Assembly (NCBI RefSeq): GCF_000993825.1
Contig: NZ_CP011114.1
Location: 1,302,001 to 1,366,000 of the forward strand
Direction: 5' to 3'
DNA length: 64,000 bases
Source: Paenibacillus durus ATCC 35681
GTDB taxonomy: Bacteria; Bacillota; Bacilli; Paenibacillales; Paenibacillaceae
Positions within the stretch are counted from its first letter, which is position 1. Each line of letters starts with the position of its first letter. The notes under the pieces were generated by a model. That model made no database searches. It was not told the origin of the DNA and worked only from the letters and a program-made list of their open reading frames with translations. Shown here piece after piece: positions 1 through 64,000 of this stretch. A program made the position numbers and the translations under genes.

Positions 1-2718
1 GCTGCCCGAACGGGATCAAGTCAGATTCCGTCAGTAACTACCGATATTTCCAGCGGGGATACATTGGCGGCGAGAACGATCGGTACAACCTCCGACGGAA
101 AAATTCAAGTGGAGCAGACGGTCTCATTTGGAGTTAATGATAAGTATTTCAAGGTGTCCGTTAAATTGAAGAACATCTCTGATGAAACGGTGTACGATGT
201 GCGCTATATGAGAAGCGTCGATCCTGACATTGACATGGATATGAATGGCACTTATAATACGTTAAATTCTGTGCCTCAAAATCCTCCTAATGATTCTAGC
301 GCAATCGTGATTTCAAAAGGACCCATAACCGGCAACGCATTAGTCCTGATGTCTGCCGACCCGAACGTAAGAGCATCGGTAGGGTATGGAAACGACCCTT
401 ATGCAGCCGCCGCTTACGATCCCGATGGAAGCCGATTGCTGAAGCCTGAATCATCTGAGGACACATGGATCGGATTAACCGGCGCACTCGGAAGCCTGGC
501 TCCAGATCAAATGAAAACCTTTAATCTTTATGAAAGCTTGGATCCCGATATAGATGAAGCAATTAATAATATCTCTAATGAAGCAGCGCCAGTTCCTGCT
601 GCTCCAACCGGACTTGCGGCAACCGCGGGTGACGGCCAAGCGAGCTTAAGCTGGAACAGCGTGACCGGAGCCACCTATTACGAAATATATCAAGGAACAG
701 CACCCGGCGAATATGGTGAAAGCGCCCTGGCGACTGTGAGTGAATCAACTTATAATTACACAGCAACGGGTCTGGAAAATGGCAAAACATATTATTTCGC
801 GGTCAAGGCGGCAAATGACAGCGGAAGCAGCACATACTCCAATGAAGTTTCCGCGACACCTCAGGTTTCGGCGCCCGTGTCACCCGTTGGACTTACCGCC
901 ATTGGAGGCAATAGCCAGGCACAATTAAGCTGGAACAGCGTGACCGGAGCCACCTATTTTGAAATATATCAAGGAACAGCCCCCGGCGAATATGGTGAAA
1001 GCGCCTTGACGACCGTAAGCGGATCAACTTATAGCTACACCGCGACAGGTCTAACCAACGGCACAACTTATTATTTTGCGGTCAAGGCTGGAAATGACGG
1101 AGGAATAAGCGGATATTCCAATGAAGCAAGCGCAACGCCGCTGACGGTTCCTGCTGCACCGACAGATATTATTGCGACAGCAGGCGATGGCCAAGCGACC
1201 GTTACCTTTACGACTCCTACGGATAACGGCGGAAGTGCAATTACTGGTTACGAGGTCACCTCTTCGCCAGGCAATATCATTGCGGCAGGAACAGCCAGTC
1301 CCATTACAATAACCGGACTTCAGAATGGAACGACTTACACGTTTACGGTAAAAGCGATTAATAGTGTTGGCAGCAGTGCGGCTTCCGCTGTCTCCAATGC
1401 CGTAACACCGCACGGCAGCACACCTGCTGAGCCGACCACTCCAAGCATACCACAGCCAATGAATACAGGAGTCGATGCGCTTGAAAATGGTAAAGTGCAA
1501 TCTATCGGCACGGCAACAACAACTAAAGTGAATGACCAAACGGTTACGACTGTAGTGATTGATCCGAAGAAGCTTGACGCCATCCTTGCGGCAGAAGATC
1601 AGCATGCGGTAATTACGATACCGGTGAATACGAAAGCGGATGTCGTGGTTGGCGAACTGAACGGCCAGATGGTTAAGAACATGGAGCAAAAACAGGCGGT
1701 TCTGGTAATCAAAACCGAGAATGCCACCTACACGCTGCCTGCCCAGCAGATCAATATTAATCATTTATCGGATCAGCTTGGAAAGCCTGTAGCGCTTCAG
1801 GATATCAAGGTACAGATCGAAATCGCCGCACCAAAGGCAGACACGGTGAAGACCGTAGAGAACGCGGCGTCCAAAGGCCAGTTTACGATTGTCGCTCCGC
1901 CGCTTAACTTCACGGTCAGAGGAATTTACGGGGATGCGAAGGTCGAAGTGTCCAAGTTCAATGCCTACGTGGAACGGACGCTTGCCATTCCAGATGGCGC
2001 AGATCCCCAAAAAATCACCACAGGAGTTGTGATTGAACCGGATGGAGCCGTCCGCCATGTGCCAACGAAAATCGTTAAGGTTGACGGGAAATACTTCGCA
2101 GAAGTGAACAGTTTGACGAACAGTACGTATTCCGTTGTCTGGCATCCCCTTGAGTTCAAGGATGTCGCCAAGCATTGGGCAAAAGATGCGGTGAACGACA
2201 TGGGTTCACGAATGATTGTGGGCGGCAGCGGCAGCGACATGTTCAATCCAGATCAAGACATTACGCGTGCGGAGTTTGCGGCAATCGTCGTTCGGGGCTT
2301 GGGACTGAAGCCGGAGGGGAATGCTGCTCCATTTTCGGATGTACAGCAATCGGATTGGTACAATGATTTTATTCAAACCTCCTATGCCTACCAGCTGATT
2401 ACCGGTTTTGAAGACGGCACCTTCCGTCCGGACGACAAGATTACGCGAGAACAGGCGATGGCCATCATCGCGAAAGCGATGACGATCACCGACCTGAAAG
2501 CAAAGCTCCCGTCTAAAGAAGCAGGAGAAGTTCTGAGACCATTTGCGGATGCGAATAAGACTTCCGGGTGGGCGAAGAATAGTGCGGCCGACTGCTTGCA
2601 AGCAGGCATTATTTCCGGCAGAAACCACAGCCAACTTGCACCGAAGGATAACATCACCAGAGCCGAGGTTGCCGCTATTATTCAGAGACTTCTACAAAAG
2701 TCTGATTTGATTAACTAA
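1..2718 (+). CDS. Surface protein with three fibronectin III and three SLH domains (5' end missing)
   Basis: The frame is open from base 1, so the N-terminus and any signal peptide lie outside the window. Taking the TTG at 64 as residue 1 only for numbering, an unassigned N-terminal domain runs to about residue 175. Three fibronectin type III domains follow (about 178-266, 272-358 and 364-450), then a linker and a beta-rich region (about 470-695). Three S-layer homology repeats close the protein (about 697-760, 762-825 and 835-884), recognisable by motifs such as FKDVAKHWAKDAV, ITRAEFAAIVVRGLGL and NITRAEVAAIIQRLL. SLH triplets bind pyruvylated secondary wall polymer, so this is inferred to be a cell-wall-anchored exoprotein. 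The first two fn3 domains are nearly identical at the DNA level. A terminator follows the stop. The ligand or substrate is unknown. Confidence 0.9.
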   Translation, partial: AARTGSSQIPSVTTDISSGDTLAARTIGTTSDGKIQVEQTVSFGVNDKYFKVSVKLKNISDETVYDVRYMRSVDPDIDMDMNGTYNTLNSVPQNPPNDSSAIVISKGPITGNALVLMSADPNVRASVGYGNDPYAAAAYDPDGSRLLKPESSEDTWIGLTGALGSLAPDQMKTFNLYESLDPDIDEAINNISNEAAPVPAAPTGLAATAGDGQASLSWNSVTGATYYEIYQGTAPGEYGESALATVSESTYNYTATGLENGKTYYFAVKAANDSGSSTYSNEVSATPQVSAPVSPVGLTAIGGNSQAQLSWNSVTGATYFEIYQGTAPGEYGESALTTVSGSTYSYTATGLTNGTTYYFAVKAGNDGGISGYSNEASATPLTVPAAPTDIIATAGDGQATVTFTTPTDNGGSAITGYEVTSSPGNIIAAGTASPITITGLQNGTTYTFTVKAINSVGSSAASAVSNAVTPHGSTPAEPTTPSIPQPMNTGVDALENGKVQSIGTATTTKVNDQTVTTVVIDPKKLDAILAAEDQHAVITIPVNTKADVVVGELNGQMVKNMEQKQAVLVIKTENATYTLPAQQININHLSDQLGKPVALQDIKVQIEIAAPKADTVKTVENAASKGQFTIVAPPLNFTVRGIYGDAKVEVSKFNAYVERTLAIPDGADPQKITTGVVIEPDGAVRHVPTKIVKVDGKYFAEVNSLTNSTYSVVWHPLEFKDVAKHWAKDAVNDMGSRMIVGGSGSDMFNPDQDITRAEFAAIVVRGLGLKPEGNAAPFSDVQQSDWYNDFIQTSYAYQLITGFEDGTFRPDDKITREQAMAIIAKAMTITDLKAKLPSKEAGEVLRPFADANKTSGWAKNSAADCLQAGIISGRNHSQLAPKDNITRAEVAAIIQRLLQKSDLIN
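649..1003 (+). repeat. Near-identical tandem fn3 units
   Basis: The stretch 649-724 recurs at 928-1003 with only a few differences, an offset of 279 bases (93 codons). It spans the region encoding SWNSVTGATY and GTAPGEYGESAL. Such high DNA identity inside neighbouring fn3 domains points to recent duplication or gene conversion. The third fn3 domain is diverged. Confidence 0.85.
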
Positions 2719-2730
2719 CATCATTTTCTT

Positions 2731-2782
2731 AAGGGTTATCCTTCACGCGGTTGAAGCTGCTTGGGGGATAACTCTTTTTTTT
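2731..2782 (+). terminator. Intrinsic terminator of the SLH protein gene
   Basis: AGGGTTATCC pairs with GGATAACTCT across a roughly 20-base loop and is followed by a run of eight T. It begins 12 bases after the stop codon. Confidence 0.8.
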
Positions 2783-2862
2783 GGCATTATGGTTAGCGGA
2801 ACAAGCGGATTCGGCTATAATATTTCTTAGTTACTACACTAAGCGAGTGTGGAGGCATCATC

Positions 2863-3546
2863 ATGAACATGAATTCGAAGAGCAGCGTAATAACAAAACT
2901 GAATCTCAGTAAATATCCTTCGAAACTGATTCTGAATAAACCGGAGGACATTGATGATTTTAATGAATTGGACTTTGATTCTGCCTTCAAAAAAGAGCAA
3001 TATGATTTGATTTTTATCTTTATTTTTAATCTTGAGCAATTTAGCAGCCACTTGCAGTACGTCATTGACAACCAGGCATTAAATGATGACGGATATTTAT
3101 ACTTCGCTTATCCCAAGAAAAATAATCCGAAGTACAAAGAATACATAGACCGTGACAGCTTCATGGTTCACATCCCCGTGGACGAGGAAGGATATGTACA
3201 GAACAGCCGCTTGAAATTTTCAAGGATGGTCAGTCTGGATGAGGTGTTCACAGTCGTCGGACTAAAGTCGCAGGCTCCAAAATCAAAAAAAACCGCCAGC
3301 ACCAAGAGCAGTCAATGCGTTGACGATTACATCGAATCCATTTCGGAAATCAAGAATCATTTGGAAAACGATAAGGATGTATTGGATCTGTACAATCAAT
3401 TAACCTTTGGTTACCAGAAAGATTGGGCCCGTTACATATACAGCGCAAAAAGAAGCGAGACACAGGAGAAACGTTTAACCGAAATGAAGGATATTTTGGC
3501 CCAAGGCTATAAGTCGATCGATTTGTATCGAAGAAGAGGGAAGTAG
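2863..3546 (+). CDS. YdeI/OmpD-associated-like protein
   Basis: A 227-residue protein with no signal peptide or membrane segment. The C-terminal 75 residues (FGYQKDWARYIYSAKRSETQ, then the basic tail ending DLYRRRGK) match the pattern of the YdeI/OmpD-associated family, whose members end in a GYR-x-E-Y-V-x-W-I-x-x-A-K-R-x-E-T-type helix pair. The N-terminal 140 residues resemble the DUF3052-type fold (ILNKPE, YDLIFIFI), which often accompanies it. The molecular role of this family is unsettled. The start is supported by GGAGG seven bases upstream. A TATAAT at 2816-2821 is a possible -10. Family assignment is from pattern memory only. Confidence 0.7.
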   Translation: MNMNSKSSVITKLNLSKYPSKLILNKPEDIDDFNELDFDSAFKKEQYDLIFIFIFNLEQFSSHLQYVIDNQALNDDGYLYFAYPKKNNPKYKEYIDRDSFMVHIPVDEEGYVQNSRLKFSRMVSLDEVFTVVGLKSQAPKSKKTASTKSSQCVDDYIESISEIKNHLENDKDVLDLYNQLTFGYQKDWARYIYSAKRSETQEKRLTEMKDILAQGYKSIDLYRRRGK

Positions 3547-3573
3547 TGTTCACTTCATTAAAAAATTTAAATA

Positions 3574-3602
3574 TTGACAATTGGCTGGCGCATAACTATC
3601 AT
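3574..3602 (+). promoter_or_regulatory. SigA-type promoter with a short leader before the methyltransferase gene
   Basis: TTGACA, a 17-base spacer and TATCAT give a near-consensus vegetative promoter. Transcription would begin near 3609, about 52 bases before a terminator hairpin and 136 bases before the methyltransferase start. The leader also holds a 31-codon open frame (3613-3708) that runs through the hairpin, without a clear ribosome site. Confidence 0.7.
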
Positions 3603-3660
3603 GTGAAATAAGATGAATGCCGAGTGGAATAGTGGATATTATTTAGCTGACCAGACTACT

Positions 3661-3691
3661 GGAGGTTTGATTTCAAATCAGACCTCTTTTT
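3661..3691 (+). terminator. Leader terminator / possible attenuator
   Basis: GAGGTTTGATT and AATCAGACCTC form an 11-bp stem with one G-T pair and a tight loop, followed by five T. It lies between a strong promoter and the methyltransferase gene, so it either attenuates that gene or ends a small RNA of about 80 nt. It could also simply terminate read-through from the YdeI-like gene. Confidence 0.7.
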
Positions 3692-3744
3692 GCGTTTCGG
3701 GAAAGTAAGCCAATTCTCTAGATCCGAAAGGAAGCGATGAAATC

Positions 3745-4578
3745 ATGACTGTGCATTTTACGAATGATAGCGAGGATCTTGCAAAAGCTTATGACGAAAT
3801 CAGCAATTCACAATTTAAGAATGGAACGCTGCTGGTTGAGAAGCTGGATGTTAAGCCCGGGCAATCAATTCTTGATATCGGAAGCGGCACCGGCCGTTTA
3901 GGCCGTCACATTGGCGAAATTATCGGGGATACCGGAAGTTTTCTGGGCATCGACCCTCTGGAAGAACGCGTCAAAATTGCCAATGACAAGAATCGGCAAG
4001 CCAATGCCGTATACAAGATCGGTTTGGCCGAGGATCTTAGTTTTATTCCAGACAGCAGTATCGACATCATTTATTTGAACGCCGTGTTTCACTGGGTAAT
4101 TGACAAAGAAAAAGCGCTGCAGGAAATTTACCGGGTGCTTAAACCCGGCGGGAAGGCCGGTTTTGCCACTGGAGCCAGAGAATTGAACAGCATCACCGGA
4201 CTTAACCGTATTACCAACAGTGTCCTATCTGGAGGACTGTACAAGCAGGCCGTGAATTTTGCCGACAGCATACAGAATCTTCATGGACTTACAACTACCG
4301 GCCTCGTTCAATTGCTCGCGAACAACGGGTTAAAGGTCAAGGACGTGCAAATTAAGGAGAGTGAACGCAAATACCGCTCCGCTGAGGAGATCACCCGCTT
4401 TATTGAGGCCAGTTCCTTCGGCAACTACTTGAATCATGTTCCGGATGAGCTTCGTCCGCAGGCCAAGGTTGATATTGAAGCGGAGCTTGAAAAGCAGCGA
4501 AATGGTGACGGATTGATCCAATTCAGCAACTATACGATTTTTGCCATTGCCCAAAAAAGCCTGCCATCAGCAGCCTGA
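3745..4578 (+). CDS. Class I SAM-dependent methyltransferase
   Basis: 277 residues. Motif I is ILDIGSGTGRLG (about 38-49), the SAM glycine loop. An acidic residue ends strand 2 (GIDPLEERV, about 73). The DIIYLNAVFHW and VLKPGGKAGFATG segments match motifs IV and V of Methyltransf_11/25 proteins. The C-terminal third may be an acceptor-recognition cap. The acceptor cannot be told from sequence. The start follows AAAGGAAG about ten bases upstream. The gene lies downstream of a strong promoter and a terminator hairpin, so conditional expression is possible. Confidence 0.85.
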   Translation: MTVHFTNDSEDLAKAYDEISNSQFKNGTLLVEKLDVKPGQSILDIGSGTGRLGRHIGEIIGDTGSFLGIDPLEERVKIANDKNRQANAVYKIGLAEDLSFIPDSSIDIIYLNAVFHWVIDKEKALQEIYRVLKPGGKAGFATGARELNSITGLNRITNSVLSGGLYKQAVNFADSIQNLHGLTTTGLVQLLANNGLKVKDVQIKESERKYRSAEEITRFIEASSFGNYLNHVPDELRPQAKVDIEAELEKQRNGDGLIQFSNYTIFAIAQKSLPSAA

Positions 4579-4665
4579 TGCTTTCATTAACGGCAGAAGT
4601 CAGTTTGCCGTTTGCTTACGATTCAGCATTATCGGAATATAAAATATCACAAGGAGTGAATGGAA

Positions 4666-5124
4666 ATGAGCAAAGAGGTAAAGGACCGGATTGTAAAATA
4701 CTTAAATGATACCCGTTTTGTTGTATTGGCGACGGTTAACAGCGATCAATCGCCTGTCTTAAGAAGTTTGGGTTCCTTTGCGGCCGACGGGTATACAATC
4801 TATTTTTCAACGCAGAAGAACAGCAAGAAGGTGGAGCAGATTCAGGAAAATCCGAAGATCGTCCTTTTCTTCCAGCATGAGAATCAGGAGCTGTCCAGCT
4901 TTGTGAATGTTTCCGTGCACGGAACAGCCGAGCCGATTACCGAACCGGCCGAGATCGGCCGGGCGATTCAGCAGTTGAGCAGCCGCAATCCTCGCTTTAA
5001 AGAAAGAGCGGAGAAGGGCGAGCTGCAGGATACGGTAATTTATAAGGTGGACGCCCGGGAGCTCAAGGTGCTGGATTTCTCTAAGGGAATCGGAGCGGGA
5101 GCCGTCGAAGTCATTGCGGTATAA
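4666..5124 (+). CDS. Pyridoxamine-5'-phosphate-oxidase-fold protein
   Basis: About 152 residues of the split-barrel FMN-binding fold. VKYLNDTRFVVLATVNSDQSP and LRSLGSF lead the domain, YFSTQKNSKKVEQIQENPKI gives the typical flavin-phosphate and dimer region, and VSVHGTAEPITEP follows. Small proteins of this family bind FMN, F420 or heme and include general stress proteins and nitroreductase-like enzymes. The substrate is unknown. I chose the ATG at 4666 because AAGGAG (4651-4656) lies nine bases before it and only three before the ATG at 4660. A terminator lies at 5205-5239. Confidence 0.85.
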   Translation: MSKEVKDRIVKYLNDTRFVVLATVNSDQSPVLRSLGSFAADGYTIYFSTQKNSKKVEQIQENPKIVLFFQHENQELSSFVNVSVHGTAEPITEPAEIGRAIQQLSSRNPRFKERAEKGELQDTVIYKVDARELKVLDFSKGIGAGAVEVIAV

Positions 5125-5204
5125 CCGGTATTCCTTGAGTCTGGCACTCTCGGTCTTAACCCGTAGTGTCTGCCGAGTCGTATAGCTTAAAATGGCCTGG
5201 AGAA

Positions 5205-5239
5205 GAGCCTGTTCGCGGATATCGCGGATGGGCTTTTTC
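5205..5239 (+). terminator. Intrinsic terminator
   Basis: GAGCC and GGGCTTTTT flank an inner CGCG/CGCG stem. It closes the PNPOx-fold gene and insulates the TetR promoter downstream. Confidence 0.65.
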
Positions 5240-5289
5240 GTTCAGGAATGGCAGCTATGAGGAGACAGGAAATTTTTTTCACAAAATTC

Positions 5290-5318
5290 TTTACCGATCG
5301 TTCTCAATATGCTATGAT
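5290..5318 (+). promoter_or_regulatory. tetR-family gene promoter with half-operator
   Basis: TTTACC, a 17-base spacer and TATGAT form a good promoter. The spacer contains GATCGTTCTCA (5297-5307), which matches the right half (GATTGTTCTCA) of the full palindrome found after the regulator gene at 5941-5958. This suggests negative autoregulation. Confidence 0.65.
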
Positions 5319-5348
5319 GTGTTTGCAAGGAGGTAGAGGTGAGAGAAA

Positions 5349-5924
5349 ATGGCAAGAAGCAAAGAGTTTGATATTGATGCGGTACTGCGAAAGGCAATGT
5401 TCTTATTTTGGAGTCAAGGTTATGAGAGAACCTCCATGAAAGATCTGGTTGAAACGATGGGGGTTCATAAACGAAGCATGTATGATACGTTCGGAGACAA
5501 GCATGCTTTATTTATGAAAGCGATGGAACGATATAATGAGTCAGTGGAAGCTTCAATCGACGCCCGAATTCAAGATCAAACATCCGCGAAACAGGCGATC
5601 CGTTCCATCTTCGAAATGGTAATTAACGTGGATGATGCCCGGCCTCCAGGATGTCTGATCGTCAATACAGCGTGTGAGCTCTCTCTGCTGGATCCGGAAG
5701 CAGCGGCTAAGGTCAATGAGTATTTTGCCAAGACGGAGAGCCTGCTTTCCGAGCTGATCACGCACGGTCAAGCTACTGGGGAAATTTCAAGCCAGCATGA
5801 CGCGGAGAAGCTTTCCCATTATTTACTCAATTCGCTGACAGGTCTTCGGGTATTGGTTAAAACAACAACTGACAGACAGAAGCTGGAAAGCATTATCGAC
5901 ATGACGCTGGCTATATTGGATTAA
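5349..5924 (+). CDS. TetR/AcrR family transcriptional regulator
   Basis: 191 residues. The N-terminal helix-turn-helix covers about 9-55, with FDIDAVLRKAMFLFWSQGYE, TSMKDLVETMGVHKRSMYDT and FGDKHALFMKA typical of TetR proteins. The C-terminal part (about 75-185) matches the TetR_C group with the PPGCLIVNTA motif, seen in repressors of quinone or electrophile defence genes. The start has AAGGAGG 13 to 20 bases upstream and a nearer GAGGTGAGAG. It is followed by an operator palindrome and four genes for a hydrolase, an exporter and two small-molecule enzymes. It is therefore inferred to repress that run and itself; the effector is unknown. Confidence 0.9.
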   Translation: MARSKEFDIDAVLRKAMFLFWSQGYERTSMKDLVETMGVHKRSMYDTFGDKHALFMKAMERYNESVEASIDARIQDQTSAKQAIRSIFEMVINVDDARPPGCLIVNTACELSLLDPEAAAKVNEYFAKTESLLSELITHGQATGEISSQHDAEKLSHYLLNSLTGLRVLVKTTTDRQKLESIIDMTLAILD

Positions 5925-5940
5925 ATTTTTTTTAAGCATT

Positions 5941-5958
5941 TGAGAATGATTGTTCTCA
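5941..5958. promoter_or_regulatory. TetR-type operator
   Basis: TGAGAATGATTGTTCTCA is a perfect inverted repeat (TGAGAA, six bases, TTCTCA). It lies between the TetR gene and the hydrolase gene, 16 bases before a TTGACT that may be a -35 element (5974-5979) with only a weak -10. Confidence 0.75.
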
Positions 5959-6067
5959 AAAGATAGAGCGCTGTTGACTATCATATTATGAAGATATTCA
6001 ACCGTTCAGCCCTGAGGTTCTTGCGAATCTCCAATAAATTATTCCATCAAAAAAGGAGAGATTATCT

Positions 6068-6931
6068 ATGATTAATCAAGAAGCATTAAGCGCGTTGACG
6101 GCGGAGACTGTACCAACCTCTTACGTGGAAGCCGGAGGAATCACCTTCGCCTACCGCAAGTTCGGAGCGGAGTCGGAAGTTCCGCTTGTGTTCTGCCACC
6201 GTTACCGGGGCACGATGGATGACTGGGACCCGGCTGTCGTTAACGGCATCGCCAAGGAGAGAACCGTTATCCTGTTCGACAGCGCCGGTGTGGGACTGTC
6301 TACAGGGGTTACGCCTAATAACGTCCCTGATATGGCCGACTATGCGATCACTTTTATTGAAGCGCTTGGTCTTGAGCAAGTCGATTTAATCGGGTTCTCA
6401 ATGGGCGGCATGGTGGTGCAGCATGTGACGCTGAAACGGCCGGACCTGGTTCGCCGTCTCATTCTTGCCGGAACAGGACCCGGAGCGGGCGAAGACACCG
6501 AAAGATCGAGAGACGGAGTGTTTGAAGTGATGACCACGCCTGTTAATGAGGATAAAGATTTCTTATTCCTGTTCTTCGAGCCGACAGAAACCAGTCAGGC
6601 CAAGGGCCGTGAGTATCTGGAGCGTCTTCAATGGAGAAAGACGGATCGCGCGCCGCTGGTTACAGCTGAAACCATAAAGGCGCAGACACAAGCACTGATC
6701 GGTTTCGCTGCCGGACCGGATACAGCCTATCCCCGTTTGGCTGAGATTAAACAGCCTGTTCTAGTCGCGAACGGTGATAACGATATCATGGCTCCGACCA
6801 TCAATTCCTTTATTATGTCGCAGCATATACCGAATGCCCAGTTGATACTCTATCCCGACTCCGGGCACGGATTCCTGTTTCAATATCCTGAACGGTTTGT
6901 CCTGCATGTCTCCGCGTTTTTAAGCGAGTAA
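6068..6931 (+). CDS. Alpha/beta hydrolase
   Basis: 287 residues of the alpha/beta-hydrolase fold. The oxyanion segment is VFCHRYRGTMDDWDP rather than the common HG motif. The nucleophile is Ser111 in GFSMGG. The acid is probably the Asp of NGDNDIMAP, and the catalytic His267 is in DSGHGF. The pattern fits esterases and haloperoxidase-like or lactone hydrolases. It is cytosolic, with no signal peptide. AAGGAGAG lies eight bases before the ATG. It is the first gene of a run with an MFS exporter, an isochorismatase-type hydrolase and an aldo/keto reductase, likely under the upstream TetR repressor. Confidence 0.85.
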   Translation: MINQEALSALTAETVPTSYVEAGGITFAYRKFGAESEVPLVFCHRYRGTMDDWDPAVVNGIAKERTVILFDSAGVGLSTGVTPNNVPDMADYAITFIEALGLEQVDLIGFSMGGMVVQHVTLKRPDLVRRLILAGTGPGAGEDTERSRDGVFEVMTTPVNEDKDFLFLFFEPTETSQAKGREYLERLQWRKTDRAPLVTAETIKAQTQALIGFAAGPDTAYPRLAEIKQPVLVANGDNDIMAPTINSFIMSQHIPNAQLILYPDSGHGFLFQYPERFVLHVSAFLSE

Positions 6932-6983
6932 GGATTTACTCGGACTTTCTTATAAGAGGAATATGGGAGTGGGAGGTTTTTTT

Positions 6984-8354
6984 ATGGAAGCCATATCTGA
7001 GATAGAGATACTCAATGCAAGAGAAAAATCATTTAATGAGAAACTGATCGTCCCCTTTTGGAGCTTGGCCGCGATGCTCGTGGTCATGAATACGACGATG
7101 TTCAACGTGGCTCTGCCCAGAGTAGCCCATGAGTTTTCGTTAACGCCAACGGTCGCTTCTTGGATTGTAACCGCATATTCCATTATTTTTGGGATAGCAA
7201 CCATTACTTACAGCCGGCTGACCGATTTTTTACCGATCCGTAAAATGGTTCTGTTCGGCGCCTTTTTATTGGTACTGTCCTCATTACTCGGCTACTTCGC
7301 CCATACCTTTATTCTATTAATGACCGCCCGGATTTTTCAGGCAATAGGAGCTGCGGCATTTCCCGGGCTAGGCTATGTGCTGTTCTCTAGATATATCCCA
7401 AAGGAGCGAAGAGGCAGCGCCATGTCATTCATTGCTTCAGGAACATCACTTGGATTCGGATTGGGACCGGTGGTCGGGGGAGCCCTGACACAGTATCTCG
7501 GATGGAACTTCCTCTTCGTCATGACTGCGGCAGTTCTGTTTATCACTCCAATTTTTAACAGACATGTGCCTATGGAAGAGAAAAGGTCCGTCCAATTTGA
7601 TATCGCCGGAAGCTTGCTGGTAGCAGCTTCAATTACGGGTCTGCTGCTGTTCGTTACAACTTTTGCGCTTTGGGCGCTTCTCATTAGTCTAATTACGATG
7701 GGGCTGCTGTGGTGGCATATCAATCGTATCCGTTCACCGTTTATCCATCCGGAACTGCTTCGCCAGAAAAGGTTTAGACAACTGCTGTCAATCAGCTTCA
7801 CCGCGTATTTCATCAATTTTGCCACGCTGTTCGCGATGCCGATCCTGCTGGCTCAAGTCTTTCACCGGAGTCCGGTAGAAATCGGATTGATTATATTCCC
7901 AGGTGCGATCGTTACTGCGTTTGCCTCAAGACAAATAGGAAAAATCATCGACCGCGTTGGAAACGGCATCGTCTCCAAATGGGGGGCTGGGTTCCTATTG
8001 CTTTCCGTCATCCTGTTTGCAACTGTGGCAAGTCTCTCCGCCTACGGTGTTCTCATCAGTTATTTTTTTATGAGTCTAGGATTTTCCAGTTTGACCGCCA
8101 GTAATTCCAATGAAATATCACATTATCTCTCTTTAGAACACATGGGGGCGGGTATGGGTATGAACCAACTGGGCGGCTTCTTCGGAGGCGCGTTCGGAGT
8201 AGGCATTACGGGGATGCTGATTGTGCTGCAAAAAGGAACGGAGATGGCCAGCGTGTTTCAGAACATTTATCTCGGACTGTGCTTGCTGCCCCTTATTTCC
8301 TTGTACTTGCTCCATAAATATGAACAACAAGCTCGCGGGTTAATGAAATCATAA
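6984..8354 (+). CDS. MFS transporter (DHA2-like drug exporter)
   Basis: About 456 residues with 12 to 14 hydrophobic segments. The first helix region contains MNTTMFNVALPRVAHEF, a typical start of the DHA2 drug:H+ antiporter group, and the loop 2-3 motif is SRLTDFLPIRKM. I placed the start at the ATG at 6984, which has GGAGG eight bases upstream, rather than at the ATG at 6963, which precedes that ribosome site. The gene lies 52 bases after the hydrolase and 22 bases before the isochorismatase-like gene, so co-transcription is likely. The exported compound is unknown. Confidence 0.85.
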   Translation: MEAISEIEILNAREKSFNEKLIVPFWSLAAMLVVMNTTMFNVALPRVAHEFSLTPTVASWIVTAYSIIFGIATITYSRLTDFLPIRKMVLFGAFLLVLSSLLGYFAHTFILLMTARIFQAIGAAAFPGLGYVLFSRYIPKERRGSAMSFIASGTSLGFGLGPVVGGALTQYLGWNFLFVMTAAVLFITPIFNRHVPMEEKRSVQFDIAGSLLVAASITGLLLFVTTFALWALLISLITMGLLWWHINRIRSPFIHPELLRQKRFRQLLSISFTAYFINFATLFAMPILLAQVFHRSPVEIGLIIFPGAIVTAFASRQIGKIIDRVGNGIVSKWGAGFLLLSVILFATVASLSAYGVLISYFFMSLGFSSLTASNSNEISHYLSLEHMGAGMGMNQLGGFFGGAFGVGITGMLIVLQKGTEMASVFQNIYLGLCLLPLISLYLLHKYEQQARGLMKS

Positions 8355-8376
8355 TTATAAATAAGGAGTGTTTAAA

Positions 8377-9003
8377 ATGACAGACAAAAAATATGACAGC
8401 ACGAATACAGGACTTCTGCTGGTGGACCCGTATAACGACTTCCTGGCTTCCGAAGGCAAGCTCTATCCGTATGCCAAAGAAGTGGCGGAATCCGTGAACA
8501 TGCTGGAGCATCTGAAAGAAATCGTTGCAGCGGTCCGGGAGGCGGGTATTCGAGTGTTTTTCGTGCCGCATCACCGCTTTGAACCGGGAGATTTTTCAAC
8601 ATGGAAATATCCGACACCTTATCAGCTGGCTTCAGCCAAAGCCCAACCATTTGCCAAAGGCACCTGGGGAGGCGAGTTCCATCCCGATTTCCAGCCGCAG
8701 GAAGGCGACATTATCATCAAAGAGCATTGGTCTCAAAGCGGCTTTGCGAATACGGACCTGGATCACCAGCTTAAAATGCACGGCGTCAGCAAAATTATTA
8801 TCATCGGTATGCTGGCGAATACGTGCATTGAATCGACTGCAAGATTTGGAATGGAGCTTGGTTACCATGTCACGCTCGTAAAAGATGCGACAGCGGCCTT
8901 TAGCCGGGAGGCGATGCATGCGGCGCATGAGATCAACGGTCCGACCATCGTCCATGAAATTCTTACCACAGAAGAACTGATTAAAGCCTTGGGAGGTAAT
9001 TAA
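8377..9003 (+). CDS. Isochorismatase-family cysteine hydrolase
   Basis: 208 residues. The family triad is visible: Asp in GLLLVDPYNDF, Lys in DIIIKEHWSQSGF, and Cys in IIIGMLANTCIESTAR. A cis-peptide-type segment precedes the Cys. Members hydrolyse amides or vinyl ethers (isochorismate, nicotinamide, N-carbamoyl compounds). The lack of a carrier domain makes an amidase-like role as likely as isochorismate cleavage. The ATG at 8377 has AAGGAG eight bases upstream; the earlier GTG at 8368 overlaps that site. It ends one base before the aldo/keto reductase start. Confidence 0.85.
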   Translation: MTDKKYDSTNTGLLLVDPYNDFLASEGKLYPYAKEVAESVNMLEHLKEIVAAVREAGIRVFFVPHHRFEPGDFSTWKYPTPYQLASAKAQPFAKGTWGGEFHPDFQPQEGDIIIKEHWSQSGFANTDLDHQLKMHGVSKIIIIGMLANTCIESTARFGMELGYHVTLVKDATAAFSREAMHAAHEINGPTIVHEILTTEELIKALGGN

Positions 9004-9004
9004 T

Positions 9005-9398
9005 ATGGAATACCGGAATTTGGGACGTACAGGCATGAAAGTAAGCAATTTTACTTTGGGTACAGGAGCGTTTGGATCATGGGGGAACACGAACGAGGAA
9101 GAATGCATTCAAATCGTGGATACCGCTATCGGAAATGGCATCAACTTCATTGACACCGCTGACGTCTATGGGGCCGGAGGTTCGGAAGAAATTGTCGGGA
9201 AAGCTTTAAAGGGACGGCGAAATGAGGTTGTGCTTGCTACAAAAGTCGGAATGCCAATGGGAAAAGGGCTGAATCAAAGCGGAAGCTCAAGGTTGTGGAT
9301 CAGACAGGAAGTCGAAAACAGCTTGCGTCGGCTCCAAACGGACCATATCGACCTCTACCAGCTCCACCGTCCGGACCCGCAAACCGATATTGAAGAGA
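9005..9398 (+). pseudogene. Aldo/keto reductase, 5' part, split by TnpB element
   Basis: The first 131 codons of an aldo/keto reductase of the YajO/Tas type. Asp50, Tyr55, Lys80 and His121 of the catalytic tetrad are present (NFIDTADVYGAG, VVLATKVG, LYQLHRPDP). The frame runs on for a residue and stops just inside the inserted element at 9401-9403. The rest of the gene resumes in frame at 10951. It would have been the last gene of the TetR-controlled run. The product of this half lacks the C-terminal NADPH-binding strands and is presumably inactive. Confidence 0.9.
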
Positions 9399-9455
9399 TT
9401 TAGTGTCGTAGTCCCCCACCACTCCACAGCGAAGGTGGGGGTTAGACACGTCTAC

Positions 9456-9484
9456 TTAACAAACATATGTTCTTGTGTTATGCT
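9456..9484 (+). promoter_or_regulatory. tnpB promoter
   Basis: TTAACA, a 17-base spacer and TATGCT, with an extended TG upstream of the -10. The same arrangement is conserved in copy 2 at 27158-27186. Confidence 0.65.
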
Positions 9485-9517
9485 AGATCCATCAAACTTG
9501 CGAGGGAGGCGTATCTC

Positions 9518-10870
9518 ATGAAGGTGGTCAAAACACTCAAATATCCGATTACGTCTCACCACCGCATGCTAGATGCGACTCTCCATGTGTACCAAGAGGC
9601 GCTGTCGTTCTTGATTACGGTCATTCAACAGCAGTTTATGGCCTTGGAATCGTTATCCACCCAAGCGATGGTGACGGCGGTAGAACGGCTGATGCACCGT
9701 ACCAAGAACAATCCAAATCCGCTCTACGCCGAGTTTGATCAACGCTTTTATAAGTTTCCTTCGTACTTCCGCAGAAGTGCCATTGCCGAAGCATTTGGCA
9801 TTATGAAAAGTCATCATTCCCGTTTTCAGCTTTGGCAAGCCGAGCGACAACACGCCCAGCAAGATGGGAAACGCTTTTCGAAGAAACCGCCGACACTCCA
9901 AGCCCAGCATCAGGCGTTCCCTTGCTTGTACAAAGGCAACATGTTCATTCGAACCTCCGATACGACAGCCAAGATCAAGGTATTTCATCAAGGCGATTGG
10001 GTCTGGCTCCCCATTACCTTTAAAAGGCAGGACCTATTTAAACGTAACGTGTGGAGCATGAAAGAATGCAGCCCCACATTGGTTCGGAAAGGAAAACGCT
10101 ATGCCCTTCATATCGCCTATGAGGGGGATGTGAAGTTGACTCAGGCGGAACGTTCCAAGCAGCGGGTGTGTGCCGTTGATTTAGGGTTAACGAATTCCGC
10201 AGTCTGTTCCGTGATGGACGCAAGCGGCACTGTCTTGGCGAAGACCTTTATCAACCAAGCCAAAGAAAAAGACCGGATGCGCCAAATCACAGGCAAACTG
10301 AAACAGGCCCAGCGACAGTCCGGTATAGGCGTAAAACCGAATTTCTGGCGGCGGATAAATGGCTTACAGACGCATATCGTCCACGATACCGCGCATCAAA
10401 TCATCGCCCTTGCCCAAAAGCACAGCGCAGATGTCATCGTCATGGAGTATTTAGGCAAGATACGTCTGCCTAGAGGAACATGGGGAGCCAAGCGGCTTCG
10501 CGCCAAACTCCAGTTTTGGGCCAAACGGCGCATCCAAACGAAAGTGACCGAAATGGCGCATTTTCTGGGGATGCGGGTTTCCATGGTCAATCCGGCGAAT
10601 ACAAGTGCGCTCGCTTTTGATGGCAGTGGATTTGTACAACGAAACACGAAGCGTGATGTTGCTGTATTCGCAACAGGCAAAACGTATCACGCGGACCTTA
10701 ATGCCTCGTATAACATCGGCGCACGATATGTGCTGCACAACCTACAAAAAGCCACATCTGAAAAGATGTGGTTGTCCTTGGAGGCCAAAGACCCTTCATT
10801 GGCAAAACGAACGTATTGGACGTTGGCTTCCCTCATTCGGGTGCAACAGGCATTGAGCCTTCAATCATGA
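9518..10870 (+). CDS. tnpB: TnpB-family RNA-guided nuclease, copy 1
   Basis: 450 residues from the ATG at 9518, which has GGGAGG eight bases upstream. The RuvC catalytic residues are Asp221 (CAVDLGLTN), Glu310 (VIVMEYLGK) and Asp393 (TYHADLNASYNIGARY). TnpB proteins cut DNA guided by an RNA made from the element's own 3' end, which favours retention of the element. The zinc ribbon between Glu310 and Asp393 normally has CxxC pairs. Here the same position reads TSALAFDGSGFVQ with no cysteine at all, a trait I recall in a known Firmicutes TnpB subgroup. It is about 92% identical to copy 2 (37 substitutions by my count). Confidence 0.9.
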   Translation: MKVVKTLKYPITSHHRMLDATLHVYQEALSFLITVIQQQFMALESLSTQAMVTAVERLMHRTKNNPNPLYAEFDQRFYKFPSYFRRSAIAEAFGIMKSHHSRFQLWQAERQHAQQDGKRFSKKPPTLQAQHQAFPCLYKGNMFIRTSDTTAKIKVFHQGDWVWLPITFKRQDLFKRNVWSMKECSPTLVRKGKRYALHIAYEGDVKLTQAERSKQRVCAVDLGLTNSAVCSVMDASGTVLAKTFINQAKEKDRMRQITGKLKQAQRQSGIGVKPNFWRRINGLQTHIVHDTAHQIIALAQKHSADVIVMEYLGKIRLPRGTWGAKRLRAKLQFWAKRRIQTKVTEMAHFLGMRVSMVNPANTSALAFDGSGFVQRNTKRDVAVFATGKTYHADLNASYNIGARYVLHNLQKATSEKMWLSLEAKDPSLAKRTYWTLASLIRVQQALSLQS

Positions 10871-10948
10871 AGCTCGCAGCGTGTACAACCCTGTATCGAT
10901 GCCAACAGAAGCCCCCACTTCTTGTGTAAGCTAAGTGGGGGAGAGTTC

Positions 10949-11598
10949 AAGAGACGCTTGGCGTATTAACCGATCTTGTTCAGGAAGGGAAGATTCGCTA
11001 TATCGGCTCCTCCACGTTTCAGGCTTGGCAGATTGCCGAAGCGCAAGGGGTAAGTGAACGCCGTACTCTGGCGCGCTTCGCAAGCGAGCAGCCTCCTTAC
11101 TCCATCTTGAACCGCAGTATTGAGCTTGACGTTCTTGAAGCTGCGAGAAAATATGGCATGGGCGTGCTTGTATGGAGTCCGCTGTCAGGAGGCTTGCTCA
11201 CAGGAAAATACGCCAAGGGTCAAGCCGCATCGTCAGATTCCCGAGCTGCCCGTTTTCAAGGAACTTTCCTGGGAAGTATTGTTGACCCGACTCGTGAAGA
11301 AAATCGCGTGAAGTTCGAAATCATTAACGAGCTGCAAGGACTTGCCGCCGAGGCTGGAATCTCTCTTGCCCACATGGCTGTCGCTTTTACCCAAGCGCAT
11401 CCATCCATTACATCGACCATTATTGGACCGCGCACTCTGGAGCAGCTTCAAGGATCGCTCGCTGGTGCTGATGTCCGGTTAAGCACTGAACTGCTGGATG
11501 CAATTGATACCATTGTTGCTCCAGGGAAGACACTGGATGATTTGGAGCGGGGCTGGATTCCTGATTGGATGGATGCGGCGAGCAGACGGCGGGGTTAA
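10949..11598 (+). pseudogene. Aldo/keto reductase, 3' part
   Basis: The remaining 200-odd codons of the reductase split at 9398. It resumes with ETLGVLTDLVQEGKIRYIGS and keeps the NADPH-binding region (VLVWSPLSGG; the late AFTQAHPSITSTIIGPRT segment contacting the cofactor phosphate). The frame has no stop or shift, so only the insertion breaks the gene, and precise loss of the element would restore a protein of about 330 residues. There is no ribosome site at the join, though a start at the ATG-like codon near 11107 cannot be excluded. Confidence 0.88.
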
Positions 11599-11619
11599 GG
11601 TTTATCTATAACTAAAGCA

Positions 11620-11655
11620 AAGCCGCCGAACCCTTCCGGGTATCCGGCGGCTTCA
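11620..11655. terminator. Bidirectional terminator
   Basis: AAGCCGCCG and CGGCGGCTT form a long GC stem with T-rich flanks on both strands. It separates the reductase fragment from the convergent ABC exporter operon. Confidence 0.75.
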
Positions 11656-11679
11656 TTGTATCATCTAGCCCATGCGTAT

Positions 11680-12657
11680 CTAATGGCCGATCCTTTGATA
11701 TAACTGCTTGATGACGTCGTCGATTTTGGGCTCCTGGACGGTCAGATTGTGGATATCAAGCAGGTCTGAGAGCTGCTTAATCATCGGGGCCACCTGCTTG
11801 TCATCTTCAATCCGGAAGAACAGCTGGCTGTCTTCCCTCCGTTCGACGGGCGGACCGTTCCAGGCAGCTTCATCCCAGTTCGGCGCATCCACGACCAGGT
11901 AGCGAAAGCCTCCGAACTCGGCGGTCATGACCTCCGTGCTGCCGTCGAACAGGATTTGTCCTTTGTCGATGAAGATGACTCGATGGCATAGTTTTTCGAT
12001 ATCGTCCATGTTATGGGTCGTTAAGATGATCGTGATTTCCTTCTCTTTGTTGATCTCTTGCAGAAAGGACTGGATTTTTTCCTTCGCCATGATGTCAAGG
12101 CCAATTGTCGGCTCGTCGAGGAACAGAATTTCCGGCTCATGCAGCAGAGCCGCGGCAATGTCTCCGCGCATTCGCTGCCCCAGGCTCAATTGGCGGACCG
12201 GCGTCGAAAGGAAGGAGGACATGTCAAGGATATCGGTGAACATTTCCAGATTGCGCTGAAATCGCTCTTTCGGCACATCGTAGATTTTGCCGAGCAGCTT
12301 GAATGACTCAATCAGCGGCAAATCCCACCACAACTGGGTACGCTGCCCGAACACGACCCCGATATGCCCCGCGTGCAGCTTGCGGTTCGTATGCGGCTCT
12401 ATTCCATTCACATGGACGGTCCCGGACGTAGGCACTAGCACACCGGCCAGCATCTTGATTGTGGTCGATTTTCCCGCCCCATTCGGTCCGATATAACCGA
12501 CAATTTCCCCTTTGCGTACAGTGAATGACACGTTGTCCACGACGTTCTTCGGCTGCTTTTTGAAGGAAAAGAGAGCTTTGAGCAGCTTGAAAGAGCCAGC
12601 CGGCTTCTCTTTGGAGTAAAACTGCCGCACCAGATTGTCCGCTACGATAATGTCCAA
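11680..12657 (-). CDS. ABC-2 type transporter ATP-binding protein
   Basis: 325 residues from the TTG at 12657, which lies one base after the stop of the upstream permease. An ATG further up would overlap most of that permease's tail, and the encoded N-terminus would not resemble the family. Walker A is GPNGAGKST, the signature is LSLGQRMRGD, Walker B is ILFLDEPTIGLD, and the switch His is in TTHNMDD. A C-terminal extension of about 80 residues resembles the DUF4162-like tail of DrrA-type exporters. With the two permeases it forms the conserved COG4586-COG3694-COG4587 exporter set. The substrate is unknown. Confidence 0.9.
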   Translation of the reverse strand: MDIIVADNLVRQFYSKEKPAGSFKLLKALFSFKKQPKNVVDNVSFTVRKGEIVGYIGPNGAGKSTTIKMLAGVLVPTSGTVHVNGIEPHTNRKLHAGHIGVVFGQRTQLWWDLPLIESFKLLGKIYDVPKERFQRNLEMFTDILDMSSFLSTPVRQLSLGQRMRGDIAAALLHEPEILFLDEPTIGLDIMAKEKIQSFLQEINKEKEITIILTTHNMDDIEKLCHRVIFIDKGQILFDGSTEVMTAEFGGFRYLVVDAPNWDEAAWNGPPVERREDSQLFFRIEDDKQVAPMIKQLSDLLDIHNLTVQEPKIDDVIKQLYQRIGH

Positions 12658-12658
12658 G

Positions 12659-13462
12659 TTATGTCCCCGCTCCTTTATAGGCGTTAAGCCCTTTTGTCCA
12701 TACATAATAAGTAACCGAGACCAGCAGCAGCGCCACAAGCGGCGTCAGATACATCAGCACGGGCGAGAAAGGAACGCCTGACCGGTCTCCGAAAAAAAAG
12801 TAAGAAGGATAGTAGCTGATAAACGCGACAGGCAAAACGAAAGTCAGCAGAGCCTGCAAGACGCCGTTATAGACGGACAACGGAAAGCGGGTAAACTGCG
12901 CGAGCAGTTGGTCCAGGATATGCCGCATCGCCCCGCCCTGCAAGGTCCAGAACACCATACAGCCGATCATCATCTGCAGCGACCATTCAATAGCCGCGCC
13001 GCTGATGACGATGACTAATAGCACTGCGATTTTTCCCAAGGTCCAATCCGGAATATGTACCATGGCTGCAGCGAGTCCGATGATGCCTGCCAGCATGTCT
13101 CCGAACCCGTAGATTTGGATATTGTGCGCAGCGAATGAGAACATCGGGTTGAGCGGCCTGACGAGGAAGCGGTCAAATTCGCCGTTTCGGATCAGTGATT
13201 CAAGAAACCAGCTCTGAACGAAGAAGGCGATGAAGATGCCGTGCGTCGTCCGCCAGAGGGAAGTCATGAAGATCAGCTCGTAGGTGGTCCAGCCGTCGAT
13301 GATGGGAACCTTCTGCGTGATCACCCAGGAGACCAGGATAAAAGATAATCCCAGAAACGTAATGCTCAGCACCCCGATGGCGAAATTTAACGGATAGGCC
13401 ATGTGAGACCGTAAATTTGCGGACTGCATGGCTAGATACAGCTTGATATGTCTGCCGATCAA
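12659..13462 (-). CDS. ABC-2 type permease (second subunit)
   Basis: 267 residues with six hydrophobic segments of the DUF990/ABC2_membrane_6 type. The motif NGEFDRFLVRPLNPMF after helix 2 is the loop seen in this family. It is the middle gene of a three-gene operon and ends one base before the TTG of the ATPase gene, so translation is probably coupled. It should pair with the product of 13490-14287 to form the transmembrane path. Confidence 0.88.
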   Translation of the reverse strand: MIGRHIKLYLAMQSANLRSHMAYPLNFAIGVLSITFLGLSFILVSWVITQKVPIIDGWTTYELIFMTSLWRTTHGIFIAFFVQSWFLESLIRNGEFDRFLVRPLNPMFSFAAHNIQIYGFGDMLAGIIGLAAAMVHIPDWTLGKIAVLLVIVISGAAIEWSLQMMIGCMVFWTLQGGAMRHILDQLLAQFTRFPLSVYNGVLQALLTFVLPVAFISYYPSYFFFGDRSGVPFSPVLMYLTPLVALLLVSVTYYVWTKGLNAYKGAGT

Positions 13463-13489
13463 TTGGACCTTCGCCTCCTTATTTATAGA

Positions 13490-14287
13490 TTAACCGCCCG
13501 TGATGACCAGCTTCCGCTCGATCCAGGCGAGGATCACCCGGCTCAGCAGCAGAAGGATGAGACACCAGGCGGCTTGAAAGGCGAGCTGTTCCCAGACAGC
13601 GGTTCCTGTTATTTTTCCAATGAACAAGGATAAAGGAATATTGAAAATACCCTGAAACGGAAGCCAGAGAAGGACTCGGCTGACCGCATCCGGGAAGAAC
13701 CAGAGCGGAACCATTGCGCCGGAGCAAACGTCGGTTATCACGGATTTGAACATGTCGATCCCCCACGTTTCCGTGAACAGGATGGCTGTCATGCCGACGA
13801 TGAAATTAATCAGAAAGGACAAGAGAAAAGCAAGCAGGACGCTTGCGGCGAAAGCGGCAGCCTGCACACCGGCCGGATAATCGATCGGGAAGAACAGGAA
13901 CACCCCAACCAGCTGCGGAATAACGGTATAGATCATACTGAACAGGAAGACGCCCGCTGCCTTTGAGAAATGCATCCATTCAAAGTCCCAGGGTTTTTGC
14001 ATGTCGAATACGATGGAGCCATCCCTGACTTTATCGCTGATTTCATAGGAGATGGAGGGGGGCATGATAGCGTATAGGATAACGGAGAGCATCGCATAGG
14101 TTTGCATTCCCTGTGAAGTCACACCCGTGGATATAGCGAGGCTGTGCCCGTTAGCGTAAATGGCCTTCCACACTTCGCGGAAAGCGATGACCAGAATAAA
14201 CGAATTGATTACCCACAGCAGCAGATCGAACTTGTATACCTGTGTATTTTTTAGTGTGGTTATCGTATAGGCGACGTACTTCCCCAC
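13490..14287 (-). CDS. ABC-2 type permease (first subunit)
   Basis: 265 residues with six predicted membrane segments of the same family as its neighbour. The motif VRDGSIVFDMQKPWDFEW corresponds to the cytoplasmic loop after helix 2. It is the first gene of the exporter operon. A TATAAT on the minus strand lies about 25 bases upstream of the start region, without a convincing -35. Permease pairs of this type export peptides, lipids or drugs; nothing here identifies which. Confidence 0.88.
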   Translation of the reverse strand: MGKYVAYTITTLKNTQVYKFDLLLWVINSFILVIAFREVWKAIYANGHSLAISTGVTSQGMQTYAMLSVILYAIMPPSISYEISDKVRDGSIVFDMQKPWDFEWMHFSKAAGVFLFSMIYTVIPQLVGVFLFFPIDYPAGVQAAAFAASVLLAFLLSFLINFIVGMTAILFTETWGIDMFKSVITDVCSGAMVPLWFFPDAVSRVLLWLPFQGIFNIPLSLFIGKITGTAVWEQLAFQAAWCLILLLLSRVILAWIERKLVITGG

Positions 14288-14485
14288 AGCACCACTCTCC
14301 TAAAAATGGATTATTATACCAATTAGGCGCGCTTACATCATTTTACTATAAACCGCTGGACACGGCATTTGATTTTTTTGGATAAAAATATATAAGATTT
14401 TCGGACCCGCCATATGAGCGAATTATGACTTCTGTAGACCGGTTAATCCCCTTTTCAGCTGGGCTGGCATACTCTAATTCAGACG

Positions 14486-15637
14486 ATGATGCGCAGTGAA
14501 ATGAGGGAGCTTATGAATAGATACTGGTGTGAATGGCGGGGCCCCGTTGAGAAGAAGAGCGGGCTCGGCATCGCCAGCCGGGCGTATGTGCGGGCGCTGC
14601 GGCGGCAGGGTGTAAATGTGCGGGTTGGCTCCAAGACGCTAAAGAACCTGGGAACCCGGCGGTCAGCGGTTAAAAAAGTTCTCATTTGGCACTATCCGCC
14701 GCACCAGGTAAGTGTCAAAAAAGAGAGAAAGCGTTACGATCATGTGATCCTGAACACTGTTTGGGAGACGACGCAGATCCCGAACCACTGGAAGCCGCAC
14801 ATGAATAAATTTGATGCGGTCTTTGTGCCCACGCTCCAGAACAAAGAAGCTCTCCTAAGGAGCGGCGTTAAGGTTCCCATCTTCATCGTGCCCCATGGCG
14901 TGAATACGATGGAATACCGTCCAGGCAATCCCAAGCTGAACCTGCCGGAGCATAAAAGGAGATTCATCTTTGTATCCGTCTTTGGCTTCCAGCACCGCAA
15001 GAATCCGGAAGGGCTGCTCCGGGCGTACTGGGAGGAGTTCTCCGCCAGTGATTCCGTGCTGCTCGTGATCAAGACGAACGGTTATGACTCTCGTGAGACT
15101 GAAGCCTGGATTAAGAAAAGAATCAGCCAATACAAGAAAAAGCTGGGTCTTAACAAAAGCACCGCTCCCGTTAAGATCATCGGCAGTCCGATCACACCCG
15201 GGCAGCTTAGAGGGATTTATACGCTCGGGGATGCTTTTGTTCTGCCAACGAGAGGGGAAGGCGTGGGCATGCCGTTTCTTGAAGCAATGGCCAGCGGCAT
15301 TCCGGTTATTGCAACGGGCTGGGGAGGCCATATGGATTTTTTGAACAGCCGAAATTCTTTCCTGGTGAAATATAAACTGCGTAACCCGGCGGTCAGCATG
15401 CGAAGCAGGCACGCGATATCCCGTAAATTTAGCCACCTGTTCGCGCAGCAGGGACAGCGCTGGGCGGAGCCTGAGCTTCAAAGCCTCAGAAAGCAGATGA
15501 GGACCGCGTACGAGAACCCCCGTCTATGCAAAATGAAAGGCCGGCAGGGGCGTCAGGATACGCTTAAGCTTTCGTGGGATCGGGGGGGCAGATTGATGAA
15601 GCGGGCCATCGAACAGGTGATCAAAGGGAAGAAATAG
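14486..15637 (+). CDS. Glycosyltransferase family 4-like protein
   Basis: Up to 383 residues. The GT-B C-terminal domain carries the E-x7-E nucleotide-sugar motif EGVGMPFLEAMASGIPV followed by ATGWGGH. The PHGVNTMEYRPGN linker and VFGFQHRKNPEGLL, which starts the second Rossmann domain, are typical of GT4 proteins. It is cytosolic, with no signal peptide. The start is uncertain. ATGs at 14486, 14501 and 14513 are all in frame, and the best ribosome-like sequence (GAGGGAG, 14503-14509) is close to the last. The gene stands alone, divergent from the exporter. The acceptor is unknown. Confidence 0.82.
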   Translation: MMRSEMRELMNRYWCEWRGPVEKKSGLGIASRAYVRALRRQGVNVRVGSKTLKNLGTRRSAVKKVLIWHYPPHQVSVKKERKRYDHVILNTVWETTQIPNHWKPHMNKFDAVFVPTLQNKEALLRSGVKVPIFIVPHGVNTMEYRPGNPKLNLPEHKRRFIFVSVFGFQHRKNPEGLLRAYWEEFSASDSVLLVIKTNGYDSRETEAWIKKRISQYKKKLGLNKSTAPVKIIGSPITPGQLRGIYTLGDAFVLPTRGEGVGMPFLEAMASGIPVIATGWGGHMDFLNSRNSFLVKYKLRNPAVSMRSRHAISRKFSHLFAQQGQRWAEPELQSLRKQMRTAYENPRLCKMKGRQGRQDTLKLSWDRGGRLMKRAIEQVIKGKK

Positions 15638-15762
15638 AGGGAACGGACTGCCGCTGAACGCAAGGGTTTCCGGGTGTTTGGCGGCACTAACCTTCTGACG
15701 TTTCCCTATGGTATACTTGAGATTGGAATCACAATTTCAGCTTAAAGAAGGCGAGGGAAATC

Positions 15763-16731
15763 ATGAATTACAGAACTCTTGGAAGAACGGGACTGAACGT
15801 ATCGGAAATCGGCTTCGGAGCCTGGGGGATCGGCAAAACGTCATGGGTTGGCGCGGATGATCAAGAATCGCTTAAGGCGCTGAACCGGTCCGTTGAGCTG
15901 GGATTGAATTTTATCGATACCGCGCTTGGATATGGAGACGGGCACAGTGAGAAGCTGGTTGGACAAGTTGTCCGGGAACATGCGGGGAACATCTATGTAG
16001 CGACTAAGATCCCGCCGATTAACAGACAGTGGCCCGCCCGCAGCGGTGTGCCGGTAGAAGAGACGTTCACTAAGGAGCATGTGATTTCCTGCACGGAACA
16101 GAGCCTGCGGAATTTGGGTCTTGAGACGATTGATGTTCAGCAGTTCCATGTCTGGTCGGATGAGTGGGTCGGCAAAGGGGACTGGCTGGAAGGTGTACAG
16201 AAGCTGAAGGAACAGGGGAAAATCCGGTTCTTCGGCGTGTCCATCAATGACTATCAGCCAAGCAATGCGATTAAGCTAATTGAAAGCGGTCTCGTTGACA
16301 CTGTTCAGGTTATCTATAATATTTTTGAACAGAGTCCGGAGGACGAGCTGTTGCCTGCCTGCGAGAAGCACGACATCGGGGTGATCGTCCGGGTTGCACT
16401 GGATGAAGGCGGATTAACAGGAAAAATAACGCCGGAAACCACCTTCGATCAAGGCGATTTCCGCAATCATTATTTCAGGGATGACCGTAAGCGGGAGGTC
16501 TTCGAGCGGGTGCAGCAAATTGCCGCCGATTTGAATATCTCTATTGACGACATTGCTGAAACGGCGCTGCGCTATGTGCTCAGCAGCCCAGCCGTTTCGA
16601 CGGTCATTCCGGGGATGCGCTCTGTTACCAATGTGGAACGCAATATGAAGGTGGGAGATGGATTGGGGCTTCCTGAGGACCAGGTTGCCAAGCTGAAGGC
16701 GCACCGCTGGGTCCGCAATTTTTATAACTGA
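15763..16731 (+). CDS. Aldo/keto reductase
   Basis: 322 residues. The catalytic tetrad is Asp52, Tyr57, Lys82 and His129 ([26 protein letters not shown]). [12 protein letters not shown] segment near residue 285 contacts the NADP phosphate in this family. The length is normal and the gene intact, unlike the split homologue at 9005-11598, from which it is clearly diverged. It likely reduces aldehydes or ketones with NADPH; the substrate is unknown. It is monocistronic, with a terminator directly after the stop. Confidence 0.88.
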
Positions 16732-16743
16732 CTCGTTGCAGCG

Positions 16744-16782
16744 AAGCCGTCTGACACTTTCGGGTGTCCGGCGGCTTTTTTT
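16744..16782 (+). terminator. Intrinsic terminator
   Basis: AGCCGTCTGACAC and GTGTCCGGCGGCT form an interrupted stem followed by seven T. Confidence 0.78.
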
Positions 16783-16819
16783 AAATTTCTTTCGCATTAT
16801 CTCGATATAAGGTAAAATG

Positions 16820-16837
16820 ATTGAAACTGGTTTCAAT
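16820..16837. promoter_or_regulatory. LacI-family operator at the regulator's own promoter
   Basis: ATTGAAACTGGTTTCAAT is a near-perfect palindrome, two bases after a TAAAAT -10-like element (16813-16818) and upstream of the LacI-type gene. It resembles the GAAACCG/GGTA-containing operators ahead of the sugar importer, suggesting autoregulation. CcpA binding is an alternative because the core is cre-like. Confidence 0.65.
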
Positions 16838-16863
16838 ATTTGCTGTGAGAGGTGAACAAACGG

Positions 16864-17856
16864 ATGACAACCATCATTGATGTGGCGCGCCTGGCGGGAG
16901 TGTCGAAGACGACCGTATCCCGGGTGATCAATAACTATCCCCATATTTCGCCGGACAAAAAGGAACAGGTCCTGAAGGCAATGCAGCAGCTTGGGTTCAC
17001 GCCGAACCCTTCCGCGAGAAGATTAAGAGGACAGCTCGCCACAACCATCGCGGTAGTCGTCCCGAAAATTGTGAATCCGTTCTTTTCCTATTTGGTGGAT
17101 GCCATCGAGCAGGTCGGTTACCGCAGCGGCTATCAGACTCTGATTTGCCAGACGAATGAGGATAAAGAGAAGGAATTATCCTACTTGAATCTGCTGAAGA
17201 CCAAGCAGGCGGACGGAATCATTATGACATCCATCGAGAATGATTGGGCGCAGATTAAACCTTATACGGAGTTTGGCCCCATTGTGCTGTGCAACGAATA
17301 TATCAACAAGACGGATGTTCCGATGATCCGGGTGGATCAATTTCAAGGCACCTATATCGGCGTCAAGCATCTGATTGAAAGAGGGCACCGCAAGATCGCG
17401 TATTGCACGGGCGGATTATTCACGGAATTCGGAAAGGACAAGGATCGGAATCAAGGCTATCAAAAAGCGCTGGAGGAAGCCGGTATCCCGGTGAATCCAA
17501 GCTGGATTCTGGTCGATAAGCATACGATTGAGGACGGCAAGCGAGTGATGCAGCTCCTGATGGAAATGAAGGACCGTCCGACAGCCGTGTTCGCCGGGAG
17601 CGATGAAATTGCCGGAGGACTGATGATGGCCGCGAAAAAAGCCGGCTTACGTATTCCGGATGATCTGGCGATCATCGGCTTTGACGATCAACCGATCGCG
17701 GAGGTTCTGGACCCGGGACTTACCACTATCCGGCAGCCGATTGCCCAAATGGGGAAGAAGGCCGGAGAGATTCTGCTGGCGATGCTGAATGAGCCTTGTC
17801 CAAGCCCTGCGGTTTATGAGCTTCCGGTTGAGCTGGTTGTCCGGGAATCCACCTAG
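16864..17856 (+). CDS. LacI-family transcriptional regulator
   Basis: 330 residues from the ATG at 16864 (AGAGGTGA upstream). The helix-turn-helix is TIIDVARLAGVSKTTVSRVI with the NNYPHISPDKKEQVL hinge lead. A periplasmic-binding-like sugar-sensing domain covers about 60-330 (TIAVVVPKIVNPFFS, HRKIAYCTGG, VFAGSDEIAGG, LAIIGFDDQPIAEVLDPGLT). It lies just upstream of a sugar ABC importer and an alpha-glucosidase. Three related operator-like palindromes occur in the gap, so it is inferred to repress that operon in the absence of an alpha-glucoside. Confidence 0.9.
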   Translation: MTTIIDVARLAGVSKTTVSRVINNYPHISPDKKEQVLKAMQQLGFTPNPSARRLRGQLATTIAVVVPKIVNPFFSYLVDAIEQVGYRSGYQTLICQTNEDKEKELSYLNLLKTKQADGIIMTSIENDWAQIKPYTEFGPIVLCNEYINKTDVPMIRVDQFQGTYIGVKHLIERGHRKIAYCTGGLFTEFGKDKDRNQGYQKALEEAGIPVNPSWILVDKHTIEDGKRVMQLLMEMKDRPTAVFAGSDEIAGGLMMAAKKAGLRIPDDLAIIGFDDQPIAEVLDPGLTTIRQPIAQMGKKAGEILLAMLNEPCPSPAVYELPVELVVREST

Positions 17857-17893
17857 CATGCGGGAGCAAGCTACGGCGGCTCTGGCACATTTT

Positions 17894-17909
17894 TTGGGAA
17901 CGATACCAA
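17894..17909. promoter_or_regulatory. Operator A of the alpha-glucoside operon
   Basis: TTGGGAACGATACCAA. Its reverse complement equals operator C at 18084-18099 exactly, and it shares the TACC/GGTA arm with operator B. It lies 190 bases from C centre to centre, compatible with looping by a tetrameric LacI-type repressor. Confidence 0.6.
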
Positions 17910-18004
17910 TTTAGACAATCAATTATTGCCGATCAGAAGCTATGAAACGCCATATATTGGCTATGCCCGGTTATTATTTTAGTGATGAGTTAGAAAAAAA
18001 GTTG

Positions 18005-18033
18005 TTGAAACCGTTACCAAAGAGTGATACATT
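18005..18033 (+). promoter_or_regulatory. Operator B overlapping a probable promoter
   Basis: TTGAAACCGTTACCAA (18005-18020) is a LacI-type imperfect palindrome. Its first six bases TTGAAA can serve as a -35 with TACATT as -10 after a 17-base spacer, so occupancy would block RNA polymerase. Confidence 0.55.
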
Positions 18034-18083
18034 ATATCCATAATCACTTTAAATGATGGAGATGCGAGATTATACCTAAAAAT

Positions 18084-18099
18084 TTGGTATCGTTCCCAA
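18084..18099. promoter_or_regulatory. Operator C of the alpha-glucoside operon
   Basis: TTGGTATCGTTCCCAA, an exact inverted copy of operator A, 55 bases before the binding-protein start. Confidence 0.6.
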
Positions 18100-18153
18100 A
18101 TATTCTGAGGTGATTGGATCAGGTGAAGTTATTACATTTATGGAGGGGTTCTT

Positions 18154-19446
18154 TTGAAAAAGACATTGGCTTTATTCCTCGTTCTATTGATGGCTGTTGC
18201 CTTGACCGCTTGCGGCGGGTCGGGGAATTCGGGCAACACGGCGGCGGATTCAAATGACGGCAAAGTCAACATTGTAATTGTAAACGGCAAAGGTGAAATC
18301 GCTTCCCAGTGGGAGCAGGCAGCAAAGGATTTCATGGCGGCAAACCCGGACATTACGGTTGAAGCGGTCTCCGGAGCGGTTGGGGAAACGGTCAATCTGC
18401 TGGACAAACTGACGGCTTCCGGCAAAACGGTTACCATTGCCATGATGTCTCCCGATTCCATTGTTAACAAATACAAAGACTTCGGCATTGATCTTACGAA
18501 TGAAAAATGGAATGCCGATACGGTGTACGGCGTTAAAGACGCTAATGGCAAAATCGCCGGTTTCCCGTTCTCCATTGAAGGCTTCGGGTTGGTATACAAC
18601 AAGAGCGTCGTGGAAAAAGCGGTAGGCGGCGCATTCGATCCTTATTCCATCAATACCCGCGACAAATTGAAAGCGCTTCTGGACAAAATCCAGGCCTCCG
18701 GCGTGAAATATCCGGTCGCTTATCAAACAGAGAACTGGTCGGTTGCGAACCATTACAGCACGCAATTTCTGAATCAGGCTGAGGACCCGAATACGATTGT
18801 GGAACAGCTGAAAGCCGGAAAGTTCGATCTGGCAAGCAACGCGGTATGGAACGGCTACTACGATACGATGGATCTGCTCGTCTCCAAAGCGTACAACAAA
18901 TACGGCGAACGTCCGCTGGGCAAGTATTATGACGATGCGCACCTGAGCGTGGGCAAAGGCGAATCCGCCATTCTGTTCAACGGAAACTGGGCGTTTGATT
19001 CACTGAAAGCGGTCTCCGGCGAATCCTTCGGCTTTATCCCGGTTCCGGTGGACAACAATCCGGATAATCCGCTGAACAACAAAATTGCCGCAGGCCCAAC
19101 CAATATTCTGGTAATCAACAAATCGGCTACGGCAGCCCAGCAGGAAGCGGGCAAGAAGTTTCTAAACTGGCTCGTATATGATCAAAAAGGCCAAGATTTT
19201 CTCGTCAATCAAGCCCAAGTCATTTCCGCTTTCAAGAACAATCTGAATAAAGTGACGAATCCGCTGGGAGTAGCGATTGCGGAAGCCGTGCAAGCAGGCA
19301 AAACGCTGCCGTTCAGCTCCAATTATGTAAAAGTTGAAGATTGGGGCAACATCCTTGCGCCGGATATTCAAAAATATATTGCGCAGAAAGAATCCCGCGC
19401 CGATCTGGCCAAAGCCATCGAAACCTATTACAAGAACCAGCACTAA
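18154..19446 (+). CDS. Sugar ABC transporter substrate-binding lipoprotein
   Basis: 430 residues. The lipoprotein signal is MKKTLALFLVLLMAVALTAC with Cys20 as the lipidated residue, followed by a Gly/Ser linker. The mature part is a group 1 extracellular binding protein (MalE/SBP_bac_1), with VPVDNNPDNPLNNKIAAGPT and the AGKKFLNWLVYDQKGQDFL segment typical of the class. The start is TTG with GGAGGGG five to six bases upstream. It delivers an oligosaccharide, probably an alpha-glucoside given the neighbouring alpha-glucosidase. A weak hairpin follows, which would let this gene be made in excess over the permeases. Confidence 0.9.
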   Translation: MKKTLALFLVLLMAVALTACGGSGNSGNTAADSNDGKVNIVIVNGKGEIASQWEQAAKDFMAANPDITVEAVSGAVGETVNLLDKLTASGKTVTIAMMSPDSIVNKYKDFGIDLTNEKWNADTVYGVKDANGKIAGFPFSIEGFGLVYNKSVVEKAVGGAFDPYSINTRDKLKALLDKIQASGVKYPVAYQTENWSVANHYSTQFLNQAEDPNTIVEQLKAGKFDLASNAVWNGYYDTMDLLVSKAYNKYGERPLGKYYDDAHLSVGKGESAILFNGNWAFDSLKAVSGESFGFIPVPVDNNPDNPLNNKIAAGPTNILVINKSATAAQQEAGKKFLNWLVYDQKGQDFLVNQAQVISAFKNNLNKVTNPLGVAIAEAVQAGKTLPFSSNYVKVEDWGNILAPDIQKYIAQKESRADLAKAIETYYKNQH

Positions 19447-19469
19447 TCAATTAATCGTTATGAAACGGG

Positions 19470-19496
19470 AAAAGGGCGGGGCAGCCCCGTTCTTTT
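19470..19496 (+). terminator. Intra-operon partial terminator
   Basis: AAAAG, CGGGGC, GCCCCG and CTTTT pair into a hairpin ending in a short T-run between the binding-protein and permease genes. This is a common way to raise binding-protein levels. Confidence 0.5.
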
Positions 19497-19531
19497 CCGC
19501 AACTTCAAGCACTTAGGGGTGAGCTAAACCT

Positions 19532-20416
19532 ATGATAACGGAAAAAAGCCGGCTGAAGTCGCTCGGCAACCAGTTGTTTTTTACCGGTCCCACGATTATT
19601 TTCTTCGCCATAGCGGTACTGATTCCATTTGCCTACGGCCTTTATCTTACACTGACAGATATGACCTCTCCCGTGAATCCGATCAAGTTCTCGGGCTTCG
19701 GCAACTATAAAACCGCATTTACCGATACCGCGTTCTGGGAATCCATGTGGCTTACGGTCGAATTCGTCGTGGCGACGGTCATCATCATTAATATCCTTGG
19801 CTTTATTCTGGCATTTCTGGTCACTTCCGGCGTGAAAATGCAAAATTTCTTTCGGACGGCGCTGTTCACTCCGAATCTGATCGGCGGATTGATCCTCGGC
19901 TACATCTGGCAGTTCATCTTCGTGCAGACGCTTCCGTCCATCGGAGACAAGCTTGGCATCGAATGGCTGCGGCTGGGCTGGCTGGGGGATGAGCATCTGG
20001 CTTTCTGGGCCATCGTGATTGTAACGATCTGGCAGTCGGCGGGCTATATGATGATTATCTTTGTCGCAGGTCTGGTCAATGTTCCGAAAGACGTGATGGA
20101 GGCGGCCACAATCGACGGGGCGAACGCATGGCAACGTTTAAGAAATGTCATTCTCCCGCTGATGGTTCCATCCTTTGTCGTTACAGTCTTTTTGACTTTG
20201 AAAAATGCCTTCATGGTGTATGACGTGAACTACTCCCTGACCGCGGGCGGGCCATACGGCAGTACAACCATGGTATCCATGCATGTCGTCCAAAAAGCTT
20301 TTACGGAAAATATTTACGGCGTCGGCCAGGCCGAAGCGATCGTGCTGTTCATCATTGTGGCGGTTATTACAGGCTTGCAAGTTTATTTCAGTAAGAGAAT
20401 GGAGGTTGCCGCCTAA
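19532..20416 (+). CDS. Sugar ABC transporter permease (MalF/UgpA-like)
   Basis: 294 residues with six membrane segments. The ATPase-contact EAA loop is EAATIDGANAWQRLRNVILPLM-like (about residues 190-211). It overlaps the next permease start by one base (TAATG), so translation is coupled. No ATPase gene of the importer lies nearby. As in many Gram-positive sugar importers, a shared MsmX-type ATPase encoded elsewhere is expected. Confidence 0.9.
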   Translation: MITEKSRLKSLGNQLFFTGPTIIFFAIAVLIPFAYGLYLTLTDMTSPVNPIKFSGFGNYKTAFTDTAFWESMWLTVEFVVATVIIINILGFILAFLVTSGVKMQNFFRTALFTPNLIGGLILGYIWQFIFVQTLPSIGDKLGIEWLRLGWLGDEHLAFWAIVIVTIWQSAGYMMIIFVAGLVNVPKDVMEAATIDGANAWQRLRNVILPLMVPSFVVTVFLTLKNAFMVYDVNYSLTAGGPYGSTTMVSMHVVQKAFTENIYGVGQAEAIVLFIIVAVITGLQVYFSKRMEVAA

Positions 20417-21252
20417 TGGAAGCCAGAAAAAGAGCCGCCTCTATCCTCACTTATACTTTGCTGATCGTGTCCTTTGCCGTCTTTGTCTTTCCGTTCTTCC
20501 TCATGGTCGTCAACTCGTTCAAGAACAATGGAGAGATACTCGAAAGTCCCTTTTCCCTGCCGACCAGTCTGAATTTCGGGCATTTTGCCGAAGTCGTTGA
20601 TAAGATGAATTTCTTTGTATCGTTCAGAAACACGGTTGTGATTACCTTACTAAGCGTTCTACTTATCGGCATATTCGCGGCAATGACCGCTTATTACATG
20701 GTCAGACGTCCGACCAAATTCAATAACGGGCTCTTTGCGCTAATGGTTGCTTCGATGATTATTCCTTTTCAATCCATCATGATCCCGCTGATTTATATTT
20801 ACGGAGCCAAGCTTCATTGGATCGACGCGGCGCCGATTCCGCTGCTCATTATTCTCTATATCGGGTTCGGCAGCGCACTCTCGATATTTATGTATCACGG
20901 ATTCGTAAAGTCGATACCTTATGAGCTTGAAGAAGCTTCACTGCTGGATGGCTGCACGCGGCCGCAGACTTTTTTCAAAATTGTGCTGCCCATGCTCGCT
21001 CCAACCTCGGTGACGATCGCCATTCTGAACGTGCTCTGGATCTGGAACGACTACTTGCTGCCGTCTCTTGTGCTTACGAAAGACCAGGATTTCACCATGC
21101 CGATCAAAATGAAGGTCTTTAACGGAACGTATATGAACAACTGGGAACTGCTGATTCCCGCGCTGCTGCTCACCATCCTGCCCATCCTTGTCGCTTACCT
21201 GTTCGGGCAGCGTTATATTATCCGGGGCGTCAGCCAGGGCGCGATCAAATAA
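20416..21252 (+). CDS. Sugar ABC transporter permease (MalG/UgpE-like)
   Basis: 278 residues with six membrane segments. The EAA loop contains EEASLLDGCTRPQTFFKIVL. It starts within the stop codon of the preceding permease and lies 23 bases before the alpha-glucosidase gene, with which it is probably co-transcribed. Together the two permeases form the importer channel. Confidence 0.9.
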   Translation: MEARKRAASILTYTLLIVSFAVFVFPFFLMVVNSFKNNGEILESPFSLPTSLNFGHFAEVVDKMNFFVSFRNTVVITLLSVLLIGIFAAMTAYYMVRRPTKFNNGLFALMVASMIIPFQSIMIPLIYIYGAKLHWIDAAPIPLLIILYIGFGSALSIFMYHGFVKSIPYELEEASLLDGCTRPQTFFKIVLPMLAPTSVTIAILNVLWIWNDYLLPSLVLTKDQDFTMPIKMKVFNGTYMNNWELLIPALLLTILPILVAYLFGQRYIIRGVSQGAIK

Positions 21253-21275
21253 GTTGCTGGAGGAAGAGTGGAGAT

Positions 21276-22946
21276 ATGGAGACTAGAGACCGCAATTGGT
21301 GGAAGGAAAGTGTCGTCTATCAGATTTATCCCCGGAGCTTTCAGGATTCGGGCGGAGACGGAGTCGGGGATCTGCGCGGAATTATTAACCGGCTCGGCTA
21401 CTTGAGCGACCTGGGCATCGACGTCATTTGGATATGTCCCGTTTACGATTCGCCCAACGACGATAACGGGTACGACATTCGGGATTTCTATAAAATGCAG
21501 GCTGAATACGGAACGATGGAAGATATGCTGGAACTGATCACCACAGCGGAGGCCCTTGGCATCCGCATTATCATGGACCTGGTTGCAAACCATACCTCGG
21601 ACGAACATGCCTGGTTCGTGGAATCCCGCAGCTCCAAAGACAATCCGAAGCGCGACTGGTATATATGGAAGCCGGGCTCGGGCGGGGAGGAACCGACCAA
21701 CTGGGAATCGAATTTCGGGGGTTCCGCCTGGGAGTATGACGAGCACACTCAGGAATATTATCTGCACTGCTTTTCCAGAAAGCAGCCGGATCTGAACTGG
21801 GAGAATCCCGAGGTTCGCCGGAATATTTTCTCCATGATGGAATGGTGGATCGACAAGGGGGTTGCCGGATTTCGCATCGACGCGATTACCTTTATCAAAA
21901 AGGATCAGCGGTTCCCGCAGCTTAAGACAGAAGAGGGCCGCCGTTATGCTCCGCTTGCGGAAGCCTGCCTGAATCAACCCGGCATCCTGGATTTTCTGCA
22001 CGAAATGAAACGGGAGGTGCTGAAGCCACGCAATGTGATGACCGTCGCGGAGGCGCCCGGCGTGCCGATTGAGCAGATTCATGATTATGTGGATGAGCAG
22101 AGCGGCGTTTTCAATATGATTTTTCAATTTGATCATGTGGATCTGGACGTCAAACCGACGGCTAAAGGAATCTACCATTCCTGGAAGCTGACCGACTTCA
22201 AGCATGCGCTGTCCAAATGGCAGACGGAGACGGCGGGTAGGGGATGGATGGCGCTGTTCCTGGAGAATCACGACCATGTCAGGTCAGTTTCCAAATTCGG
22301 CAGCGACGGGCGTTACCGTGAGGAATCGGCTAAAATGCTGGCCGCCTACTATTTTCTGATGCGGGGCACTCCTTTTATCTACCAAGGGCAAGAGATCGGG
22401 ATGACCAATCATTATTTTGCTTCGATAGAGGAGTACCGGGATATTGAAAGCATTAATTTCCACGCTTACGGAACGGCCTTGGGTAGGCCCGAGGGTGACA
22501 TCCTGAAACATCTGGCAAAAAGGAGCCGGGATCAGGGGCGCACGCCGATGCAGTGGAGTCCGGAGCCGATGGCCGGATTTACGTCCGGGGAGCCGTGGCT
22601 GCGGGTGAATCCGAATTATACGTCGATCAATGTGGAGCAGTCGCTGCATGACGGGAATTCGATCCTGCATTTCTACCGGAAGCTGATCAGGCTGCGCCGG
22701 GAGAATAAAGCGCTGATTTACGGCGATTACCGGGAGATTTACAAGGATTCCGAGGAGCTTGGCGGCTACGTCCGGACCTTGGGCAGCGAGCAGTGGACGG
22801 TATTATGCAATTTTACGGACCGAAATGTTGCGATACCTGCGCCGCTTGCGGGCGATATCGTACTGTCCAATCTGAATGCTCATGAAGAAGGCGTCATGAA
22901 ACCGTATGAGACGGTAATATGCAAAGCGGAATACGAAGCGGGTTAA
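21276..22946 (+). CDS. GH13 alpha-glucosidase (oligo-1,6-glucosidase/maltase type)
   Basis: 556 residues with no signal peptide, so it acts on imported sugar in the cytosol. The GH13 regions are all present: VVYQIYPRSF at the start, DLVANHTSDEH, then GFRIDAITF with nucleophile Asp202, TVAEAP with acid/base Glu259, and ENHDHVR with Asp333. The residue after the nucleophile is Ala, not the Val usual in alpha-1,6-specific or the Thr usual in alpha-1,4-specific enzymes, so linkage preference is open. It is the last gene of the LacI-controlled operon. GGAGG lies about ten bases before the ATG. A strong terminator follows. Confidence 0.93.
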   Translation: METRDRNWWKESVVYQIYPRSFQDSGGDGVGDLRGIINRLGYLSDLGIDVIWICPVYDSPNDDNGYDIRDFYKMQAEYGTMEDMLELITTAEALGIRIIMDLVANHTSDEHAWFVESRSSKDNPKRDWYIWKPGSGGEEPTNWESNFGGSAWEYDEHTQEYYLHCFSRKQPDLNWENPEVRRNIFSMMEWWIDKGVAGFRIDAITFIKKDQRFPQLKTEEGRRYAPLAEACLNQPGILDFLHEMKREVLKPRNVMTVAEAPGVPIEQIHDYVDEQSGVFNMIFQFDHVDLDVKPTAKGIYHSWKLTDFKHALSKWQTETAGRGWMALFLENHDHVRSVSKFGSDGRYREESAKMLAAYYFLMRGTPFIYQGQEIGMTNHYFASIEEYRDIESINFHAYGTALGRPEGDILKHLAKRSRDQGRTPMQWSPEPMAGFTSGEPWLRVNPNYTSINVEQSLHDGNSILHFYRKLIRLRRENKALIYGDYREIYKDSEELGGYVRTLGSEQWTVLCNFTDRNVAIPAPLAGDIVLSNLNAHEEGVMKPYETVICKAEYEAG

Positions 22947-22985
22947 GAAGAAACGGCATCGCCGTCCTGTTAGGGACGGTTTAAA

Positions 22986-23033
22986 AAAGAATCGCCCTGA
23001 TCCTTTTTCTAAAAAGGAGGGCGATTCTTTTTT
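22986..23033 (+). terminator. Strong terminator of the alpha-glucoside operon
   Basis: AAGAATCGCCCT and GGGCGATTCTT, extended by TCCTTTTT/AAAAAGGA, form a very long stem followed by six T. Repeat copy 1 begins two bases later. Confidence 0.9.
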
Positions 23034-23034
23034 G

Positions 23035-23134
23035 AAATATAAGACTTTATAAGCTTCGCGCCTATCGTTTGGTCTTATATTTTTTCGAGAAACGTACCTG
23101 CGTCTTATAAGACGCCGTCAGGCGTTTCTTCTTA
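23035..23134. repeat. Structured intergenic repeat, copy 1
   Basis: Two nested hairpins. The first has arms AAATATAAGAC (23035-23045) and GTCTTATATTT (23072-23082) around an ATAAGCTTCGC core. The second has outer arms AGAAACG and CGTTTCT around the perfect palindrome GCGTCTTATAAGACGC. It ends in TTTCTTCTTA directly before the stop of the Rieske gene. Copies 2 and 3 are at 31080 and 33899. Confidence 0.85.
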
Positions 23135-23135
23135 C

Positions 23136-24191
23136 TTAAGATGTATAATGTCTTCCGAGTCCAAGCTCCGTAAGCAGCTGCCGGTAGGCGATGGAAGTGC
23201 GGTCAGCCGGAATATGAGCCTCCGCCGTCAGATCCAGCGGGAGGTCTTCCGGAGTCTGAGCCTCGACCATGTCGCGGTCCTCCTGGAACACCTGAAGGTT
23301 AAAATCAATAGTAGGCTGAAGCGGAGCGTCTTTATCGAAATTGCGTGAAATCGGGCAGAACAGACGGGTGTAGCGGGCCGAGACCGGGGAAGCGCAGTTC
23401 AGGATCATCAGCTTCCCGTCGTCTGGAAAATGCACGGTAAGCGACGCGGCGAACGGCGGGAATACGCGGAACGCGCGCAGCCACATAAAGCCTTCCGGAA
23501 CGGGTGCGTTCTGGCCTTTTCCGTAGTTGCTGACCGTGCTCCAATAGTCGGCAAATAACTCAGTGCCTTCGCGTCTCACCTTGTACTGCGGGACCTCCGG
23601 ATTATTGCGGTCGCCGAAGCTGTCCGTATGCACATAAGCGAAATGGGATACGTCCAGGAAGCCCTCCATTTGGCGTCCGGCGGAACCCGCGATGTCAAAG
23701 CTCGGAGGCAAAATATTGATGAAATCCGGATCATCCCAGCCCGGGAAGTCGGGAATTTGTTCCTCGGCACCCGAGAGACAAGTCCAGATCAAGCCGTAGC
23801 GCTCAACTGCAGGATACATAATCAGCTTCAGCTTGGGTGAAATTTTGCTGCTCGGGTGTGCGGGAACCGCGGTACATGCTCCTTCGCAGTTATACCGAAA
23901 GCCGTGATAAGGGCATACGATCTCATCGTTTTCAACCCATCCCATGCTGAGAGGGGCGCCCCGGTGGAAGCAAAGATCGCGGGCAATAACGACTTTGCCC
24001 TTGCTGCGGTAACAGACGAGCTTCACATCCAGCAGCTTCACACCCACCGGCTTGTCCGCAATCTCGCTTGCGATGGCTACCGGATACCAGTATTTAGAGA
24101 GGACATGCCAGTCATTTTCCGTAAATGTACAGTCGCGGGGAAGCTGCGTCTGAGCGGCTTCGGCGGGGGAATTAGCTTTAACATTCATCAT
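23136..24191 (-). CDS. Rieske [2Fe-2S] non-heme iron oxygenase
   Basis: 351 residues. The Rieske cluster ligands are Cys74/His76 (CFH) and Cys93/His96 (CPYH). The mononuclear iron site is DVSHFAYVH, with His183, His188 and a bridging Asp180. The overall layout fits the single-component alpha-subunit group of VanA O-demethylases, PaO and the N-methylpurine demethylases NdmA/NdmB. No reductase or ferredoxin gene lies nearby, so electrons must come from elsewhere. GAGGTG precedes two adjacent ATGs (24191 and 24188). A purine-type aptamer occupies the leader, which suggests a role in purine metabolism. That link is inference. Confidence 0.88.
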   Translation of the reverse strand: MMNVKANSPAEAAQTQLPRDCTFTENDWHVLSKYWYPVAIASEIADKPVGVKLLDVKLVCYRSKGKVVIARDLCFHRGAPLSMGWVENDEIVCPYHGFRYNCEGACTAVPAHPSSKISPKLKLIMYPAVERYGLIWTCLSGAEEQIPDFPGWDDPDFINILPPSFDIAGSAGRQMEGFLDVSHFAYVHTDSFGDRNNPEVPQYKVRREGTELFADYWSTVSNYGKGQNAPVPEGFMWLRAFRVFPPFAASLTVHFPDDGKLMILNCASPVSARYTRLFCPISRNFDKDAPLQPTIDFNLQVFQEDRDMVEAQTPEDLPLDLTAEAHIPADRTSIAYRQLLTELGLGRHYTS

Positions 24192-24230
24192 CTTTCACCT
24201 CACGAATTATTGAATATTCCTCTAATGCAG

Positions 24231-24254
24231 AAAACCCCGGGCGCCAAGAGGCGC
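24231..24254 (-). terminator. Possible expression platform of the purine-type leader
   Basis: On the minus strand GCGCC, TCTT and GGCGC form a short hairpin (24254-24241), followed by CCGGGG and four T. Its CCTCTTG loop and stem can instead pair with CAAGAGG from the 3' side of the aptamer P1 (plus positions 24322-24328). Those two folds would be mutually exclusive. The U-run is short and spaced, so termination is not certain. Confidence 0.45.
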
Positions 24255-24323
24255 ATAGTTAAATCGGCCTTTCGCTGCGCAGCCTAAAGAGGGCCGGACA
24301 GAAAGGGAAATAACTGATACACC

Positions 24324-24391
24324 TCTTGTAGCCTGGGGCAATTCACGGTTGCCTGTAGAGACGCTCACCCAGATTGTGAGCTTATACAAGA
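24324..24391 (-). promoter_or_regulatory. Purine-riboswitch-like aptamer, variant J3/1
   Basis: Read on the minus strand: P1 TCTTGTA/TACAAGA (7 bp, at the two ends), J1/2 TAAG, P2 CTCAC/GTGAG closing loop AATCTGG, J2/3 GTCTCTAC (consensus GTTTCTAC), and P3 GGCAA/TTGCC closing loop CCGTGAA (consensus CCGTAAA). The two loops keep the kissing-loop GG and CCG features. J3/1 should be about four bases around C74 or U74. Here CCAGGCTA joins P3 to P1, with C at the specificity position but about three extra bases. The predicted start of transcription is some 40 bases upstream, and the Rieske start about 130 bases downstream. Confidence 0.82.
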
Positions 24392-24438
24392 AGCAGCAAT
24401 ATAATAGTGTCAGGTTATATGACGCAATTATTGGCTTA

Positions 24439-24467
24439 ATGATAAACTCGGTCCAGGTGGTTGTCAA
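24439..24467 (-). promoter_or_regulatory. Promoter of the riboswitch-Rieske transcript
   Basis: On the minus strand TTGACA, a 17-base spacer and TATCAT, close to the SigA consensus. Transcription should begin near 24432, so the whole aptamer is in the leader. Confidence 0.78.
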
Positions 24468-24524
24468 TATCATTTTAAATTTTAATGGTTTCGGTAACAA
24501 AATTTACGGCAATCTGCACAATGA

Positions 24525-25790
24525 TTAGCGGGAACGCCGCCGGCGCTGCAGAAACCTTACATTAATCTCACCTCTTCCGGCAGTGTTGGTGTTGAATTTG
24601 AGGCGGAAGGTATTCTTTTTCAGTATCGTTTTGACCTGTGATGGAGACAGAGCGGGATTGCTCTGCAATAGCTGGGCGGCTGTGCCGGAGACGATGGGCG
24701 TAGACATGCTCGTGCCGGACAATACGAAATAGCTGCGGCCGATTCTCTGAGAAGGAAACTCGCGGTCCAGCTTGGAGCGGGGAGAGCGCAGCGAAATAAT
24801 CGTCTCGCCCGGTGCAACCAGATCCGGTTTGTTCCCTCCAAAGCGTGCCGGTCCCCGGCTGGAGAACCAGGCTATGCGGTCGTCGGCTTGCGGGAGGGTA
24901 CGGCGGTCGTTCACCGCTCCGATCGTAATAGCCGAAGGGCTGTTACCGGGCGACTCAATCGTACCGTACCCAGGCCCGCCGTTTCCGGCCGCAATCACGA
25001 CGGTCAGTCCGGCCTTGACCGCCTGCTCCACGGCTTGGCAGAGAGGATCGTCTTTATATGAAGAATTTATCGGACCTCCAAGTGACAGGGATAGAATGCG
25101 CAGCTTCAGCCGCTTCCGGTGGGCGATGCACCACTCGATTCCCTTAATAATCGTGGAGTCGTATCCGCTGCCATTCCTATCTAATACTTTAACACCCACA
25201 ATGCCCGCTTCCGGCGCAGGCCCTTTGTATTTCCCGCTGCTTGACCAGCCGTTGCCCGCCGCATCTCCGGCGACATGCGTTCCGTGGCCGTTATCGTCGT
25301 AAGGCCGCTGTCTACGGTTGATGAAGTCTTTAAAGGCGATAATCCGGTTGGCGGGACGGGTCAGGTCCGGGTGCGGAAAGACCCCGGTGTCGAGAACAGC
25401 AATGTTAACCCCTTTTCCGGTAAGACCTTTCTCTCTTTGAACAGCAGCAGAACCGATGGAAGGCGTCGCTATAGAGAGCGACGTTGTTTTAATTCCGTCC
25501 AGATATATTTTGTGGACTGCGCCGCATCGGCACATCCGCTTCAGACAGTCCACTGAAATCCTGGACGATACCGAATTAACCAGCGGAAGCTGCCGCAGGA
25601 CCGGAAGAGCATGCCGGCCTGCGTGCTGCTTCAGGGAATGCAACCGTGCCGGGGTTATTTTATGCTTCAGTTGAATGATGACCCGAATGTCTGTAGGTTT
25701 AGCGCTGGGCGCATAAGATTGCCCAATCTTTTGTCTTAAAGAACGATGGAGCTTCGCAGCATATTGCTGCGGCCATATCTGTCCGTCCAT
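24525..25790 (-). CDS. Subtilisin-like serine protease (S8, AprX-like)
   Basis: 421 residues. The catalytic triad is visible: Asp in NIAVLDTGVFPHPDL, His in DDNGHGTHVAGDAAG, and Ser in VLSGTSMSTPIVSG. The oxyanion Asn is in VVIAAGNGGPGYG. An N-terminal inhibitor-like propeptide of about 115 residues precedes the catalytic domain, but no signal peptide is seen. This resembles the intracellular AprX protease of Bacillus more than secreted subtilisins. AGGTGAG lies about ten bases before the ATG. The physiological substrate is unknown. Roughly 300 bases separate it from the Rieske gene. Confidence 0.9.
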   Translation of the reverse strand: MDGQIWPQQYAAKLHRSLRQKIGQSYAPSAKPTDIRVIIQLKHKITPARLHSLKQHAGRHALPVLRQLPLVNSVSSRISVDCLKRMCRCGAVHKIYLDGIKTTSLSIATPSIGSAAVQREKGLTGKGVNIAVLDTGVFPHPDLTRPANRIIAFKDFINRRQRPYDDNGHGTHVAGDAAGNGWSSSGKYKGPAPEAGIVGVKVLDRNGSGYDSTIIKGIEWCIAHRKRLKLRILSLSLGGPINSSYKDDPLCQAVEQAVKAGLTVVIAAGNGGPGYGTIESPGNSPSAITIGAVNDRRTLPQADDRIAWFSSRGPARFGGNKPDLVAPGETIISLRSPRSKLDREFPSQRIGRSYFVLSGTSMSTPIVSGTAAQLLQSNPALSPSQVKTILKKNTFRLKFNTNTAGRGEINVRFLQRRRRSR

Positions 25791-25912
25791 AGTTTAGGCT
25801 CACCTCACCAGTGCAGTGTATGCACCGCCAATTTCATAGGTGATAAACTATGAATCCGGGAGGCAGCTCTTTTCCGCCCGAAATGCAGAGCGGGAGGAAC
25901 GGGTTAATCGCA

Positions 25913-27073
25913 TCAACCGATGACCTTTCGTCCGGCGTAGATTTCCGGGTGCGCGGCGTAATGATAATGGAGCATAAGACCCTCGAACACGGCGTCCCAG
26001 CTTCGGGATTTGGCCGTTTCGAGCGCTTTTTCGCTAAGAACCTGCCGATTATGCGGGTTGAGCATTTTGACGATCGCCTTGGTTAGCTCCGGGACGCTGC
26101 CGTACTTGCATACAAGCGCGTTCCTGTGGTTCTCCGTAAAATCGGTCACGCCGCCGGAATCGGTGCAGATGACAGGCAGCCCGCTCGCCATCGCCTCAAG
26201 CAGCACATTGCCGAACGTCTCGGTGCCGGAAGGAAATACGAAGACATCTGCGCTTGCATAGATTGCAGCCAGTTCTTCGCCCCGGCGGCTTCCCGTAAAA
26301 ATGGCGTTCGGTATCCTTTTGGCGATCAGCTCCGGCAAATAAGGCCCCTCCCCGGTGAAGACCCATTTTACCCGCTCTCCGTATCGCTGATTAACTTGCA
26401 TAATGCTGTCAGCCAGCGTTGGCAGCCCTTTCTCCGCCGCGATGCGGCCGACGTAGAGAAATACAACTTCCTCCGTTCCGGCCAGCTTTTCCCTAAGCTC
26501 TGGGGAGTAATTCCCGGGATTAAACCGCTCCAGATCGATTCCACGGGGCCAAAGGGCCAAGTTTTGAATGCCATGCTGTGTCAAATCGTGCAGCGCACTC
26601 CGGGAAGGGGCGAGGTTGACGAGTGCGAAGCTGTGAAACCAGCGCATGTATGCCCACAAAGCTTTATTTAAATACTGCATATGGTAAAATTGGAGGTACT
26701 TGTCGAAGCTCGTATGGTAGGACATGATGATCGGTATATTCAGCGCTCTCGCTGCCCGCAGGCCGCTCCAGCCGACGCCGAGCTCAGTGACAATGTGCAC
26801 GACATCGGGCCCAAAGTCCGAGAGCTGCTCAAGAATTTTGGGATAAGGAGGGAAAGCGAGACGGCAATCCGGATAGATATGAGGCGTGAAGCCTTTGAAC
26901 CGTACGACAGGGACCCCGTCTGCTTCGGGTTCATCGGACTCATAATCGGGGGCGAAGAATAGATGTTCAATGCCGCTGCGCGTCAAATATTGGCTCAAAT
27001 ACATCAACGTATTGGACACACCATTGATTTGCGGGTAAAACGTATCTGTGAAGAAGGCTATCCTCAAAATCAT
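25913..27073 (-). CDS. Glycosyltransferase family 4 (diacylglycerol-glucosyl/mannosyltransferase-like)
   Basis: 386 residues. The N-terminus RIAFFTDTFYPQINGVSNTL and the C-terminal FPSGTETFGNVLLEAMASGLP motif with PVICTDSGG are typical of GT4 enzymes that add sugars to diacylglycerol or phosphatidylinositol-like acceptors. FLYVGRIAAEKGL begins the nucleotide-sugar domain. I used the ATG at 27073, which has AAAGG five bases upstream; a TTG lies one codon earlier. A TnpB element starts only 24 bases upstream of the start, so the native promoter has probably been displaced. No signal peptide; peripheral membrane action is likely. Confidence 0.85.
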   Translation of the reverse strand: MILRIAFFTDTFYPQINGVSNTLMYLSQYLTRSGIEHLFFAPDYESDEPEADGVPVVRFKGFTPHIYPDCRLAFPPYPKILEQLSDFGPDVVHIVTELGVGWSGLRAARALNIPIIMSYHTSFDKYLQFYHMQYLNKALWAYMRWFHSFALVNLAPSRSALHDLTQHGIQNLALWPRGIDLERFNPGNYSPELREKLAGTEEVVFLYVGRIAAEKGLPTLADSIMQVNQRYGERVKWVFTGEGPYLPELIAKRIPNAIFTGSRRGEELAAIYASADVFVFPSGTETFGNVLLEAMASGLPVICTDSGGVTDFTENHRNALVCKYGSVPELTKAIVKMLNPHNRQVLSEKALETAKSRSWDAVFEGLMLHYHYAAHPEIYAGRKVIG

Positions 27074-27096
27074 CAAATCCTTTACCGTTGAATGGA

Positions 27097-28652
27097 TTTA
27101 GTGTCGCAGTCCCCCACCTCTAAGCCAACAGCGAAGGTGGGGGTTGGACACGTCTACTTAACAAACATATGTTCTTGTGTTATGCTAGATCCATCAAACT
27201 TACGATGGAGGCGCATCCCATGAAGGTGGTCAAAACACTCAAACATCCGATTACGTCTCACCACCGCATGCTAGATGCGACTCTCCATGTATATCAAGAG
27301 GCGCTGTCGTTCTTTATTACGGTCATTCAAGAGCAGTTTATGGCCTTGGAATCGTTATCCACCCAAGCGGTGGTGACGGCAGTAGAACGGCTGACTCACC
27401 GTACCAGGCACAATCCGAATCCGTTTTACACCGAATTCGATCAACGCTTTTATAAGTTTCCTTCTTACTTCCGCAGGAGTGCCATTGCCGAAGCGTTTGG
27501 CATTGTGAAAAGTCATAACTCCCGTTTTCAGCTTTGGCAAGCCGAGCGGCAACACGCCCAGCAAGAAGGGAAACGCTTTTCGAAGAAACCGCCGACACTC
27601 CAAGCTCAGCATCAGGCGTTCCCTTGCTTCTACAAAGGCAATATGTTCATTCGAACCTCCGAAAGGGCAGCCAACATCAAGGTATTTCATCGAGGCGATT
27701 GGGTCTGGCTCCCCATTACCTTTAAAGGGCAGGACCTATTCAAACGTAACGTGTGGAGCATGAAAGAATGCAGCCCCACATTGGTTCGGAAAGGAAAACG
27801 CTATGCCCTTCATATCGCCTATGAGGGAGATGTGAAGTTGACTCAGACGGAACATTCCAAGCAGCGGGTGTGTGCTGTTGATTTGGGGTTAACGAATTCC
27901 GCAGTCTGTTCCGTGATGGAAGCTAACGGCACTGTCTTGGCGAGGACATTTATTAACCAAGCCAAAGAAAAAGACCGGATGCGCCAAATCACAGGTAAAC
28001 TAAAACAAGCCCAGCGTCAATCCGGTATAGGGGCAAAACCGAATTTCTGGCGGCGGATGAACGGCTTACAGACGCATATCGTCCACGATACCGCGCATCA
28101 AATCCTTGCCTTTGCCCAAAAGCACCGCGCAGATGTCATCGTCATGGAGTATTTAGGGAAGATGCGTCTGCCTAGAGGAACGTGGGGAGCCAAGCGGCTT
28201 CGAGCCAAACTCCAGTTTTGGGCCAAACGACGCATCCAAACGAAAGTGACCGAAATGGCGTATTTTCTAGGGATGCGGGTTTCCATGGTCAACCCTGCGA
28301 ATACAAGTGCGCTTGCTTTTGACGGCAGTGGATTTGTACAACGCAACACGAAGCGTGATATTGCTGTATTCGCAACAGGCAAAACGTATCACGCGGACCT
28401 TAATGCCTCGTATAACATCAGCGCACGGTACGTGCTACGTAATATACAAAAATCCACGTCTGAAAAGATGTGGTTGTCCTTGGAGGCAAAAGACCCTTCA
28501 TTGGCAAAACGAACATATTGGACGTTGGCTTCCCTCATTCGGGTGCAACAGGCATTGAGTCTTCAGACATGAAGCTCGCAAGCGTGTGCAACCCTGTATG
28601 GATGCCAACAGAAGCCCCCCACTTCATGCGTAAGCTAAGTAGGGGAGAGTTC
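27097..28652 (+). mobile_element. TnpB-only insertion sequence, copy 2
   Basis: About 1,556 bases, the same organisation as copy 1: left CCCCCACC/GGTGGGGG hairpin, promoter, tnpB and right hairpin. The right stem is imperfect here (CCCCACTT against AAGTAGGGG). Flanks are AATGGA on the left (27091-27096) and ACTGGA on the right (28653-28658), of which TGGA is identical. It sits between the divergent glycosyltransferase and SDR genes. Confidence 0.85.
27220..28572 (+). CDS. tnpB: TnpB-family RNA-guided nuclease, copy 2
   Basis: 450 residues from the ATG at 27220, equivalent to the start chosen in copy 1. The RuvC residues Asp221, Glu310 and Asp393 are all kept (CAVDLGLTN, VIVMEYLGK, HADLNASYNI). 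The cysteine-free TSALAFDGSG segment is identical to copy 1. The 37 substitutions between the copies are scattered and mostly conservative, with no stop or frameshift. This suggests both copies evolved under selection and were acquired separately rather than by recent local transposition. The promoter TTAACA-17-TATGCT (27158-27186) is conserved. Confidence 0.9.
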   Translation: MKVVKTLKHPITSHHRMLDATLHVYQEALSFFITVIQEQFMALESLSTQAVVTAVERLTHRTRHNPNPFYTEFDQRFYKFPSYFRRSAIAEAFGIVKSHNSRFQLWQAERQHAQQEGKRFSKKPPTLQAQHQAFPCFYKGNMFIRTSERAANIKVFHRGDWVWLPITFKGQDLFKRNVWSMKECSPTLVRKGKRYALHIAYEGDVKLTQTEHSKQRVCAVDLGLTNSAVCSVMEANGTVLARTFINQAKEKDRMRQITGKLKQAQRQSGIGAKPNFWRRMNGLQTHIVHDTAHQILAFAQKHRADVIVMEYLGKMRLPRGTWGAKRLRAKLQFWAKRRIQTKVTEMAYFLGMRVSMVNPANTSALAFDGSGFVQRNTKRDIAVFATGKTYHADLNASYNISARYVLRNIQKSTSEKMWLSLEAKDPSLAKRTYWTLASLIRVQQALSLQT

Positions 28653-28751
28653 ACTGGAACCACTTTATTTAACTATATTATTCATTTGCAAATCCCAAAC
28701 TGCCGAAAGGTAAAATGGTTATTAAATTTGGATTTAGGGTGGTTGATTATC

Positions 28752-29486
28752 ATGCTGACTAATAAAAAGTTGATCATAACCGGCGCGGCATCCGGGATCG
28801 GAAAAGAAATCGTGAAACTCGGTTTACGAGAAGGCGCTTCGGTGATCGCGTGTGACATTAACGGCCGGCTGCTCGAGGAGTTGAAGGAGTGGGCGGATGC
28901 TTATCAGAATCTGTACACCTATCAAGTGGATGTAAGCGATTATGATCTGGTTCGTGAGTTTTTTGCCTATATTGAACAGGAGCACCCGGACGCGGACAGC
29001 TTGGTGAATAACGCGGGGATTTATTTGGCGCAAAGCATTCTGGATTATCAAGAGGACGATATCGCCAGAGTCATGGATATTAACATCAAGGGAGCCGTCT
29101 ATTTCTCGCAGCTGTTCGGAAGGCGGATGCTTCGCAATCAGCGCCAGGGAACAATCGTCAATATGTCCTCCGTGTCGGGGATGGAGGGAAGCTCGGATGC
29201 GATTTATGGCATGTCCAAAGCAGCCTTGCTCGGGCTAACCAAGAGCTGCGCCATGAATTTTTCGCCCTACATACGCGTTAACGCTGTCGCGCCCACGATG
29301 GTGGACACTTCAATGATGGAGACCATTCCCGAATGGAGAAAACAGGAGTATCTCAGTCACCAGCTAATTCCTGAGCCGGTATTGCCGGAGGATGTGGCTG
29401 AAACAGTCGTTTTTCTACTGTCCGATAAATCGAGGCACTATACGGGCGCTACCTTTGATATTAATAACGGCGGCTATTTAAGATAA
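28752..29486 (+). CDS. Short-chain dehydrogenase/reductase
   Basis: 244 residues. The cofactor motif is TGAASGIG (about 12-19), with the structural NNAG. The catalytic Ser is in NMSSVSG, and Tyr and Lys are in YGMSK. An acidic residue in CDING after strand 2 suggests NAD(H) preference. The open frame extends upstream into the TnpB element, but the SDR domain begins at the ATG at 28752. The ribosome site AGGGTGG is weak and distant. The substrate is unknown. It lies just after TnpB copy 2 and may be read from it. Confidence 0.87.
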   Translation: MLTNKKLIITGAASGIGKEIVKLGLREGASVIACDINGRLLEELKEWADAYQNLYTYQVDVSDYDLVREFFAYIEQEHPDADSLVNNAGIYLAQSILDYQEDDIARVMDINIKGAVYFSQLFGRRMLRNQRQGTIVNMSSVSGMEGSSDAIYGMSKAALLGLTKSCAMNFSPYIRVNAVAPTMVDTSMMETIPEWRKQEYLSHQLIPEPVLPEDVAETVVFLLSDKSRHYTGATFDINNGGYLR

Positions 29487-29499
29487 TGGGATGGGCTGC

Positions 29500-29530
29500 T
29501 TGACTTCGAGTAAACTCTAAGAAATATAAT
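29500..29530 (+). promoter_or_regulatory. MerR-type promoter with 19-bp spacer
   Basis: TTGACT, a 19-base spacer and TATAAT. An imperfect palindrome CTTCGAGTAAACTCTAAG (29504-29521) fills the spacer. MerR-family activators act on exactly such over-long spacers, and a MerR-type gene lies downstream at 30621. Confidence 0.8.
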
Positions 29531-29569
29531 ACGGGCATCCATAATTCATCTTTGAAGGAGAGATGTCCT

Positions 29570-30577
29570 GTGTTCAACTCAAGAGTTATCGTAACGGCGT
29601 ACGGTGGGCCGGAAGTGCTGAAAGTGGTTCAGGAGCCTCTGCGGATCCCTGATCGGGATGAGGTTCGCGTCAAAGTTCAAAGCTCCGGCGTGGCGCTAGC
29701 GGATATCATGAGAAGGGAAGGCAAGTTTCCGAATCCGCCTACGCCGCCGTTTACGCCGGGATACGATGCGGTCGGTGTGATCGACGAGCTCGGGGAGGAT
29801 GTGCAGCAGTTTCGTAAAGGGGACAAAGTGGCGGTTTTCTATAACGGAACGGGGGGCTATGCGGCTTATGTGTATGCGAAGAATGACGAACTGGTCGCTG
29901 TTCCGCCGCAGGTGGATTCATCGCTCGCCGTTGCCGCTGTCTTAAACTATGTTACCGCCTATCAGATGCTTCACCGAATCGCCAAGGTATCTGAGGGAGA
30001 GAGTGTTCTGATCCACGGAGCAAGCGGCGGAACTGGAACGGCCCTGCTGGAACTGGGCAGATTGGCGAAGCTGAAAATGTATGGCACGGCTTCGCTGATG
30101 AAGCACTCCACTGTTGCCGGGTACGGCGCCGAACCGATCGATTACCGGAACGAAGATTTCGTCGATTTTCTGGGGCTTCATGCTCCTGAAGGAATTGACG
30201 CCGTATTCGATCCGATTGGAGGCGAGAACTACGAACGCTCGCTGCGGACTTTAAGCCGGAACGGCCGGTTTGTCAGCTACGGGTATACCTCAGTGCTTCA
30301 GGAGCAGGACTCCGGAAATTGGGAGAAGGAATGGAGCCATCTGGCGGCAACCCAAACGACGGAGCAGGGCCATCCTATGCATCTTTACAGCATCACCCTT
30401 CTGAAAAAAGAACAGCCGGACTGGTTCCGGGAAGACGCAAGCGCCGTACTATCTCTGCTGGAGGGAGGCTTGATCCATCCGCTGGTATCGCACCGCATTC
30501 CGCTTCAAGAAGCGGCCAAGGCGCAGGAGCTGCTTGAACGGTCTTTGGCCGTCGGCAAAGTGGTGCTGATCAGCTAA
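29570..30577 (+). CDS. Quinone oxidoreductase / medium-chain zinc-less alcohol dehydrogenase
   Basis: 335 residues from the GTG at 29570, which has AAGGAG nine bases upstream. An earlier in-frame TTG contains that ribosome site and is rejected. The GroES-like domain (about 1-120) has TPGYDAVGVI but no zinc-ligand cysteines. The Rossmann domain has SVLIHGASGGTGTALLELG. Members reduce quinones or enones with NADPH. The MerR-type promoter upstream and the MerR gene 43 bases downstream suggest induction by an electrophile or aldehyde. Confidence 0.87.
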   Translation: MFNSRVIVTAYGGPEVLKVVQEPLRIPDRDEVRVKVQSSGVALADIMRREGKFPNPPTPPFTPGYDAVGVIDELGEDVQQFRKGDKVAVFYNGTGGYAAYVYAKNDELVAVPPQVDSSLAVAAVLNYVTAYQMLHRIAKVSEGESVLIHGASGGTGTALLELGRLAKLKMYGTASLMKHSTVAGYGAEPIDYRNEDFVDFLGLHAPEGIDAVFDPIGGENYERSLRTLSRNGRFVSYGYTSVLQEQDSGNWEKEWSHLAATQTTEQGHPMHLYSITLLKKEQPDWFREDASAVLSLLEGGLIHPLVSHRIPLQEAAKAQELLERSLAVGKVVLIS

Positions 30578-30620
30578 AATATTTGGTTTAAGGCTGAATG
30601 AAGGAAGTGAGGACAGTCGC

Positions 30621-31028
30621 ATGTACTCAATCAGTGAAGTATCCAAATTAACGGGGATTACGGCGTATACCCTCCGTTTCTATGAAAAGATAGGTATACT
30701 GCCGAACCCATCCCGTAAGGATGGAAAGGAGAATGGACGCCGGCGTTACGACGACGGGGACATCCGGTTTATCCGCTTCATCCACGGCTTAAAGCAAACG
30801 GGAATGAAGCTGGAGGATATCGCTTCTTTTGCCAAGGACGGGTGTTTATTGGACCTGGACGGCAGAGAAATACCTGACATCCGGGATTCTCTGCACATAC
30901 GAATGGACATCCTGGATAGGCATATTGACTGGCTGGAGCGGCAGATGGAGCATCTGGAGCAGGTCAAGACCGTCGCCCTGGAGAAAAAAGCGTACTATTC
31001 GGCTATGCTGAATGACCATTTATCGTAA
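30621..31028 (+). CDS. MerR-family transcriptional regulator
   Basis: 135 residues. The winged helix-turn-helix is MYSISEVSKLTGITAYTLRF followed by YEKIGILPNPSRKDG and RRYDDGDIRFIRFIHGLKQTGM. A C-terminal coiled-coil dimer helix covers about 80-125. A Cys lies at KDGCLLDLD, the kind of position used for sensing in AdhR-like regulators, but single-Cys sensing is inferred. The gene follows the quinone oxidoreductase in the same direction and probably regulates it through the 19-bp-spacer promoter at 29500. A terminator ends the unit. Confidence 0.9.
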   Translation: MYSISEVSKLTGITAYTLRFYEKIGILPNPSRKDGKENGRRRYDDGDIRFIRFIHGLKQTGMKLEDIASFAKDGCLLDLDGREIPDIRDSLHIRMDILDRHIDWLERQMEHLEQVKTVALEKKAYYSAMLNDHLS

Positions 31029-31044
31029 TTTCCTGTCGGATGAG

Positions 31045-31077
31045 AAGACCTTCTTGAGAGATCAAGAGGGTCTTTTT
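31045..31077 (+). terminator. Terminator of the MerR gene
   Basis: AAGACC and GGGTCTT, with an inner TTGA/TCAA stem, followed by a T-run. Repeat copy 2 starts three bases later. Confidence 0.8.
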
Positions 31078-31079
31078 GC

Positions 31080-31181
31080 AAATATCAGAAAGTATAAGCT
31101 TCGCGCTTATCCTTGACCTGATATTTTTACGAGAAACGGATGCCTTCCTCTTCCAGAGGACGGCGAAGCCGTTTCTTCTTA
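31080..31181. repeat. Structured intergenic repeat, copy 2
   Basis: The first-hairpin arms are AAATATCAG (31080-31088) and CTGATATTT (31118-31126). Compared with copies 1 and 3, an A-T pair has changed to C-G on both sides. The inner stem is ATAAGC-TTCGC-GCTTAT. The second hairpin has AGAAACGG/CCGTTTCT outer arms around CCTCTTCCAGAGG. Confidence 0.85.
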
Positions 31182-31332
31182 GTAGTGACAGAAATGATTT
31201 CCGAAATAAGAGCCCCTTAATATTATTGATATGAATGGATAATTAGCGAGAATTGGTAGGAAGCGGATTTCGTCATACCAAATATGCATGAAGTACGCTC
31301 TTTGTAAGAATAACTATGAAAGAAGAGAGACT

Positions 31333-31872
31333 ATGACTATCCTAGATACCGATCGTTTAATCATTAGAAGATTCAAGGCGGAGGATTGGCGGGATCTGCA
31401 TGAATATCTATCCAGGGAGAACGTGGTAAAGTATGAACCCTATGGCGTGTTAACGGAGAAAGAATCAAGAGAAGAAGCGCTGAGGCGTTCCTCGGATTCT
31501 GCTTTTTGGGCAGTGTGTCTTAAAGAAACGGGTAAAATGATCGGTAATTTATATTTTCAGGAGCAGGAGCCGAAGAGATTTCAAACTTGGGTATTGGGAT
31601 ACGTATTTCATTCCGATTATCAGGGAAATGGTTATGCCGGCGAGGCTTGCCGCAGGCTGCTGAAATACGGTTATGAAACTTTGGAGATCCGGCGTGTGAT
31701 CGCGATGTGCAATCCCGAGAACCAGCGGTCATGGAAATTGCTTGAACGGCTGAATTTTCGGAGAGAAGGGCACTCCCTGCAGACGGGTTACTTCAAATAC
31801 GATAAAGATGGAAATCCAATCTGGCATGATACTTTTTTATATGCGCTGCTCCGAACCGAATGGGGCGAATAA
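31333..31872 (+). CDS. GNAT N-acetyltransferase (RimJ/RimL-like)
   Basis: About 179 residues from the ATG at 31333 (GAGAGA just upstream). The GNAT elements are LDTDRLIIRRFKAEDWRDL at the start, the V/L-GYV-x-H-x-x-YQGNGYAGEACRRLL acetyl-CoA loop near residue 100, and PENQRSWKLLERLNF near 125-140. The arrangement fits the Acetyltransf_3 group that modifies protein N-termini or small amines. The longer frame from 31288 has no ribosome site. It is a stand-alone gene and the acceptor is unknown. Confidence 0.85.
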   Translation: MTILDTDRLIIRRFKAEDWRDLHEYLSRENVVKYEPYGVLTEKESREEALRRSSDSAFWAVCLKETGKMIGNLYFQEQEPKRFQTWVLGYVFHSDYQGNGYAGEACRRLLKYGYETLEIRRVIAMCNPENQRSWKLLERLNFRREGHSLQTGYFKYDKDGNPIWHDTFLYALLRTEWGE

Positions 31873-31909
31873 AAGATGAAATTAAAAAATCTACTGCCAT
31901 ACATCTTCT

Positions 31910-32233
31910 TTACATCACGGTTAATTCAAGACGGACATTCCTGCGAAAATACATGTCTTCCCTGCTTAAACTCTCGTTATGGCGGAAATTCCTTGAAATT
32001 CCTGCAGGGTCGCAGCTTTTTCCAAATTGATCAATAGAATCAACGAAAAAAACTGCACTGGAGCAGGCTTGCAATTTATTCAAAAGCCAGCCCCAAAAAT
32101 CAACTGGTGAGCGGAAGTTAACTACCTCGTCCGGAATAATGGATGCGGCGGCCATTAAGGGTGCGGCGGTCAATAAGTTTGCATCAACGCCCAGCGTCGA
32201 TTGACAAATCGTGAGGTCGCGCAGTAATCTCAT
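31910..32233 (-). CDS. Hypothetical protein, possibly a remnant
   Basis: 107 residues, not recognised. The protein-like stretch runs over the first 80 residues (TLGVDANLLTAAPLMAAASI, VDFWGWLLNKLQ, AVFFVDSID) and the tail looks less ordered. The ribosome site is poor (GAGAGA about 12 bases upstream). It is convergent with the acetyltransferase and divergent from the monooxygenase. Composition is in line with its neighbours. It could be a truncated domain of a larger protein. Nothing else is seen in 31873-32408 apart from a promoter at its right edge. Confidence 0.4.
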   Translation of the reverse strand: MRLLRDLTICQSTLGVDANLLTAAPLMAAASIIPDEVVNFRSPVDFWGWLLNKLQACSSAVFFVDSIDQFGKSCDPAGISRNFRHNESLSREDMYFRRNVRLELTVM

Positions 32234-32329
32234 GTCATATTATCTCTCATAAAACGCTGATTATTAGTTGCTATGCACAATTAATAATGAGAATTTTAGA
32301 TATTATGACAATATACATGCCATCAACAT

Positions 32330-32357
32330 TTAAACGGCTGATGACTCAAGATATAAT
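32330..32357 (+). promoter_or_regulatory. Promoter of the flavin monooxygenase gene
   Basis: TTAAAC, a 16-base spacer and TATAAT, about 50 bases before the start codon. Confidence 0.55.
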
Positions 32358-32408
32358 ATGACTATTAGCACATATGCTGGCTTAAGCCACTGAAAGGTAT
32401 GAGGAGTC

Positions 32409-33836
32409 ATGAGTCTGGAAGCATTGAACGAACGAGTGAAAACCGATCTTTCCTACCTTGCCTTTGGAGGCGCGGCTTGGGTACAGCCGAAGAATCATTC
32501 TGAAGGGCATGTCTATGACGTTGTAATTATCGGGGGAGGTCAAAGCGGCTTGGCTGCGGCTTTTGGCCTGCTGCGTGAACGGATATCGAATATTCTAGTC
32601 ATTGATGAGAACCGTGAAGGTCTGGAAGGGCCGTGGGAAACTTATGCGCGCATGGTTACGCTGCGTACGCCCAAGCATCTGACTTCCATCGACCTCGGAA
32701 TACCTTCTCTGACCTTCCGCTCCTGGTGGGAAGCGCAGTTCGGATCGCAGGGCTGGGAAGAGGTTGTGAAAATTCCGCGGGGCGACTGGATGAATTATTT
32801 GCGCTGGTACCGGCAGGTTCTTGGTCTTCCGGTCATTAATGAGGTCAAGCTGAAGCTGATTGAGCCTGCCGAGGAAGGGATTCACCGCTTGCATATTGAC
32901 GGTGTGGGGGCGCCTTCGGAACAATTATTGGCGCGAAAGGTCGTTCTGGCCACAGGTATCCAGGGGGGCGGCGAATGGCATGTGCCTTCACTCATCGCCG
33001 ATAATTTGCCGAACCACCTGTATGCCCACACCTCGGAGATGATTGATTTTGACACGCTGAAGGGCAAAAAAATCGGGATTCTGGGCGGCGGCGCATCGGC
33101 CTTTGACAATGCCAATTTCGCCTTGTCCCAAGGCGTGGCCGAAGCTCATGTCTTTGTACGCCGGGAGAAGCTGCCGAACGTCAATCCGATCCGCCAGATG
33201 GAATCGTCGGGGATGATTGAGCGCTTCCACGTTCTGACGGATGCCGAGAAGTATGCGGCGATTTCTCATTTCTTCAAATACAATCAGCCGCCGACCAACG
33301 ATACCTTTGAACGGGCGGCTGCATGGCCCGGATTTAAGCTGCACCTTGGCGCTCCATGGCTTGATGTAGAGAGCGAGGGCGAAGGAGTGACGGTGACCAC
33401 GCCTCAAGGCAGGTTCACGTTTGATTTCCTGATCGTCAGTACGGGTCTGCTCAGCGATCCCGGCTTACGTCCGGAACTCCGGCTGATCGAGAGCCACATT
33501 GCCCGCTGGAGCGATGTCTACAAGGCTCCGGAAGAGACAGCTAATCCGCTGCTCGATGCGCATCCTTATCTCAGCCCCGGCTTTGCGCTCACAAGCCGCG
33601 ACGCGGAGGGAGAGCCTCTCCTGCATGGACTGTTCGTCTTTAACTACTCGGCGCTTGCGAGCTGCGGACTTTCGGCTTCCGCCATTTCGGGAACGAAGAA
33701 CGCGGTGCCGAGGCTAGTCTCGGGAGTGGCGGACCAATTGTTCCTTGACGACCGCGACGCGATTCTGCAATCCTTCTTTGATTATGATGAGGCCGAATTT
33801 ATCGGCGAATGGTCAATAAGCAGCGCCAAGCGATGA
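32409..33836 (+). CDS. FAD/NAD(P)-dependent monooxygenase-like protein
   Basis: 475 residues with two dinucleotide-binding folds. FAD site: VYDVVIIGGGQSGLAAAFGL (about 36-55). NAD(P) site: GKKIGILGGGASAFDNANFA (about 219-238). The ATG-rich linker YAHTSEMIDFDTLKGK sits where flavin monooxygenases carry their FxGxxxHxxxW signature, but the motif is not exact. The group includes FMO-like enzymes, ornithine-type hydroxylases and uncharacterised oxidoreductases. GAGGAG is very close to the start, so AAAGG further up may be the functional site. It is cytosolic, monocistronic and followed by a strong terminator. The substrate is unknown. Confidence 0.83.
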   Translation: MSLEALNERVKTDLSYLAFGGAAWVQPKNHSEGHVYDVVIIGGGQSGLAAAFGLLRERISNILVIDENREGLEGPWETYARMVTLRTPKHLTSIDLGIPSLTFRSWWEAQFGSQGWEEVVKIPRGDWMNYLRWYRQVLGLPVINEVKLKLIEPAEEGIHRLHIDGVGAPSEQLLARKVVLATGIQGGGEWHVPSLIADNLPNHLYAHTSEMIDFDTLKGKKIGILGGGASAFDNANFALSQGVAEAHVFVRREKLPNVNPIRQMESSGMIERFHVLTDAEKYAAISHFFKYNQPPTNDTFERAAAWPGFKLHLGAPWLDVESEGEGVTVTTPQGRFTFDFLIVSTGLLSDPGLRPELRLIESHIARWSDVYKAPEETANPLLDAHPYLSPGFALTSRDAEGEPLLHGLFVFNYSALASCGLSASAISGTKNAVPRLVSGVADQLFLDDRDAILQSFFDYDEAEFIGEWSISSAKR

Positions 33837-33872
33837 GCTTGAACCCAAAATATAATCGTCTCGCATCAAGGG

Positions 33873-33896
33873 CGCCCGGGAAACCGGGCGTTTTTT
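33873..33896 (+). terminator. Terminator of the monooxygenase gene
   Basis: CGCCCGG, GAAA loop, CCGGGCG and six T. Repeat copy 3 starts three bases later. Confidence 0.9.
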
Positions 33897-33898
33897 GG

Positions 33899-34033
33899 AA
33901 ATATAAGAAAGTATAAGCTTCGCGCTTATCATTTGCCTTATATTTCTACGAGAAACGATACCTAAAAGCGATACTCGTATCGCTACTTCGGAAGCTTAAG
34001 CTGCTAACAGGACGGCGCAGCCGTTTCTTCTTG
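33899..34033. repeat. Structured intergenic repeat, copy 3 (longest)
   Basis: The first-hairpin arms are AAATATAAG (33899-33907) and CTTATATTT (33937-33945) with the inner ATAAGC-TTCGC-GCTTAT stem. The second region is longer than in the other copies and contains the palindromes AGCGATACTCGTATCGCT and AGCTTAAGCT before closing with CCGTTTCTTCTT. Confidence 0.85.
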
Positions 34034-34195
34034 GTTTGCGCGGCGGTGTGGAAGGTGAAGAAAAAGCAGAATTAAACAGATTTGCATCGCATAAAATTTT
34101 AAGTTCCGGCGAAACCGCTCCGGCTTAACGGACGTATTAACGCTCAAACGGCTTGAAGAAACCTTGAACAAATCATTGAGGAGGATTCGATAGTT

Positions 34196-34993
34196 ATGGG
34201 AGCGCATGAAATTGATTATGTGATTATGGGCGAAGAAATGCAGTGTGTGGAGGTTCAGCTTGATCCCGGCGAAAGCGTGATTGCGGAAGCGGGGAGCTTC
34301 ATGATGATGGACCCGGAAATCCGCATGGAGACCATTTTCGGCGACGGGAGCAGCTCGGGTCAGGGCGGCGGCGGTCTGATGGGCAAACTGATGGGCGCGG
34401 GAAAAAGGGTGCTGACCGGCGAGAGCCTGTTCATGACCGTATTCACGCATGGCGGCGGCTATGACCGGAAGTCTGTAACGTTCGCCGCTCCGTATCCGGG
34501 AAAGATCATTCCCCTTGACCTGCTTCAGTATGGCGGGAAAATTGTCTGTCAAAAGGACGCTTTTCTCTGCGCGGCGAAGGGCGTTTCCGTAGGGATTGAA
34601 TTTCAGCGCAAGCTGGGCGCCGGATTCTTCGGCGGTGAAGGATTTATTATGCAGAAGCTGGAAGGCGACGGTTTAGCCTTTGTCCATTCCGGAGGATACG
34701 TCATGGAGAAGACGCTGCAGCCCGGAGAAGTCATTCGCCTGGATACCGGCTGTCTAGTCGCCATGACTTCATCGGTGGACTATGATATCGAGATGGTCAA
34801 AGGCATCAAAACCGCCCTGTTCGGAGGGGAGGGCCTGTTCTTCGCGACGCTGCGCGGACCGGGCAAAATATGGGTTCAGTCGCTACCGTTCAACCGGATG
34901 GCCGACCGTATTCTGTCCGCAGCCCGCGGCACGGGACGCAGAGAAGAGGGCAGCATTCTCGGAGGACTCGGCAATCTGCTGGACGGCAGATAG
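34196..34993 (+). CDS. TIGR00266/AIM24 family protein
   Basis: 265 residues, rich in glycine and beta strands. The start MGAHEIDYVIMGEEMQCVEV followed by LDPGESVIAEAGSFMMMD is characteristic of the TIGR00266 family. The repeated FGGEG segments (about 145 and 210) mark the pseudo-threefold beta sandwich. The biochemical role of bacterial members is not established; they are often described as related to mitochondrial AIM24 or to tryptophan-RNA attenuation-like folds. AGGAGG lies about nine bases before the ATG. It is a stand-alone gene with its own terminator. Confidence 0.85.
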   Translation: MGAHEIDYVIMGEEMQCVEVQLDPGESVIAEAGSFMMMDPEIRMETIFGDGSSSGQGGGGLMGKLMGAGKRVLTGESLFMTVFTHGGGYDRKSVTFAAPYPGKIIPLDLLQYGGKIVCQKDAFLCAAKGVSVGIEFQRKLGAGFFGGEGFIMQKLEGDGLAFVHSGGYVMEKTLQPGEVIRLDTGCLVAMTSSVDYDIEMVKGIKTALFGGEGLFFATLRGPGKIWVQSLPFNRMADRILSAARGTGRREEGSILGGLGNLLDGR

Positions 34994-35014
34994 GATTTAG
35001 GCTTTAATTTCGGG

Positions 35015-35057
35015 GCCGTTGAACACATGGGTTTATCGTGTGTTTGACGGCTTTTTT
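35015..35057 (+). terminator. Intrinsic terminator
   Basis: GCCGTTGAACACA and TGTGTTTGACGGC form a long stem followed by six T. Confidence 0.85.
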
Positions 35058-35130
35058 GTGCTGAAAATTATAACGTAACTCTGGAAGCCAGACATTATTT
35101 TTGTCAACCAAATAATTTCTTGGAATTGTA

Positions 35131-35158
35131 TAACAAATGACCGGTTTTTTGTCGATAA
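35131..35158 (+). promoter_or_regulatory. Possible SigD-type (motility) promoter
   Basis: TAAC, a 16-base spacer and GTCGATAA, each one or two bases off the TAAA-N14-16-GCCGATAT consensus. It lies about 60 bases before a binding-lipoprotein and chemoreceptor pair, which fits a chemotaxis sigma factor. Confidence 0.45.
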
Positions 35159-35220
35159 TCACCGAAACATATCTACTCTGACTTTTTGTCGGGGGGCCTA
35201 AAAATTAGGGGGTTATGCCT

Positions 35221-36309
35221 ATGAAAACAAAGAGAAAGTTTATCCGTTCCTTGTGTGTGATGCTATGCGTGGCGGCAGTATTGGCGTGGACGACGTCATG
35301 CTCAACCGGCAGCGTCTCGCCGGAAGCGGGAGAAGCGTCAAAAGCCGCCAGCGCCGGCTCGCCCGGAACACAAAGCACCGAGAGCGGAGCAGCCGCGCAG
35401 GGCACAAAGGCGGCCGAGAATCCGGGGAAGAAAAGCGAGGTAGCTATCGGCGTCGTATTGCTCGATCAGAGAGACCGGTTTCTCACCTATTTGGCGCAGA
35501 ACATGAAGCGGGAGGCTCAGGCTGAGCCGGGAACGTCGCTGGAAATCAAATATTCCGGCGAAGATGCGAAACTCCAAGCCGAACAGGTGGAGGAACTGCT
35601 TGCGGCGGGGGTAAACGCTATCGTGTTTATTCCGGTGAACGCGGAGCAATCGGTAAAGTTGACGAAAAGAATTCAGGACGCTGGGATACCGGCAATTGTT
35701 CTTTCCCGCGCTTATGAAGGCGCGGAAGAGGCGACGGCATATGTGGGCTCCGAATTGCCGCCGTCCGCTGAATCGTCGCCGGATGCCGCCGGTATTCTGG
35801 AGATGAACGAGATCGCCAAATTGCTGGGTGGAAAAGGGAATATTGCACTCATTGACGGCGGCAAAGATGAGAAGCGGGCAGAAGATATCAAGCATGTCAT
35901 AGCCCAGCATCCGGGATTGAATTTGGTGTTCGAAGGAAGCGCCGCACATGACCGGTATCAAGCGCTGCTGCTCATGTCGGATTGGCTGACTACCGGCAAA
36001 TCCATCGATGCCGTTGTGGCCACTAATGATGAAATGGCCATCGGAGCCATTCTGGCCGCGCGGCTGCAGGGCAAAGAGAAGGGAATGCGGTTTGCGGGAG
36101 TCGACGGTACGATGCAGGCTCTGGAGCTGATGAAGGTGGGCAAGCTTGACGCAACTGTCTTTCAGGATGCGGCTGAACAGGGGAAACAGGCGGTAAAAGT
36201 CGCGGTTAAAGCCGCACAAGGCTTAAGCTTTACCCAAAATACATATGTCCCATACGAGCTGGTCACCGCGAATCAAGCGGATCGGTACATTGCAAAATGG
36301 AATCATTGA
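35221..36309 (+). CDS. Sugar-type periplasmic-binding lipoprotein
   Basis: 362 residues from the ATG at 35221 (AGGGGG eight bases upstream; the ATG at 35215 is too close). The lipobox is in WTTSC about 25-30 residues in, followed by a long Ala/Gly/Ser-rich linker. The mature domain is of the RbsB/Peripla_BP_4 type ([64 protein letters not shown]). No permease or ATPase gene is linked. A chemoreceptor gene follows 17 bases after its stop, so it may act as a sensory ligand carrier rather than in transport. Confidence 0.87.
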
Positions 36310-36326
36310 GATTAGGAGGAAAATCG

Positions 36327-38018
36327 GTGCGTCTATCAATTGCACATAAATTATTGGCCGGATTTTTGACGGTTGCAATCATTTCTGGGTGTGCGGGTGT
36401 GAGCTACATCCAGTCTATGCGAAAGGTACAGGGGACTATGGCAAAGATTCTGGAGCATCACGTGATGCTGAAAGGCAAGGCGGATAATCTAAAGTTCTAT
36501 GCCATATCGCAGAACAGCAGCCTGCAATCCTATTTGCTCAATCAGGATACGTTCTATCATACGAATCTGCAGACGGACAACAGCCAGACGGATCAGCTCC
36601 TGGACGAAATGTCTTCCATGATGGGGGATCAGCCGGAGAGCCGGAAAATGGTTGATCTGATGAAGAGTATGAACCGCTATTACAGCGAGAAAGCCGATGT
36701 TCTGTTCGGGCTGCCGCAGGAGTCTTTGGAGGGCGCCTTTTTGGAGGCCAAGACCGACCTCATGCTGATGGGTGACGCCATTGTTCATTATGCCCAGCAG
36801 CTCTCCGATGAGCAAAATCGGGAAATGCTGGCGGTCAAGGCAGAAATGGAGAAGACAAACGCGGATGCCATACGTCTTACCATGGTGATCGGCATTGCCG
36901 TCTTTGTTCTTGCGGTCGGAATCGGTTTGTACATGGCCCGGATGATATCCCGGCCAATCCGGTTGCTGTCTTCCGCGGCGCGATCCATTTCCGAAGGGAA
37001 CTTGGACGGAGATCCCCTAGTCCTGAAGCAGAAAGATGAATTGGCGATGCTGGCGGAAGCATTTAACCGGATGCAGGACAACCTGAGGGTTATTGTGACG
37101 GAAATCAACGAAAGCACCGAGCATCTGATTAATATATCCGGGGAGGTCGCGGCAGGTACGGAAGAAACGAGCCGGGCGGCGGAACATATGGCTTCCGTAA
37201 TGGGCGAGCTGGCTTCGACCAGCAGCAGCCGGGTGGAGGCGACGAAGAACGGGCAGGAGGCCGTAATGGCCGTTCATGACGACATCCAAGGCATCGACCG
37301 GAACAGCCGGACTGCGATGAATGTCGCCAGACAAGCGCAGGAAATGGCCGTATCTGGAGAAAAAGGGCTCGCCGAAGCGGTTCGTCAGATGAACACGATC
37401 CGGCAGCGGATGGAAGCGATTGAACGGACGATGTCATCCTTGGAGAAGCGTTCCGGCGAAATTGAGGAGATGAACAACGTCATTTCTTCGATCGGGGTAC
37501 AGACCAATCTCTTGTCGTTAAATGCGGCGATTGAAGCCGCCCGGGCAGGCGAGCATGGAAGGGGATTCGCAGTTGTTACCACGGAAATCCGCAAGCTTGC
37601 CAATGAAACGAACGCTTCGGCGGAGAAGGTGAAAGCGCTGGTTCAGGCGATCCAGAGCGATACGCGGCAGGTTGGACTATCGGTCAGGGAAATGAATGAC
37701 GAGGTGGCTCAAGGCGTACAGACCACAAGCTCCGTAAGCGAATTATTCGACCAGATCAAGCGGCTTACCGACAGCACAACGAGCGAAATTCAGGAAGTAA
37801 CCGCAGCGCTGCATAATCTGTCCGGACACTCCGAGAAGATTGTCCATACGATGGACCAGATATCGGAGATGACGAAGACGCTGGCGGAAAGTACGGAAAG
37901 TGTGGGTGCCGCCACCGAGCAGCAGCTGGCTTGCATGGAGCAAAATTCGGCGCATACGACGACACTGCATGAAATGTCAGCCAAGCTCCGTCAGACGGTG
38001 CTGCACTTTAAACTCTAG
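36327..38018 (+). CDS. Methyl-accepting chemotaxis protein
   Basis: 563 residues from the GTG at 36327 (AGGAGG seven bases upstream). The ATG at 36297 would overlap the previous gene. One membrane segment lies at about 5-28 and a second at about 182-205, with a helical extracellular domain of about 150 residues between them. A HAMP domain follows (about 206-260), then a long methyl-accepting coiled coil whose hairpin tip carries [20 protein letters not shown]. It lies directly after a binding lipoprotein, so it may sense that protein in its sugar-bound form, as Trg senses RbsB in enteric bacteria. Confidence 0.92.
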
Positions 38019-38056
38019 ACTTCTGAAGATATAGAACAGAAAAGACCTATTATGAG

Positions 38057-38092
38057 AGCCGGCCAATCTATCGTGTTTGGACCGGCTTTTTT
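38057..38092 (+). terminator. Terminator of the chemoreceptor operon
   Basis: AGCCGG and CCGGCT arms with adjoining CCAA/TTGG pairs, followed by six T. Confidence 0.8.
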
Positions 38093-38180
38093 AGTGCTAA
38101 AAATCTTGCGAATTCTATACTTCTGGATGTACTTACACATCATTTGACAGGTATAATTAGAGAAAAAGGAGCTGAATCCT

Positions 38181-38663
38181 ATGCAGAAGATTGCCCCTTT
38201 TCTATGGTTTGACGATCAGGCTGAAGAAGCGATGAATTTCTATACCTCAATCTTTAAGAACTCCACAATCAAGGACATCAGACGCAGCGGTGGAGAAGGA
38301 CCTTGGCCCAAGGGGACGGTCATGTCCGGGACGTTCGAGCTTGACGGCCAAGAGTTTATGGCGCTTAACGGCGGACCGCAGTTTACTTTTTCCCCGGCTG
38401 TATCGTTCTTCGTAAACTGTGAAACGCAGCAGGAAATCGACGAGCTGTGGGAGAAGCTCTCCGAAGGCGGGGAGAAGCAGAGATGCGGCTGGCTTAAGGA
38501 TAAATTCGGACTTTCTTGGCAAATCGTACCTGCTGTTTTGGGAGAGCTGCTGCAGGATGAGGACGCCGGGAAATCGGCAAGAGTCATGAACGCGATGCTT
38601 CAAATGGACAAGCTGGAAATCGATATTTTGCGGCAGGCCTATGAGGGCGCCCGCTCTGAATAA
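38181..38663 (+). CDS. VOC-superfamily protein (PhnB-like)
   Basis: 160 residues. The start MQKIAPFLWFDDQAEEAMNF with YTSIF, then GTFELDGQEFMALNGGP and FSPAVSFFVNC, is characteristic of the PhnB / 3-demethylubiquinone-methyltransferase-like branch of the vicinal-oxygen-chelate fold. The KFGLSWQIVP segment lies near residue 112. Despite the legacy annotation these proteins lack a SAM-binding fold; most have no proven function. AAGGAG lies nine bases before the ATG. It is convergent with the acetyltransferase at 38692. Confidence 0.87.
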   Translation: MQKIAPFLWFDDQAEEAMNFYTSIFKNSTIKDIRRSGGEGPWPKGTVMSGTFELDGQEFMALNGGPQFTFSPAVSFFVNCETQQEIDELWEKLSEGGEKQRCGWLKDKFGLSWQIVPAVLGELLQDEDAGKSARVMNAMLQMDKLEIDILRQAYEGARSE

Positions 38664-38691
38664 TTTTTCTCCCGGACTGTTCTGGTTTGTT

Positions 38692-39489
38692 CTATCCCTC
38701 TAACCGGTAATAAGGAATGCGAACCGTCGGTATAAATCCGAGCTTTTGCGCCAGATAATAAGAGCCTTCGTTCCCTTGGCGGCAGGACCAGACCGGCTCT
38801 AGGCCAGCTTCCAGACAATAATCGATCAAGGCCGAGCATACATGGAAGGCATAGCCTTGTCCCCTAAATTTCTCTGGAGTCTCGATTCCAATCTCCAACT
38901 GATGATCTTCAATAAATGCCGCAAAGGCAGTTGAAGCCGCTTCGCCGCCTTCCATCAGCGTATATCCAATCCCCCGCTTGGCGAACTGCTCCGAATCACT
39001 CCAGAAGTGCTTCGGAGTAACACTGCCCTCCATCTCCCGGAATATCTCCCGAGTCGTCGGCACAATTACGTAATCGCTCTTCCCGTACTTCTTGACAGCC
39101 TGCTCATAACGGCTGCGGTCAAACGCAAAATTGACTCTCGTATCCTCCTTCTCCTGCACCGCAGAGTCCGGGCCCTTCATTGAACGGATAAGAGGGTCCC
39201 AGGAACGGGGATATACCTGCAGCCATCCAGATTTTTGTCTTGTGCTATTAGTGTTCGATAAATGCTCAACCAGCTTATGTCTGAAAGACTCGCGATCCGT
39301 TTCTCCAAACAGCAGCGCCATTCCGTAAGGATGGACGATGTAAAAGACAGCCGGGTTGTGCTGGTCATCGGCATATACCTCGCCGGGAATATGTTCGCGT
39401 ATTACGGCCTGGGCAAACAGCGTATTGATGGTCACCCCTCGCAGCGGTTCCTCCGCCTTAGCGTATTCGTGAGCGTCTAATCTGATCAT
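38692..39489 (-). CDS. GNAT acetyltransferase (GNAT_acetyltransf_2 type)
   Basis: 265 residues. The N-terminal 130 residues include VFYIVHPYGMALLFGE. The C-terminal catalytic half has LEIGIETPEKFRGQGYAFHV (acetyl-CoA loop RGQGYA) and QGNEGSYYLAQKLGF. The order fits the PF12746-like branch. A minus-strand TATAAT near 39541 may be its -10. The acceptor is unknown. It shares the motif ACTCTTGTAT with the promoter region of jetD, in mirror orientation, possibly by chance. Confidence 0.85.
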   Translation of the reverse strand: MIRLDAHEYAKAEEPLRGVTINTLFAQAVIREHIPGEVYADDQHNPAVFYIVHPYGMALLFGETDRESFRHKLVEHLSNTNSTRQKSGWLQVYPRSWDPLIRSMKGPDSAVQEKEDTRVNFAFDRSRYEQAVKKYGKSDYVIVPTTREIFREMEGSVTPKHFWSDSEQFAKRGIGYTLMEGGEAASTAFAAFIEDHQLEIGIETPEKFRGQGYAFHVCSALIDYCLEAGLEPVWSCRQGNEGSYYLAQKLGFIPTVRIPYYRLEG

Positions 39490-39604
39490 GAGCCTTTTAC
39501 GTCCTTTCTTTGATATGGGATAAATACTAATTTATGTATTATACAAGAGTTAAGCGGTAGAAGCGATAAGAAATAGCAGCTTCAAGGCGCAATCCGGGTG
39601 TGCT

Positions 39605-41026
39605 TTATTTCTGGCCAAGGTGTTCCTCAAAAAAGGCGACCGTCGCCTTGTTAATCGTCCTATGGGTACGGTGGGGGTCCTCCGTTTGTCCGTTAGTCCA
39701 GACCATCATGGGGAACCAGAGATAAAAGTCGCAGAAGCTCAGATGGGTCGCGTGAGGAATGATCAATTCCTTCCCTCCGTTCCGCAGCGCTTCTTGTTTA
39801 CGCAAAGGGATTTGGCGCAGCTGCTTGTCAAAGAGCTCGCGAGTCAGGCCGGCGGCAGCCAGCTGGCTGTCCGTCGGTTCGGCTGAGGCACCCGCAGGCT
39901 GGGGCGGCAGGTCTGAACTCATTAACAGGAAGGGCCGCGGCAATCCCCGGCTCAAATCCCCTTTGCCGAAAAAGGTGCCGTCCATATTGATCGCCGCTTT
40001 GACCCGCTGGTCCAGCAGCAGCGCCTGGGCGGCGTTAGCGCCCCCGAAGGAATGGCCCAGCATGCCGATGCGGCTTAAGTCGAGAGCGCCCGTCAAAAGC
40101 TTTTTGTCGTCCCGGCGGTTCAGATCCTCCAGCCGATCCAGTACGAAACGGATATCATTTAGCCAGACTTTGTCGATGATATCGTCCCAAGCGGGGATGT
40201 CCGAGGGCTTCGGCTGGTTGGGGGACAGGCCGATATAGTGTCCTCCAGGAAATACGGTTGTGAACGAGCTAAGGGTATGTTCAACGGCAACGACGATAAA
40301 GCCGTGGCTGGCCAATTCTACAGTTTGGAAGGTGTTGGTATAGCGCCCTCCGGGAAAACCGTGGGAGAACACAATAACCGGATAGGCCGTCTCCCTCTTC
40401 GATACGGGCGGCTCCTGATAAGCGTAGGTCTTAGCCAGATTGAAGTAGCTGAACAGCTGCTTCGGTATGCCGTATTGTTTGCCCAGCGCTTCGGCAATGA
40501 CCGGCAAATCCGCCACATAAGGTGCTGCCGGTACGCCTTCGGTGTGATCGGCGGGATACCAAATTTGAACGTTTAAGGCCCGATTGTTCCCGGGCACGTT
40601 CTCATAGGTTTCCTTTCGGCTAGGATCGATCCAGTGGTACTGGACGGTCCCGACATTATAGGAGCCGGTAGGCTTCTCGAAAGAAGGAACGGGCAGGGCG
40701 AAAGGCGGCAGCGCCGTCAGCAGGCTGTACACCAAAAGAAAAGCAGTGATTCCCGTGCGCCGCAGCTTACTCCGCTTGACAGGAGGCTGCACGGAGGAAC
40801 TCCCACGGCTGAAGCGGACGGCGGCGTGAATAGCTAGGACGGCTGAGATCACGTATGCCGGCCACATTTGAAACCGATAGCCTTCAAGTGCCAGATGCAG
40901 ACTAATAGCGGTTAGGGAGACGGCGGCCGCCAAGGCTGCGCTGCGTTTGCTCCGCAATCTTCCAAATGCCAGCAGGGTCAGAAAGAACAGGTTCAGCACA
41001 ATCAGCAATATTTCGAACAAACGCAT
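39605..41026 (-). CDS. Membrane-anchored alpha/beta hydrolase (PAF-acetylhydrolase-like)
   Basis: 473 residues. About four hydrophobic helices fill the first 125 residues. A hydrolase domain of the platelet-activating-factor acetylhydrolase type II follows (about 135-470): NVQIWYPAD, VIVFSHGFPGG as the oxyanion segment, nucleophile Ser in IGMLGHSFGGANAAQ, then INMDGTFFG and the late His in HATHLSFCDF. The catalytic domain is inferred to face outwards and to cleave short acyl chains or lipids. AAAGGAG precedes the ATG. It diverges from the Wadjet operon. Confidence 0.85.
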   Translation of the reverse strand: MRLFEILLIVLNLFFLTLLAFGRLRSKRSAALAAAVSLTAISLHLALEGYRFQMWPAYVISAVLAIHAAVRFSRGSSSVQPPVKRSKLRRTGITAFLLVYSLLTALPPFALPVPSFEKPTGSYNVGTVQYHWIDPSRKETYENVPGNNRALNVQIWYPADHTEGVPAAPYVADLPVIAEALGKQYGIPKQLFSYFNLAKTYAYQEPPVSKRETAYPVIVFSHGFPGGRYTNTFQTVELASHGFIVVAVEHTLSSFTTVFPGGHYIGLSPNQPKPSDIPAWDDIIDKVWLNDIRFVLDRLEDLNRRDDKKLLTGALDLSRIGMLGHSFGGANAAQALLLDQRVKAAINMDGTFFGKGDLSRGLPRPFLLMSSDLPPQPAGASAEPTDSQLAAAGLTRELFDKQLRQIPLRKQEALRNGGKELIIPHATHLSFCDFYLWFPMMVWTNGQTEDPHRTHRTINKATVAFFEEHLGQK

Positions 41027-41067
41027 GGAATCGCTCCTTTATATGTGGAAACGGCTTTGTCGTCTCC

Positions 41068-41096
41068 TTAACTGCATAACTCAACTCTTGTATTAT
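41068..41096 (+). promoter_or_regulatory. Promoter of the Wadjet operon
   Basis: TTAACT, a 17-base spacer and TATTAT, about 40 bases before the jetD start. Confidence 0.6.
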
Positions 41097-41138
41097 ACTA
41101 GATCATAGTAATGCATATCGATAAGGGGATGTAAAAGC

Positions 41139-42539
41139 TTGTTAAATACGGAGATTATCGATTTCATATGTACTCATTATTTATCTAAAGGCTCGGAGCT
41201 TGAGCAAGCGACTCTCAGTGAATCAGGCAGGCGTTTCGAAATTGATATTTTCAAGGCAGGCTCAAGAACACGCAGGCGCATAGGAAAAATCACCGGCGGG
41301 CATACGGATACCGATCTTGCTCATGAAAATAGTGTCCCTGAAGTGCTGGAACGGCTGTTTCATAGCCCAAGGGTCCGGAAGAGCGAGCGTGAGCTGCTGC
41401 GTGAAATCCGGGATGCTTCGCTGTGTAATGGCGGATTGGCGGAGGGATGGATTATGCGGAAAGACCGGTACGAGTCCGATGGGAAAACCGTAGCACGGAC
41501 GGAGTATGTTATGGGGTATACACTTTATATTCATCTGGAGCGGAAAAGAAGACGAGCACAGGAACGGGAGAAGCAGACCATTGCGAACTGGAACGCGAGG
41601 CTTGGAACCATACTGGAAGAGCGGAATAAAGTCCCGGATGGCCGGATCGGGAAGGAAAACCGGCATTTATTGTGGAATTTTATAGAGGATATGGCAGCGA
41701 AGCTCGAACACTGTTCCGATTATAAAGCTGTCTTCAAGGTCATTTGGAACAAAGAGCAGCCATGGCAGGGCAGAAAGCTGGAGTTCTATGTTGATTTTAT
41801 TATCGCATTGGCCGAAATCGCAACCGCCCGCGCTCATTTTGACTGGAAGGAGATAGGGGCGCGTTACTACCGGGAAATCGGCGGTTCGAAGCGCTTTGAT
41901 CCCTATAAGGCGGATTTTCTGGAGGCGGCGGAGGAACAAATCGGCTGTCCTCTCCCGCTGATTGGGCTGTGCAGCGCCGGAACGGTTACCCCGATTTACT
42001 TTGCTGGAGAACTGAGCGGCAGGGGCGGATTCGCTTATCCGCAAGGCTTTTTGCATGCGGTTACGGATGTGACCGTTTGGAAGACCGAATTCAGAACCGG
42101 CTGCCATACATTATGGCTAACTGAGAATCGGGCCGTGCTCACCCGGATGAGCGCTGAACCGGACTTTCTGCTGAACTCGGGCAGTTTGATTATCGGGCTG
42201 GACGGACAGCTTAGAAGCGGACACCGTAAGCTGATCAAGGATGTATTAACCGGCTCGAAGTCGATTGGGCAGGTCATTGTATGGTGCGACGGCGACAAGT
42301 CCGGGCTGGACATCGCAAGAAACGTGCATGCCTTGCTGGATTCGGCGTCTCCGGAGGCGGTGAAATGGATTTTGCCGGCTGCCGGAGACCCTAAGGGCAA
42401 CGATCCGCGCTCCTGTCTTTTCCGTACATGGGAGGCTTATGAGGCAGCGGCGCTTGCCGGACTGGACCGGAACGAAGCAGATGAGCAGGAAGCGGAAATG
42501 GGGGATACGGACATTTGGAACATGTGGATGGATCTTTGA
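41139..42539 (+). CDS. jetD: Wadjet nuclease subunit JetD (TOPRIM)
   Basis: 466 residues from a TTG with AAGGGG about ten bases upstream. The C-terminal TOPRIM fold shows Glu329 in LWLTENRAVL and the Asp384-x-Asp386 pair in VIVWCDGDKSGLD, the metal-binding set of topoisomerase VI/Spo11-type nucleases. In characterised Wadjet systems JetD makes the cut after the SMC complex JetABC has extruded a small circular DNA. The N-terminal 300 residues are helical and probably bind the SMC partner. Here jetD is the first gene of the operon and overlaps jetA by 25 bases. Confidence 0.88.
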   Translation: MLNTEIIDFICTHYLSKGSELEQATLSESGRRFEIDIFKAGSRTRRRIGKITGGHTDTDLAHENSVPEVLERLFHSPRVRKSERELLREIRDASLCNGGLAEGWIMRKDRYESDGKTVARTEYVMGYTLYIHLERKRRRAQEREKQTIANWNARLGTILEERNKVPDGRIGKENRHLLWNFIEDMAAKLEHCSDYKAVFKVIWNKEQPWQGRKLEFYVDFIIALAEIATARAHFDWKEIGARYYREIGGSKRFDPYKADFLEAAEEQIGCPLPLIGLCSAGTVTPIYFAGELSGRGGFAYPQGFLHAVTDVTVWKTEFRTGCHTLWLTENRAVLTRMSAEPDFLLNSGSLIIGLDGQLRSGHRKLIKDVLTGSKSIGQVIVWCDGDKSGLDIARNVHALLDSASPEAVKWILPAAGDPKGNDPRSCLFRTWEAYEAAALAGLDRNEADEQEAEMGDTDIWNMWMDL

Positions 42540-43975
42540 TTTCTATCTTTGGCGGCGAGGTGCCCGAACATCTTCGCAAGGAATCGCTACGCGATCTCGT
42601 CAAGCTTGCGGGGGTGCTGACCGAACTGCGGGAATACTTCGAAGAACCGCTGAAAGTGCTGGAGATTTTAAAAATGCTGAACCTGATCCAGCAGGAGGCG
42701 CTTGGGCTGGATGAACCGCTGGAGGATGCGGACGCGCTCTTTTACCGGTTCAGGAACCGCTATGGATACGAGCCCGGAATTCCGATGGAGCGTCTCTTGA
42801 ATGTGCTGCAAAAATACAACTGGATCATCCGCAGCAAGCGGAGACTTACGATGATGGATGTCGGCAAACGGATGATGGATATGCTGATTCGTCTGGCGAA
42901 TGATTCGTTGGCTTACTATATGCAGGATGACGTAGCCCGCTCGCTGTTTCAGGCAAGAAGGGATGCGGATCTCAGCGAGGCCTACGACGACAAGGGGATT
43001 TCGGGCGGAAACCGGCTGGCCAGCATGATCCGCAATGCCACCGATGCCGTGGACAAGCTGAAAGAGCGGCAGCTCGAACTGCTCGCCGACCGGAATGCCC
43101 TGCCGCAAATCCGGATTATTGTAGATCTGATGGATGAGCTCAAGGTGCGGATGAATGAAAGGCTGGATAAATTCGCTACTTTTGAGGAAGGAATCTCTTT
43201 TTCACCTTTGCTCAAAAAAGGAACGGAAATCATGCTTGAAGGAACGCAGGTGTCTTTGGGAACCCTGAATAAGTTTCTGGGCTTCGCCCACTTGCAGCAA
43301 ACCGAGATCCGGTCCGAGATTTCCCCGCAAGCCATCCGCCAGTTTATTATCCGTTCCTTCTATAAAACCGCCGATTCCGAACTGCCGAACGCTCATGAGA
43401 TCTTGAGCTTTCTGGAGCAGGACCGCTCTCCCGGAGAGCGTCTCGACGGCATGTGGGTGCCCGTTCAGTTCGCCTCTCCCGTATCCAATCTTCAACTTGC
43501 CGGTACCGTAAGCTATCTGGAAAGCTATGTGCCTTCCACAGGGCCGATCCGGGAGCGTCTGGAGCCGGAATATGCGGAAGCGGAAGAATGGACCGAGGAG
43601 GAGCTCGGCACTCATTTGGCGCAGATCGAATGGCAGTTGACCAAGGCCCGCATTCGGACCGACGAAGCGGAGCGGATTCTGCTGAAGCGGGATTGCGTCG
43701 GTCTGGAGCAGCTTGTGCTGGAGGCGGGCTCGGAGCGCTGGAGCGATGCCTTGAACGCGCTGCTGGCCGTTTCCGCTCTGGTGGGCGGGCAGCGGGCGGC
43801 GATTGAACCGGGAGAAGACCCCACCCCGGATTTTCAGGCACTCGGCGCGCATACAGAATGGCAGCTTGTGAGCGAAGGAGGAGATCAGCATGTCGTTAGA
43901 AGAACCGGAGAGCTTACACAGCAATCTGCCGCTGGGGGCGATGGAACGGCTGTCCGCGGTGCTCAGTCCCGATGA
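42515..43975 (+). CDS. jetA: Wadjet kleisin JetA (MukF-like)
   Basis: 486 residues, mostly helical. The start (TTG at 42515, GGGGGAT nine bases upstream) lies inside the end of jetD; GTG at 42524 is an alternative. ISIFGGEVPEHLRKESLRDL leads an N-terminal winged-helix region. A long helical middle and an acidic stretch (about 375-395) are as expected for the kleisin that bridges the SMC heads. Identification rests mainly on position between jetD and jetB-jetC and on size. It overlaps jetB by 86 bases. Confidence 0.85.
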   Translation: MEHVDGSLISIFGGEVPEHLRKESLRDLVKLAGVLTELREYFEEPLKVLEILKMLNLIQQEALGLDEPLEDADALFYRFRNRYGYEPGIPMERLLNVLQKYNWIIRSKRRLTMMDVGKRMMDMLIRLANDSLAYYMQDDVARSLFQARRDADLSEAYDDKGISGGNRLASMIRNATDAVDKLKERQLELLADRNALPQIRIIVDLMDELKVRMNERLDKFATFEEGISFSPLLKKGTEIMLEGTQVSLGTLNKFLGFAHLQQTEIRSEISPQAIRQFIIRSFYKTADSELPNAHEILSFLEQDRSPGERLDGMWVPVQFASPVSNLQLAGTVSYLESYVPSTGPIRERLEPEYAEAEEWTEEELGTHLAQIEWQLTKARIRTDEAERILLKRDCVGLEQLVLEAGSERWSDALNALLAVSALVGGQRAAIEPGEDPTPDFQALGAHTEWQLVSEGGDQHVVRRTGELTQQSAAGGDGTAVRGAQSR

Positions 43976-44570
43976 GGAATATGCATTTGTGCAGATTATG
44001 TTCTCGTCGTCGGCTGCGGTCCGCAGCGGCAGCTTCGGCCTGTCCCGGCGCGAGGTGATGAAGATTCTGAAGCTGGAGCCAGGGGATGAGCAGGGATTTG
44101 CTTCTTTTGTGAAAAGGGTGAATCAATCGGTAGCCCGCTATTACAGGCTTATCTATGATGAGCGCAGAGACCGGGCGGTCGTGCTGATTCATGTGCCCGC
44201 CAGACAGGCGAGAGAGCTGTTGTCCTCCGAGAGTCTGGCTCTACTGATGTTTATTTTTTATCACCAGGAAGTGCTGCAAAATGATTACACCCTGTTTACC
44301 CAATTGCTGGAGGCGTTCGGGCATGAATCGCTGGATGTAAGGCGGAAAATCCTGGCGAATCTCGATACGCTTATCAAGCTGGGCGCCGTGTCCCGCTATG
44401 AGAATCCGTCCAATGAGGAAGCCTATGCCCTAACCGCGATCGGGGCGCGGCTGTTCTCGGATTCCTATCTGAAGCGGTTCGCGGAATTCAGTCATTCCCA
44501 GCAATTGAATATGGACGATGTGCTGAAGTTTTTTAAACGCTACAATCTGGAGGCAGGTGAGGGATATTGA
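43890..44570 (+). CDS. jetB: Wadjet subunit JetB (MukE-like)
   Basis: 226 residues of winged-helix type, with AGGAGGAG just before the ATG. Features such as LSRREVMKILKLEPGDEQGF and FTQLLEAFGHESLDVRRKIL fit the KITE/MukE-like subunit that dimerises and binds the JetA kleisin. It overlaps jetA at its start and jetC at its end (TTGA), so all three are probably translated in a coupled way. Confidence 0.85.
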   Translation: MSLEEPESLHSNLPLGAMERLSAVLSPDEEYAFVQIMFSSSAAVRSGSFGLSRREVMKILKLEPGDEQGFASFVKRVNQSVARYYRLIYDERRDRAVVLIHVPARQARELLSSESLALLMFIFYHQEVLQNDYTLFTQLLEAFGHESLDVRRKILANLDTLIKLGAVSRYENPSNEEAYALTAIGARLFSDSYLKRFAEFSHSQQLNMDDVLKFFKRYNLEAGEGY

Positions 44571-47500
44571 ACCCCTGGGCGCTGGAATTTAGCGGCATCC
44601 GCGATTTCTCGGATACGAGGCTAGAGTGGGGCGGACCGGAAGACCATGTGCTGATCGGCGGACCGAACGGCTCGGGCAAATCAACGATTACGTTCTGCCT
44701 GGGAGCAGTGCTGGCTTCCACCAAAGTAGATTTAGAGGGACTGCGTTCCCGCAATCTGCCGCCGGACCGTGTGTGGCGGGCGACGATTCAGCTTATTTTT
44801 GCCAACATCGGAACAAGTCCCGTCGACGCGGCCGCGTACATCGGCTTTCGGCTGAATCTGGAGCAGAAACCCGGCGATCCCTTGCGGAAGGAATACTTTA
44901 TTTGCGAGGGCAATGAGCCGTGGAAATGGAATAAAGAGACCCGCTATACGCCGGGAGACAGCACGAACCATCTTCATGAGTACCGGCATCAGCTCCAGCA
45001 TAAATACAAAGTGGACCCGGATGCCTTTTACCTGATCTGGTATCAGCAGGATGTGAACCAATTCGCTGTGATGCGGCCGGAGGAGCGTTTCCGTATTTTC
45101 AGCGAGATGACCGGTATAGAGCGGATGCAGCACAACTGGGAAAAGGTGAAGGAGGAACGCAAAGACGCGCAGTCGGCGCTTCAGACCGCTGAAAGCAACC
45201 AACATTCGCATAGGCTGAACCTGGGCAACTGGCAGCAGGAGCGGGACCGGCTGATCAGCCGGAACGAACGGCGCAGGCTTGGTCTGAAGAGCGTACTAAC
45301 CGCTTCAGCTGCCCTTGAGCGGCTGTACGGCAGGGAGCAGGAGCTTCTGAAGGAGCAGACGGATGAGCTTGAAGAGCGCCATACGGATGAACTGGACCGC
45401 CGGATGAAGCTGGAGGAAGAGCATCAAGCTTACCTTAAGGAGCTGGAAGAAAGAACACGGCGCATGGAAGAACTAACCCGGCAGCTTGAGGAAGTGGAAG
45501 GCGAAGCGTCGAAAGAGCGGGCCCTGCGCGGGCAATTGAATGACGAGTACCGTCAGCTTGAAGATATTCTCAGGGAGCTGGACAAACAGATGCGGGCGAT
45601 TCCCTACTCCAGAGCCGAGGTGGAAGAACGGCTTGCGCAGGACCGGGCAAAGATGGGGGATACGGAAGCCAAAGGCCGGGAGACGGAGGAGGCTTACAAG
45701 GAGGCGCAGACGCATCTGGACTGGCTGGCCGCTGAAATCGGCAAGTTGGAGTATGCCCTGGAGGAAGACTTCCGGAGGCTCGGCGATGCCAAGAAAATGC
45801 TGGCCCAATACGGGGGAAGCGCCGCTCTCGAACGGGAAGCGGAAAGTCTGGAAAGCAAGCGTTCTTCCCTGCGTGACAGCGGGCGCGAGTTGGAGCTGAG
45901 CATCCGGTCGCTTGCGGACGAGCTTGAGGCGTTGACCAAGGGAACCGGGATGTACAGCTTGAGGCAGGAAGCGTCTATCCGCCGTCTGCGCGGCAAAGGT
46001 ATGACCGTCTATGCTCTTCGCGATCTGCTGGAGATGGATGAGCATATTCCGCTGGAGCGGGAGGATCAGCTCGAAGCTGTTAAATATACGCTGTTCGTGG
46101 ATGCAAGGGGCTTCGCGGCTCCGACGGATGTCTACCATGTGGAGCTGCCTTCAGTGGTACCGGAACGAACGGCGGACGAGCTGGCTCTACTTGGACTTCG
46201 GGTGAAAAAGGATCTCGACGACCAGACCTACGCTGCGGCCCAGAAAGCGTTGTGGTGGGTCGGGGAGCTGGTATCCGGCTCCGATTCTTCCAGGCCCCGG
46301 CTGAAGAATGGCCAGCTTGTCGATTCCCTGGGTCGGAGAGGCCCGCAGGAAGACAAGCGGTGGATTCTTAACCCGCGCGGAATCAAGCTGCGGGCGGAGC
46401 GCGCCCGGCAAGAGCTGGGGAAGCTGGAGCTTCAGCTTGAAGCCGTCCGCCGCAATCTCGCGGAATGCGAGGAACGGCTGAATCTTATCCGTTCGGTACT
46501 TCAGCTTATTAAAGAGGCGGAGACGGTTGTGGGCGCCGTCGCCGAGCGGGATTTGCGCGGGCGCGAACTGGACCGGAAGGCCGGAGAGCAGAGGAAATGG
46601 ATGGACATCCGGAACCGTTCTGCCGAAGAGCGGCAGAGATTGAATCTGGCGTCGGCCGAGCTTGCGGTCCGGCTTGAAGCTCTGGAAGGCTACCGGCAAG
46701 TCTACGACCGCGCCGATCAGGAAAGCTCGAAGATCGAGCGGTTCGGGCAGCTTGGCAGAGAGCTGGAAGCCTCCGGAGAACGGCTGCAAGGACTGGAGAG
46801 AGAGCTTCAGGACCTGCTCGCGGAAAGCGACCGGCTGGACCGCTCGTTGGAATCGACGAAGAGGCGGATCAGGGAGAAGCACCAGTACATTGAAGAGTCG
46901 AAAAAAGCGCTGGAGGCGCTGGGCAGGGAGAAGCAGGAGCAGTTTGAGCGCCTGGAAGTTATCCAGGAGAACCGCGCTGCGGAGCGGCAGTTCTACAGCG
47001 ATTGGACCGATCGCCTGCGAGTGGTATATGCCGGGCTTCTTGAGGAGTCCCCGGATTTTCCCGACGTACCGGACTGGAATCCGGCGCAGGCCAAGTCGCA
47101 TAAGGAAGACGCCCTTGTTCAGCTAAACCTGGCGCTGGGCGAAACCGTCGACGAGAACGCGCTTGAAAATTACGAGAAGGTAAAGCAAGAGTTTGAACGG
47201 GGCGAGCAGGAGGTGCAGGACGCCCGCATGCTGCTTCGCCAGCTTGAGGAAAGTCTTGCCGAACTGGAGGAGAAGCTGGTCAGCACGACCAATTATGAGA
47301 TCAAGCGGGTGGGCAGCCGGTTTGTCCGCTACATGGACCAGTTCTCGTTCGACGGCGAAGTGAGCTGGGACATGCAGGAGATGAAGCAGGGGAATATCAA
47401 GTATTACCTGAACATCAAAGCCAGAAAGCAGGGTCACCGCGGCCCGCTGGAGGAAGTCGGCATGAAAGGCCGGGGCGGACGGGTCGGCAAAGGGGTGTCG

Positions 47501-47800
47501 GGCGGCGAGGAATCGCTCAGCTCGCTTCTGTTCGCTCTCGCGCTGCTGAAGACGATTCAGGCGGAGCCGGGATACATCGTGCTGGACGAATTCGACAGCG
47601 CCCTGGACGAAGGCAGAAAATCCAAAGTATTCGCGCTGTATGAGCAGGAACTGTCTAGAAAAATGATTATCCTGTCTCCGAAATCCCATGAATCGGATTA
47701 TTTGCGGCATTTTAACGAAGCGTTTGTCGTGTATCATGACGCAAGAATCCCGAAAAGCGCTGTAATTAGAATTAAGAAAAAAGCTGAAAATAAGGTCTAA
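44567..47800 (+). CDS. jetC: Wadjet SMC ATPase JetC (MukB-like)
   Basis: 1,077 residues. The start is TTG at 44567, overlapping the jetB stop. Walker A is GGPNGSGKST (31-40). Heptad-rich coiled coil occupies about 210-440 and 620-930, interrupted by a hinge region (about 470-600). The ABC signature SGGEES and Walker B YIVLDEFDSALDEG lie near residues 985-1025, followed by a switch His in SPKSHESDY. MukB-like SMC dimers extrude DNA loops; in Wadjet this selects small circular plasmids for JetD cleavage. A terminator directly follows. Confidence 0.92.
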   Translation: MNPWALEFSGIRDFSDTRLEWGGPEDHVLIGGPNGSGKSTITFCLGAVLASTKVDLEGLRSRNLPPDRVWRATIQLIFANIGTSPVDAAAYIGFRLNLEQKPGDPLRKEYFICEGNEPWKWNKETRYTPGDSTNHLHEYRHQLQHKYKVDPDAFYLIWYQQDVNQFAVMRPEERFRIFSEMTGIERMQHNWEKVKEERKDAQSALQTAESNQHSHRLNLGNWQQERDRLISRNERRRLGLKSVLTASAALERLYGREQELLKEQTDELEERHTDELDRRMKLEEEHQAYLKELEERTRRMEELTRQLEEVEGEASKERALRGQLNDEYRQLEDILRELDKQMRAIPYSRAEVEERLAQDRAKMGDTEAKGRETEEAYKEAQTHLDWLAAEIGKLEYALEEDFRRLGDAKKMLAQYGGSAALEREAESLESKRSSLRDSGRELELSIRSLADELEALTKGTGMYSLRQEASIRRLRGKGMTVYALRDLLEMDEHIPLEREDQLEAVKYTLFVDARGFAAPTDVYHVELPSVVPERTADELALLGLRVKKDLDDQTYAAAQKALWWVGELVSGSDSSRPRLKNGQLVDSLGRRGPQEDKRWILNPRGIKLRAERARQELGKLELQLEAVRRNLAECEERLNLIRSVLQLIKEAETVVGAVAERDLRGRELDRKAGEQRKWMDIRNRSAEERQRLNLASAELAVRLEALEGYRQVYDRADQESSKIERFGQLGRELEASGERLQGLERELQDLLAESDRLDRSLESTKRRIREKHQYIEESKKALEALGREKQEQFERLEVIQENRAAERQFYSDWTDRLRVVYAGLLEESPDFPDVPDWNPAQAKSHKEDALVQLNLALGETVDENALENYEKVKQEFERGEQEVQDARMLLRQLEESLAELEEKLVSTTNYEIKRVGSRFVRYMDQFSFDGEVSWDMQEMKQGNIKYYLNIKARKQGHRGPLEEVGMKGRGGRVGKGVSGGEESLSSLLFALALLKTIQAEPGYIVLDEFDSALDEGRKSKVFALYEQELSRKMIILSPKSHESDYLRHFNEAFVVYHDARIPKSAVIRIKKKAENKV

Positions 47801-47814
47801 AAAGACTTGAAGTT

Positions 47815-47847
47815 AACGTCTGGGATGCGGAAACCCAGGCGTTTTTT
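47815..47847 (+). terminator. Terminator of the Wadjet operon
   Basis: AACGTCTGGG and CCCAGGCG arms followed by six T. The T-run directly abuts the next promoter. Confidence 0.85.
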
Positions 47848-47848
47848 G

Positions 47849-47877
47849 TTGACTTCAGCTGCAAATTGGGCTACTAT
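47849..47877 (+). promoter_or_regulatory. Promoter of the small conserved gene pair
   Basis: TTGACT, a 17-base spacer and TACTAT, with the expected start near 47884. Confidence 0.65.
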
Positions 47878-47885
47878 AACCCTTG

Positions 47886-47900
47886 TTACTGACTTAGTAA
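47886..47900. promoter_or_regulatory. Operator-like palindrome and 8-bp repeats
   Basis: TTACT, five bases, AGTAA forms a perfect inverted repeat at the predicted transcription start. Further TTAGTAA units recur with an 8-base period up to 47916. The spacing resembles operators of the HxlR/DUF24 MarR group, but no such regulator is in the window. Confidence 0.45.
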
Positions 47901-47953
47901 TTTAGTAAATTAGTAAATGTGGAACATTTAAAAAGGGACAGGTGAACAAAAAA

Positions 47954-48433
47954 ATGAAAATTCCGACAACGCTAAAGCATAAACCGGTTATCGTATCCGA
48001 GAATTACGAGAATGTGGATGGCAGATATGCGAATCAATCGGACGCGAAGGGATTATCGCTCGGATTGGCTCAGTGGAACGACCGGGGGAAGGTCGATATT
48101 TCCGCCAAGGTGTGGCGGCATACGGGAGAGAAGTGGTCCAGACAATCGGAGGAACTGCCGCTTCACCGGGTGCTTGACCTTGCCATTCTGGTAACCAGAA
48201 GCATGGTCCATTTCCGGGAGGCTTACCGGTATCAGAATCTGTATGATCCCGAGAATCCGGTGATTGACCGCGTGGGTCTGCAAGGGGATGCGATGACTGT
48301 ATCCGTATGCACGGACAACGACAGAATCAACGAAGATATCAAGCTGTTCAGCCAGGCGCTGAGCGATGACAGCGAACTGATCGGCGAGCGTCTAAGTACG
48401 CTGTCCCGGATTTTGAAGGAAATGAGCTACTAA
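47954..48433 (+). CDS. Conserved hypothetical protein (DUF6530-like)
   Basis: 159 residues from the ATG at 47954 (AGGTGA seven bases upstream). The sequence MKIPTTLKHKPVIVSENYEN and SDAKGLSLGLAQWNDRGK recall an uncharacterised family I associate with DUF6530; that name is from memory. No catalytic motif, signal peptide or membrane segment is seen. The region PLHRVLDLAILVTRSMVHFR is helical. It is probably co-transcribed with the GIY-YIG-like gene 46 bases downstream. Confidence 0.75.
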   Translation: MKIPTTLKHKPVIVSENYENVDGRYANQSDAKGLSLGLAQWNDRGKVDISAKVWRHTGEKWSRQSEELPLHRVLDLAILVTRSMVHFREAYRYQNLYDPENPVIDRVGLQGDAMTVSVCTDNDRINEDIKLFSQALSDDSELIGERLSTLSRILKEMSY

Positions 48434-48479
48434 AGTTGTCCTCCAAGATACCCGATTTAAGAACGAGGGAGGAAATACA

Positions 48480-48869
48480 ATGTCTCTGGATAAGCAAAAG
48501 AAGAAAGAGCTTGCCTCGGCATACGCGCAGTCGTTTCGGCCGATGGGCGTTTACCAGATACGAAATGTGAAGAACGGTAAAATCTTGGTGCTCGGCAGCA
48601 TGGATCTGACCGGGGCCAAGAACCGGCTTGAGTTTTTACAGCAGACGAATATTAACAACATCAATGAACTGAAGCAGGACTGGAAGGAATACGGCGGCGA
48701 CAGCTTCGTATTTGAAGAACTGGATCAAATCAAGCCGCGTGAGGAAATCTTGAACGACATTTCGGAGTTAAATGAGTATCAGGAAGAAGTGGATGCGCTG
48801 CTTGAGCTGTGGATTGAGAAGCTGCAGCCCTTTGGGGACAAAGGGTATAATAAGCCGAAGCGGAAATAA
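48480..48869 (+). CDS. GIY-YIG-like protein
   Basis: 129 residues. MGVYQIRNVKNGKILVLGSM matches the start of a GIY-YIG fold (GVYQIRN... then Y-V-G-S) but with VYQ for GIY and LVLGS for YVGS. The catalytic Arg helix may be TGAKNRLEFL. A Glu/Asp-rich C-terminus follows. Such short proteins in Bacilli are annotated as GIY-YIG nuclease family, though activity is unproven. GGGAGGAA lies before the ATG. Confidence 0.75.
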   Translation: MSLDKQKKKELASAYAQSFRPMGVYQIRNVKNGKILVLGSMDLTGAKNRLEFLQQTNINNINELKQDWKEYGGDSFVFEELDQIKPREEILNDISELNEYQEEVDALLELWIEKLQPFGDKGYNKPKRK

Positions 48870-49036
48870 TATAACATCTGCCGAAGCCGCCTGGCCCGGG
48901 CGACAGATTACGCGCACTGCATGAAGGCTGCTCCAGTTCATCTCATGACTTGTGGGCAGCCCTTAGCAGTTTACAGGAAGCGAATGTCTAAACCGGTAAG
49001 AAGTACGAGACGAGATTAGAAGTCAGGTCATGTTTC

Positions 49037-50212
49037 TTACTGCTGCGGAGCGGCGGGTAGTATATGCGTATACTTAACGATTTCATGTCCCGTATTATAC
49101 GTAAAAGTCAGTGTATCTCCGCTCCGTCCGGCAAACCGGAGAAAATCCCCCAAAAACCACGGATCGCCTTCCTCGATTTCCCGCTGCCGATCCGCATCGA
49201 AAAATTCCCGGTACAGCAGCGTGCTTGCTCCGGTCGAGCGGTCGACAAGTGTCAGCAATCCGGTATTGGAAGGACGGATCAGCGCGACATCTGAATAGAA
49301 GGCTTCTACGTGATAGAGCGTATCGGCGTTTTGGGTGGCGTCTGCATTCATTAGCTTGGCCAAATCGACCGTCTCCGCCACATTGCCTGTGCCATCCTCC
49401 ACAAGCCGCAGCGTTCTGCCGTCGCTCAGCAGCAGCTTCCCGTCAATCCGGGCGGCAGGCTCCCCAAAGGAAGCGCGGCCAGCAATTTGTCCTTTTCGTA
49501 TGACGGCGCCATTTCTTAGCACAAAGGTAAAGTAGGCTGTATTGACATGCGGCTCGCCGTAAATATTGCTGATGCGCAGAAGAAGCAGACCGCCCGATGT
49601 ACGCTCAAATGTAAAGTCGACGACATCAAGATTGGTGCCGAGATCGGCGATTTTAACCTTTTCGCCTTGCCGGGATGATTCATACAATTCCCCGGTATCA
49701 AGCGAAACGGAATATACGGTACCCTCGAACGTCTCCGAATAACTGCGGTATAAATGTAGTCCGTTAGCTAGAAACGTGCGCTTCTTGTCATCCCAGCGGA
49801 CGGTGCCCCCTTCGAGCGCTTTTACCATAAACTTCACTGGAATATAAAGCTCCTTGTTATAAATAAAAGGAACACCTCCGATGCTGACAGCCTTGCCGTC
49901 AAGCACACCGGTTCGGCTCCCGACCCGAACTGTGAAGCTTTTCTCCCAACCGGTAAATTCGGCGCGCTTATGCGTCTGATCCCACGTGATCTTAAGCCCG
50001 GCTATCAGGGCTGTGGAAGCGGCCAAATAGGCGACGCCATCCTTGATGATGGCATTGCCGGATGATCCCATCGTCAGCGTGCCGCCGTTTGTGAACGTAA
50101 GCTGAACGTATGCGGGTACCGCCTCCGCTTGCGCCGTTGAGGGAGGAAGAATGCCGCCGGAAAGCAGCAGCGATGAGACTATGGCACTGATGAATAGCAA
50201 TCTTTTTTTCAT
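49037..50212 (-). CDS. Secreted protein with copper amine oxidase N-terminal domain
   Basis: 391 residues from the ATG at 50212 (AGGAGG ten bases upstream; the TTG at 50221 is too close to it). A signal peptide is clear (KKRLLFISAIVSSLLLSGG, cleavage after AQA). A stalk domain of the Cu_amine_oxidN1 type covers about 35-140 (IPVKFMVKALEGGTVRWDDK). It is followed by a beta-rich region that may be a small propeller. These stalk domains are common in Paenibacillus exoproteins and have no oxidase activity themselves. The ligand is unknown. Confidence 0.82.
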   Translation of the reverse strand: MKKRLLFISAIVSSLLLSGGILPPSTAQAEAVPAYVQLTFTNGGTLTMGSSGNAIIKDGVAYLAASTALIAGLKITWDQTHKRAEFTGWEKSFTVRVGSRTGVLDGKAVSIGGVPFIYNKELYIPVKFMVKALEGGTVRWDDKKRTFLANGLHLYRSYSETFEGTVYSVSLDTGELYESSRQGEKVKIADLGTNLDVVDFTFERTSGGLLLLRISNIYGEPHVNTAYFTFVLRNGAVIRKGQIAGRASFGEPAARIDGKLLLSDGRTLRLVEDGTGNVAETVDLAKLMNADATQNADTLYHVEAFYSDVALIRPSNTGLLTLVDRSTGASTLLYREFFDADRQREIEEGDPWFLGDFLRFAGRSGDTLTFTYNTGHEIVKYTHILPAAPQQ

Positions 50213-50293
50213 GAAGATCAATCCTCCTTTCTGTTGTTGATTGACTGCCCTTTAACGCAATGAGGCCACTTTTTTGAGAATGATGAATAGGGT

Positions 50294-51118
50294 CTATTCC
50301 TTAATTTTCGGGAAACTGAAAATGTATTCAATATCTCCAATGCTTTGATTACTAATGGTGAAGTTATGTGTAAAAAATCCCCCTTTCTCCAAAGTCTGAT
50401 TATCCGTTATATCGGGATTAATTTTTTGGATCTCATTTTTTAATACCAGCCACATCCCCAAATCAATATTTGAAAATTCGACCTTTTGACCCAATGTATT
50501 TCTTGATTCAATTCTCATATTGACTTCATATTGTGCCTCTTCCATTTTTAAAAATCTGGGGAAAATACCATAATATTTATCAGTTGCAGATTGTTCAGTT
50601 ATTCTCATTTCCCTTATTTGTTGCAGAGGACCTTGGGTCAGAAAACGATCATCCTTTAAAACAATGAGTGCCCCTCCTCCATTCATGGATTGCTGTTCTG
50701 AACGAATTCGAAAAGTATCAATAATCGATTTTAATGGGATAAAGACGCTGTTTGCCTTCATAACAGGATTAGTATCCATTTCTTTTCTTTCACCATTTAT
50801 GTAGACGGTTTTAGAGTTCAATTTTAATTTTAACGATTGCTCTCCCGATTGAATCACTGCTGTTTTATTTAAAGCATCATATGTTGCTTTTGCTCCAAGC
50901 AATTTTGTAAATGAGCGTAAAGGCACCATCGTTCGATTATCGTCATCAATGTAAGGAGCTTGAGGCGTAGTATACAGCAAATAAAAACCATTAATATTAA
51001 GTAAAATCTGCTGTTCATAACTTATATCCCTAGTATAACTTTCTGCATGAACGGGGTTGTTAATCGTAAGCAAAGACGTAATAAAAACGATCAGCAAAAA
51101 CGTATTTCTTATTTTCAT
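50294..51118 (-). CDS. Secreted copper amine oxidase N-domain protein, AT-rich
   Basis: 274 residues from the ATG at 51118 (GGAGAA nine bases upstream). The signal peptide ends at HAES. The stalk domain has DDDNRTMVPLRSFTKLLGAK and SKTVYINGERKEMDTNPVMK with VFIPLKSIID. The gene is clearly more AT-rich than its neighbours, with long A/T codon runs, which suggests separate acquisition. It is in tandem with, and the same architecture as, the gene at 49037. The C-terminal half is unassigned. Confidence 0.8.
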   Translation of the reverse strand: MKIRNTFLLIVFITSLLTINNPVHAESYTRDISYEQQILLNINGFYLLYTTPQAPYIDDDNRTMVPLRSFTKLLGAKATYDALNKTAVIQSGEQSLKLKLNSKTVYINGERKEMDTNPVMKANSVFIPLKSIIDTFRIRSEQQSMNGGGALIVLKDDRFLTQGPLQQIREMRITEQSATDKYYGIFPRFLKMEEAQYEVNMRIESRNTLGQKVEFSNIDLGMWLVLKNEIQKINPDITDNQTLEKGGFFTHNFTISNQSIGDIEYIFSFPKIKE

Positions 51119-51215
51119 TTTAAAATTCTCCATTATATGAGATTGTTTTACAATTTACTCCATCCATAATTAGACGTATGCTTATATAAAAAGTTTCTAT
51201 TTTTGGCGGGGAGCT

Positions 51216-51256
51216 GAAGAAAATAGACCGTGTCCCCTTGCCGGGACGACGGTCTA
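51216..51256 (-). terminator. Terminator of the carbonic anhydrase gene
   Basis: On the minus strand AGACCGTCGTCCC pairs with GGGGACACGGTCT, ending in ATTTTCTT. Confidence 0.7.
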
Positions 51257-51275
51257 ATGCTTTTTAATACGGATG

Positions 51276-52106
51276 TTACCCCTCCGTCTCAAGAGTCCGG
51301 CCGTCAAGCGGCTGAACCGGACGGTTATCATGCGGGAAAATGCTTCGGAAAGCGCCAATCTGCGCCTCGGACCATTCGACCGGCTGCTGAAGCAAGATCC
51401 ACTGCACCCCTTCGGTGCATGGCGGCGTCGTTAGCGATCCGTGATAGCGGTAAGAGTGAAGATCTCCCGGCAGGAGAGCCTTAAGATCGAATTTACCGTC
51501 AATTGCTACTGCTTCTTCGCTCTCTTTCTGGGGAAGCCGGGACCACAGTTTATTCAGTTCCGCGTTCTCCGCGCCGCCGTTAATCAGGACGCCGAGCACC
51601 GCAGTATCTCCATCAGCGGTCTTGTGAACGAAATGCAATTCCATCTCATCATGCTTGCCGCCTACTTCATGCTCGCTTGGCAAATGAAAGTGGAACTGCT
51701 TCAGCGTATAGGTCTTTCCCTCCAGAACAATGTGGTTGTTCTCCCCCGACACATTTACCTGTATCGTATGGCCGTTGTTGACGAGAGACACTTCCGTAGG
51801 CGAATAATCGACTTCCACTGGAGAGAGGCTGGTATCCTTTTTCACATCGGCAGCCTCAATATCGATGGGCGATTGTTCCTTTCCCACCTTACAGGTCCCG
51901 AAATCTTCTTCAAGTTCGCCCCAATGTTCAGGTGATGTCTCTCCCTCATACGACCAGTGAACCTTAGCGGCCTGGGCCGCTTGCGTGGGCGGATGGCTCT
52001 CCGTGTTCTGTAAGGTTTGCTCCTTCTCCGCGCAGCTTGCCAGCAGTCCCATCATCAATCCGCAGAGCAGAAGCCGGGAATACGGTTTCATTAAATTCAT
52101 TCTCAT
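51276..52106 (-). CDS. Alpha-class carbonic anhydrase lipoprotein
   Basis: 276 residues from the ATG at 52106 behind GGGGGAG. The lipobox is LLASC, so it is anchored outside the membrane. The zinc ligands are the two His of QFHFHLPSEH and the His of ELHFVHK. The active-site Glu and Thr region is SLTTPPCTEGVQW. It hydrates CO2 to bicarbonate at the cell surface. All catalytic residues are present. Monocistronic. Confidence 0.93.
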   Translation of the reverse strand: MRMNLMKPYSRLLLCGLMMGLLASCAEKEQTLQNTESHPPTQAAQAAKVHWSYEGETSPEHWGELEEDFGTCKVGKEQSPIDIEAADVKKDTSLSPVEVDYSPTEVSLVNNGHTIQVNVSGENNHIVLEGKTYTLKQFHFHLPSEHEVGGKHDEMELHFVHKTADGDTAVLGVLINGGAENAELNKLWSRLPQKESEEAVAIDGKFDLKALLPGDLHSYRYHGSLTTPPCTEGVQWILLQQPVEWSEAQIGAFRSIFPHDNRPVQPLDGRTLETEG

Positions 52107-52287
52107 TTCTCCCCCCCAAAAAATTGTGTATTTATTCAAAATCCATATCATTCTATGTTATGGGAAAAACAGGAACAAGGGTATGCGGGCCCATTTCGAG
52201 CGGTAGTCGACTCCGGCAGCGGATGAAGCCATAGCTTGCGGTCTATTTTAAGTTCCATAAGATAGAAAAGCCTTTCATATTTATGCA

Positions 52288-52336
52288 CAAAAAAGCTGCC
52301 TTAAGTCCTTTCATAGACTTTAGAGGCAGCTCTTTT
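52288..52336. terminator. Bidirectional terminator
   Basis: AAAAAAGCTGCC and GGCAGCTCTTTT arms with a further AAGTC/GACTT stem. It ends the A-type flavoprotein gene on the minus strand. Confidence 0.8.
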
Positions 52337-52371
52337 ATGATAGCATAGACAAGCTGGCAGCTTGCTTTTTG

Positions 52372-53622
52372 TTAGTTTCCGGCTGTTCCCGCGCTTGCCG
52401 CGACCGCTTCTTCCGTATCGGCATTCAGGGAGTCATAGATGGCTTCCACCAGCAGGTCAAGTTCCGGCAGCTGCTCCGGCTTTAAGGCGGAGTTGATTTC
52501 AAAAGGCTCGCCGATGAACTCGATTTTTTTCATACTCTCCAGGATTTCGGTCATTTCCCTTACGGCGGCGTTGGCCCAAGTATAGTTGCCCACAAGGGAA
52601 ACTTTGCGGTTCTGCAGGTTCAGGGACGCCATTTCATGCAGCAGAGCCTGCATGCCGTGATACAGACCCAGGTTATAGGTAGGCGAGCCGAAGACCAGAT
52701 GGCTGAATTTCCAGGCGTCCGAGATGATATAAGATGGGTGGGTCTTGGACACATCGTACATGCGGATATCCTGAACCCCCTTGGCCGAAAGCTTGGATGC
52801 GATCAGGTTCATCACGTTCTCCGTATTGCCGTACATGGACGCATACACCAGCACCACGCCGGTCTTCTCCGGCTGATAGGTACTCCACTTCTGATATCTG
52901 TCCAGAATGTACGACAGGTTCTCGCGCCACACCGGACCATGCAGCGGACAGATCATTTCGATGTCCTGCTTGGCTACTTTTTTCAGCACCGTCTGCACTT
53001 GAGGTCCGTATTTGCCTACAATATTGGAGTAATAGCGGCGGGACTCCTCCAGGTACACTCCGTCAAAATCGGTCTGGTCGGAGAAAATATTCCCCGAAAG
53101 CGAACCGAAGCAGCCAAAGGCGTCGGCGGAGAACAGGATTTTCTTCGAGACTTCATAGGTGAACATAACTTCAGGCCAATGGACAAACGGAGCCATCATG
53201 AAGCGCAGCGTATGCTCTCCGAGCGACAGCTCCTCGCCTTCTTTGACGATGAGGTAATTGTCCGGCTTGCTGAAGTTATAGAACTGCTCCATGAACTGGA
53301 ACGTCTTCTTATTGCCGACAATTTTCAATTCCGGATAACGGCGGACGAGCTCCTCGATATTGGCGCAATGGTCGGGCTCCATATGGCCCACAACGAGATA
53401 ATCCAGCGTCCGGCCACCCAGCACATGCTCGATATTCTCCAGAAATTGTGCGCTGATTGCGGAATCCACCGTGTCCATAAGCGCGGTCTTTTCGTCCATG
53501 ATTAAATAGGAATTATAGGCAACTCCTTGAGGCAGCGGGAACATATTCTCGAAACGTTCCAGTCTTTTGTCGGTGCCACCCACCCAGTAGATCGCGGGCG
53601 CGATTTCTTGAACATTGTACAT
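52372..53622 (-). CDS. A-type flavoprotein (FprA, NO/O2 reductase)
   Basis: 416 residues from the ATG at 53622 (GGAGGG six bases upstream). The N-terminal metallo-beta-lactamase domain carries the diiron site with GHMEPDHCAN, a later His in PFVHWPEVM, an Asp in FSADAFG, and His in CPLHGPVWR. The C-terminal flavodoxin domain binds FMN at VYASMYGNTENV. There is no rubredoxin domain. Such proteins reduce NO or O2 to protect anaerobic metabolism. An FNR-type box at -41.5 suggests induction at low oxygen. Confidence 0.92.
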   Translation of the reverse strand: MYNVQEIAPAIYWVGGTDKRLERFENMFPLPQGVAYNSYLIMDEKTALMDTVDSAISAQFLENIEHVLGGRTLDYLVVGHMEPDHCANIEELVRRYPELKIVGNKKTFQFMEQFYNFSKPDNYLIVKEGEELSLGEHTLRFMMAPFVHWPEVMFTYEVSKKILFSADAFGCFGSLSGNIFSDQTDFDGVYLEESRRYYSNIVGKYGPQVQTVLKKVAKQDIEMICPLHGPVWRENLSYILDRYQKWSTYQPEKTGVVLVYASMYGNTENVMNLIASKLSAKGVQDIRMYDVSKTHPSYIISDAWKFSHLVFGSPTYNLGLYHGMQALLHEMASLNLQNRKVSLVGNYTWANAAVREMTEILESMKKIEFIGEPFEINSALKPEQLPELDLLVEAIYDSLNADTEEAVAASAGTAGN

Positions 53623-53658
53623 TGGTATTCCCTCCACATGCTTAAAAATTTTTCTATT

Positions 53659-53700
53659 ACTATAACAACAAATACTGACAAAATAATTGATATATATCAT
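53659..53700 (-). promoter_or_regulatory. FNR/CRP-type site and promoter of the flavoprotein gene
   Basis: TTGATATATATCAT (53687-53700) fits TTGAT-N4-ATCAA with one mismatch. TATAGT (plus 53659-53664 read on the minus strand) is a good -10, placing the start near 53652 and the box centre about 41.5 bases upstream, the classic class II position. There is no good -35 hexamer, as expected for activator dependence. Confidence 0.65.
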
Positions 53701-53829
53701 GTTGACGGAAAAATCAGGCAGACAGCTGCGGAAAAAGCGGGGCGGAGACTGGAAACCGCGCAAATTTAAACTAAATATTACAATATGGAAAACTTTCGGC
53801 GCCGGGCAGCTAAAAATGGATGGAAACGC

Positions 53830-53888
53830 AAAAAGAACCCTGACCAGGGCTGTATTTAAAATAAAGTTCAGCTCTGGCAGGGTTTTTG
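53830..53888. terminator. Terminator of rpoN
   Basis: GAACCCTG and CAGGGTT arms, extended by CCAGGGCTG/CAGCTCTGG, with A and T runs outside. It works for either strand. Confidence 0.8.
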
Positions 53889-53906
53889 CAATTTTGAAAA
53901 GAAGAG

Positions 53907-55268
53907 CTAAAAACGCTTTCGCTTGGCGGATGACAGGATGCGCATTTCCTCCCGGTACTTGGCCACGGTCCGGCGCGACACCTCAAGCCCTTCCTGCGTC
54001 AGCAGCTCTGTAATCGCCTGATCGGACAGCGGTTTCCGTTTGTCCTCTCCGTCGATCAATGCCTTAATACGCAGTTTCACACTTTCCGAGGATGCGGCGT
54101 CCCCGTCCGCCGACGCGAGGGAAGAGGTGAAAAAGTATTTCAGCTCGAATAATCCCCGGGGGGTCTGCATGTATTTATTGCCGACGGCCCGGCTGATTGT
54201 GGATTCATGAAGGCCCGTTTGCTCCGCAATCTCTTTCTGAGTCAGCGGCTTCAGTCCTTGAATGCCCTGCTCGAAGAAATCCCGCTGCATTTCCACGATG
54301 GCCCGCGACACGCGCAGCAGTGTTGTGCGGCGCTGCTCCAGGCTTTTGATCAGCCAGGAAGCCGCTGCCATCCGGTCGTGAATATACTGACAGGCTTCGT
54401 CCCGGTTCCGCTGTTCTCTCAGCAGCCGGTTATAGTATGCATTGATCGAGACGCGCGGCGCGCCGGTCTCATTGACGGATACCGTGTACTCGCCGCCGGT
54501 TTTTTCCACGATAATATCGGCAATAACCGTCTGTCGCTCCTGGCCGGCAAACGGCGCACCTGGACGCGGATTCAGCCTGCGGATGGAATCGGCTATCTCC
54601 TGCACCTCCAGAATGTCCGTTCCGAGCGCATCCGCGATCTTTTGCAGCCGGTTAGCCGCCAGGTCTTCCAGATGCCGCTCCACGACCCGGACGATAGGGC
54701 CATCCCCGGTACCGTCTCTCCGAAGCTGGAGAAGGAGACACTCCTCCAGACTGCGGGCCGCAATTCCCGCCGGATCGAAGCGCTGAATCAGCGCCAGCAT
54801 CTTTTCCGCCTCATCCGCAGAAGCTCCCGATAAGCGGACATCCGATTTCATGTCAAGTTCCAAGTAACCTTTTTCATCCAGATTGCCGATTAGATACAAC
54901 GCCGTTCTGTATTCACTTTCGGTGAGTCCGCGAATCAGCCCCAGCTGCTTTTTCAAATGCTCATAGAGCGTATCGGCCGGATTGGCCATCACAGCCAGCA
55001 GATCGAAAGTCTGTGTACTTGAGGAATGCGCATATCCATCTCCGGCGCGGCTGCCGTCATCATCTTTCCGAGTTGCGGACGGCTCGGCGCCGATACCTAC
55101 GGTTAAATCGGTTTCTTGCAGATCGATCACCGGATTGTCGTTGGCCTGCTCGCGCAGATAGGATAGCAGCTCGGCCGACGAGTACTGCAGCATTTGAATC
55201 GCCTGCCGAAGTTCGGGTGTCATGGCCAGTTTTAGCGCTTGCTCTTGTTTGAGTCCGAATTGTATCAT
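53907..55268 (-). CDS. rpoN: RNA polymerase sigma-54 factor
   Basis: 453 residues from the ATG at 55268, where the conserved N-terminus begins. Region I is LKQEQALKLAMTPELRQAIQ with MLQYS, the activator-interacting part. The core-binding domain fills the middle (about 100-290). The helix-turn-helix is TQKEIAEQTGLHESTISRAV. The C-terminal RpoN box is SRRTVAKYRE, which reads the -24 element. The long upstream frame lacks homology. It lies beside a LevR-type activator and a sigma-54 promoter, so the gene set is self-contained. The ribosome site is weak. Confidence 0.95.
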   Translation of the reverse strand: MIQFGLKQEQALKLAMTPELRQAIQMLQYSSAELLSYLREQANDNPVIDLQETDLTVGIGAEPSATRKDDDGSRAGDGYAHSSSTQTFDLLAVMANPADTLYEHLKKQLGLIRGLTESEYRTALYLIGNLDEKGYLELDMKSDVRLSGASADEAEKMLALIQRFDPAGIAARSLEECLLLQLRRDGTGDGPIVRVVERHLEDLAANRLQKIADALGTDILEVQEIADSIRRLNPRPGAPFAGQERQTVIADIIVEKTGGEYTVSVNETGAPRVSINAYYNRLLREQRNRDEACQYIHDRMAAASWLIKSLEQRRTTLLRVSRAIVEMQRDFFEQGIQGLKPLTQKEIAEQTGLHESTISRAVGNKYMQTPRGLFELKYFFTSSLASADGDAASSESVKLRIKALIDGEDKRKPLSDQAITELLTQEGLEVSRRTVAKYREEMRILSSAKRKRF

Positions 55269-55440
55269 GTAAGTGCTTTCAACCCCTTCTGGAATGAAAC
55301 CGCAGCAGTTTGAGAGGAAGCTCAGCCTTCTCATGCCGGCTATCCATAACTTTATATCTCCATTTTTGTGAATTTAGAACCGTGATCACAGTACATTTAT
55401 CACAGTTTCCAGAAAATTTTTGTGGCCTGCCAAAAAGATT

Positions 55441-55497
55441 TATAATAGAGATTCGTCCTTGGCTCCTATATACTTGAAACGAACGGAAGCGCTTTAG
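55441..55497 (+). promoter_or_regulatory. levR promoter with cre-like site
   Basis: TATAAT at 55441-55446 is a likely -10 (the -35 is poor). CGGAAGCGCTTTAG (55484-55497) matches the core of a CcpA cre site and lies in the early transcript, where it could act as a roadblock under glucose repression. Confidence 0.5.
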
Positions 55498-55526
55498 TTA
55501 GGAATGCTTAGTCCGGAGGTGCAAAG

Positions 55527-58313
55527 GTGAGAAGAATAGATAAGATTTTGGAGTATATTGCCGAAAAAACGAAGGGATTTCCGGAGGAGGCTTTGCTTCA
55601 ATGCGAAGGAATTACGGCTGCGGAAATTGCGGCGAACCAGGACATGCTCAGAAACAATGTAAGCAAGGAATTGAATGAGCTCCTCCGCGCAGACCGGATT
55701 ATTAAAATTAAGGGAAGACCGGTCAAATTTCTTCATAAACAGACCATTGAGGAGATATTTCGCGTTCACCTGAAAGAGAAGCAAATCGAAGTGAACAGCC
55801 TTGGGGAAATACTGCAGACGGGAGAGCGGGAGGACCCTTTTTATTCTCTGATCGGTTTCAAAGGCAGCATGCGCAATCAGGTGGAGCAGGGCAAAGCGGC
55901 CATTCTGTACCCGCCAAGGGGACTGCATACGCTCATTGTTGGCCAGACGGGCGTTGGGAAGACGATGTTTGCCAAATTGATGTACAACTACGGCAAGCAC
56001 ATGAAGCGGTTTACCGAGCAGGCGCCTTTTATCGTGTTCAACTGCGCCGACTATTATAATAATCCCCAGCTGCTGCTGTCCCATATTTTCGGTCATGTAA
56101 AAGGAGCTTTTACCGGAGCGGATCAGGAGAAGCAGGGGCTTGTGGAAAAAGCCGACGGCGGAATCCTGTTCCTGGATGAGATTCACCGTCTGCCGCCGGA
56201 AGGCCAGGAAATGATTTTCTATTTTATGGATACCCATACGTACAATAAATTGGGCGAATCGGAGCGCAAACGGAGCGCGAATGTGCTGCTTGTCGCGGCA
56301 ACGACGGAAGATCCGGGATCGTCCATGCTGAAGACCTTTATCAGACGTATCCCGATTACCATCAACATCCCTCCTTTTCAGGAACGGATGCCCTTGGAAC
56401 AGCTGCAAATCCTGAAGCATCTGCTGGAGAGTGAGGCCCTTCGCGTCAACAAGCCGATCCGGGTTGATCAGGAAGTCGCCAAAGCGCTGATCGGCAGCGT
56501 CACCTATGGCAACATCGGGCAGCTCAAGTCGAATATCCAGCTCGTCTGCGCCAAGGGCTTTCTGGACAGCATTCGCGAGAATAAGGACGAAATCGGATTG
56601 GATTTCAAGGTGCTGCCGGGCAACATCAGGGAGGGGCTGTTTAACATTGGCAAAAGCCGCAGGGAAAGCGAAGAACTGGGGTCCATCTCCTCCCAGCTAT
56701 ACATTACTCCCGAAGGCAGCCATGCCACGGAAGAAGATGTGCTTGAGCCGCCGTTCAACCTCTACAAGCTGATTGAAGACAAAATTAGCCTGCTGAAGGA
56801 TGAGGGCCTTGACGACAGCTACATTAATAAATTTATCACTACAGACGTTAACATCCATATTAAAAGCTTTTATAACCGTTTTTATAATCAGAAAGGCAGC
56901 AGGGAACGGATTCTCAAAATTGTCGACAAGGAAATTCTCGAATTTGCCGATCAGGTCAAAATGCTGGTTGAGCAGGAGCTGAACCGCAGGTACAGCGACC
57001 GGTTCGTCTATGCCTTCAGTCTGCATCTGAGCGCTTTCCTCAAGCGGATCCGGGAGAAGAAGTACGGAGGCAAGCCCGTCTATGATCCCATTGACCAGGA
57101 TGATGAAGAATACAAAATGGCGCTGACCATCAAGGACATGATTGAATCCGGCTTCGGGATAAGCGTGCCGGAGGCTGAAATTACGTATGTAGCGATTCTG
57201 CTCAAATCGGTGGAGGAAGAGCGGAAGGGCAATGTGGGAATTATCATAGCAGCGCACGGCAACAGTACGGCAACCAGTATTGCCGGCGTTGTCGACAGCC
57301 TGCTCGGAAGCTCCAACATTTGCGCGGTGGACATGCCGCTCGATGTCAGCCCAAGAGAGATTCTGGAGATTATTGTCGACAAGGTAAAGAGTATTGACAA
57401 CGGCAGAGGCGTGTTGCTGCTGGTGGACATGGGCTCCCTGCTCAATTTCGAAAGGACGATTGTGGAACGGCTCGGGATCAAGGTGAAGACCATTGATATG
57501 GTGTCCACGCCGCTTGCACTTGAGGCCGTCCGGAAGGCTAATCTGCTTGATATGGAGCTTGAGGAGATTTACCGTTCGCTTAAAGATTTCAGAGGCTACA
57601 ACAATCTGGAAGCAGCGGAAGGCGCGATTTTGGACAATAAGGTCATCATTACGGTCTGTTCATCCGGCAAAGGCGCCGCGGTCAAGGTTAAGGAATTTGT
57701 CGAGAAGATCGTTTACGACCTTACGCAGAGAAAAATAACGGTTATCCCTGCAAAGATCAGGGAATTGGATAAAGTGGTCAAAGAGCAGCAGGCCAAGCAG
57801 AGTGTTCTGGCCGTGATTGGAGTCAAGCGGCCGGGCGACCGCAATGTACCATTCATTCCCCTTGAGCAATTGATCGACGCAAGCGGTGAGGAGCTGCTGA
57901 GAGAGCTGCTGCTGAACCATGAGCTGCCCGTAGTACAGGAGAGCCAGAGTGTGGTTATCAAGGATCTGTGCGAAGACAGCCTGAAGGAATTCCTGACCTA
58001 TCTGAATCCCCACAAAATACTGGGCTCCCTGATGAGCTTTGTTCAGGAGCTTGAACGCGGGCTGAATACGGATTTCGAATATGCGATGAAGGTCCAGATT
58101 GCGATCCATACGGCTCACGCGCTGGAGCGGATGGTCATTCGCGACGGGCTGGTGTACCGGGGCGAGGCGGAGCTGCTCGATCCTCATATTATGAATGCGG
58201 TGAATCAGGCCTGTGCGATATTTTCTTCCGGTATTAACCTGTCTCTAACGGACGATGAAAAATATTATATTTGCGAAATGCTGAGCGATGTATATAAAAC
58301 AGCCCGTCTATAA
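55527..58313 (+). CDS. levR: LevR-type sigma-54 activator with PTS regulation domains
   Basis: 928 residues from a GTG (GGAGGTG six bases upstream). An N-terminal winged helix covers about 1-75. The AAA+ domain spans about 100-340: Walker A VGQTGVGKT, the sigma-54 contact loop GAFTGA (193-198) and Walker B GGILFLDEIHRLP. A PRD (about 430-560), an EIIA-Man-like domain (IIIAAHGNSTATSI, phosphorylatable His), an EIIB-like domain (about 690-790) and a second PRD (about 825-928) follow. LevR of Bacillus activates the levanase PTS operon and is switched by phosphorylation from HPr and EII. The PTS operon directly downstream is the obvious target. Confidence 0.95.
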   Translation: MRRIDKILEYIAEKTKGFPEEALLQCEGITAAEIAANQDMLRNNVSKELNELLRADRIIKIKGRPVKFLHKQTIEEIFRVHLKEKQIEVNSLGEILQTGEREDPFYSLIGFKGSMRNQVEQGKAAILYPPRGLHTLIVGQTGVGKTMFAKLMYNYGKHMKRFTEQAPFIVFNCADYYNNPQLLLSHIFGHVKGAFTGADQEKQGLVEKADGGILFLDEIHRLPPEGQEMIFYFMDTHTYNKLGESERKRSANVLLVAATTEDPGSSMLKTFIRRIPITINIPPFQERMPLEQLQILKHLLESEALRVNKPIRVDQEVAKALIGSVTYGNIGQLKSNIQLVCAKGFLDSIRENKDEIGLDFKVLPGNIREGLFNIGKSRRESEELGSISSQLYITPEGSHATEEDVLEPPFNLYKLIEDKISLLKDEGLDDSYINKFITTDVNIHIKSFYNRFYNQKGSRERILKIVDKEILEFADQVKMLVEQELNRRYSDRFVYAFSLHLSAFLKRIREKKYGGKPVYDPIDQDDEEYKMALTIKDMIESGFGISVPEAEITYVAILLKSVEEERKGNVGIIIAAHGNSTATSIAGVVDSLLGSSNICAVDMPLDVSPREILEIIVDKVKSIDNGRGVLLLVDMGSLLNFERTIVERLGIKVKTIDMVSTPLALEAVRKANLLDMELEEIYRSLKDFRGYNNLEAAEGAILDNKVIITVCSSGKGAAVKVKEFVEKIVYDLTQRKITVIPAKIRELDKVVKEQQAKQSVLAVIGVKRPGDRNVPFIPLEQLIDASGEELLRELLLNHELPVVQESQSVVIKDLCEDSLKEFLTYLNPHKILGSLMSFVQELERGLNTDFEYAMKVQIAIHTAHALERMVIRDGLVYRGEAELLDPHIMNAVNQACAIFSSGINLSLTDDEKYYICEMLSDVYKTARL

Positions 58314-58320
58314 TGACGAA

Positions 58321-58351
58321 GTGTATGAAGCGTTTACATTTGTGTATGAAG
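58321..58351 (+). promoter_or_regulatory. Probable upstream activator site for LevR
   Basis: GTGTATGAAG occurs at 58321-58330 and 58342-58351, 21 bases apart (two helical turns), some 130 bases before the -24 element. A third, inverted copy CTTCATACA lies at 58441-58449. Confidence 0.65.
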
Positions 58352-58392
58352 AACGCATGTCCTAAATGAATTTACGTTTTTTTCCAGACTAA

Positions 58393-58418
58393 AATCCCTG
58401 GCGATGCCGGGGATTTTT
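58393..58418 (+). terminator. Terminator of the levR gene
   Basis: AATCCC and GGGATT, with an inner GGC/GCC stem, followed by five T. It lies between the activator sites and the PTS promoter. Confidence 0.78.
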
Positions 58419-58455
58419 ATGTTTTGCCTAAAGATTTTCTCTTCATACAGAAGTT

Positions 58456-58472
58456 TGGCACGGGTCTTGCAT
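58456..58472 (+). promoter_or_regulatory. Sigma-54 (-24/-12) promoter of the PTS operon
   Basis: TGGCACGGGTCTTGCAT matches the TGGCAC-N5-TTGCA/T consensus without mismatch. The start should be about 12 bases downstream, near 58484. Confidence 0.92.
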
Positions 58473-58510
58473 ATCTAATATAGGCGTAAGGAACTTAGGG
58501 GGTGAGACAA

Positions 58511-58930
58511 ATGATAGGAGTTATTGTAGGCACTCACGGAAAATTTTCCGAGGAACTGCTGAGGTCGACATCTATGGTCTTCGGTGAGCTGGAGAATGTG
58601 GCCGGTGTGACGTTTGAACCTGGTGAAAGCGTTAACGGGCTCGTTGATAAGTTCAAAGCGGCGCTGGATACGATTGATTGGAGCGACGGTCTTATTTTTC
58701 TTGTTGATCTGTTCGGGGGCAGCCCCTACAACGCAGCCAGCCGGATTGCCGCAAACTATGAGAACATGGACATTGTGTCCGGAGTTAATCTGCCCATGAT
58801 CGTTGACGTTATGGTGAACAGATCGACGGAACAATTAGGAGATTTGGCCGATCTGGCGATCCGCGCCGGGCAGGATTCAATGAAATCGTTCCGCAGCATA
58901 AAAAACAGCCAAACAGAGGAGGAATTGTAA
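58511..58930 (+). CDS. PTS mannose/fructose-family IIA component
   Basis: 139 residues from the ATG at 58511 (GGGGGTGAG six bases upstream). The phosphorylated His9 lies in GVIVGTHGKFSEEL, which defines the EIIA-Man domain. DGLIFLVDLFGGSPYNAASR is the usual second motif. It receives phosphate from HPr and passes it to the IIB subunit encoded next. It may also phosphorylate the LevR activator. It ends directly before the IIB start. Confidence 0.93.
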   Translation: MIGVIVGTHGKFSEELLRSTSMVFGELENVAGVTFEPGESVNGLVDKFKAALDTIDWSDGLIFLVDLFGGSPYNAASRIAANYENMDIVSGVNLPMIVDVMVNRSTEQLGDLADLAIRAGQDSMKSFRSIKNSQTEEEL

Positions 58931-59413
58931 ATGGAAATTTCATTTGTTCGTATCGATGACCGTTTGATTCACGGCCAGGTGGCGACCGTATGGGTAAAGG
59001 AAACAAAATGCAACAAGATTATCGCGGTCAGCGATGAAGTGGCAGCGGATACATTGCGGAAGACACTGCTCCTTCAAGTGTCTCCTCCAGGAATAAAAGC
59101 CTATGTCGTGACCATCGACAAAGCGATCGAGGCGTATAACAATCCGAAATATGCGGATTTCAAGACCTTATTTCTTTTTACGAATCCGACAGATGTGCTT
59201 CGTGTAGTGGAAGGCGGAGTGCCGTTCAAGTCGGTGAATGTCGGCGGAATGTGCTACAAGGAAGGCAAGACACAGATTACGGGGGCGGTATCCGTCGACA
59301 AGCAGGACGTCGATGCTTTCCGCAAGCTTCATGAAAAGGGAATCGAATTGGAGATCAGAAAAGTCGCCAGCGATCCAAAGGTGAATCTGATATCCAAGAT
59401 TCAGGATTTATAG
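58931..59413 (+). CDS. PTS mannose/fructose-family IIB component
   Basis: 160 residues. The active His14 is in FVRIDDRLIHGQVATVW. FTNPTDVLRVVEGGVPFKSV and the VNVGGMCYKEGKTQ region are typical of LevE/SorB-like IIB proteins. It transfers phosphate to the incoming sugar at C6 or, in fructose/levan systems, to C1. The choice cannot be read from sequence alone. AGGAGG is about eight bases before the ATG. Confidence 0.93.
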   Translation: MEISFVRIDDRLIHGQVATVWVKETKCNKIIAVSDEVAADTLRKTLLLQVSPPGIKAYVVTIDKAIEAYNNPKYADFKTLFLFTNPTDVLRVVEGGVPFKSVNVGGMCYKEGKTQITGAVSVDKQDVDAFRKLHEKGIELEIRKVASDPKVNLISKIQDL

Positions 59414-59442
59414 CCAAAAGGAAATAAGAGAGGGGTTATGAC

Positions 59443-60213
59443 ATGAGTACTTTTGAAATCGTAATGGTAGCGCTGGTTGCGGCCATATGCGGCATGGGCA
59501 GCGTACTCGACGAAGGACAGACCCACCGGCCTCTGATTGCATGTACGCTAATCGGCCTGGTTCTGGGCGATGTTAAGACAGGGATCATTCTTGGCGGGAC
59601 TTTGGAGCTGATGGCTCTGGGCTGGATGAACGTCGGCGCTTCAATGGCTCCCGACGCCGCGCTCGCAAGTGTGGTATCGACGATCCTTGTTATCGTAGGG
59701 CATCAATCGATAGGCGCGGGGATTGCCGTTGCCATCCCGATTGCCGCCGCCGGTCAGGTACTTACAATTTTTGTCCGGACGATCACCGTATTCTTTCAGC
59801 ATTTGGCGGATAAGTATGCGGAGTCCTCGAATTTCAAGGGAATTGAGCTGTGTCACTTTATAGCGCTGCTGCTTCAGGGTCTGCGCGTCGCATTGCCTGC
59901 AGTTCTGGTAGCGGTTGCAGCTGAAACGGGGCTGGTGACGAGCCTGCTGAATTCAATCCCGGAAGTTGTGACGAGAGGCCTGCAGATTGCGGGCGGATTC
60001 ATCGTCGTCGTCGGTTACGCCATGGTTATTAATATGATGTCCGCCAAATACCTGATGCCGTTCTTCTTCCTTGGCTTCGTCGTCGCCGCCTTTACGGGCA
60101 TTAACCTGGTTGGCTTCGGTATCGTCGGCGCGGTTCTGGCCATTCTGTACATCCAATTGAATCCGAAATATAGCGCCCAGAGCGCGGCGGTAGAAGAAAT
60201 TGATGAGCTCTAG
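59443..60213 (+). CDS. PTS mannose/fructose-family IIC component
   Basis: 256 residues with about seven to eight membrane segments. The early GMGSVLDEGQTHRPLIACTL and GTLELMALGWMNVGASMAPD segments identify the IIC-Man/Sor/Lev family. With IID it forms the membrane translocation unit. It lies 29 bases after IIB and 30 bases before IID. Confidence 0.93.
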   Translation: MSTFEIVMVALVAAICGMGSVLDEGQTHRPLIACTLIGLVLGDVKTGIILGGTLELMALGWMNVGASMAPDAALASVVSTILVIVGHQSIGAGIAVAIPIAAAGQVLTIFVRTITVFFQHLADKYAESSNFKGIELCHFIALLLQGLRVALPAVLVAVAAETGLVTSLLNSIPEVVTRGLQIAGGFIVVVGYAMVINMMSAKYLMPFFFLGFVVAAFTGINLVGFGIVGAVLAILYIQLNPKYSAQSAAVEEIDEL

Positions 60214-60243
60214 CAAGCTTCTGAGGAAAGAGGGGATTATACA

Positions 60244-61068
60244 ATGGAAGAGAAGAAATTAACGAAAAAAGATTTAAACAGCATGTTTGTTCGCTCTTGG
60301 TTTCTGCTTGGATCGTTCAACTTTGAACGGATGCAGTCCATTGGCTTCTGCGTTTCACTGATTCCGGCAATCAAACGGCTGTACAGCAAGAAAGAAGATC
60401 AAAAAGAAGCCTTGAAGAGACATCTGGAGTTCTTCAATACGCAGCCGTTCATCTCGGCCCCGATTATGGGGGTAACGGCCGCGATGGAAGAGCAGAAGGC
60501 CAACGGCCAGCCGATTGACGACGCTACGATCAGCGGGGTGAAAGTCGGCTTGATGGGCCCGCTTGCCGGTGTGGGCGACCCGATTTACTGGGGAACCCTG
60601 CGGCCGGTTCTGGCGGCGCTCGGTGCATCCATTGCTTTGACCGGCAGTATCGTCGGACCGCTGCTGTTCTTCATTCTCTTTAACGTGTGCCGGCTGGCGA
60701 CCAAGTGGTACGGCTTGAAGTACGGCTATGAAAAAGGAACGGAGATTGTGTCCGACATGTCGGGCAACCGGCTGCGCAAGCTTACCGAATCGGCTTCCAT
60801 ACTCGGACTCTTTGTCATGGGGGCGCTGGTTTCCAAGTGGACCAGTCTCAACGTGCCGCTGGTTGTTTCCAAATATACGGGCGCTGACGGCAAAGAAGTC
60901 ATCACTACGGTTCAAATGATTCTGGACCAGCTGATGCCGGGACTGCTTCCTCTTCTTCTGACTTTCCTGTGCATGAAGCTGCTGAAAAAGAAAGTGAACG
61001 CCATTGCACTTATCTTTGCTTTATTTGCGGTAGGCATTATCGGATATTGGCTTGGCGTATTGGCATAA
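60244..61068 (+). CDS. PTS mannose/fructose-family IID component
   Basis: 274 residues. The N-terminus KKDLNSMFVRSWFLLGSFNF with ERMQSIGF, and the motif MGPLAGVGDPIYWGTLRPVL, are signatures of IID-Man proteins. A few membrane helices lie at the C-terminus. It is the last gene of the operon. No clear U-tailed terminator follows, only a GGTTCCA/TGGAACC hairpin at about 61090-61105. Confidence 0.93.
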   Translation: MEEKKLTKKDLNSMFVRSWFLLGSFNFERMQSIGFCVSLIPAIKRLYSKKEDQKEALKRHLEFFNTQPFISAPIMGVTAAMEEQKANGQPIDDATISGVKVGLMGPLAGVGDPIYWGTLRPVLAALGASIALTGSIVGPLLFFILFNVCRLATKWYGLKYGYEKGTEIVSDMSGNRLRKLTESASILGLFVMGALVSKWTSLNVPLVVSKYTGADGKEVITTVQMILDQLMPGLLPLLLTFLCMKLLKKKVNAIALIFALFAVGIIGYWLGVLA

Positions 61069-61117
61069 CGCGGGTATACTAGCCGCCGGGTTCCATGTGG
61101 AACCGTTCATAATGGAG

Positions 61118-62052
61118 GTGTCCCATAAGCCATGGAAATTGGCCATGGGACACCCTTTGCTTTGGAGTAAGATACAAGTGGGTACTCAGGTGGACGCTCC
61201 GCGAACGGACCGTTGTTCCAATCGCTGTGCTCTCCAGATTTTATTTATTTTCCTTTGTGGTAAAAATCCGGAGACCAAGGCGACCGCTGCCGCTTTTCCA
61301 CAATCGTTCCGTCCTCTCCGCTGCTTTCAGTGGGGATTGTTACTACAATTCTTCAACCGACAGTATAATAAAAACATGAGGCTGTCCCAAAAGCAGGATT
61401 TTAAAGCTTGGGGGACAACCGAATGTTGAAAAAACACCAAACCGGCCGGTTAAGGGGTTCATCCTTGGCCGGCTGGTTTGGCATTTTGGTCCACCGCATG
61501 TTTCTTCAGCAGATTGTGGGCGAGCGAAAGCCACCCGACCTCTAGGCTTACTTTCCCAAGCCCTCGAAGCAGGAACCGCCGGAATCCCCGGTTGTTCTTC
61601 AATTGCCCAAATACACTTTCCACTTCCGCCATTCGCCGGGCGGAAAGAGTCCGGCCTTCCCGCACAAAACCCAGCTTTCGCCTATTTCAGCAAATCCACT
61701 GGTCGTTCTCTTCGTCATATGTCCAGTTTTCCAGCTTCCCTGGATCAGTTTTCCAGGACTTACTCGTTTCCCGGTTCAAAAGAAGCCCTCCTTGTAATGG
61801 TTGCTCGTCACTTCCATTTACCAAGGAAAGGCTTCTTTTGTGTTTGATATCGTAGAAGATTTCGTTACGAGCAGCGGAGAGGACGGAGCGATTGTGGAAA
61901 AGCGGCAGCAGTCGCCTTTGTGTCCGGATTTTAACTGCAAAGAGAGATTCAAAAAATCCGGACACAACAGCGATTGGAACAACGATCCGTTCGCGCAGCG
62001 TCCATACCGAGTGCTCAAGTTGATACTACTCCAAGACAAGGGGTGTCCCAAG
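61118..62052. repeat. Long imperfect inverted repeat flanking an IS remnant
   Basis: The left arm (about 61145-61324) is an imperfect inverted copy of the right arm (about 61870-62052). Shared stretches include GGGTGTCCC, GATTGGAACAACG and CAGCGGAGAGGACGGA. The left end also has its own small palindrome (GGTGTCCCAT/ATGGGACACC, 61118-61154). Between the arms lies the IS1182-type fragment and a GAGGCTGTCCCAAAAG sequence (from 61379) that looks like an insertion-sequence end. No intact gene is seen in 61069-62217. Confidence 0.75.
61459..61757 (-). pseudogene. IS1182-family transposase remnant
   Basis: The minus strand encodes TDPGKLENWTYDEENDQWIC, an in-frame TGA (61689-61687), then GRTLSARRMAEVESVFGQ and NNRGFRRFLLRGLGKVSLEV, the C-terminus of IS1182-type DDE transposases. 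The roughly 50-residue Cys-rich stretch normally between these parts is missing, as is the whole N-terminal two thirds. It is inactive. Confidence 0.82.
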
Positions 62053-62217
62053 CATGGAACAGCCCCAATTTTCTTTTTGCAACTCTGCTACGGCATTATT
62101 TAGCCGCATTTAGGATGTGTTTTTTCACGAAATGCCTTAAACTGAAGTCATAAATACTAAACGGGTTAGAAATTATTACCGGAATGAAAGCTGCCTTAGA
62201 AGCTGCAGGGAGGAAGT

Positions 62218-62853
62218 ATGGAGAAGCTGCTGAAAATGATTACGGAGGAGTTGCTGAAGCAATTGGTCTTGGAGAGCGTTCATTCGGAGGACCCGATCGA
62301 GGTTCGGAATGTCCCCAAGCCATGGATGCTGCTGGGATCGGGGAATTATGCGGCGGTGCTCTATCATCCCGAATACGATAAATATGCGGTGAAGATTTAT
62401 GCGCCCGGAAGACCCGGCCTCGCGGAAGAAGTGGAGGTTTACCGGCGTCTTGGCACTCATCCCGCCTATGCGGAGCTGTATCATGTCGGCCCTGATTTTC
62501 TGGTGCTGAAGCGGCTTCGGGGAGTTACGTTCTACGACTGCATGAAGCGGGGCATTCCCATCACCGATCAGGCCATCCGCGATATTGATGAGGCCTTGAA
62601 ATATGCGATTTCACGGGGGCTTCATCCCCACGATGTTCACGCCAAAAATGTAATGACCCAGGATGGACGTGGCCTGATTGTAGACGTCTCGGATTTTCTG
62701 AAGCAGGAAGACTGCACGATGTGGGACGATTTTAAGAAAGCTTATACCCGCCTGTACAGGCCTATAGCTTCTCTTTGGCTGTTCCCGGTGCCCCGTCCTG
62801 TCCTGGAAATAGTGAGGAAAGGTTACCGGCTGTGGAGGCGCAGACAGAGCTGA
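62218..62853 (+). CDS. Small protein-kinase-like protein
   Basis: 211 residues. A minimal kinase fold is suggested by GSGNYAAVLYHPEYDKYAVKIY (glycine-rich loop and Lys), an acidic EEVEVYRRL helix, the catalytic loop GLHPHDVHAKNVM (HxD....N pattern) and the metal-binding IVDVSDF in place of DFG. Size and motif order resemble RIO-like or bacterial ABC1-like kinases rather than PASTA kinases. The C-terminus has a hydrophobic, basic helix (WLFPVPRPVLEIVRKG) that might touch the membrane. GGGAGG lies close to the ATG. The target is unknown. Stand-alone gene in a rearranged zone. Confidence 0.8.
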   Translation: MEKLLKMITEELLKQLVLESVHSEDPIEVRNVPKPWMLLGSGNYAAVLYHPEYDKYAVKIYAPGRPGLAEEVEVYRRLGTHPAYAELYHVGPDFLVLKRLRGVTFYDCMKRGIPITDQAIRDIDEALKYAISRGLHPHDVHAKNVMTQDGRGLIVDVSDFLKQEDCTMWDDFKKAYTRLYRPIASLWLFPVPRPVLEIVRKGYRLWRRRQS

Positions 62854-62940
62854 AGCGACTGTAGGGAAGACTGATTTTTTGGATAATAGGAGCAGCCGGG
62901 TAATGACGGGCCGTTTAATAGACGCACTTTTTTGTGATGT

Positions 62941-62961
62941 ACTGTTTATATAGTAAACTGT
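62941..62961. promoter_or_regulatory. Palindromic operator-like sequence
   Basis: ACTGTTTA, five bases, TAAACTGT: an inverted repeat with one mismatch per arm, enclosing TATAGT. TetR/AcrR-type operators often look like this. It abuts the 3' break of the ABC-2 permease fragment, so it may be a leftover promoter region. Confidence 0.35.
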
Positions 62962-62964
62962 TCC

Positions 62965-63421
62965 GGCAACCAGGCCGATAGCCGCGTAGAGCCAGGTGAA
63001 GGCAAGGATGAACAAGGCGATCAGGCCTGCCGCCGCAATCCAGTCCAGAACTGTTGCCGATGGGCGGAATCCGACAAGCAGCGCTACCCCAATCACTATG
63101 CCGGTAGCAATCAGATTGTGTACGAGGCTTGCCGCCACATGTCCGGTGATGACGCCAAGACTCTGGATCGGCATCGCCTGGAACCGGTCGATAATCCCGT
63201 TTGTCATATCTCCCGCAACATCAACGGCGGTGTTGGCCGATCCGAAGCCGGCACAGAGGAGTATGATGCCTGGCACGACATAATTGACATAATGGCCGCC
63301 CGGGTCGATGGCACCGCCAAAGACGTAGGTAAACAGCAGCATCAGCATTATCGGGAGCACAACAGCCATAATCAACGCTTCGGTATTGCGAAGATTGTGG
63401 CGAATACTTCGGCCGATAAAA
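62965..63421 (-). pseudogene. ABC-2 permease fragment (DrrB-like)
   Basis: About 150 residues matching the first two thirds of a DrrB-type permease: GRSIRHNLRNTEALIMAVVL, LFTYVFGGAIDPGGHYVNYV, NGIIDRFQAMPIQSL and LAFTWLYAAIGLVAG. The N-terminal 20 or so residues and the C-terminal third are absent. Downstream the frame runs on into the antisense of the kinase-like gene, which is not real coding. Both ends are thus broken and no partner ATPase is present. Confidence 0.82.
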
Positions 63422-63432
63422 ACGGTGCTGGT

Positions 63433-63813
63433 TACGCCAATGCGCGCGAGCTGGAAGAGTTAACCGGAATGACGCTTTCGGGCGACGATGATGTGAAGGC
63501 TGCGGCGGAGAAGCTCATCGCGGAAGGCCGGACCGAAGCGGTTATCGTTTCGCTGGGAGCGAAGGGAGCCTTCATGATCTCTAAGGAAGGAGCCGAGCAT
63601 ATCTCTGCTCCCCAGGTACCCGTTGTCAGCGTTGTGGGCGCGGGCGACAGTCTGGTGGCCGGAGTTGTCTACCGGTTGGAGCAGGGGGGGCCGCTGGCGG
63701 AATCCGTCCGCTTCGGCATCGCCGCCGGAGCGGCCGCCGTCATGAATCCCGAGCGGGAGCTGTGCAAGCGGGAGGATACCGAAAGGCTGTTTGAGAGCAT
63801 GATGCAGGATTAG
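63433..63813 (+). pseudogene. PfkB-family kinase 3' fragment (1-phosphofructokinase-like)
   Basis: About 125 residues equal to the C-terminal part of a PfkB kinase: YANARELEELTGM, AVIVSLGAKGAFMIS, then the anion hole and catalytic base VVSVVGAGDSLVAGVVY and AAGAAAVMNPERELCKRED. The N-terminal half with the sugar-binding lid is missing; the frame upstream is antisense to the permease fragment. Fructose-1-phosphate is the product of many LevDEFG-type PTSs, so loss of a 1-phosphofructokinase here is notable. Confidence 0.83.
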
Positions 63814-63927
63814 GTGAATTTCCCGGGAGAATGAGAGCCGCAGGCTATGGACGGGCTTTACTATAATCTGCAGGTAGGAGTAAGCATGAGCAGGAAAAGC
63901 TCCCTTTTATTTTAAGAAAAAAGAGTG

Positions 63928-63985
63928 TCGCAGTAGTATAAACGGGAAAAGCTCCGGCTTATACTCTGCGATTTCTTTGTTTTCG
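63928..63985 (+). terminator. Probable terminator after the PfkB fragment
   Basis: TCGCAGTAGTATAA and TTATACTCTGCGA form a long stem with one bulge, followed by a T-rich TTTCTTTGTTTT. 63814-63927 holds nothing else I can support. Confidence 0.65.
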
Positions 63986-64000
63986 GCAAAAAAACCAGAT

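Follow-up and report, generated by a model that had tools for sequence, protein, structure and literature searches.

In Paenibacillus durus ATCC 35681, a riboswitch of the guanine-II kind precedes the gene for a Rieske oxygenase, and the reading we favor, with slightly better than even confidence in all its parts jointly, is that this ON switch drives an enzyme that replaces molybdenum xanthine dehydrogenase and that the class of the sensor changed. The Rieske enzyme would convert xanthine to urate without molybdenum, and perhaps carry the oxidation further, and the urate would then feed HIU hydrolase, OHCU decarboxylase, and allantoinase. The aptamer, its signature, the terminator, and the distribution of the gene are features of the sequences themselves.

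Promoter, aptamer, and terminator upstream of the Rieske gene

The DNA analyzed, called the window here, is a stretch of 64,000 nucleotides (G000:C1, 1302001-1366000) from a 5.58 Mb single-contig genome. The features of the locus are given below, with the stems read from the sequence and with position numbers 51, 73, and 74 taken to be those of the guanine riboswitch.

24467-24439, minus strand: promoter TTGACA-17-TATCAT, 11 of 12 consensus bases
24322..24393, minus strand: aptamer, 72 nt, RF00167; 90.7 bits with covariance model R1, in which the window is a training row
24393-24385 with 24330-24322, minus strand: stem P1
24381-24376 with 24368-24363, minus strand: stem P2
24353-24349 with 24341-24337, minus strand: stem P3
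24354..24361, minus strand: J2/3, TCTCTACA, with T (the U51 equivalent) at 24357 and a single inserted A at 24354
24331..24336, minus strand: J3/1, CCAGGC, with the C74 equivalent at 24331 and G replacing A73 at 24332
24319..24339, minus strand: terminator arm 1, common to the P3 3′ strand, J3/1, and the P1 3′ strand
24254-24235, minus strand: terminator arm 2, with the U-rich tail TTTTCTGC at 24234-24227
23136-24191, minus strand: Rieske oxygenase gene, 351 aa (PF00355, 4e-21; PF19112, 5e-21)

A sequence-only reading of the window had described a SigA promoter, a three-stem purine aptamer with altered bases in its joining regions, and a Rieske oxygenase, and had proposed a covariance-model search and a comparison of homologous leaders as checks. 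RF00167 matched at 24409-24309 on the minus strand with 49.8 bits, where the gathering threshold is 37, and with an E value of 2e-5 over the entire window, and was the sole Rfam match in the 64-kb window at gathering thresholds. The lone 72-nt aptamer folded just moderately better than shuffled sequences (z -2.2; 6 of 200 shuffles as good), so the case for it is carried by the family match and by conservation. A purine aptamer was found upstream and on the same strand in 12 of 13 Rieske homologues (GTDB contigs, 82-95% identical), and at the 13th locus, L018, it was on the opposite strand. The altered joining regions were borne out as an insertion in J2/3 and an extended J3/1, read in the window as CCAGGCTA. 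The promoter also stood, at 11 of 12 consensus bases and ending about 45 bases upstream of P1; the region scanned held 3 promoter-like sites against a mean of 0.9 in shuffles. The PF00355 and PF19112 matches agreed with the named oxygenase, as did CFHRG...CPYHG and DVSHFAYVH, which we take to be the Rieske motif (CxH...CxxH) and the iron motif (DxxHxxxxH) of Rieske non-heme iron oxygenases. What had been overlooked were the terminator, a second aptamer-Rieske pair in the same genome, and the fact that guanine-II and xanthine-II riboswitches are classes already published. In another part of the window (27169-28572, plus strand), a 467-aa ORF resembles, by eye only, an IS605-type TnpB protein.

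Leaders of the same kind were gathered by running a covariance model made from 12 leaders on 394 genomes of the family, of which 170 matched at E 1e-11. Scores among the matches listed fell into two groups, at least 77 bits and at most 71 bits. The 106 upper-group matches listed (2 from the window genome) and the 13 homologue loci gave 119 leaders, and removal of 12 duplicates left 107 distinct ones.

Since the first arm of the terminator is made of the P3 3′ strand, J3/1, and the P1 3′ strand, the aptamer and the terminator are mutually exclusive. The fold of 24345-24223 had a free energy of -59.4 kcal/mol (z -5.8), which none of 200 shuffles equalled; the one hit of a plain consensus terminator scan there was a short local hairpin, against 0.5 hits in shuffles. 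In 106 of the 107 leaders, a downstream segment paired with the aptamer 3′ half below -20 kcal/mol, with class means for the duplex of -27.6 to -35.3 kcal/mol compared to -15.3 to -16.5 for base-shuffled sequences (6 per leader), and at least 5 T within 12 bases followed the downstream partner in 102 of the 107. Compensatory changes were present at several paired positions, for example C-G (102) to A-U (4) in J3/1, and G-C (83) to A-U (17) and C-G (55) to U-A (16) at or beyond the P1 end, counts that lean towards pairing because they include paired cells only, picked by best duplex. In the absence of ligand, the aptamer 3′ half would pair with the segment about 70 bases downstream and form the terminator; with ligand bound, the P3 3′ strand, J3/1, and the P1 3′ strand would be kept in the aptamer, so that transcription would run through into the Rieske gene. 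We infer from this design that the switch works in the ON direction in the cell.

Class of the aptamer and its apparent change within the Rieske family

According to the part of PMC9295807 used here, guanine-II aptamers keep U51 and have one inserted J2/3 base, xanthine-II aptamers have U51G, two inserted J2/3 bases, and a J3/1 insertion, the J3/1 change is the same in both, and both are predicted ON switches. The window has the three-stem aptamer, U51, the one-base J2/3 insertion, the J3/1 insertion, and a terminator overlapping P3, J3/1, and P1, as predicted for an ON switch. By these published features the window RNA is guanine-II, a known variant kind, and because the extended J3/1, the one-base J2/3 insertion, and U51 are those of guanine-II, guanine is its predicted ligand. 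Of the xanthine-II hallmarks, neither U51G (U is at 51) nor the two-base J2/3 insertion (one base is inserted) was found in the window. The unusual ligand that the sequence-only reading had suggested was thus not upheld, as the features match guanine-II and exactly the same J2/3 and J3/1 letters occur in two leaders of phosphoribosyltransferase genes, L099 and L118.

It remains unlikely, in our judgment, that this guanine-II-looking aptamer still binds xanthine or another oxidized purine. Such binding is suggested by the gene, which is orthologous to those of xanthine-II loci, and by the C at position 48, shared with all 23 xanthine-II Rieske leaders. Against this, the features published as separating the two classes include U51 and the single insertion, a phosphoribosyltransferase guanine-II construct did not bind xanthine at 100 uM (PMC9295807, in part), and the L099 and L118 leaders have the same joining regions before phosphoribosyltransferases. 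Binding of guanine in the nanomolar range and rejection of xanthine are characteristic of the guanine-II class.

The genome of the window has seven RF00167 matches, and two of these have a long J3/1, the window aptamer (L007) and L006 (1514-1586, minus), both before Rieske oxygenases. The L006 leader has the guanine-II signature. Its Rieske gene shows 40% identity to the window gene, and behind it lies the gene for a thioredoxin-reductase-like flavoprotein (match below cut-off), possibly the electron donor (L150, 6561-8619, minus). A further aptamer, L005 (1501-1598, minus), has a one-base J2/3 gap and an 8-oxoguanine deaminase (over cut-off) downstream, and is probably of the known 8-oxoguanine class. 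As this separate aptamer lacks the J3/1 insertion and precedes the deaminase gene of the same genome, 8-oxoguanine is unlikely as the ligand in the window, where a Rieske oxygenase and no 8-oxoguanine deaminase is downstream. L003 (1501-1600, plus) is a purine aptamer before an ORF that by eye resembles FAD-dependent oxidoreductases and for which no NCBIfam match was obtained at 1e-20.

A guanine signature ahead of a catabolic oxygenase is unexpected, since published guanine-II genes are mostly phosphoribosyltransferases, the most common association of the class (PMC9295807, in part). In the window this usual, non-obligatory neighbor is absent and the Rieske oxygenase occupies its place. Guanine is converted to xanthine by deamination, and sensing of this precursor before the oxygenase may therefore be anticipatory.

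Just two signatures were present in the 107 leaders and they were never mixed: 60 leaders combine U51 with a single inserted base, and 47 combine G51 with two. The first gene was a phosphoribosyltransferase in 49 leaders (48 U51, 1 G51; Pfam was run on one), an allantoinase in 23, all G51, and a Rieske oxygenase in 34 (23 G51, 11 U51); the cut locus L018, with U51, was not sorted by first gene. An IMP dehydrogenase-like first ORF at four loci was discarded, as the phosphoribosyltransferase frame comes first. The single G51 case among the 49, L049 of genome G289, is a mismatch in the reverse direction, with G51 and two inserted bases before a phosphoribosyltransferase.

Five of the 34 Rieske leaders precede genes of the L006 type and 29 precede orthologues of the window gene (23 G51, xanthine-II; 6 U51, guanine-II); all 29 came either from the aptamer matches or from the 13-locus homologue search and so are uninformative on orthologues without an aptamer. 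For the G51 orthologues the signature is that of xanthine-II, and xanthine is the predicted ligand. A tree was made of 33 Rieske proteins, excluding the broken L078, one of the six guanine-II orthologues, which is split over two frames in genome G209 (the L006-type copy of that genome is open). The five intact U51 orthologues (window, L008, L080, L050, and L115) formed one clade with support of 99/95, placed among the 23 xanthine-II rows, and the L006-type genes formed a separate clade. This result suggests an in-place change of sensor class in the lineage of the window genome. J2/3 starts with TCTC in the window leader, as it does in every one of the 23 xanthine-II Rieske leaders, and with TTTC in L050 and L115; two joining-region changes would suffice for the window, replacement of G51 by U and deletion of a single C. 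Recombination with a different guanine-II leader is a possible alternative route, and outside its own clade the window aptamer was about as close to one class as to the other, at best 88% identical to a xanthine-II leader and 87% to a guanine-II leader.

Distribution of the Rieske gene and of molybdenum xanthine dehydrogenase

The distribution of the gene was followed in 100 genomes of the genus, scored for OHCU decarboxylase (TIGR03164) as the ureide-pathway marker, for pucD (TIGR03196) over cut-off, and for the Rieske orthologue, which were present in 64, 23, and 45 genomes, respectively (the last including the split gene of G209). The 64 marker-positive genomes comprised 40 with the Rieske gene only, 18 with the dehydrogenase only, 5 with both (G200, G204, G206, G227, and G246), and 1 with neither, G255, which has an L006-type Rieske gene only. 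Neither the Rieske gene (0/36) nor the dehydrogenase (0/36) was found in the 36 marker-negative genomes. The co-occurrence p values, 1.6e-10 for alternation and 1.9e-26 for linkage, both ignore relatedness. PF20256 was rejected as a xanthine dehydrogenase marker and replaced by pucD because it is too wide, and a 2x2 test that used it (p = 0.02) is superseded; for the two PF20256 matches of the window genome, the highest score came from a CO-dehydrogenase model, itself under its cut-off, and the scores fell far short of the cut-offs for xanthine dehydrogenase. Xanthine-II Rieske leaders were also seen in 12 genomes outside the genus; among the 8 of these that were examined, all had a molybdenum hydroxylase as called by this wide marker and 2 had a uricase.

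The same alternation was seen within the pathway cluster, which was fetched in 61 of the 64 genomes (G212, G213, and G237 were excluded). The large dehydrogenase subunit was in the cluster stretch at 20 of 20 dehydrogenase-positive loci compared to 0 of 40 Rieske-only loci. In 16 of the 20 it lay between the permease and the pathway genes, and in the other 4 no permease was recognized in the stretch. At the corresponding position, the space in the 40 Rieske-only loci measures 1-2029 bases, which would not accommodate three subunits. On a tree of allantoate deiminases from 57 of the 61 loci, a kind of gene tree that may carry transfer, the Rieske state changes 7 times (6-7 in the bootstrap, at least 3 forced). 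The leader is less widespread than the gene, as the variant aptamer was absent before the Rieske gene in 28 of the 45 Rieske-positive genomes, 10 of which were checked with the Rfam model without finding a purine aptamer. A link between guanine-II leaders and the dehydrogenase was not borne out: the dehydrogenase was present in 2 of the 6 genomes with a guanine-II leader, in 0 of the 11 with a xanthine-II leader, and in 3 of the 28 whose Rieske gene lacks the aptamer.

The closest solved relatives of the window protein by sequence (PDB) are SxtDIOX, SxtT, NdmA, and NdmB; the substrates of all four are purine or purine-like rings. A homologue in Paenibacillus forsythiae is 95% identical. Given the NdmA/NdmB relatives and the co-inheritance with the ureide-pathway marker, a purine is very probably the substrate of the oxygenase, as had been proposed from the sequence. 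Xanthine oxidation appears most likely, in preference to urate oxidation or both, because replacement of the dehydrogenase would fill the xanthine step in all 64 genomes (if the L006-type gene counts for G255), whereas replacement of uricase would leave 40 genomes without that step.

The urate step must be considered as well. Uricase (PF01014) was found in 0 of the 45 Rieske-positive genomes and in 9 of the 100 genus genomes, all dehydrogenase-only. HpxO was rejected as the missing urate oxidase, since 12 of the 100 genomes had matches at 1e-30 and none was over cut-off in any of the 100 (about 17 candidates per genome scored). Neither enzyme was over cut-off in 55 of the 64 marker-positive genomes, which suggests that many members of the genus may have another kind of urate oxidase. 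Given that none of the 45 Rieske-positive genomes has a searched urate oxidase, the Rieske enzyme could instead convert urate to 5-hydroxyisourate in place of uricase, with another enzyme oxidizing xanthine and the riboswitch unchanged. This distribution of uricase and its absence from the 5 genomes that carry the dehydrogenase as well as the Rieske gene are in favor of that reading, which we nevertheless regard as unlikely: 40 genomes would have nothing to fill the xanthine step, 9 dehydrogenase-only genomes that lack uricase would have nothing to fill the urate step, the Rieske gene alternates with the dehydrogenase, and uricase accompanies the Rieske gene in two genomes from outside the genus. 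It is less likely still that the enzyme catalyzes both steps, from xanthine to urate and on to 5-hydroxyisourate. The 40 Rieske-only genomes, with OHCU decarboxylase yet without pucD, uricase, or HpxO at the cut-offs, would be accounted for, and the window genome has an HIU hydrolase-like gene (L148, 6071-6448), a near-copy of which in L155 matches PF00576; two different hydroxylations are, however, a strong demand on one small enzyme, and a urate oxidase of a kind other than the two searched for (uricase and HpxO), such as PuuD, could act instead. A xenobiotic or N-methylpurine demethylase under incidental purine regulation is improbable, even though NdmA and NdmB are among the closest solved relatives and database names of some close relatives are vanillate O-demethylase or NdmA, since a dispensable xenobiotic enzyme would hardly be confined to marker-positive genomes (45 of 45 Rieske-positive genomes have the marker, and 0 of 36 marker-negative genomes have the Rieske gene).

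Molybdenum-free oxidation of xanthine by the Rieske enzyme is therefore the reading we retain. Its wider form, that most ureide-pathway members of the Paenibacillus group oxidize xanthine in this way and that one lineage converted its riboswitch from xanthine to guanine in place, is offered tentatively, with somewhat less than even confidence. If true, it would give a function to a widespread, loosely named Rieske family, as a substitute for the textbook molybdenum enzyme, and would provide a natural record of a riboswitch changing its ligand while the gene stayed. Orthologous genes would then have leaders of differing riboswitch class, which would allow ligand switching in evolution to be tested with real sequences. 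In a literature search that most subscription journals lay outside, none of the papers listed dealt with an enzyme of this kind or a switch of sensor class in Paenibacillus.

Relation to known riboswitches and Rieske enzymes

With the 8-oxoguanine riboswitch, which reportedly always precedes 8-oxoguanine deaminase, the window shares a variant purine fold in Paenibacillaceae, but in its own genome the deaminase gene has a different aptamer, L005. Among enzymes, Klebsiella HpxD/HpxE is a precedent for a Rieske-type substitute and, like NdmA/NdmB, acts on purine rings, with HpxD likened here by its description in the part of PMC7373994 used. The NdmA chains 6ick and 6icp differ at two aligned positions (N/Q and F/L), where the window protein has N and F. 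Unlike HpxD/HpxE and NdmA/NdmB, the window gene has no reductase gene directly behind it.

The xanthine-I (NMT1) riboswitch regulates HpxD/HpxE-related dioxygenases of purine oxidation in Proteobacteria, so that both it and the window RNA precede dioxygenases, in the window probably one of this process; NMT1, however, has an unrelated fold and is an OFF switch (PMC7373994, in part). The closest likenesses are to the two purine-fold classes, for which structures exist (xanthine-II, 9IWF, via part of PMC12776560; guanine-II, crystal structure of Li et al. 2025, via part of PMC13374515). The window resembles xanthine-II in its J3/1, CCAGGC, in its terminator design, and in its gene, as dioxygenases are among the xanthine-II associations along with allantoinase and xanthine dehydrogenase (PMC9295807, in part), and departs from it in lacking U51G and in having one, not two, inserted J2/3 bases. 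With guanine-II, as described in the same portion of that report, it shares the U51, U22, and C74 equivalents, the J2/3 and J3/1 insertions, the ON-type design, and occurrence in Paenibacillus; it differs in having a Rieske oxygenase downstream and in that most leaders at the orthologous loci are xanthine-II.
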